From: a bacterium
GTDB lineage: Bacteria; Cyanobacteriota; Vampirovibrionia; Obscuribacterales; JAKAZS01
Length of the DNA stretch: 32,373 bases
Reading direction: 5' to 3'
Assembly: GCA_021815785.1 (NCBI GenBank)
Contig: JAKAZS010000034.1
Location: forward strand, 1-32,373
Shown: piece by piece, positions 1 through 32,373 of the stretch
Numbering within the stretch: the first letter of the stretch is position 1
Layout: each line of letters starts with the position of its first letter
The notes under the pieces: model-generated
What the model was told of the DNA's origin: nothing
Seen by the model: the letters and a program-made list of their open reading frames with translations, nothing else
The model's database searches: none
Program-made: the position numbers and the translations under genes

Positions 1-1
1 A

Positions 2-856
2 ATCATCTGGCTTCCCTGGTTTAATTTGTTCTTAGAAGCCTTACATGCTCCCCATCAGGTTTTTTATGTAACACGTAAAGCTACTTTGTGGTGGCCAATT
101 TATGCTTTAGTGGTAAGACTGCCTTTAAATTTTATTTTATTTTTAAGTGGTAAAAAAATAATTTTACCTTGTATATTATTATATGGTTCAGCAGCTGTTA
201 TCCTTTTGTTCAGTTTAAAAGGGCTATTTGTAAAAAATGCTAATGATAAAATGCTTAATTTCTCTAATAGCCAAGAGTTTAAAAGGCTAACAGTTGAATA
301 TCTTTGGCTTTGGCTGCTTGTTCCATCTCTTTTATTATGGGGATTGGATATTGTTAAAAATCAAAAATTGATTGAAATATCACGTTATAGCTATGCAATT
401 GCTCCTAGTGCTTTTATTTTAGGTGGCATAGGATTATATAATTTATCGCGACACTATTTAAAATTATTTAAATCGGTTATTTTAATTCAAATTATTTTTT
501 GCCTGATAAATACTAGTTATACTCATATAATTCCTCAAAAAGAGCCTTGGCAAAGTTTAGCAAATGATTTAAGCAAGTATAACCCTAAGGATTATTTTGT
601 TTTTGTCAGTCAATTCTATGATATTGTATGTTTGGATCGGTATTTAACTCGACCTTATCGCCAAATTGGGCTTTCTCCAGCTATGGAAGTAAAACAAATA
701 GAAAACATTTTTATAAAATTTAAGCCGGTTAAATTTATTTTAATTACCGCTCAAGAAGGCGAGGCCATAAAAAATATGTTACCGCATAATTTTAAAATGA
801 CAAGGCAAATAAATTACTTTCATGGTCTGCATCTGCGTGAATATGTTAGGTTTTAA
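2..856 (+). CDS. C-terminal part of a multi-pass membrane glycosyltransferase (GT39/ArnT/PMT-like), truncated at the window start
   Basis: Frame is open from base 2 (IIWLPWFNLFLEALHAPHQVFYVTRKATLWWPIYALVVRLPLNF...); the track start at 26 is only an internal TTG. Several hydrophobic helices followed by a soluble tail. Confidence 0.6.
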   Translation: MIWLPWFNLFLEALHAPHQVFYVTRKATLWWPIYALVVRLPLNFILFLSGKKIILPCILLYGSAAVILLFSLKGLFVKNANDKMLNFSNSQEFKRLTVEYLWLWLLVPSLLLWGLDIVKNQKLIEISRYSYAIAPSAFILGGIGLYNLSRHYLKLFKSVILIQIIFCLINTSYTHIIPQKEPWQSLANDLSKYNPKDYFVFVSQFYDIVCLDRYLTRPYRQIGLSPAMEVKQIENIFIKFKPVKFILITAQEGEAIKNMLPHNFKMTRQINYFHGLHLREYVRF

Positions 857-917
857 CACTAGTATTCTTGATGCAAAAAACCAATTATTTTTAGCGCAAG
901 CATATTAATTTACAATT

Positions 918-1772
918 TTAAGGTTGAAACAATCTGCTATTAAGCAGCTTTAATTTAGCTAAAAGGTAAATTAATAATACTCTTAAAACACCTAGACCAT
1001 AAATAATTGAACTGCCTAATTTAATTGAAGATGCTTCTGGAAAATAACGAGTTTCAACACCAATTTCAGCAATTTTAAAATTAAAGTAAACGGCTTGACA
1101 CAAAATTTCGGCATCAAAGACAAATGCTATTGAATTGCGCAAAAAAGGAACGGTTTCAAGAAATTTGCGACTATAAGCACGGTAACCAGTATGGAATTCA
1201 GACAAATTGGTGCCAAGGATTAAATTTTGGCAAAACGTTAGACAACGGTTAGCAATAAATTTATAGTAAGGCATGCCGCCTTTTAAGGCACCATTATTTA
1301 AAAATCTTGACCCAAGCACAATGTCCGCTTGTGAATTAATAATAGGGGCAATTAATTCAGGAATTTTACGGGGATCGTATTGATAATCAGGGTGAAGCAT
1401 AATAATAATATCAGCTTCATCGCGTAAAGCCTCAAGATAACAGGTTTTCTGATTACCACCATAGCCAACATTATGCGGATGTTCAACTACTTTAATATTT
1501 AAAGAACTGCCTATTTGAGCTGTATCGTCTTTAGAACAATCATCAACTAAGATTATTTCGGAAACTAGGCCATGAGGAATATCTTCAAAAGTTTTAAGTA
1601 AAGTTTTAGCAGCGTTGTAAGCTGGCATTGTTACAATAATTTTAATTTCTGGTTTTAAATTATTTATGCGGTTTTCTTTAGTTTTTATGTTATTTTGATA
1701 TTTTGTTAAGGTCAAAATTTTTCTCCCTTTATCTTTTAATATAATGTTAGTGGTCAAGATGAATAAAGTCAA
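918..1772 (-). CDS. GT2 family glycosyltransferase (dolichol-phosphate mannosyltransferase-like)
   Basis: VTMPAYNAAKTL, EIILVDDCSKDDT, VGYGGNQKT, LHPDYQYDP, GSRF motifs. The true start is probably downstream of the ORF-track start. Confidence 0.85.
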   Translation of the reverse strand: MTLFILTTNIILKDKGRKILTLTKYQNNIKTKENRINNLKPEIKIIVTMPAYNAAKTLLKTFEDIPHGLVSEIILVDDCSKDDTAQIGSSLNIKVVEHPHNVGYGGNQKTCYLEALRDEADIIIMLHPDYQYDPRKIPELIAPIINSQADIVLGSRFLNNGALKGGMPYYKFIANRCLTFCQNLILGTNLSEFHTGYRAYSRKFLETVPFLRNSIAFVFDAEILCQAVYFNFKIAEIGVETRYFPEASSIKLGSSIIYGLGVLRVLLIYLLAKLKLLNSRLFQP

Positions 1773-3015
1773 TTTATTTAAATTAAAAACTTATAATAAT
1801 AGTATAAAAACATGTTTAACCCATCAATGGAATATGATGATTGGGCTAAGTTTCTTTATTCTAGAAGTGGTTTTTCTTACTTTATATGTTTTTAATTTTT
1901 GGTTTAGTTGTAATCTTAATACTTTAGTTCTATTAAGTTTTATTTTAATTTTAACTTTAGCTTTTATCCTTTTAGTCACCCTTGAACTAAATATTTTTAA
2001 TTTAATTGTTTATCCCTTACATAGAGGTAAGCCATTAATTGTATTTCGAGAGCTATTAAGCCTTGATAATCCTAATTATCCACCTGGTATAAGTTTTGGC
2101 TTAAAACATGTTCAGTTTCAGGTAATTAAAGAATTAAAGTTAAATTTTTGGGGTAATTTAGAAATTAAATCAGATTGTTTAACCGGATGTTTGAATAAGA
2201 TTCATAACGAAACCATTTTAACGATACCTTTTAGCTTAGCTAATTATCAAACGCAAGTTTTGTTAATTAATAAGATAAAAAATAATTGTTCCAATCTTAA
2301 ATTAAATAATAGATTAGTTAAATTTATGATTAAACCACCTTTAGCTGGTGCTAAACGAATGCATGGAGTGACTTTAATTATTTTACTGTATTTATTATTT
2401 GATATTAATTTTACTACCTTTAATTATTTAGAATTACTGAAAAACTATTATTATGCCACTAATCTTACTGAAACTCATGGTATTCCTGTGTCAGTGTATT
2501 TTCAAAAAGCCGATGCAATTGAAAAATTAAATCCACAATATTCTTATATCTGGCCTAGATTTTTTTCATCAAATCATATTATCAACAACTTGGCTTATTT
2601 AAAGTCAAAATATTATTTTCAAATTTATGATTATAACGATTGTTTAATGGTATTAAAAAACGGATTAGTAAGAGATGCTAAAAACTTTCGTTTAGAACTT
2701 GCTTATGCTCGTTATTTAAGTGCTTTAAAACATTATGATTTAGCTGATAAATCGCTAATTAAATCTAGTGAATTGCATAAAACTAAGCTTTTACCTAAAT
2801 TCTATCGTTTTAGCATGGCTATTAATTTAAATGATAAAGTAAAAGCTGATAAATTATATACTGATTTTAACCAGTCATTGACTAAAGACGTCTTTGGTGA
2901 CAAGCCTAAATGGCCTCCATTTAGTGGCAGTTTTCTCGATGATATTTGGTATCAGGAAGATTTTAATTATATTTTTGAAATGCTGTTAAATAAGGGTTAC
3001 GAGGTAAATAAATAG
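1744..3015 (+). CDS. Membrane protein with TPR-like C-terminal region
   Basis: 423-aa ORF with N-terminal hydrophobic helices and helical repeat-like C-terminus (YNDCLMVLKNGLVRDAKNFRLELAYARYLSALKHYDLADKSLIKSSEL). Alternative ATG at 1759. Confidence 0.6.
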   Translation: MLVVKMNKVNLFKLKTYNNSIKTCLTHQWNMMIGLSFFILEVVFLTLYVFNFWFSCNLNTLVLLSFILILTLAFILLVTLELNIFNLIVYPLHRGKPLIVFRELLSLDNPNYPPGISFGLKHVQFQVIKELKLNFWGNLEIKSDCLTGCLNKIHNETILTIPFSLANYQTQVLLINKIKNNCSNLKLNNRLVKFMIKPPLAGAKRMHGVTLIILLYLLFDINFTTFNYLELLKNYYYATNLTETHGIPVSVYFQKADAIEKLNPQYSYIWPRFFSSNHIINNLAYLKSKYYFQIYDYNDCLMVLKNGLVRDAKNFRLELAYARYLSALKHYDLADKSLIKSSELHKTKLLPKFYRFSMAINLNDKVKADKLYTDFNQSLTKDVFGDKPKWPPFSGSFLDDIWYQEDFNYIFEMLLNKGYEVNK

Positions 3016-3200
3016 CCTAAAGTTAATTCAGCCTTAATTAAGATAATTTGTTTTGTCTAAAATTTAATTACTTACACTATTACGATTTCACTAACTAAAA
3101 TAGACATTATTTCGGCTCGGCTTCTTATAATCAAGAAATGAATTCCAAGTAAAAAAAAAATTTATAATAAGCTAAGGCTCTTAAATAATAATATTAAAAA

Positions 3201-3242
3201 CAAAAACACCATCTCAAATCAAGTTCGACGATGGTGTTTTTG
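3201..3242 (-). terminator. Intrinsic-terminator-like hairpin (13-bp perfect stem, U-rich flanks on both strands)
   Basis: caaaaacaccatc (3201-3213) pairs with gatggtgtttttg (3230-3242); on the minus strand it is followed by tttttaat. Confidence 0.7.
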
Positions 3243-3411
3243 CTACTATTTGGCTGCTTGTGGCTTACAAGCGTTAGTATTTCTTTATGCTTTAGCCAAA
3301 TATCACATAAAGCGGGCTGCTAGCCGATGTTTCCGGTGGGCGCCACCTGACGTTTCTACATTGCCCCTGGGCTCATCACAACTACTCGTTTGTTTCATTG
3401 CTCACCCTTAT
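3201..3411 (-). ncRNA. Candidate structured non-coding RNA of unidentified family
   Basis: GC-rich island in AT-rich surroundings. Minus-strand extended -10-like TGGTATATT (about 3418-3426) upstream and terminator hairpin at 3201-3242 downstream. Local stems such as GGTGG-CGC-CCACC. Confidence 0.4.
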
Positions 3412-3527
3412 GCAATTAATATACCAGGGTTTTGCAGCAAGTTAAACTACCCCAAATAACATTTAATCTAATTGTCATAGTAATTAACTGTTAATAACTT
3501 TCAGTTTCCAAGCTTTCAAGCCTACCC

Positions 3528-3565
3528 AAGCTATGTTTTGGATATATTTATCCAAAACATAGCTT
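3528..3565. repeat. Perfect 17-bp inverted repeat, 4-nt loop
   Basis: aagctatgttttggata - tatt - tatccaaaacatagctt. Confidence 0.85.
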
Positions 3566-3605
3566 TAGAAATATCAAGGGTTTTTAAATCACAATTGATC
3601 TTAAC

Positions 3606-3943
3606 TTGGTTAAGCTTTTATTAGATTATCAGGCGAAGCCTAATGGTACTTTTAATAACTTAAGTGCTTTGGCTTGTGCTTGTGTTTCAACGCAGGATGT
3701 GACAGTCCCTCAACTGTTATTAGCCAAGGGGGCTTTACCTAATATTACAGCTAATTCTGATAGCCCAATGTGGCAGGCTTGTGCATATGCAAGTCATGTA
3801 AGTGCTAATACGCAAATTTTAGATTTATTGTTGGCTCATAAAGCTTTTATCGATCCAGTTGATGATTCTATCCTTGGCCACCCCCAAATCCCCAAAATGT
3901 GCTTGAATTAGTTAAGAGTAGAAATTGGCTACCTAAAAATTAA
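3606..3943 (+). pseudogene. Ankyrin-repeat protein remnant, truncated at 5' end and apparently frameshifted
   Basis: VKLLLDYQAKPN...LSALACAC...VPQLLLAKGALPNITANSDSPMWQAC...ILDLLLAHKAFIDP is ankyrin-like. An in-frame stop just upstream (3585-3587) leaves only a TTG start. Another frame continues NVLELVKSRNWLPKN* to 3943. Confidence 0.6.
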
Positions 3944-4174
3944 GAGTTAGCCTAATATAAAAATTTATTTGAAATTTTAATGTTCAAATAAATTTTATTA
4001 AATCGTTTATAATTATCTTAGTTCTTTGCTGATTTTCATCATTTACGCTAGTTTGTTTTTGACAAAGTACAATTGTATTGTTTGAAAAGTTGGATTCACC
4101 TGTCAAAAGTAGGATCCGTAAAAGAGAAAATATTTTATGATACTGTCAGTAGTGTTACAACAAGAGTGGAGTTA

Positions 4175-4891
4175 TTATTCGTATTCACCTTTGTTATAGC
4201 CTTCAGCTACTAACTGATAGCCACCACCATAAACCGTTCTTACATATTTACGTTCAGCTGTTTCAATGCGGGTACGTAAATGGCGGATATGGACACGAAT
4301 GGTATCAACATCATCATCAGGTGCATAACCCCAAACTTCTTCGAGTAATTTGCCAGTTGATACTGTCTGACCATGATGTTGCATAAGGCAGTGTAAAATT
4401 TCAAATTCTGTTGGGGTTAATTTGATAACTCTTTCACCTATTTTAGCCTGTAAATTTTCCGGGATTAATGTAATTTCGCCAGCCGTTAATATTTCTGGTA
4501 ATGTTGATGATTTTGGTGCTGAGCTTGATCGTCTTAAGAGCGCGCGAACTCTAACTTGTAACTCGGCAATTTCGAATGGTTTCACCAGATAATCGTCAGC
4601 TCCTGAATCAAAGCCGGTAATTTTATCTTTAGTCATGCCTAGAGCCGTTAGTAAAATAACGGGAATACTATGGGTATGTTGGTTTTGTCTTAATCTTTGA
4701 CAAACGGTAAACCCATCAAGATCGGGCATCATTACATCAAGAATAACTAAATCGGGTCGGTGTTGTTGGGCAAGCGCCAGACCTTTAATACCATCACTAG
4801 CCGTATAGATTTGATGTCCTTGCATTTCCAGGTTCACCTTAACTAATTCGACGATTGATTGATCATCATCAATTACTAGAATTCTTGCCAC
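4175..4891 (-). CDS. OmpR/PhoB-family response regulator, RpaB-like
   Basis: Receiver domain ([26 protein letters not shown]) plus winged-helix output domain ([48 protein letters not shown]). Confidence 0.93.
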
Positions 4892-4909
4892 TTGTATTCT
4901 CCTTATCTT

Positions 4910-5983
4910 TTAAGTTGAACTAACTCCTAATTTTACCGTTACTTGTTTAAGTTTGCCGTTACGTAAAACATTAATTGTAACATTTTGGCCGGGTTTCTTT
5001 TTCTCTAAATATGATAGCAAATCATCAACACTTTGAATCTTTTGATTGTCAATACCTACAATTATATCAGCTTGGGTGCTGTCAACTGATTGAATGGTGA
5101 AAGGTCCTTGTTGATAGACTACTAGCTTCGGACCAGATAATCCAGCTTGGGCTGCTGGACCATTGGGATCAAGTTTGACAATTTTTAAGCCTAATTCAGT
5201 TGGCTGAAAAGCCAATATGCCTAAATCGGGTCTTATAATTCCATGATTAGCTATTAATTCAGGTATGATGCCTTTAGCAATATTTATGGGGATAGCAAAA
5301 CCAATGCCGGATGATTGACCGGACCTACTTAAAATAGCAGTAGTAATGCCAACCATTTTACCTTGACTGTCAAGCAGTGGTCCGCCAGAATTTCCGGGAT
5401 TGATGGCCGCGTCAGTTTGGATTACTCCTTTAATCATTCTGCCGGTTTCGGTTTTAAGTGTGCGCCCCAGGCTTGATACTATGCCTACGGTAAGAGTTCT
5501 GGTTAAGCCAAACGGGTTGCCAATAGCTAAGACTTTGCGACCTACTTCTAATTGGTTGGAATCACCAAAAGGAATTATGGTTAATTTTATATTTTTTGGT
5601 GGATCGATTTTTAGTATGGCAATGTCATTGGATGGATCACAGCCAACAATTGTTGCTCTAAGGCTTAAGCCATCAAACAAGGTGACACTAATATTTTGAG
5701 CTCGTTCAATAACATGGTTATTTGTTAAAATATAGCCATCGTTAGATATTATTGTGCCGGACCCCATACCTTCTTTGGGTGAAACATTAAAAAATAAATC
5801 TTCAGCTGTAGCAATAGTTGAAATATTAACTACAGCTTTATTGCACGTCTTATAAACTTTTATATTTACAAGTTCTTCGGGTAAAAGCGTTAATTTAGTA
5901 TTGTTAGTTGTTGGCGATTTAGACCAGACTGGTGTGTTTAAATTAATAATTAATAATATTAATAATGAAATAGTTTTTTTCAA
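4910..5983 (-). CDS. HtrA/DegP-type S1C serine protease with C-terminal PDZ domain
   Basis: Catalytic motifs NNHVI, NDIAILKI, NPGNSGGPLL; PDZ region DIIVGIDNQKIQSVDDLLSYLEKKKPGQNVTINVLRNGK; N-terminal signal peptide. Confidence 0.93.
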   Translation of the reverse strand: MKKTISLLILLIINLNTPVWSKSPTTNNTKLTLLPEELVNIKVYKTCNKAVVNISTIATAEDLFFNVSPKEGMGSGTIISNDGYILTNNHVIERAQNISVTLFDGLSLRATIVGCDPSNDIAILKIDPPKNIKLTIIPFGDSNQLEVGRKVLAIGNPFGLTRTLTVGIVSSLGRTLKTETGRMIKGVIQTDAAINPGNSGGPLLDSQGKMVGITTAILSRSGQSSGIGFAIPINIAKGIIPELIANHGIIRPDLGILAFQPTELGLKIVKLDPNGPAAQAGLSGPKLVVYQQGPFTIQSVDSTQADIIVGIDNQKIQSVDDLLSYLEKKKPGQNVTINVLRNGKLKQVTVKLGVSST

Positions 5984-6588
5984 ATTTTTGCTTCCTTATT
6001 GTGGATAATTCTAATTATATTGTCTTTATGCCGAAAACTTACAAAAATAAAGCCAAGTAAGCAATAAAGTGTAAATGGTAAGGGGTTTTTAAATAAGTAC
6101 ATTAAAATAATGGTAAGAAAAGAAGTCAATAGGGATGCCAAGGAAACGATGCGAAAAATTATAACAATAGTAAACCAAAAGATGAAACTTAAAAATCCCA
6201 CTCGATAATCTAGGGCAAAAATTGTGCCAAGTCCAGTTGCGGCACTTTTACCACCGGACCAGTTTAAAAATATTGATTTACTATGGCCAAGCATAGCCAT
6301 AAAAGCAATTATTAAGGCAATATATGTATAGTTTAGCGTGATAAGTTTACTATTGGTATTTAGTTGTAAATAAATTATTAATGGTAGATAACCTTTTAAA
6401 AAATCCAGGATAAATACTAAAACACCAGCTTTTTTGGAAACACAACGATAAACGTTGGTGGCTCCAGTAGATTTTGACCCTAGTTCGCGAATATCTAGGC
6501 CATAAATATATTTGGCAATTAAATAACCAAAGGGAATCGCGCCTAATAAATAACTTAGCAATATAAAACCTAAATCTAAACCAGTCAA
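5980..6588 (-). CDS. plsY: Acyl-phosphate glycerol-3-phosphate acyltransferase PlsY
   Basis: YLLGAIPFGYLI, GSKSTGATNVYR, GHSKSIFLNWSGGKSAATGLG, FRHKDNIIRI. Overlaps the htrA-type ORF by 4 nt. Confidence 0.93.
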   Translation of the reverse strand: MTGLDLGFILLSYLLGAIPFGYLIAKYIYGLDIRELGSKSTGATNVYRCVSKKAGVLVFILDFLKGYLPLIIYLQLNTNSKLITLNYTYIALIIAFMAMLGHSKSIFLNWSGGKSAATGLGTIFALDYRVGFLSFIFWFTIVIIFRIVSLASLLTSFLTIILMYLFKNPLPFTLYCLLGFIFVSFRHKDNIIRIIHNKEAKI

Positions 6589-6593
6589 TGCTT

Positions 6594-8030
6594 TTATTTC
6601 CTCTTATTGATTTTTGGTCGAACAAATAAACGAATCGGCGTGCCTTTAAAATCAAAAGCTTCTCTGATTTTACGTTCAAGATAAGTTTCATAGCTTGGCT
6701 GGAATACTCCCTTATCATTTACAAATAAGACAAAGGATGGTGGGCTGACACTGACTTGAGTTACATAATAAACCTTTAATCGTTTTCCGCGTTTTAATGC
6801 TGGTGGCGGACTTAAGGTAAGCGCTTTATGAATCACCTCATTTAGCGGGCTGGTGCCAACTCGGAATTTTGAAGATTTATAAGCTAATTCAACGGCTTCA
6901 AATATTTTGGGTAAATTACTTTCTTTTAAAGCACTTAAAAATAGGATTGGCGCAAAATTTAAATTGCGTAAATGCGTTCTGATTTCATCGGTCATATTTT
7001 TACGTAACGTTTTATCTTCAATAAGGTCCCATTTGTTTACCACGATTACACAAGCTTTACCAGATTCAACGATTTTTGCGGCAATTTTTTGATCTTGATC
7101 AGTTATCATCAAAGTTGCGTCTATGACTAAAACGGCAACATCACAGGCACTTAATGATTTTAATGCACGCACAACGGCAAAGCCTTCTAGGCTATAGCCA
7201 ACTTTAGATTTCTTGCGAATTCCTGCGGTATCAACTAAGCAGTAATTACGGTTTTTATAAGTTGTTTCCCAGTTAACACTGTCTCGGGTAGTGCCAGAAA
7301 TGCTATCGACAATACTTCGATGTTTTTTGAGCAAAGCATTAAATAAACTTGATTTTCCGGCGTTAGGTTTACCAATTAAGCAAAAATTAATGGTTGCAGT
7401 ATCAATATTTACAGTGTTTTCGTCGTTTTCAATTAGATCAAGGGTCAGTAAATCATCAAAATTTTCATTTTCAATATTTTCGTATAAGTCAATAATTTCA
7501 AATTTCTTTTTAGTCTTATGATGATTGGGGTCGATTTTATTGACTACAATATCCAGCAAATCGCCGACCCCAAGATCGCCACGTAAAGCTGATAATGATA
7601 CTAATTCATTAAAGCCAAATTGATGAAATTCAGCGGTGTTAATTTCTTCTTTAATTGAGTCAATTTTATTTACGGCTAGGATAACTTGGGTTTTATTTTG
7701 GCGACGGATTAAATTAGCAATATCATGGTCTCCAGGCATAAGTCCGGTTTTGCCATCAACTAAAAAAATAACAATGTCACTTTCTTCAATAGCCGCTTGA
7801 GTCTGTAATAATACTTGTTTATTTAAATTGTCTTGAGATAGCGTATCGACACCGCCGGTATCGATAATAATAAAATGTTGGCCACACCATTCAATTTCAT
7901 GATAAATCCGGTCGCGGGTAACACCAGCCACCTTGTCGATGATGGCATGGCGTTTCTGCGCCAGTCGGTTAAACAGGGTTGATTTGCCCACATTTGGTCT
8001 ACCAATAATAGCTACTATGGATTTTTCCAT
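6594..8030 (-). CDS. der: Ribosome biogenesis GTPase Der (EngA)
   Basis: Two G domains (GRPNVGKSTLFNRL and GKPNAGKSSLFNALL), two NKxD motifs (NKID, NKWD) and a KH-like C-terminus. Confidence 0.96.
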   Translation of the reverse strand: MEKSIVAIIGRPNVGKSTLFNRLAQKRHAIIDKVAGVTRDRIYHEIEWCGQHFIIIDTGGVDTLSQDNLNKQVLLQTQAAIEESDIVIFLVDGKTGLMPGDHDIANLIRRQNKTQVILAVNKIDSIKEEINTAEFHQFGFNELVSLSALRGDLGVGDLLDIVVNKIDPNHHKTKKKFEIIDLYENIENENFDDLLTLDLIENDENTVNIDTATINFCLIGKPNAGKSSLFNALLKKHRSIVDSISGTTRDSVNWETTYKNRNYCLVDTAGIRKKSKVGYSLEGFAVVRALKSLSACDVAVLVIDATLMITDQDQKIAAKIVESGKACVIVVNKWDLIEDKTLRKNMTDEIRTHLRNLNFAPILFLSALKESNLPKIFEAVELAYKSSKFRVGTSPLNEVIHKALTLSPPPALKRGKRLKVYYVTQVSVSPPSFVLFVNDKGVFQPSYETYLERKIREAFDFKGTPIRLFVRPKINKRK

Positions 8031-8059
8031 GGTTTCCTTAATAAATGAAAGAAGATTAT

Positions 8060-8908
8060 TTATACTTGTGGTTTGGTTTGGCTTTTACCAAATTTTTTAC
8101 CAAGTTTTGGCGCTAAAGATTCAATGTATTGAAGAAGAGCATCTTTAGCTGTGTTAAGAAATTTTGCACTGTCGGTATCGCCACCCAAATCTGGATGTAA
8201 TGATCCTTGGGTAAGTTCTTTTTTCCAGGCTGTCATAACTGCTTCTTTAGTTATGTTACTTGGGTCGATACCTAGAATAATACATGCTTTGCGGATTTCA
8301 GCCGGAATTAAATTAGTGTTAAAGTTGGCTTGTGGCACTTTACTACCACCGACAAATTTATTTAATGATACAGTTGTGCTTTGATTGTCATTAGCTGAAA
8401 GGTTATTGGTCGCAATGTCTAAATTATCGTTGGTTTTAGGAGATTCAGCGGATAAATTATCGGATTGAGAACTGGTATTGTCATTAGCGACTGAGTCTAT
8501 GGAATTGTCAATTTGGGTTGATTGATTAGCGGTTAAGGTATTTTCCTGATCGTTAAAATTATTCTCGGTATTTAATGATGACAAGTCAATATCTTCAATA
8601 ATTTCAATATTGTTAATGTCATCTATATCATCAAATCCATCAAAGATATCGAGTGATTCTAAATCAAGAATTTTGATATTCTGGTTTTTATCAACTATTG
8701 GATTGATAATAGGGCGAGTTAGCTCTAAGCCTTCATGCTTAAGTAATTCAACTATTTTCGGATTATTTAGAATGAGATCTTCGTTTAACTGGCTTAAATG
8801 ACAGATTAATTCAATACTTAAAGGTTGATTTTCTTCCTTTGCCTTGCTTATGGCTAAGGAAATCATTTTTAAGTCAAGTTCGCTAAATGAATCGGGATTA
8901 TTGGTCAT
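8060..8908 (-). CDS. Protein with C-terminal J-domain-like region and acidic low-complexity middle
   Basis: C-terminal ILGIDPSNITKEAVMTAWKKELTQGSLHPDLGGDTDSAKFLNTAKDAL contains the HPD motif; the middle is Asp/Asn/Ser-rich. Confidence 0.75.
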   Translation of the reverse strand: MTNNPDSFSELDLKMISLAISKAKEENQPLSIELICHLSQLNEDLILNNPKIVELLKHEGLELTRPIINPIVDKNQNIKILDLESLDIFDGFDDIDDINNIEIIEDIDLSSLNTENNFNDQENTLTANQSTQIDNSIDSVANDNTSSQSDNLSAESPKTNDNLDIATNNLSANDNQSTTVSLNKFVGGSKVPQANFNTNLIPAEIRKACIILGIDPSNITKEAVMTAWKKELTQGSLHPDLGGDTDSAKFLNTAKDALLQYIESLAPKLGKKFGKSQTKPQV

Positions 8909-9292
8909 AATTAATTAAACAATGAAAGTCTCTAGAACAAAGAGGCTAATAACGCGGAATAATCTCATTTAAGGAACGCCTAATTGCCTAGGTAAGTAAA
9001 TTATAACTTATTCGTGGCATTTTTACATTAATCATTATCATTAAAACGAAACCATAGTTAAGAATTTGTATAATTGGGCTAAGGGCTTAAGTTAGAGTTC
9101 TGGTTGTTGACAGTTGCAATGATAACTATCCTGCTTAAGCATCCGTAACATTAAGGTTACTTAAAAATTGCCTTAGATTAATGAAAAAGATTTTATATGA
9201 ATTTAAATAATTGGTTAAGTTTTTTTAGATAGTCAGTGGATTAAATATATTTACAATGATCTGCTCACGAAAGTTATTGAGATTTAGCGTAA

Positions 9293-11425
9293 TTAGTTCG
9301 ATTCTTCATTCAACGGAAAATCATTCTGACTTTTGATTTTTAGGCGGTAAATACCAGTATTTGGGTCAAATTCAGCATCTAAATATTTTTCATCAGTATT
9401 AGACGTATCGTTTTCAACATCTTGATTATTAGATATTGCGGCATTTACGTGATTATTGATTAAATTAAAAGTATAGTTTGGTGCGTCTAAATTTGAGTTT
9501 TGAATTGAATCAAAATTTAAATTTTCAGCGGTATTTTCAGTGATTAGCGACGTTTCTTGACTTTCTCCGGATATTGGGCTAAGCCTAATGGGATCAGCAA
9601 TAACGTTTAAATCTGTGGCAAACAATTGAGGCAAAGTTTCATTTTCCATTACTGACTGTTCTGCTTTAATATTTTGCGAAATTATTTGCGGATTTTCCAA
9701 TTCACTAAATTTGGCTTCTTCTGCATTTAAAGCAATTTCGCTAGCTGTTTCTCGACGATGATTATTTATATCACTATCAAGGTCTTGGTCGATTGTTAAA
9801 TCTTCCAAACTGAAATCTTCAAGATTTGAATTTGAGTAAGCTGGATTATTGATATTGAGTTGGTGCGTATTTTCATTGAGATTTTGCTCTAAAGCTTGAT
9901 CAAAGCTAAACTCATTAATAAGAAGCGATTCGGGTTGATTAGCTTCGAGAATTTCGCTTGCTTGTAAATCGGTGGCTTCAATCAATTCCTCAGCTTTATG
10001 ATTACTTTCATTACTGCGGTTATTTTCGATATTACGATTATTGTCGTAACTGGTTTTATAAAATTTATTATAATCCATACTACTACTAACTACCGGAAGG
10101 ACTTTTTTGCCATGAGCGCTAGCAGCCTTCAGAAATCCGTTTTTATCATTATTACTGATCTGATTAGAGGCAATGGCATTGCTCTTTAGGGTTAATGGTA
10201 TCATTATTTTGTCATTGCCGTGTGATAAGGTTAATGAAGGGATAATTCCTAGTCCTGAGCAATGACTGCAATGCTTCGTAAATAATTCACGAATACTTTG
10301 TCCTTGTCTGTGTCTGGTTAATTCTACGAGCCCAAGATCGGATAATTGTCCAAGCTGTGGTTTAGCTCGATCATCTTCTAAAGCTTTTTGAAAAACTTCT
10401 AATACTTGTTGTTGATCTTTACGGCTTTCCATGTCAATAAAATCAACAATTACCATACCACCAATATTACGTAAGCGTAATTGACGGGATATTTCGGTGG
10501 CCGCTTCAAGATTGGTTCTTTTAACAGTTTGGGCTTGGGTTCGTGAACTGGTAAATCTTCCTGAGTTGACGTCGATTACCGTTAAAGCTTCTGTCGGTTG
10601 AATATTTAAATGACCACCACTAGGTAAATCAACTCGATCAGATAGAGCCAGTTCAATTTCCTTATCGATATTACGACTGACTAAAAGACTTGCATTAGAA
10701 TCATTGCAGGTAACTTTAGTGTTTTTGCTAGCCCAGCCACTTAAATATTCTTGAGCTCGTTTACAAGCGTCTTGACTATCTAAGATTATTTCATTCATAT
10801 CTTGGCTGTAGGTATCACGAATAACTCGGTATAACAAGTCTTGGTCGCGATAAATAAGTGTTGGCCCGATAGTTGCCTCTGCTTGAGTCACTATTGACTG
10901 CCAGCGATCCCAGAGTAATTCAAAATCATCAAAAAGTTCTTGTTCAGTGTGTCCTTTAGCTTCAGTGCGAATAATAACGCCTACGCCAGGAGGTTTCATT
11001 AAGTTGATTATTGACTTGAGGCGTAGTCTTTCTCTAATATCACTAACTCGACGTGAAACAGATATCCCTTGTTCTTCAGGAACTAAAACGAGAAATTTTC
11101 CGGGCAAACTTACCGCTGTAGATACGCGAGGTCCTTTGTGTCCGGTTGGTTCTTTAGTTATTTGAATTAAAAGCTTTTGTTTTGGGACTAGCCTTTCTTT
11201 TAAATTTCCTTGACCACGAATGTCATTGGCATGAAGGAAACCCATTTTATCTTTGCCTAAATTTACAAATGCTGCATCTATGGCCGGTAGTATATTTTCG
11301 ACAATAGCTGTATATACATCACCAAGTAAAAGTTCTCCGCGATTAACAAAAAACTCAACTACGCGCTCATTCTCTAAAAGTGTTGCTATACCATCTTCTT
11401 CTGCTATAATTAGCGATCTTTTCAT
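9293..11425 (-). CDS. Ribonuclease E/G family protein
   Basis: N-terminal S1-like region (LLLGDVYTAIVENILPAIDAAFVNLGKDKMGFLHANDI), LTVIDVNSGRFT, GGMVIVDFIDM, Zn-link CSHCSGLG; long Asn/Glu-rich C-terminal tail. Confidence 0.93.
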   Translation of the reverse strand: MKRSLIIAEEDGIATLLENERVVEFFVNRGELLLGDVYTAIVENILPAIDAAFVNLGKDKMGFLHANDIRGQGNLKERLVPKQKLLIQITKEPTGHKGPRVSTAVSLPGKFLVLVPEEQGISVSRRVSDIRERLRLKSIINLMKPPGVGVIIRTEAKGHTEQELFDDFELLWDRWQSIVTQAEATIGPTLIYRDQDLLYRVIRDTYSQDMNEIILDSQDACKRAQEYLSGWASKNTKVTCNDSNASLLVSRNIDKEIELALSDRVDLPSGGHLNIQPTEALTVIDVNSGRFTSSRTQAQTVKRTNLEAATEISRQLRLRNIGGMVIVDFIDMESRKDQQQVLEVFQKALEDDRAKPQLGQLSDLGLVELTRHRQGQSIRELFTKHCSHCSGLGIIPSLTLSHGNDKIMIPLTLKSNAIASNQISNNDKNGFLKAASAHGKKVLPVVSSSMDYNKFYKTSYDNNRNIENNRSNESNHKAEELIEATDLQASEILEANQPESLLINEFSFDQALEQNLNENTHQLNINNPAYSNSNLEDFSLEDLTIDQDLDSDINNHRRETASEIALNAEEAKFSELENPQIISQNIKAEQSVMENETLPQLFATDLNVIADPIRLSPISGESQETSLITENTAENLNFDSIQNSNLDAPNYTFNLINNHVNAAISNNQDVENDTSNTDEKYLDAEFDPNTGIYRLKIKSQNDFPLNEESN

Positions 11426-11608
11426 TATTTACCTCTATATTGATTATGACCATAAAGTCAATAAAAACTGCTGTTTTACTGATTCAAAACTAAGTATATT
11501 TTTTAATAAGTCATTAAAGACAAAAATTTGCGAATTTCCAAACATGGATAATTATGTATTGATTGAAGGATTAAAACCAAATAATTTTGTTCAAATTAGT
11601 TTTGTTTT

Positions 11609-11643
11609 CACAAAAATTTAATAAATATTATTAAATTTTTGTG
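11609..11643. repeat. Perfect 16-bp AT-rich hairpin, 3-nt loop, upstream of the RNase E/G gene
   Basis: cacaaaaatttaataa - ata - ttattaaatttttgtg. Confidence 0.8.
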
Positions 11644-11963
11644 GTTCAAACTTAAGAAATTAAAATTGTTGGTTTTAATGAAAATAAATCATTAAGATAT
11701 CAAATTTAATTTTGATACTCAGTACTTATTGTTATTATTGTTTTGTTAAAATATGCTTTAAACACTGGATAGCCAAAACAATTTAAAACTTACGATTCAA
11801 GTAACTTCTTAAACCTTAATTATTATAACAAAAAAAAACGCCATGGCTGGATCTTAAAATAAATTAATTATGTATATTTACATAATTATATCGTTTCTTT
11901 TAGCTTAAATCGTGGTAAATATGATTTAGAATTAATAATTTATTTATATTTAAGGTTTTTACA

Positions 11964-12311
11964 TTGATTATTGATGCATTTGCTAATTATTTACGAAAAA
12001 GTGATCCTGAGTTATCGGCTCTGGTTATATTAGCAAGGTGGCTTTGGGAAAATTTAACTTTTGCCGAAAATAATACTCAGATAAGCAAAGTCCTTAAAGC
12101 TGAAATTGCGGTAAGTATCTCGAAAAAAAACCTTTCAAATACTGATTTTAAACCTGTAAAACCCTTAAATGTCCCAGTTTATTTGTTTTCACCTAAATCA
12201 CCGACCGGGAAAGTACTTTTACAAAATCTTTATGATTTTTGTTTAAGTTATGAACATCAAAAATGGTCTAGGTTTATTCATCATGTTAAAGCCAGCGATT
12301 TTAACTACTAA
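11964..12311 (+). CDS. Hypothetical protein (115 aa, TTG start)
   Basis: ORF with plausible soluble composition (IIDAFANYLRKSDPELSALVILARWLWENLTF...); no family recognised. Confidence 0.5.
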   Translation: MIIDAFANYLRKSDPELSALVILARWLWENLTFAENNTQISKVLKAEIAVSISKKNLSNTDFKPVKPLNVPVYLFSPKSPTGKVLLQNLYDFCLSYEHQKWSRFIHHVKASDFNY

Positions 12312-12496
12312 TTATTTTGATACCATATTTTTTTAGGATAAGTTTAGGCTTTATTAACAATATACCAAGTTGATGTTGGGTATTTCAAACAGAGTTATCT
12401 GAATATATAATATACCTTTATTTTGATATTGATTAAAATTAACTAGTATTTAAAAAAATTAACCTTTATTGTTGAATGATTAACTTAAACAGCAGT

Positions 12497-12524
12497 TTAA
12501 CAAAATATTTATATTGTGTATAAT
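12497..12524 (+). promoter_or_regulatory. Candidate sigma70-type promoter for the relA/spoT gene
   Basis: TTAACA - 16 nt - TATAAT, 33 nt upstream of the ATG at 12557. Confidence 0.55.
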
Positions 12525-12556
12525 ATATTGTACTCATCCAATGTATAAAAGGATTT

Positions 12557-14911
12557 ATGACTGACAATTCAGTACATCCTGTAGTCAAACAGGAAGAAGA
12601 AAAATTATTTTCGTTATTAGCGAAGCAAAATCGCTTAAAAGCTGATATTGATTATATAAAAAGAGCCTATGCTTTTGCTTATAAAGCTCATGATGGTCAA
12701 GTTCGTAAATCTGAAGAGCCTTATATTATTCATCCCATTAATGTGGCAATTTTACTGGCTGACCTTGATTCTGATAAACAAACTATAGCTAGTGGTCTTT
12801 TACATGATGTGATTGAAGATTGTAATATTGATGGCCAACAAATTGAAGAGAATTTTGGTTCTGATGTACGTTTAATTGTTGAAGGCGTTACTAAACTTGG
12901 TAAGTTAAGCTTTAGTTCCAAAGAAGAACGTCAGGCTGAAAATTTTCGTAAGTTAATTGTGGCTGTAGCTGACGATGTTCGAACATTATTAGTAAAATTG
13001 TCCGATCGTTTGCACAATATGCGTACCCTTGATCATATGGCTCCATACAAACAGGCTGAAATCGCTAAAGAAACTTTAGAAATCTATGCTCCTTTAGCCA
13101 ATCGTTTTGGTCTTGGTCAAATGAAATGGGAATTGGAAGATCTTGGTTTGAAATATTTGCATCCTGCTGAATATGCTGAAATTACTAATTTAGTTGCCCA
13201 AAGTCGAGATAGTCTTAAGGCTTTAATTGACGATACAGTTAATAAAATTAAAGATGAATTAAATTCCAAAAAAATTAAGGCCGAAATTACTGGACGACCT
13301 AAGCATTTATTTGGGATTTGGAAAAAAATGAAAACTCAAAATAAGAGTTTTCATGATTTATATGATATTTTAGCGGTGCGAATTATTATTTCAAGTATTG
13401 ATGATAAGGAGTTTTGTGATTTGGAAAGCGATCCTGATACGGCTAAATGTTATGAAGTAATGGGGCTAATTCACAATTTATTTAAACCAATACCAGGACG
13501 GTTTAAAGATTATATTGCTATGCCTAAGATGAATAATTATCAGTCATTACATACTGCGGTTATTGGCTCTACTGGCAAACCAATTGAAATCCAAATTAGA
13601 ACGGAGCGTATGCATCATATTGCAGAATATGGCTTCGCTGCTCATTGGCGGTATAAAGAATCTGGTCAATCAGTAAAAGCTGATTCAAGCCTAGATAAAA
13701 AACTGGCTTGGTTACGTAATTTAGTTGAGTGGCAGCAAGATCTTAAAGATGCTCAAGAATATCTTGATGTAGTAAAAATGGACTTGTTTTCCGATGAAGT
13801 TTTTGTGTTTAGTCCTAAAGGTGATGTGTATGATTTGCCTTCAGGCTCATCGCCTATTGATTTTGCCTATCGAATCCATACTGATGTTGGTAATAAATGT
13901 GTTGGTGCACGAATCAATGATCGTATTGTGCCATTAAATACAGTATTAAAAAATGGTGATATTCTTGACATAATTACCAGTAAAAACGCCCACCCCACTT
14001 TAGACTGGTTAAACTTTGCTAAAACTCATCAGGCCAAAAACAGAATTCGTCAATGGTTTAAGAAATATCACCGCGAAGAACATATTTTACAGGGGCGACA
14101 AATGCTTGAAGCCGAAATTGGTAAAAGTGGTCTTGATGAATTTTTAAAATCAGATAAAGTTCGTGATGTCGGCAAAAAATTAAACATTGTTGAACCTAAT
14201 GATATTTTAGCGGCCATTGGCTATGGTGATTTATCTGTAGCTCAGGTGGTAAATAAGGTTAAAGATGATCCGGAAAAATCTTTAAAAAACTTTAGCATAA
14301 ATAATAATGAAAAACGTAAACAAAGTAATGTTGGTAGCCTTGGTGGTCTGTTGCACCATTTGGCTAAATGTTGTCAGCCAGTTCCTGGCGAAGAAATTGT
14401 AGGTGTAATTAGTCGTGGCGATGGTATAGCGGTTCACAAAATTGACTGTTACAATTTAAGTAAAGTTGATGAAGATCGTCGTATGGCTGTAGACTGGTCT
14501 AAAGAGCGGGTATCTAAATATCCAGCTGGTCTGGTTGTAGAATGTCTGGATCGCGTTGGTATAGCTGGAGATATTTTAAAGAAAATTTCTGATTCGAAAA
14601 TTAATTTGCGTGATTTAAAAGTAGAAACGCATAAACAAAAGAAAATTGCTTTAATTCATATTATTTTAGATGTTCAGGACGTTGAACAGTTAAATAAAGT
14701 ATCTCAATCGATTAGTCAAATTAGTGATGTCATCAAGATATACCGTAAAGATAATCGCAGCAAAAATTCGGTAAGTTCAAACTTGGTTAATAATGCAAAC
14801 AATGTTGCTACTTCTGTCAGTAAAACAGCTAAGATTACGCCTATTTCGGACCCTAAACTTAGGGTTAAAGCAAATAATTTGAAAGTAAATAAAGAAAAAC
14901 GCGCTGAGTAA
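12557..14911 (+). CDS. Bifunctional (p)ppGpp synthetase/hydrolase (RelA/SpoT family)
   Basis: HD domain (YIIHPINVAILLADL, GLLHDVIEDC, KLSDRLHNMRT), synthetase (IPGRFKDYIAMPKMNNYQSLHTAV), TGS (VFVFSPKGDVYDLPSGSSPIDFAYRIH) and ACT domains. Confidence 0.96.
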   Translation: MTDNSVHPVVKQEEEKLFSLLAKQNRLKADIDYIKRAYAFAYKAHDGQVRKSEEPYIIHPINVAILLADLDSDKQTIASGLLHDVIEDCNIDGQQIEENFGSDVRLIVEGVTKLGKLSFSSKEERQAENFRKLIVAVADDVRTLLVKLSDRLHNMRTLDHMAPYKQAEIAKETLEIYAPLANRFGLGQMKWELEDLGLKYLHPAEYAEITNLVAQSRDSLKALIDDTVNKIKDELNSKKIKAEITGRPKHLFGIWKKMKTQNKSFHDLYDILAVRIIISSIDDKEFCDLESDPDTAKCYEVMGLIHNLFKPIPGRFKDYIAMPKMNNYQSLHTAVIGSTGKPIEIQIRTERMHHIAEYGFAAHWRYKESGQSVKADSSLDKKLAWLRNLVEWQQDLKDAQEYLDVVKMDLFSDEVFVFSPKGDVYDLPSGSSPIDFAYRIHTDVGNKCVGARINDRIVPLNTVLKNGDILDIITSKNAHPTLDWLNFAKTHQAKNRIRQWFKKYHREEHILQGRQMLEAEIGKSGLDEFLKSDKVRDVGKKLNIVEPNDILAAIGYGDLSVAQVVNKVKDDPEKSLKNFSINNNEKRKQSNVGSLGGLLHHLAKCCQPVPGEEIVGVISRGDGIAVHKIDCYNLSKVDEDRRMAVDWSKERVSKYPAGLVVECLDRVGIAGDILKKISDSKINLRDLKVETHKQKKIALIHIILDVQDVEQLNKVSQSISQISDVIKIYRKDNRSKNSVSSNLVNNANNVATSVSKTAKITPISDPKLRVKANNLKVNKEKRAE

Positions 14912-14919
14912 TTGTTTTA

Positions 14920-15531
14920 GTGAATTTATTTTTTGCTAGTTCTAATAATCATAAAATTAAAGAAATTGAAGCAATTCTAATTCAATTTCAAAATTTAAGT
15001 CTAGGTTCACTTAATATTCTACAGTTACCAGAAAAAATTGATATTCCTGAAACGGGGGTTACTTTTATGGAAAATGCTAACATTAAAGCTAGTACGACTG
15101 CTAAATTAATGTACGAGTATGCCTTGGCTGATGATTCTGGTCTTGAGGTAAAAGTGTTAGATAATCGACCCGGTATTTATTCAAATAGATATGTTAGTGG
15201 ATCTGATCAAGATCGCTGTGCAAAATTGTTAAGTGAATTAGCTCAAATACCTAAAACTATGCGCCAGGCTCGTTATGTGTGTGCGATGTCCTTAGCCTGC
15301 CCCAATGGTGAAATCATATTTACAACCCAAGCTTATCTTAATGGCTGGATTGGTTTTAATAACGCTGGTCATAATGGTTTTGGCTACGATCCAATTTTTT
15401 GTCCTAATAATGATGAAAAATCTATTGCTGAATTAAGCGATTCGGCAAAAAATTTAATTTCGCATCGGGCTAATGCACTTAAAGAAGTTATACTATTCTT
15501 AAATGGGTATCATGAGGTAAAGCAACAATGA
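14920..15531 (+). CDS. rdgB: RdgB/HAM1-family XTP/dITP diphosphatase
   Basis: LFFASSNNHKIKEIEAIL, TFMENANIKA, ALADDSGLEVKVLDNRPGIYSNRY, GFGYDPIF, SHRANALKEV. Confidence 0.94.
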   Translation: MNLFFASSNNHKIKEIEAILIQFQNLSLGSLNILQLPEKIDIPETGVTFMENANIKASTTAKLMYEYALADDSGLEVKVLDNRPGIYSNRYVSGSDQDRCAKLLSELAQIPKTMRQARYVCAMSLACPNGEIIFTTQAYLNGWIGFNNAGHNGFGYDPIFCPNNDEKSIAELSDSAKNLISHRANALKEVILFLNGYHEVKQQ

Positions 15532-15779
15532 AAGAAGCTGATTTTAAAGGTCTTATACTGATTATTATTGCGGTTCTAGTTAGTGTATTCGTAAATAACA
15601 CACCTGGATTAGCGAAGCGTTGTGTAGGCGCTAATCCTTGTGAGGCCTGTACTACATGTAATTATTGTAAGTTTTGTGCTGTTGAAAATGGGCATTGTGG
15701 AATTTGTCAGGCTGATTCATTGCAAAAGCCGCCTGTACGTACTAACAAACACGTTCAAGGGACAATAATTAAAAAGTGA
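15528..15779 (+). CDS. Small N-terminally hydrophobic cysteine-rich protein (8 Cys in about 30 aa)
   Basis: Start overlaps the rdgB stop (ATGA). Hydrophobic segment GLILIIIAVLVSVFVNN then RCVGANPCEACTTCNYCKFCAVENGHCGICQ. Confidence 0.75.
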   Translation: MKEADFKGLILIIIAVLVSVFVNNTPGLAKRCVGANPCEACTTCNYCKFCAVENGHCGICQADSLQKPPVRTNKHVQGTIIKK

Positions 15780-15854
15780 TATTTTAATTAAGAACTATGA
15801 AATTATTAGATTTTAAAAGATTAACCTAACTTTAGTTACCGTTTTGGTGAAGCC

Positions 15855-16349
15855 TTACTGAATAACTTGACTTTGGATATTAGCAAAATTATTGATTAGT
15901 AAGTTTAAATTTATCCAGATAGTTTTTTGATTTGAGCTAATATTATTATCAGTTGTTATACTAAAATCATCTTGATTAGCATATAATTCTATTTTGGCCA
16001 GCATTGGATCTTTGTTGTCCAGGTAATTAATTACCGCAAAATTATTATCCTTAGCAATCAATACCAATCCATAATCAGGAATATTTATCTGGTTAGGTTT
16101 ATCCTTAAAAGAATTTATGGTTATGGCTAATTTATGCTTAGGCAAAAAGGCCTCTTGAAACAATTGGTTAATAGTTATAAGCTTTAGAGGCAGTTCAATT
16201 TTGGGAATTTGTAAATCAATTGTACTACTAGTGCAATGATATGGCATTTGACCTTGACTATTAGTTAAAGGTAATGAATTTTGTGCATTAACTAAACTAT
16301 TAGATATAAGATATAGGCAAAGTATAATTATTGCATACGGATAAAGCAT
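15855..16349 (-). CDS. Secreted hypothetical protein
   Basis: Signal-peptide-like N-terminus MLYPYAIIILCLYLISNSLVNAQ followed by a soluble domain; no family recognised. Confidence 0.6.
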   Translation of the reverse strand: MLYPYAIIILCLYLISNSLVNAQNSLPLTNSQGQMPYHCTSSTIDLQIPKIELPLKLITINQLFQEAFLPKHKLAITINSFKDKPNQINIPDYGLVLIAKDNNFAVINYLDNKDPMLAKIELYANQDDFSITTDNNISSNQKTIWINLNLLINNFANIQSQVIQ

Positions 16350-16532
16350 TCTTTGTTACTAAAATAAATTTGTCCTAATTAAAATGTTTTTTCATTTTAA
16401 TCGATAACTTAAGTAAAATTTTACTGATAAACTTTTCTTAAGTTATTTCTATTTTAATTTAAACATTATAATAGAAACGTTATTAGAAAATTTGTTAATT
16501 ATTTCCATTGCCGTTAGCATTAATTATATAGT

Positions 16533-16928
16533 ATGAATTACCAGGATCTTATTTATCAAGCTCAAATTGCTCATAATCGAGCTTATGTTCCTTATTCACA
16601 ACAAAAACTTGGCGTAAGCTTATTAACTAATCAGAATAATGTTTATTTGGGCTGTAGTGTTGAAATTGCTAATTTTGCATCTTCCCTGTGTCCAGTGGCA
16701 TTGGCTGTAGGACAGGCAATTTTAGCTTGCGATCAAGAGCTCAAAGCCTTGGCTTTATATCCCAAACTACATTTATCTGGCAATGCCAGGCAATTGCTGA
16801 TTGAATTTAATCCATTAATGGAAATAGTTTATTTAGATACCAATCAAAATTTGCAAATTAAAACCTTAAATGAATTATTGCCTTATTTTTTTGGGCCTAA
16901 AGATTTAAATATTCCTAATTTTTCCTGA
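16533..16928 (+). CDS. Cytidine deaminase-like protein lacking catalytic/zinc motifs (candidate pseudoenzyme)
   Basis: CDA-like landmarks YQDLIYQAQIAHNRAYVPYSQQKLGVSLLT, VYLGCSVEIANFASSLCP, ARQLLIEFNP, LNELLPYFFGPKDL. The usual CAE is CPV and the usual PCGxCRQ is LSGNARQ. Confidence 0.75.
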   Translation: MNYQDLIYQAQIAHNRAYVPYSQQKLGVSLLTNQNNVYLGCSVEIANFASSLCPVALAVGQAILACDQELKALALYPKLHLSGNARQLLIEFNPLMEIVYLDTNQNLQIKTLNELLPYFFGPKDLNIPNFS

Positions 16929-16948
16929 TTTTTTTTATAACTGATACC

Positions 16949-18490
16949 ATGAATAATACTGATTTAAAAGCTTTTGTTGATGAATTAATCCAATGTAATG
17001 AATTGGTTACGATTAATACTGAAGTAGATGCATATTTAGAAATTGCCGAAATTACTGATAGGGTTAGCAAAACTCCCGGTAAGCAAAACAAAGCATTGCT
17101 TTTTACAAATGTGAAGAATTATCAAATGCCGGTTTTAATTAATGCATTTGGGTCTGATAAACGAATTTGTATGGCTTTAGGAGTTGAAAAACTTGATGAT
17201 ATTGGTGTTCGGATTAAACAGTTACTTAAACCTAAAGTACCTGAAAATTTCCTGGATAAATTAGCTTTGCTACCGACTTTAATGGAAGTAGGCAAATTCC
17301 CCCCACAAATAGTTAATAAATCAGGTTCATGCCAGGAAGTGGTCTTAACTAATAGGGATGAACCAATGCTGGATACTTTGCCAATTATAACTTCCTGGCC
17401 TTATGATGCCGCTCCATTCATAACTTTAGGTGTTGTAATCACGCGGGATCCTAAATCGCAAATAAGAAATCTAGGCATATACCGAATGCAATATATTAAT
17501 AACAATACTTTAGCAATGCATTGGCATAAACATCATGATGGAGCTAGGCATTTTGAAAATCAACGAGAGCATGAATCGAGTGCGGTACCTTATATTGTCG
17601 AACCACCTAATTATGGTACTTTTTTTGATAATCACAAATATCAAGATCAAAATGTTAAATTAGAGGTAGCGGTGGTGATAGGTAGCGATCCAGCGGTAAC
17701 TTATGCAGCTTCAGCTCCATTACCTCCCGATATTGATGAGTTTTTGCTGGCCGGCTTTTTACGCAAAAAACCAGTTAAATTAGTTAAGTGTAAAACGGTT
17801 GATTTAGAAGTACCCAGTGATGCCCAAATAGTTATTGAAGGGTATGTTGATCAAGCACAATTAATTAATGAGGGTCCTTTTGGTGATCATACAGGTTTTT
17901 ACAGTTTGCCAGGTTTATTTCCGACTTTTCATGTTACGGCTGTAACGCATCAGGCTAAGCCAATTTATCAAACCACGATTGTTGGTAAGCCGCCGCAGGA
18001 AGACTGTTATCTTGGTAAAGCTACCGAAAGGATTTTTTTGCCAATGGTTCAGTTATTGGTACCAGAAATTGTTGATATGAATTTACCCTGGGAAGGCGTA
18101 TTTCATAATTGTGCAATTATTTCGATTAATAAACGTTATCCCGGTCAGGCTAAAAAGGTTATGAATGCTGTCTGGGGTTTAGGTCAGTTAATGTTTACTA
18201 AATTTGTGATTGTGGTTGACAAAGATATAAATGTGCATAACTTGTCGCAAGTTGCCTTAGTTGTTTTTGGTAATACCTGCCCCCGCCGTGATACCTTAAT
18301 TACTGATGGTCCTCTTGATATTTTAGATCATGCTAGCCCAATATTAGGGTATGGATCAAAAATGGGTATCGATGCAACTGTTAAATGGAAAGCTGAAGGT
18401 TGTAACCGTGATTGGCCGCAGCCAATTGTAATGTCAGCTGCTGTTAAAGAGTTAGTATCAGCTAAATGGTTGCAATATGGTATTGAATAA
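16949..18490 (+). CDS. UbiD-family (de)carboxylase
   Basis: NLGIYRMQYINNNTLAMHWHKHHDGARHF, IVIEGYVD...EGPFGDHTGFYS and KKVMNAVWGLGQLMFTKFVIVVD are typical of UbiD/prenylated-FMN decarboxylases. Confidence 0.93.
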   Translation: MNNTDLKAFVDELIQCNELVTINTEVDAYLEIAEITDRVSKTPGKQNKALLFTNVKNYQMPVLINAFGSDKRICMALGVEKLDDIGVRIKQLLKPKVPENFLDKLALLPTLMEVGKFPPQIVNKSGSCQEVVLTNRDEPMLDTLPIITSWPYDAAPFITLGVVITRDPKSQIRNLGIYRMQYINNNTLAMHWHKHHDGARHFENQREHESSAVPYIVEPPNYGTFFDNHKYQDQNVKLEVAVVIGSDPAVTYAASAPLPPDIDEFLLAGFLRKKPVKLVKCKTVDLEVPSDAQIVIEGYVDQAQLINEGPFGDHTGFYSLPGLFPTFHVTAVTHQAKPIYQTTIVGKPPQEDCYLGKATERIFLPMVQLLVPEIVDMNLPWEGVFHNCAIISINKRYPGQAKKVMNAVWGLGQLMFTKFVIVVDKDINVHNLSQVALVVFGNTCPRRDTLITDGPLDILDHASPILGYGSKMGIDATVKWKAEGCNRDWPQPIVMSAAVKELVSAKWLQYGIE

Positions 18491-18647
18491 TTAGCATTTT
18501 TTTTGCTAAAAGTTAATTGATTTTTAACAATTAATTGTTTTTAATATCCTTCAGTTTTAAAGAATATATAATCACAAAAATGTATTCTTATTTTTCTTGT
18601 ATCGACAAGTTGTAAAGTGTGGTTTAATTTCTGGAGTTTAAATTAAT

Positions 18648-21600
18648 ATGACTAAGAGCAATGTGGTAAATCATAAAAACTTTAATGTAATAAGGTCCCC
18701 TCAGCAAATGACTATAATAGATTGTTTAGTGGGTATGTCCAAGTTCCTGAATCATCGAATGGTATTAAATTTAAAGGTTTTAGCCTTAGCCATTATGTTG
18801 CCATTAACCCAATGTTCAACAGTCTATGCTCATGAAACTTCTACCAGTAACATGGGTGCTGCCAATCTTACCCATAATCATAATGAAACTCCTAATTATA
18901 TTAACGATGCAAGTCATGCCTTAGCTTCAATCAATCCGCAAATTGTTAATCCCAGTGTTGATATAAGTTCTATACTTCATAGTGTTGTTGAATCAAGTTT
19001 AAATCTAAATTCAGTGTTACATAATGTAAATTCTGGTCATTTAGTCCAGGATGTCACTTTAATTATTGGCAACCATAATCTTGAGGTTGGTAGTAATCAA
19101 GCCTTAACACCAGCTGAAGCTATTGCTTTAAGTCAGGTTTTAAGCACTAATCATCAAACTTTAGTTCTTGATGCCCTTGGACAAGGTGTAGGTGGTAGTT
19201 TAAATACTAGTTCTTTAGGTAGTCAAGTAAATAATCTAGAAGTGTCGTCCGGTGTTACTTTGGTTGACAACTCTAAAACCTTAATTTTAACTGGTAATTT
19301 AGCTAATTATGGTGATATCGTTTTTGGAGGTTCGGGAAATTTACAAGCCAATAACATATTAAATGAAGGCAGTGGCTTAATTAGTTCGAGTGGAACACTT
19401 GGTATTACTACCAATGCTTTAATTAATGAAGGCGGTATTTATGGGGCAAATGGTGTCAATATTAATGCCCCAGTTGTTTATAACGCTGGAACCGTTGAAT
19501 CGGCCTTAGGCAATATAAATATAGCTAATGCTAATATGCTTGATGTGACGGGAACGCAAAACAGTGTTTTTGAAGCTAATAATGGCAACATTAATATAGA
19601 TGTAAATGCAACATCTTTAAGTCAAGGTATGAATTTAGCTTATGGTAATTATTTAAGTAATGAATTAAATTTAAATGCTGGCAATGGCTTTGTTCAAGGG
19701 GTAACGGGCAATGTTAGCGGTCAGATTAATATCAATGCTAATAGTGCTCACTTGGCAACAGCTTCCAAAGATATGTTGCTTGGCAATGACTTGGTTAATG
19801 GCGATCCCACCTATGTTAATTTACTTGGTGATATATCATTAAATGGAGCGGTAACTACTAATGGTAATAATTTGGCTATTATTGCTAATGGCAATATTAA
19901 TGTTGCTACAGGAGGCATTGCTGCCTATGTTAATACAGGTTCAAGTACAGCTAACTCTGGTAATGTAGTTATGATTGCTGGTGTTGGTACTAATGTATCT
20001 GGTGGCAGTGTTAACTCGTCAACTATTCCAGTGGGCGGATCGCCAGCTACTTCTACCGTAACAGTAAGCCTTGGTTCAGCAACCGGTAATACTGGTGGTA
20101 ATATAGATTTAGTATCTAACAATAATCTGGCTACCAGTGTTGCCGTGATTAATACCGCATCAGCCTTTGCCAATGGCAATGGTGGTAACGTAACTTTATT
20201 AGCTCAAAGCAATGGATCTTCTGGTGGTGAGGTTATTACTAGTGCTGGTACAATTAACTATGGGATTGTAACAGGCGGTAATGGGACGGGTAATAATGGG
20301 AATGTAACGGTGATTGGTACGGCTAACAGTGGTACTGGTGTTAGTCTTGGCTATGTGACAACGACTGGTGGCGGTGGAACTGGTGGGGATGTCTCTATCT
20401 ATACAGCCAATCCAAGTGTTCAGTCGGTAGCTTTTGATACCACTGGATCAACTGCATCAATAATTACGGCGAATACGGCAAGTTTATCCCCATCATCCAT
20501 TGCTTTAAACGGTAATATTATTACTTCATCAGGTAATGGAATTATAACCATAAATTCTGGAGCTGGAATAACTAGTGGCACTAATCTTTTATCAGGAGCG
20601 AGCCTTGTAGTTAATGCAGTAAGTGGTGATTTTGGTGCTTTTAGCTCCAATGTTCAAACTAATGTTGGTGCTTTGACTTTAACTATTAATGGCAGCGCCT
20701 ATATTACTGATAATGCTAGTTTGGTTACAGTAAACAATAGTTCGGTTGGGTCTATCAGTAATTTTGAATTAATCATGAATAATGCTACAGCTGGTTCAAT
20801 TGATATAGTCGGGTTAGTGACCGCTGGCGCTGATAATGGAACTGGAACTATTATTTTAACTACTAGTGGCGCTGGGACAATTAATACATCTGGAGCTGGT
20901 AACGTCGCTCAAGCTGGTACTTTAATTTTAAATACCAGTGGCGGTGATATTGGCAATAATAGCCAATTTATGCAAATTGATACCAGTAATTTAAGTCTAA
21001 ATACCCTACATAATGGAGCAATTACTGGTAATGCTTACTTAATTAATGCAAATCTGCAGAGTACTAGTTTAAATACTTCTACTATTGGCAATAACAGTAT
21101 TTTATTCCTGGAAACTACTGGTGGTATAGTAGTTAATGGCTTAGTCGCAGCTGGTGGTATAAGTAATTTTGGTACTATCAACTTAAATGTTCAAGCGGGA
21201 ACGATAACTTCATCGGGCTCTGGAAGTATTTTGCAAGCTGGTGGTGAAGTACTTTTAAATACGGCTGGCGGTAATATTGGATCATCTAGTCAGGCGGTGT
21301 TAACCAACACTAGTAATTTGAATATCGGTACTTTAAATAGTGGATCTACAACCGGTAGTGCCTACGTAACTAACAGTAATCCTGGTGGTGTTACTCTGTT
21401 AGCTGGTTCGGTCGCAGCTAATGGCGTTTTACAGTTAACATCAGCTGGTAATATTGTAATTGACAATACAATTACCGCTGGAACGGATACAGGAACAGGT
21501 ACTATTAATTTAATTGCCAATGGTAGTGGCTCGATAACCACCCAAACTATTGGTCAGTTTTTACAGGCTGGGAACGTTAACCTTACCACTAATGGTAGTG

Positions 21601-24600
21601 ATATTGGCAGTTTAGCTCAAGGCTTTCAAGTTGATGCCAGCAATGTTGGGGTTACCACTGGTGGCGTAACTGGTAATGCTTTTATTCAAGATGCCCAGGC
21701 TTCAACTACAGTTAATATAACTATAACCCAAGCCATTGTTGGTGTGGTTAGTTCCGATACATTCGGTTTTAGTGGCGTAAATTCTAGTACTAGTAGTATA
21801 TTAACCGGATCTGGAGTAACGGTTCACTCACCAAATGTCATAATAGCTTCGGTTAATGGTAATATTGGTCTATCTGGCCAGGTTTTTGCTTTAAATTCAA
21901 CTGGGATAACTTTAAATGCAACATCTAATAGTGTTTTTGCTACCGATAGTGCCTCTGGTAATATTGTTTTTAATACGGTAACTGCACAAGGCCATCCGGT
22001 AACTAACGCTGTGGCTATGAATGGTGGTGGAACCTATCAGTTTACCGATACCAGTAATGGTAATTTACAGTCTGGTCTTGGTGTGGGTGTCATAAGCGGT
22101 AACTTTGTAAGTTTAACTTCAGCTTTAGGCGCTGTTGGTAATAATGTAAATGTTTTAAATGTTGATGCTAATAATTTAAATGTAAGCGCTGGAACTGATT
22201 CATACATTAGCAATAGCTCGGTCAGTGTTAACTTAAATGGAGTAACCGTAGGTGTTACCAATACATTTTCTTTAACCAGTTCGGGTAATGTTGTGGTAAA
22301 TGGAGTTGTTAGTGCTGGAGCCGATAGTGGTAGCGGCACTATTGATTTAAATACTACTTCAACGGGTACTATATCGACAACGCTAGGATCCTTAACTGAC
22401 ATATTAACTGCTGGAAACGTTAATTTAAGCACAAATGGCAGTGATGTTGGCAGTATCAGTCAAGGTCTATTAGTTGATGCTAATAATGTCGGGGTAACAA
22501 CTGGTGGAGTCACTGGCAATGCCTTTGTACAAGATGCCAGTGGTAATAATATTATAATCACGCAAGGCTTAGTTGGATCAGTTAGCACTGATACTTTTGG
22601 TTTTAGTGGAGTAAATTCCAGTACAACTGGCATAAATACTGCTACTGGCGTAACTATTACCGCTCCGAATATGATTGTTGTCTCAGTTAATGGCAATATA
22701 GGTACTGGTAGTGGACTTGGAGCGACGTTTAATGTTAATTCTAACAATGTATCTTTTATGGCTACGTCAAATAGTGTTTACGTGAATGATAATGCCAGTG
22801 GATTAATATCATTAGATACGATAACAGCTCAAGGACAAACCGTAACCAATGCAGCTGATATGAATGGTGGTGGAACCTATTACTTTAATGCCAGTAATTC
22901 AACCAGCGCTGGAAATTTATTAACTGGCAGTGGGGCTAGCATAAGTGGCAATAATGTAAATTTAAATAGTGATTTAGGTTATGTAGGTAGTAGCACTAAT
23001 GCATTGGCAGTAATTGCTAATAATTTAAGTACTAATGCTGGAACTGATTCTTATCTTAACGATAGTGTAACAACTAGTGTTAATTTAAACGCTAGTAATG
23101 TCGGCAGTTCTAACACTTTGAATTTAACCGCTTCTGGAGCGGTAATTGTTAATGGATTAGTCACAGCTGGTAGTGATAGCAGCACTGGTACAATTAATAT
23201 TTTTGCTAGTGGAACGATTAGTACCTTAACTGGATCAACCAGTGATTTATTAGTTGCTGGTAGTGTTAATTTAAATACCAGTTCAAATGGCAGTGATATT
23301 GGTAGTATCAATCAAGGTTTAATGGTTGATGCTAATAGTGTTGGTGTGACTACAGGTGGTGTCACTGGTAATGCTTATGTTGAAGATGTAAGTGCTAACA
23401 ATATAACTATAACTCAAGCTGTTGTTGGAATAGTTAGTACTGATACTTTTGGCTTTAGTGGCGTAAATTCAAGTACCACAAGTTTAACAACCGGTAGCGG
23501 AGTATCAATAACTGCTCCAAATATCCTAGTAGCTTCTGTTAATGGCAATATAGGTACCGGTAGTGGATCTGCCCAAACATTTAATGTTGATTCTAGCAAT
23601 GTCACTTTTAATGCAACATCTAACAGTGTTTATGTAAATGATTCTGCTAGTGGGATTATCTCATTCAATAATGTAACTGCTCAAAGCCAGAATGTTACCA
23701 ACGCTGCTGATTTAAATGGCGGTGGAACTTATTACTTTAATGCTAGTAATGCTACTACTGCTGGCAATTTAATAACTTCTCCAGGAGCTAATATAAGTGC
23801 TAAATATGTAGATTTAACTTCAGCTCTTGGCTCAATTGGTAGCAGCACCAATAATATATCCGTAAATGCCGCTAATTTAAGCCTAAATGCAGGAAGTGAT
23901 GCTTATGCTAACGATACCGCTGCAAGTGTTAATTTAAACGCATCGAGCGTTGGTGCAACTAATACTTTGCAGGTATTAACCCCTGGCAATTTAAATGTAA
24001 GTGGAGCGATTGCTGCTGGATCGTTAAGCGGAACTGGGACAGTTAATTTAACAGTCCAAGGTGGTAGTAATATAACGCAAACCCTAACTAATGGAACCAT
24101 TACTGCTGGTAATGTTAACTTGACTACTAGTGGTGGTTCAATTACAACATCGGCTAATATTGTTACCAATAACTTAAGTATGATAACAACTAGCGGTGGC
24201 GGTATAGCGATAAATTCAAAAGTTGGTGCAATTACTGGTACAACAACGCTTAATGCTAATGGCACAGGATATATAACCACTGGAACCGGAGGACTGGTTA
24301 TTGGTAATAGTTTAAATATGACAAGTACTGGTGGTGAAATTGGTTTTGGTGTAGGTGGATTACAACCATTATTGACTCAGGCTAATAGCTTAATGTTTAA
24401 TGCTGGGTTATCGGTAGGTATATTAAATGCAACTAACAATTTAAGTATAGGCACATCCGTATCCGGAGCTAATGTATATGTCGAAAATAGCGGAAATATG
24501 GTGGGAACAGGCACTATAACTGCACCAGTGGTTGGTTTATATTCGTTTTCGGGTAGTTCTGGAATAGGATCTGCTAGTAGTTTAATGCAAATAAATGCCC

Positions 24601-26480
24601 ATAATATTGGGCTAGAATCCTATGGAAGTGGATCAAGTGTCTATGTAAATGATACCTATACTGGAAGTACCGTAATGCAGGCCAGTCAAGCTATTAATAT
24701 CTTTAAATTAAATACCAATGGACCGCTTACCATTTATGCGCAAATTGATCAAAATGGAGTAGTAACACCAGGAATTATTGGCGGAACAATAATCGCCATT
24801 CAAACGCAAAGTGGATATGGTATATATAATGATGCTAGTATTCAGGCTAGCGATTTTATCTTTTTAACGGCTAGCCAAACTGGCTATATAGCTGAACCAG
24901 CTACTGGTGCTTTAATGATAGCGCCCAATATAAGTTTAGTTAGTGGTGGTGGTGCTATAGGAGCAGGCGGCAGGTTGTTATTAAACAGTGGACTTGTTGC
25001 CGCTTCAACCCAAGGCTTAAATAGCTTTGTTAATATTTATGATGAAGCTACTAATTCAGGAATTGTCGGTGGTCAGTCTGGGAGCTCATTTACCTTTAAT
25101 ACTAATGGTAATGTAAATGTAATTGGTTCGGTAGCAACTGGAGCTGGAGTTAAAGCTAATGGTGGAGCAATTAATATAAGTGGAAATGGCCTTATTAATA
25201 TAGGTACAACTAGTGGAATTAATGTAACTACCAATAATGGACCAATAGTTGTTCAGGATAATAACACAGCTAGTGGAGTTATCCAAATTGCTAAAGGTGA
25301 CTATATTTATACTAATACACCGGTAAATACTGCTGGTTATGTAGTATTTAATATTGGAAATTATACTCAAGTTAATAACTCTAATCCTAATCCAGTTAAT
25401 ATAACTGTGCAATCTAGTGGTGGAGCTAGCGTTTATTTTGGTACGCATGGTATAGCTACATTAGGTGGAGGCAATGTGTTAAATGCTAAAGGTCAGTCGA
25501 TCGTATTTAATACTGGAGCTTTAAGTGCTAATGCGATAACTTTAGGTGGCAGTTTGAGTATAACAGCTGATCCACCTGTAGCTGTGGTAGCAAGCTCTGG
25601 AGTAGTTGCTCTTCAAAATAATGTAGCCTTATTAGGATTAGCTGGTGCTAATGGTAATGCACAAGCTGGAATCAGTCAAAGTACAGTTAATGTATTAGAT
25701 AACAATCAGGCTACCTTAAATACTAATTCTTTAAATAGTGATTCTAGCCAAAATCCCGATTCGGGATATTTAGGATATAACAATATTGATAATAATGAAA
25801 TGGTTGCTAATACGTCAATTTATATGCCTATAAGTTATAAGGCTGAAGTTAGTGATGTTGCAATTTCTCAAACGGCTAACAGCATAATGAATTTAAGTCA
25901 TAATGCAAAAGCTAATGGTCGTAGCTTAAATTTGAACGAGGGTAGTGATAATGTTGCCTTGGCTCATGGAAGTGCAATTATTCGATCCAGCCACGATTTA
26001 AATATAGTATTAGGCACAAAGAATCCAATTCAAGTAAAGCTTAAACGAGGAGCTATTGTTTTAGCAATTGCCAACGGTAATGTTGTAAGTGTTTATAATT
26101 TACATGATAATGCAGCTTCAAGTGTGGTTATAAAAGCAAATGACAATAAATTAATTTCGTTAACTCCAGGCCATCAGGCAACTTTAGCTAAAATAAATCA
26201 ATCACTTGATTTTGCTTATGTTAATCAAGTGAGTAAAATTGGTTACCGAGCTATTAAAGCAGTTAAAGAGGTTAATTATGTGTCTTATACTTCAGACTTT
26301 TCGATACCTAGTGCTATTATTGCGATTAAACCATTAAAAGCAATGTTTGCAAGTAGTAATCGCAAAGTTAAGGCTATAGCGCAGCAGTTATTAAAAACCA
26401 GTGTAGTGGTAACGCAAAGCACAAGTGGTAGTGGTGTTTATGAACAGGTTACCAAACCTAAATTAACGGCTATGAATTAG
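18648..26480 (+). CDS. Giant repetitive surface/secreted protein (predicted beta-solenoid, filamentous-haemagglutinin-like), 2610 aa, with FecR-like C-terminal region
   Basis: Signal-like segment LKVLALAIMLPLTQCSTVYAHE. Long Asn/Gly/Ser/Thr/Val-rich repeats (GNVNLSTNGSDVGS, DTFGFSGVNSST, SVNGNIGTGSG). C-terminus VKLKRGAIVLAIANGNVVSVYNLHD...LISLTPGHQATL. Confidence 0.9.
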   Translation: MTKSNVVNHKNFNVIRSPQQMTIIDCLVGMSKFLNHRMVLNLKVLALAIMLPLTQCSTVYAHETSTSNMGAANLTHNHNETPNYINDASHALASINPQIVNPSVDISSILHSVVESSLNLNSVLHNVNSGHLVQDVTLIIGNHNLEVGSNQALTPAEAIALSQVLSTNHQTLVLDALGQGVGGSLNTSSLGSQVNNLEVSSGVTLVDNSKTLILTGNLANYGDIVFGGSGNLQANNILNEGSGLISSSGTLGITTNALINEGGIYGANGVNINAPVVYNAGTVESALGNINIANANMLDVTGTQNSVFEANNGNINIDVNATSLSQGMNLAYGNYLSNELNLNAGNGFVQGVTGNVSGQININANSAHLATASKDMLLGNDLVNGDPTYVNLLGDISLNGAVTTNGNNLAIIANGNINVATGGIAAYVNTGSSTANSGNVVMIAGVGTNVSGGSVNSSTIPVGGSPATSTVTVSLGSATGNTGGNIDLVSNNNLATSVAVINTASAFANGNGGNVTLLAQSNGSSGGEVITSAGTINYGIVTGGNGTGNNGNVTVIGTANSGTGVSLGYVTTTGGGGTGGDVSIYTANPSVQSVAFDTTGSTASIITANTASLSPSSIALNGNIITSSGNGIITINSGAGITSGTNLLSGASLVVNAVSGDFGAFSSNVQTNVGALTLTINGSAYITDNASLVTVNNSSVGSISNFELIMNNATAGSIDIVGLVTAGADNGTGTIILTTSGAGTINTSGAGNVAQAGTLILNTSGGDIGNNSQFMQIDTSNLSLNTLHNGAITGNAYLINANLQSTSLNTSTIGNNSILFLETTGGIVVNGLVAAGGISNFGTINLNVQAGTITSSGSGSILQAGGEVLLNTAGGNIGSSSQAVLTNTSNLNIGTLNSGSTTGSAYVTNSNPGGVTLLAGSVAANGVLQLTSAGNIVIDNTITAGTDTGTGTINLIANGSGSITTQTIGQFLQAGNVNLTTNGSDIGSLAQGFQVDASNVGVTTGGVTGNAFIQDAQASTTVNITITQAIVGVVSSDTFGFSGVNSSTSSILTGSGVTVHSPNVIIASVNGNIGLSGQVFALNSTGITLNATSNSVFATDSASGNIVFNTVTAQGHPVTNAVAMNGGGTYQFTDTSNGNLQSGLGVGVISGNFVSLTSALGAVGNNVNVLNVDANNLNVSAGTDSYISNSSVSVNLNGVTVGVTNTFSLTSSGNVVVNGVVSAGADSGSGTIDLNTTSTGTISTTLGSLTDILTAGNVNLSTNGSDVGSISQGLLVDANNVGVTTGGVTGNAFVQDASGNNIIITQGLVGSVSTDTFGFSGVNSSTTGINTATGVTITAPNMIVVSVNGNIGTGSGLGATFNVNSNNVSFMATSNSVYVNDNASGLISLDTITAQGQTVTNAADMNGGGTYYFNASNSTSAGNLLTGSGASISGNNVNLNSDLGYVGSSTNALAVIANNLSTNAGTDSYLNDSVTTSVNLNASNVGSSNTLNLTASGAVIVNGLVTAGSDSSTGTINIFASGTISTLTGSTSDLLVAGSVNLNTSSNGSDIGSINQGLMVDANSVGVTTGGVTGNAYVEDVSANNITITQAVVGIVSTDTFGFSGVNSSTTSLTTGSGVSITAPNILVASVNGNIGTGSGSAQTFNVDSSNVTFNATSNSVYVNDSASGIISFNNVTAQSQNVTNAADLNGGGTYYFNASNATTAGNLITSPGANISAKYVDLTSALGSIGSSTNNISVNAANLSLNAGSDAYANDTAASVNLNASSVGATNTLQVLTPGNLNVSGAIAAGSLSGTGTVNLTVQGGSNITQTLTNGTITAGNVNLTTSGGSITTSANIVTNNLSMITTSGGGIAINSKVGAITGTTTLNANGTGYITTGTGGLVIGNSLNMTSTGGEIGFGVGGLQPLLTQANSLMFNAGLSVGILNATNNLSIGTSVSGANVYVENSGNMVGTGTITAPVVGLYSFSGSSGIGSASSLMQINAHNIGLESYGSGSSVYVNDTYTGSTVMQASQAINIFKLNTNGPLTIYAQIDQNGVVTPGIIGGTIIAIQTQSGYGIYNDASIQASDFIFLTASQTGYIAEPATGALMIAPNISLVSGGGAIGAGGRLLLNSGLVAASTQGLNSFVNIYDEATNSGIVGGQSGSSFTFNTNGNVNVIGSVATGAGVKANGGAINISGNGLINIGTTSGINVTTNNGPIVVQDNNTASGVIQIAKGDYIYTNTPVNTAGYVVFNIGNYTQVNNSNPNPVNITVQSSGGASVYFGTHGIATLGGGNVLNAKGQSIVFNTGALSANAITLGGSLSITADPPVAVVASSGVVALQNNVALLGLAGANGNAQAGISQSTVNVLDNNQATLNTNSLNSDSSQNPDSGYLGYNNIDNNEMVANTSIYMPISYKAEVSDVAISQTANSIMNLSHNAKANGRSLNLNEGSDNVALAHGSAIIRSSHDLNIVLGTKNPIQVKLKRGAIVLAIANGNVVSVYNLHDNAASSVVIKANDNKLISLTPGHQATLAKINQSLDFAYVNQVSKIGYRAIKAVKEVNYVSYTSDFSIPSAIIAIKPLKAMFASSNRKVKAIAQQLLKTSVVVTQSTSGSGVYEQVTKPKLTAMN

Positions 26481-26507
26481 TATCTTTCAATTTATTTGAA
26501 AATTATT

Positions 26508-26541
26508 TAAAGAGGCTTTATCTAATGATAAAGCCTCTTTA
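26508..26541. terminator. Bidirectional terminator-like hairpin after the first giant gene
   Basis: taaagaggctttat - ctaatg - ataaagcctcttta, 14-bp perfect stem, AT-rich flanks. Confidence 0.75.
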
Positions 26542-26613
26542 AATATGATATTTTTATTGAAGCTTACGAATATTGACAATTGCAAATGCTGGTATAAATA
26601 CAGTGTAGATTTT

Positions 26614-26650
26614 TATTTACAGCCAATTAAATTTGAATTGGCTGTAAATA
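26614..26650. repeat. Perfect 15-bp inverted repeat
   Basis: tatttacagccaatt - aaatttg - aattggctgtaaata. Confidence 0.8.
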
Positions 26651-26716
26651 TTATAAAACCTTTACCTTAATGAGTTTATGGTAGTTGTACTAAATAGTTA
26701 TTTAGGTATTTAGTAT

Positions 26717-26745
26717 GTTTTTGTAAACATAAAATTTACAAAAAC
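26717..26745. repeat. Perfect 11-bp inverted repeat
   Basis: gtttttgtaaa - cataaaa - tttacaaaaac. Confidence 0.75.
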
Positions 26746-26975
26746 ACTGTTTTGAATTAAATAAAAATAATCATTAATTTTAGTCAGCGTTGTATTAACT
26801 TATCTTTTTTGAAAGTGTTTCTAATTTTTAGATGTTTATGTCCAGTTTTTTTTTACATTAATAATTTTCCCTTAACTAAAATTAAGAATCCTTTCTGAAT
26901 TCTTTCAGTACAATCCTTTAATACTCTATTACCATAGTTTAGGAAATTTATTTTTGCGTAGGAGCTAAAAATCAA

Positions 26976-29900
26976 ATGACAATCAACAACAATAATTCCA
27001 TTGTCAAAAATGACACGATAATTAATTATAATGACGTTAATATCATTGTTCAGAAGGTTGCAAAACAGATACATCTTGGGCAGCAACACTTATCGTCAAA
27101 GCATAGCCTGGTCAAAAAGCTTACGGTTTTTCTACTAGCTCTTATGCTTCCGTTAAGCCAATCGGCTTGCGTATTAGCTAATGAAATTGGCGCTAGTAAT
27201 GCCTCTGCCACAGCTGCTGCCAGTCATCATCATAACGTAGAAGCTCCTAACTACGTTACTGCTGCTGCCCATGCTGTTGCTACAATTAATCCTAGCGTTG
27301 TCAATCCTAATGTTGAAATAAATTCAATCCTGCACAGTGTTGTAAATTCAAGTTTAGACTTAAGCTCAGTCTTGCACAATGTTAACGTTGGCGCTCTAAG
27401 TCATGACGTTTCGATAATGGCCGGCAACCATAACTTAGAAGTATCCAGCAATCAAGCTTTAACCCCAGCCGAGGCTCTTGTTGTTAGCCAGGTGTTGGCC
27501 ACTAATCACCAGACTTTAGTGCTTGACGCCTTAGGTCAAGCTACTAGTGGTAGTTTAAACGCTAGTACGCTAGGCAATACTGTAAATAATTTACAGGTTA
27601 GCAGAGGTGTGACTTTGGTTGATAACTCTAAAGCATTAACGCTAACCGGAAATCTTGCCAACTACGGCGACATAGTATTTTCTGGCAGCGGTAATTTAAC
27701 TGCTAACAATATATTAAATGAAAGCGGAGCGCAAATATCAGCTAACGGAGTCTTAGGCCTTACCACCCATGAACTTATCAATGAAGGTGGAATTTATGGA
27801 TCTAATGGCGTTAATATAAATGCATCTTTTATATACAATTCGGCGACGGTCGAAGCTGGCTTAGGCAGTATTAATATAGCTAGCGTTAACGCACTTGACA
27901 TTACAGGGGCGCAAAACAGCGTTTTTGAGGCGACCAACGGCAATATAAATGTAGATGTCTCAGCTAATTCTTTAGCTAGCGGAATGAATTTGGCATTTGG
28001 TAATTATTTAAGCAATGAATTAAATTTAAATGCTGGCAGTGGATATATTCAAGGGTCTACTGGCAATGTTACTGGTCAAATTAATATCAATGCCGACAGT
28101 GCGCATTTAGCTTCTGCCGCAAAAGATATGTTACTAGGCAATGACCTGGTTAAAGGTGACCCTACTTATGTAAATACAGCTGGAAATATTACTATAAATG
28201 GTGCGGTAACGTCAACTGGTGCTAACTTGGCTATAATTGCTAGCGGCAATATAAATGTAGCTAGTGGTACAACGGCAACCATAAATACTCAAGGTACTAC
28301 ATCAGCTGGTGGAAATTTAGTTATGATTGCTGGTTTAGGTACTAATGTATCTGGTGGTGGTGCTAATTCGTCAACTATTCCAACGGGTGGATCGCCAGCT
28401 ACTTCTACCGTAACAGTAAGCCTTGGTGCTACATCAGGCAACGCTGGCGGCAATATTGATTTGGTCAATGGTAATACAGGTTTAACGCCAGGCTTAAATG
28501 TTATAACCACAGCTGGCAATGGTACCAATACCGCTGGCGGGTCGGTAACTTTAATAGCTGTGCCAAATAGTATAACCGGTAGTGGCGGTCAGATTTTAAC
28601 GAGCAACGGGACAACTAGCTTTGGTATTGATACAAGTGGAACAGGTTCAGCTTATAACGGAAACGTTTTAATTGTAGCTGGTGGTTTATCGTCTGGCTTG
28701 GCCGTTGAATTGGGATCCGTTACTACAACGTCAACTGGTGAAACCGGTGGTGGTGGTAACGTGAGTATTTATTCAGCTACGCCTAGTGTCCAGACCGTTA
28801 ATTTTGATACCACGGGAACTCAAAGCGCTGCTATAACCGTTAATACATCTAATTTGGTTACATCTGATATAGTAATCAACGGTAATATTACCGCACCCAA
28901 TGTAACAGCTAGCGGTGTTGTGACTTTGGCTACTGGTGGCCAAATACTTATGGGAGCCAACACGATAACTGGTAATACACTTAATGTTTCTGATGGTCTT
29001 GGTAATTTTGGAAGTCTTGGTACTAATGTATCACTGGATGTTAGCTATTTAAGTGTTAATGTAGCTAACGGCTCGGCTTATTTATCTAGCCCGGGTTCTG
29101 TAACTGTAAATACATCAGCCGTTTCATCAGGTGGTTTCTTTTATCTACGTTCAAATAATAATATTACACTAAACGGAACGATTACAGCTGGGTCTGCTAA
29201 TGGATCGGGGATTATTGGCTTGGTTACTCTGACTGGAAATATTGCCCAAAATTCTAACGCCGATGTCTTAACGGCTGGTAACGTCAGCTTAACAGCAAAT
29301 TCTGATATCGGTTCGACTACTAACAATATTTATATTGATACAGCTTCCGCTTCGATTGTAGTAGCTACACCAGGCTTAGCTAATGTTTATGTTAGCGATA
29401 ACTATACTGGTAACGTAAATTTTGCTGGTGCAACGACACCTACCACATCAGGAAATTTTGATTTTTCAACCCTGGGTAATTTAGTTATTAATAGCAGTTT
29501 TAACATGGGGTCCGACAATTCGGCCAGTGTATTGCAGTTACAAGCTAACGGAAGTATTATTCAAGGGTCAGTACCACCTAATACACCTTATATACTTACG
29601 GCTGGAACTGTTAACTTGCTAACCAATGGTGGAAATATAGGCAGTTTAAACAATAATGTAGTCATCGACGCTGATACCGTTAATATTTCTACTGGTGGCC
29701 TTTCAGGTAGTTCATATGTATTTGATAACAGTCCAAATGACATATTAATCAACCAGGCTACTGTTGGTTCGGCTAGCAATGATGTTTTTGCCTTTACGGG
29801 CCTTAATGGTTCTACTACATATATAACCGAAGCCACTGGTTTAGTAATTACGGCTGGTCAGGTAATTATTGCTTCACAAAATGGTAATATTGGGCTTGGC

Positions 29901-32373
29901 TCAAGTTTATTTAATATAGATTCAAATTTAGTCACTTTAAACGCAACTTCAAATAATGTTTACGTAAACGACACTGCCAGTGGCAATATCACATTAACCA
30001 ACGTTTTGGCTCAAGGCAATAATGTCGGTAATGCAGCAGCTGGTTTATTTGAGTTTAACGCCACAAATGCTACAACGGCTGGTAATATAGAAACCGCAAC
30101 CGGGGCTAGTATAAACGCTCCAAGTATTATATTAAATTCCGTAATTGGTTCTATTGGCAATAGTACCAGCGCTGTAAATGTGAATACGAATAAACTTACT
30201 CAAACTAGTAGTAATTTAACATTAACTAGCGCTCAAGGCGCTTATATTGCGGATAGTTCTACTAATTCATTAAATTTATTAGCTTCAAATGTTGGTAACA
30301 ATCAAACGTTAGAATTAAGCAACGCCAGTTCAATAGTTGTAAGTGGCTTAGTTCAAGCGGGCAGCGATAGTGGTAGTGGGAGTATTAGCTTGACAGTTAA
30401 TGGAACTGGAACAGTAACCACTTTAGCAACTGGCGATAATTTACAGGCTGGAACGGTTAGTGTAACCACAACTGGTGGGAATATTGGATTTCTAGGCGCT
30501 AATTTATTAGTTGATGCTGGTTTATTAAGTGTCAATACGGGTCTAACTGTAAACACGGCTAGTGCCTATGTAAATAATACTTATACCGGTCAAATGAGTT
30601 TAGACTCTAGCCAGGTAGGTAATTCTGGAACACTAGACATTGTAGCTACTGGTGGTATTTTAGTTGGTGGTTTTGTTACAGCCGGCAGTGCTAGTGGGAC
30701 AGGCGTAATTGATTTAAGTGCCAATGGAACTGGTAGCATAAGTTCTATAGCTAGTTTAACGGCTGGAACCGTTAATTTAACTACAACTGGTGGCAATATT
30801 GGCAACAGTGCTAATGCTATTATTGTTGACAGTAGTGCGTTGAGTGTAAATACTGGCAGCATTTCAACAATAGCTAGCGCCTATGTAACTGATATATTTA
30901 CCGGTAGTTTAGTGCTAAATGCTAGTTCAGTTGGCAGTTTAGGAACGTTAGATGTAGCTTCTAATGGATCGATGGTTGTAAGTGGAGTGATTTCAGCTGG
31001 AAGTGACACAGGCTTAGGTGTGATTAATTTAACTACTAGTGGAGCGGGTGGCGGTATCACACAGGCTGCTCTAACCGATACAATAACAGCTGGTAGTGTA
31101 AGTTTATTAACGACTGGCGGTAATATAGGTTCAAGCACAACTGACTTAGCCGTTAATGCTAATACTTTAAGTGTTAATACTGGCACTAGTAATATGACTG
31201 CTAGCGCTTATGTTAGCGATGCCTATACAGGCAGTTTAAGTTTAAAAGATAGTCAGGTAGGTGACAGTGGAACGTTGAGTTTGTCAGCTAGTGGAGCTAT
31301 TGCTTTAAGCGGGCCTATTACAGCTGGGGTCGATAGTGGATCGGGAACTATTAATTTAACTGCAAGTGGTGGAGTTAATGGAACAATTACCCAATTAACG
31401 ATTAGTGATTTACCAACAGCTGGAACCGTCAATTTAGTAACAGCGGGTGGTAATATTGGATCTTTAGCTAATATTTTAACCATCGATACCGATAATTTAA
31501 GTGTAAATACAGGTAATACCGTAACCACGGCTAGCGCTTATTTAACAGATAGTAATATTGATAATGTTAATCTAAACGCAAGCTCAGTCGGTTCAGCTGG
31601 AACATTAGATATAACAGCAGCTAATGGAATTGTAGTTAATGGAGTTATCGCAGCTGGATTCGATAATGGTTCTGGTGTTATTAATTTAACAGCTGGTGGT
31701 ACTGGAGCAATAACGCAAGCGTTGTTATTAAATTATCTGCAAGCTGGCAATATAAGTTTAGTTACAGACGGTGGTAATATTGGTTCACCAAGTAATGACG
31801 TAACTATCGATAGTAATTTTGTTAGCATTTCAACTGGTGGCTCGACAGGTAGCGCTTACGTATCTGATAATAGCCCTAATACTATAACGATAAATCAGGC
31901 TCTTGTTGGAACAGCTAATGGCGATATTTTTGTTTTTTCTGGCTTTAATAGTTCAACAACCAGTATTTTAGAAGGCAGTGGGGTCGAAATAACAGCCCCG
32001 CAAGCTGTAATAGTTTCGGTTAACGGCAATATTGGTACGAGTGCTAGCTTATTTAATATTGATTCTAACCTGGTAACCTTAAACACCACTTCTAATAGCG
32101 TATATGCAAATGATAGTGCCAGTGGAGCTATCGTTTTGACCAATTTTAACGGACAGGGAAATTTAGTTAATAATGCAGCTGCTGGTATTTATGAGTTTAA
32201 CGCCACAAATGCTACAATGGCTGGTAATATAGAAACCGCAACCGGAGCTAGTATAAACGCTCCAAGTATTATATTAAATTCCGTAATTGGTTCTATTGGC
32301 AATAGTACCAGCGCTGTAAATGTGAATACGAATAAACTTACTCAAACTAGTAGTAATTTAACATTAACTAGCG
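26976..32373 (+). CDS. Second giant repetitive surface/secreted protein, paralogue of 18648-26480, 3'-truncated by the window end
   Basis: Manual translation from ATG 26976 (ggag upstream) runs without a stop to the window end: MTINNNNSIVKNDTIINYNDVNIIVQKVAKQIHLGQQHLSSKHSLVKKLTVFLLALMLPLSQSACVLANE... and aligns with the first giant protein over its N-terminus. Confidence 0.92.
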   Translation, partial: MTINNNNSIVKNDTIINYNDVNIIVQKVAKQIHLGQQHLSSKHSLVKKLTVFLLALMLPLSQSACVLANEIGASNASATAAASHHHNVEAPNYVTAAAHAVATINPSVVNPNVEINSILHSVVNSSLDLSSVLHNVNVGALSHDVSIMAGNHNLEVSSNQALTPAEALVVSQVLATNHQTLVLDALGQATSGSLNASTLGNTVNNLQVSRGVTLVDNSKALTLTGNLANYGDIVFSGSGNLTANNILNESGAQISANGVLGLTTHELINEGGIYGSNGVNINASFIYNSATVEAGLGSINIASVNALDITGAQNSVFEATNGNINVDVSANSLASGMNLAFGNYLSNELNLNAGSGYIQGSTGNVTGQININADSAHLASAAKDMLLGNDLVKGDPTYVNTAGNITINGAVTSTGANLAIIASGNINVASGTTATINTQGTTSAGGNLVMIAGLGTNVSGGGANSSTIPTGGSPATSTVTVSLGATSGNAGGNIDLVNGNTGLTPGLNVITTAGNGTNTAGGSVTLIAVPNSITGSGGQILTSNGTTSFGIDTSGTGSAYNGNVLIVAGGLSSGLAVELGSVTTTSTGETGGGGNVSIYSATPSVQTVNFDTTGTQSAAITVNTSNLVTSDIVINGNITAPNVTASGVVTLATGGQILMGANTITGNTLNVSDGLGNFGSLGTNVSLDVSYLSVNVANGSAYLSSPGSVTVNTSAVSSGGFFYLRSNNNITLNGTITAGSANGSGIIGLVTLTGNIAQNSNADVLTAGNVSLTANSDIGSTTNNIYIDTASASIVVATPGLANVYVSDNYTGNVNFAGATTPTTSGNFDFSTLGNLVINSSFNMGSDNSASVLQLQANGSIIQGSVPPNTPYILTAGTVNLLTNGGNIGSLNNNVVIDADTVNISTGGLSGSSYVFDNSPNDILINQATVGSASNDVFAFTGLNGSTTYITEATGLVITAGQVIIASQNGNIGLGSSLFNIDSNLVTLNATSNNVYVNDTASGNITLTNVLAQGNNVGNAAAGLFEFNATNATTAGNIETATGASINAPSIILNSVIGSIGNSTSAVNVNTNKLTQTSSNLTLTSAQGAYIADSSTNSLNLLASNVGNNQTLELSNASSIVVSGLVQAGSDSGSGSISLTVNGTGTVTTLATGDNLQAGTVSVTTTGGNIGFLGANLLVDAGLLSVNTGLTVNTASAYVNNTYTGQMSLDSSQVGNSGTLDIVATGGILVGGFVTAGSASGTGVIDLSANGTGSISSIASLTAGTVNLTTTGGNIGNSANAIIVDSSALSVNTGSISTIASAYVTDIFTGSLVLNASSVGSLGTLDVASNGSMVVSGVISAGSDTGLGVINLTTSGAGGGITQAALTDTITAGSVSLLTTGGNIGSSTTDLAVNANTLSVNTGTSNMTASAYVSDAYTGSLSLKDSQVGDSGTLSLSASGAIALSGPITAGVDSGSGTINLTASGGVNGTITQLTISDLPTAGTVNLVTAGGNIGSLANILTIDTDNLSVNTGNTVTTASAYLTDSNIDNVNLNASSVGSAGTLDITAANGIVVNGVIAAGFDNGSGVINLTAGGTGAITQALLLNYLQAGNISLVTDGGNIGSPSNDVTIDSNFVSISTGGSTGSAYVSDNSPNTITINQALVGTANGDIFVFSGFNSSTTSILEGSGVEITAPQAVIVSVNGNIGTSASLFNIDSNLVTLNTTSNSVYANDSASGAIVLTNFNGQGNLVNNAAAGIYEFNATNATMAGNIETATGASINAPSIILNSVIGSIGNSTSAVNVNTNKLTQTSSNLTLTS
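30051..30231 (+). repeat. Copy 1 of a 181-bp near-identical direct repeat inside the second giant gene
   Basis: gagtttaacgccacaaatgctacaacggctgg...ttaacattaactagcg; two mismatches by eye against 32193-32373. Confidence 0.92.
32193..32373 (+). repeat. Copy 2 of the 181-bp near-identical direct repeat, cut by the window end
   Basis: Same sequence at an offset of 2142 bp (714 codons, in frame). Confidence 0.92.

Follow-up and report, generated by a model that had tools for sequence, protein, structure and literature searches.

The window, the whole stretch of DNA that was analysed, is 32,373 nucleotides long and constitutes contig C41 of an assembly of 2.9 Mb in 144 contigs that is 94% complete. 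Two giant genes occupy its 3' part, both on the plus strand, and the second runs off the end of the contig:

18648..26480, plus strand: upstream complete paralogue of 2610 amino acids (ORF listing, alignment)
26504..26545, plus strand: intrinsic terminator between the two giants, with a near-perfect 19-bp stem and a T-rich tail (folding, z -8.0)
26960..26964, plus strand: AGGAG ribosome-binding site, 11 nt 5' of ATG 26976 (read in the sequence)
26976..32373, plus strand: 5' part of the giant ORF, 1799 codons, free of stops to the contig end (translation)

Re-translation of the plus frame from the ATG at 26976 to position 32372, at the end of the window, yields 1799 residues and no in-frame stop. 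The same interval holds 196 and 228 stops in the other two forward frames, and the probability of an open frame of 1799 codons arising by chance at the local base composition corresponds to a log10 P of ~ -54. The nearest in-frame stop upstream of the ATG is the TAG at 26940-26942. In the contig-wide listing the open frame measures 1810 amino acids and ends at the end of C41. Synonymous divergence exceeds replacement divergence several-fold in all three comparisons: against the upstream paralogue (pS 0.70, pN 0.17), the closest same-genus relative (pS 0.67, pN 0.11), and a truncated paralogue on contig C129 (pS 0.49, pN 0.08). As judged from these alignments, the giant ORF evolves under strong protein constraint. 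Because the long stop-free frame coincides with a ribosome-binding site and an excess of synonymous change, 26976-32372 is a real gene.

The sequence-only reading had described a giant gene missing from the supplied ORF list, and the open frame, the codon constraint, and the position of the contig end bear out an unlisted gene truncated at its 3' end. Its suggestion that the frame was dropped for want of a stop agrees with the listing, which contains run-off ORFs only when open ends are allowed; the frame at 26976 appears once they are permitted. The proposed extension past 32373 ends at once, since the window is the complete contig and holds no further bases. It is hardly credible that misassembled repeats have produced the giant ORF as a chimera or an artefact. 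The family to which it belongs is repetitive and breaks contigs; however, such an origin is contradicted by 1799 codons without a stop or frameshift, by purifying selection, by closely similar sequences found in independent assemblies from different assemblers, and by the existence of complete paralogues, for example that at 18648-26480.

The upstream giant was correctly recognized from the letters alone as a paralogue: the two proteins are 43% identical over 1863 alignment columns, and ~74% identical in the N-terminal domain. The two giants are probably separate transcription units because of the strong terminator at 26504-26545. Just upstream of them, at 16533-18490, are cytidine deaminase-like and UbiD-family genes. 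In a genome of the same genus (G001, L048), no giants follow the orthologous ubiD gene, and its next downstream neighbour is an unrelated restriction-endonuclease-like ORF (gene names were read from translations). The giants are missing at the orthologous spot in this one genome, which implies gain or loss of the pair at that site.

The end of the contig coincides with a repeat internal to the gene:

30105..30231, plus strand: 127-bp exact repeat, copy 1 (sequence self-comparison)
32247..32373, plus strand: 127-bp exact repeat, copy 2, the final base of which is the final base of the contig (sequence self-comparison)
30257..30379, plus strand: 123 bp shared without mismatch with the first bases of contig C90 (read in reverse), in frame and 25 nt past the 127-bp repeat (sequence match)

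The two 127-bp tracts are offset by 2142 bp, which is divisible by three, and lie within an array of ~110-residue modules. The very end of the contig is also where their identity stops, and the two copies are preceded by different bases. With its final base C41 completes an exact 127-bp repeat, and the absence of a stop is therefore due to a break in the assembly. We infer that the assembly graph, built from short reads, broke here because the repeat equals the k-mer in length (k near 127).

Searches with the ORF, the N-terminal domain, and the C-terminal domain identified about 27 open frames of the family in this genome, the smallest being halves a few hundred residues long and the largest genes reaching ~6,340 amino acids. 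Their lengths add up to ~49,800 residues, equivalent to roughly 150 kb and ~5% of the genome. Fourteen of the frames are halves located at contig ends: seven 3'-open front halves (on C41, C129, C21, C10, C50, C132, and C110) and seven 5'-open back halves (on C99, C45, C11, C93, C140, C9, and C90). The family giants are a main cause of the fragmentation of the assembly.

The end sequence of C41 is absent from the other contigs of the genome, with C90 containing only a 70% match. Among the seven back halves, C90 alone matches C41 at its start. The frame of C90 stays open for 1894 residues and reaches the complete family C-terminus with a full C-terminal domain. Taken together, the assembled sequences make it likely that the giant gene continues from C41 into C90, with a 25-nt gap between them, and strongly suggest a joined protein of about 1799 + 8 + 1894 = ~3,700 amino acids. 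Contigs C9, C11, C45, C93, C99, and C140 were rejected as continuations, since the start of none of them matches C41. The sole other match between front and back halves is a short glycine-rich similarity of C45 and C132. Synteny was uninformative about the join in G001 and G002; in G002, the MoxR/DUF58 operon that adjoins the gene of C90 is followed by a thiolase gene (names read from translations).

The part of the protein encoded in the window is composed of a signal peptide, a conserved N-terminal domain, and a repeat stalk:

26976..27182, plus strand: putative extended signal peptide with a ~47-residue polar n-region, KK, the hydrophobic core TVFLLALMLPLSQSACVLA, and a probable cleavage site VLA-NE (translation, by eye)
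27171..28325, plus strand: conserved N-terminal domain, residues 66-450 (family alignments, model, Foldseek)
29600..31812, plus strand: repeat stalk with six copies of a 71-nt reference segment (repeat search, identity profile at offset 2142)

The N-terminal hydrophobic segment would fit an extended Sec signal. Residues 66-450 are predicted to form a parallel β-helix with two leading helices (pLDDT 84, pTM 0.83). In a Foldseek search of the PDB with the model, TPS secretion domains headed the ranking, and those of EtpA (8cpk, prob 0.99), HMW1 (2odl, 0.72), and HxuA (4i84, 0.63) were all within the top five folds. The scores are weak, with a best E of 0.046, TM-scores of at most 0.38, and high rmsd, and therefore only the β-helix class and the ranking of TPS domains carry weight. 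The N-terminal domain appears from its model to have the same class of fold as TPS domains, a resemblance short of proof of homology. The NPNG motif, the role of which in TPS domains has been described (PMC5422565), is absent from the N-terminal domain alignment, where NEGG, NQG, or NTG is found at a possibly equivalent site. The TPS family PF05860 matched neither of the giants and none of 16 N-terminal domains. It was also unmatched across 40 genomes, a weak test since the control genomes gave no match either. In the stalk, the last five 71-nt copies are spaced by 315-330 bp, which corresponds to modules of ~105-110 residues, and the modules sit inside a higher-order periodicity of 2142 bp (714 residues).

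Complete family members end in a FecR-like β domain and a conserved helical tail. The truncated gene should end in the same C-terminal region, which lies beyond the part of the ORF in the window and was analysed in the upstream paralogue:

25650..26477, plus strand: C-terminal region of the upstream paralogue (family alignments, model, Foldseek)

The FecR-like β domain of this protein spans ~25950-26189 and is followed by the helical tail, which extends to 26477. The model of the region has pLDDT values mostly of 72-94 over residues 101-270. Foldseek aligned ~85 residues of it to 4m0h (prob 1.00, E 0.011) and to PupR (6ovk, prob 0.95, E 0.17). Among the PDB matches listed, those at ranks 1 and 7 alone exceed a prob of 0.9, and both are FecR-family proteins. 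The C-terminal domain of the family is thus predicted to adopt a FecR-like fold. The Pfam FecR family (PF04773) gave no match in 10 C-terminal regions. The 12-strand β-barrel translocator of classical (type Va) autotransporters was not found, as the C-terminus models as a small FecR-like domain and helices. Nor is there a variable C-terminal toxin module of the CDI or polymorphic toxin kind, since the C-terminus is conserved between the paralogues to the last residues. Toxin families of Pfam had no significant match in 10 C-terminal regions, and no recurring neighbour gene that could encode an immunity protein lies beside the giants. Frames of ~250-305 residues containing the FecR-like domain are present in relatives (e.g. 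G004:C16, G006:C5, G016:C163, and G026:C1), and the domain may exist as a stand-alone protein.

The family spans most of the order, which is probably Obscuribacterales (Melainabacteria). The N-terminal domain is found in 26 of 40 genomes of the order and the C-terminal domain in 30, and their copy numbers covary over the 40 genomes (Spearman 0.92); 26 genomes contain both domains, 10 neither, and none the N-terminal domain only. Relatives occur in the unclassified bacterial MAG DBS1-2.bin46, the Candidatus Melainabacteria MAG clean1587, and Cyanobacteria bacterium SZAS LIN-3. No relatives were found in viral contigs, phages, or plasmids, and the family therefore shows no sign of mobility on such elements. 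Scans of both giants with Pfam and NCBIfam gave no significant match, and profile searches of PDB sequences gave none. Sporadic weak Pfam matches of the N- and C-terminal domain sets to HAMP_2, Fil_haemagg, and M23 were rejected as chance.

TPS proteins pass the outer membrane through a dedicated TpsB protein carrying POTRA domains (PMC5422565). Profile searches of the genome containing the window identified one Omp85 and one POTRA_2 protein, which are the same protein:

L073:2773-4854: the genome's sole Omp85 protein, in which PF07244 matches three POTRA repeats and POTRA_2 matches as well

Its gene adjoins OmpH-like, LpxD-like, and LpxC genes. Because of the POTRA repeats and the OmpH-LpxD-LpxC cluster, the sole Omp85 protein is the essential BamA; the presence of BamA, the OmpH-like chaperone, and LpxD and LpxC shows that the genome has an LPS-type outer membrane. 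Almost all of the 39 relatives contain exactly one Omp85 protein, whatever their number of giants, including genomes with dozens of N-terminal domain matches. Four genomes deviate in the Omp85 search: G019 has two partial matches, and G029, G033, and G037 lack any. The POTRA_2 search gave one weak match in G029 and no match in G033 or G037. A dedicated TpsB partner was thus not found by the Omp85 and POTRA_2 searches in the genome or the order. The ShlB model PF03865 had no match in the genome, but it carries little weight as it had none in the control genomes. No neighbour gene recurs beside the giants as a candidate exporter. The genomes of the order seem to lack the usual TPS export partner.

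It is unlikely that the giant is an ordinary TpsA exoprotein whose TpsB was missed by the searches or is encoded in the few percent of the genome that the assembly lacks. The TPS-like fold of the N-terminal domain, the extended signal peptide, the haemagglutinin-like repeats, and an assembly that is 94% complete are in line with this explanation. However, the single Omp85/POTRA_2 protein is BamA and nearly all 39 relatives have one each; the lack of a PF05860 match, weak as it is given the unmatched controls, and of a recurring neighbour gene points the same way.

The giants resemble the TPS exoproteins HMW1, HxuA, and EtpA in their Sec signal with a long n-region, N-terminal β-helix, repeat stalk, and very large size. 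They differ in having no sequence match to the Pfam TPS family or to a solved structure, a looser N-x-G in place of NPNG, no TpsB in the genome or order, and an end formed by the FecR-like domain and helical tail. The family is TPS-adhesin-like in shape and falls outside formal TPS membership on the features tested. The C-terminal β domain shares its fold with the periplasmic domains of FecR and PupR, whereas the giants lack the cytoplasmic anti-sigma part and a Pfam FecR match, and their domain comes at the end of a giant exported stalk, with a conserved tail specific to the family behind it.

A periplasmic or envelope-internal scaffold, exported by Sec and never crossing the outer membrane, is a rather improbable alternative. 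The searches yielded no outer-membrane exporter, and the FecR-like matches in the PDB come from FecR and PupR domains, which belong to envelope signalling proteins. A solenoid of 3,700 to 6,300 residues, however, far exceeds the width of the periplasm, and the N-terminal domain resembles outer-membrane secretion domains.

The ORF forms the front of a real giant gene, which probably encodes a large surface adhesin or filament with a TPS-like export domain. An extended signal peptide would direct the protein to Sec for export. Its N-terminus would cross the outer membrane first, with the TPS-like β-helix leading and seeding folding, and the stalk would extend as a long β-solenoid of ~110-residue modules. 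The FecR-like domain and helical tail may be retained on the side of the cell, where they would anchor the protein or signal a stop. The passage could use BamA or an exporter outside the families searched. We tentatively speculate that TpsB-free export of giant TPS-like proteins, dozens per genome, operates throughout the order, via BamA or a transporter whose kind is so far unrecognised, and that the FecR-like module serves as an anchoring or recognition element. Repeat exchange among modules and paralogues might generate variants in length and sequence. The giants would function as surface adhesins or filaments of a bacterium that belongs to the cyanobacterial line, is diderm, and does not photosynthesize. 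Apilactobacillus kunkeei has consecutive genes for giant extracellular surface proteins, Giant1-5, which make up about 5-6% of its genome (PMC12863079). The two systems are alike in the presence of several giant surface-protein genes and in their share of the genome; A. kunkeei is a lactic acid bacterium with consecutive genes, whereas here the host is diderm and the genes are mostly scattered.

The truncation itself is ordinary, an effect of the assembly. The interest lies in the family, which is order-wide, unmodelled in family databases, TPS-like at the front, and FecR-like at the back, with no recognisable partner. Occupying ~5% of the genome, causing many assembly breaks, and having no Pfam or NCBIfam model, its genes are easily cut, mis-called, or omitted in draft genomes from this group. 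If TPS-like export with BamA alone is true, the family would provide a test case for very large β-solenoids crossing the outer membrane without a partner. The giants are obvious candidates for attachment to surfaces or cells in these uncultured cyanobacterial relatives.
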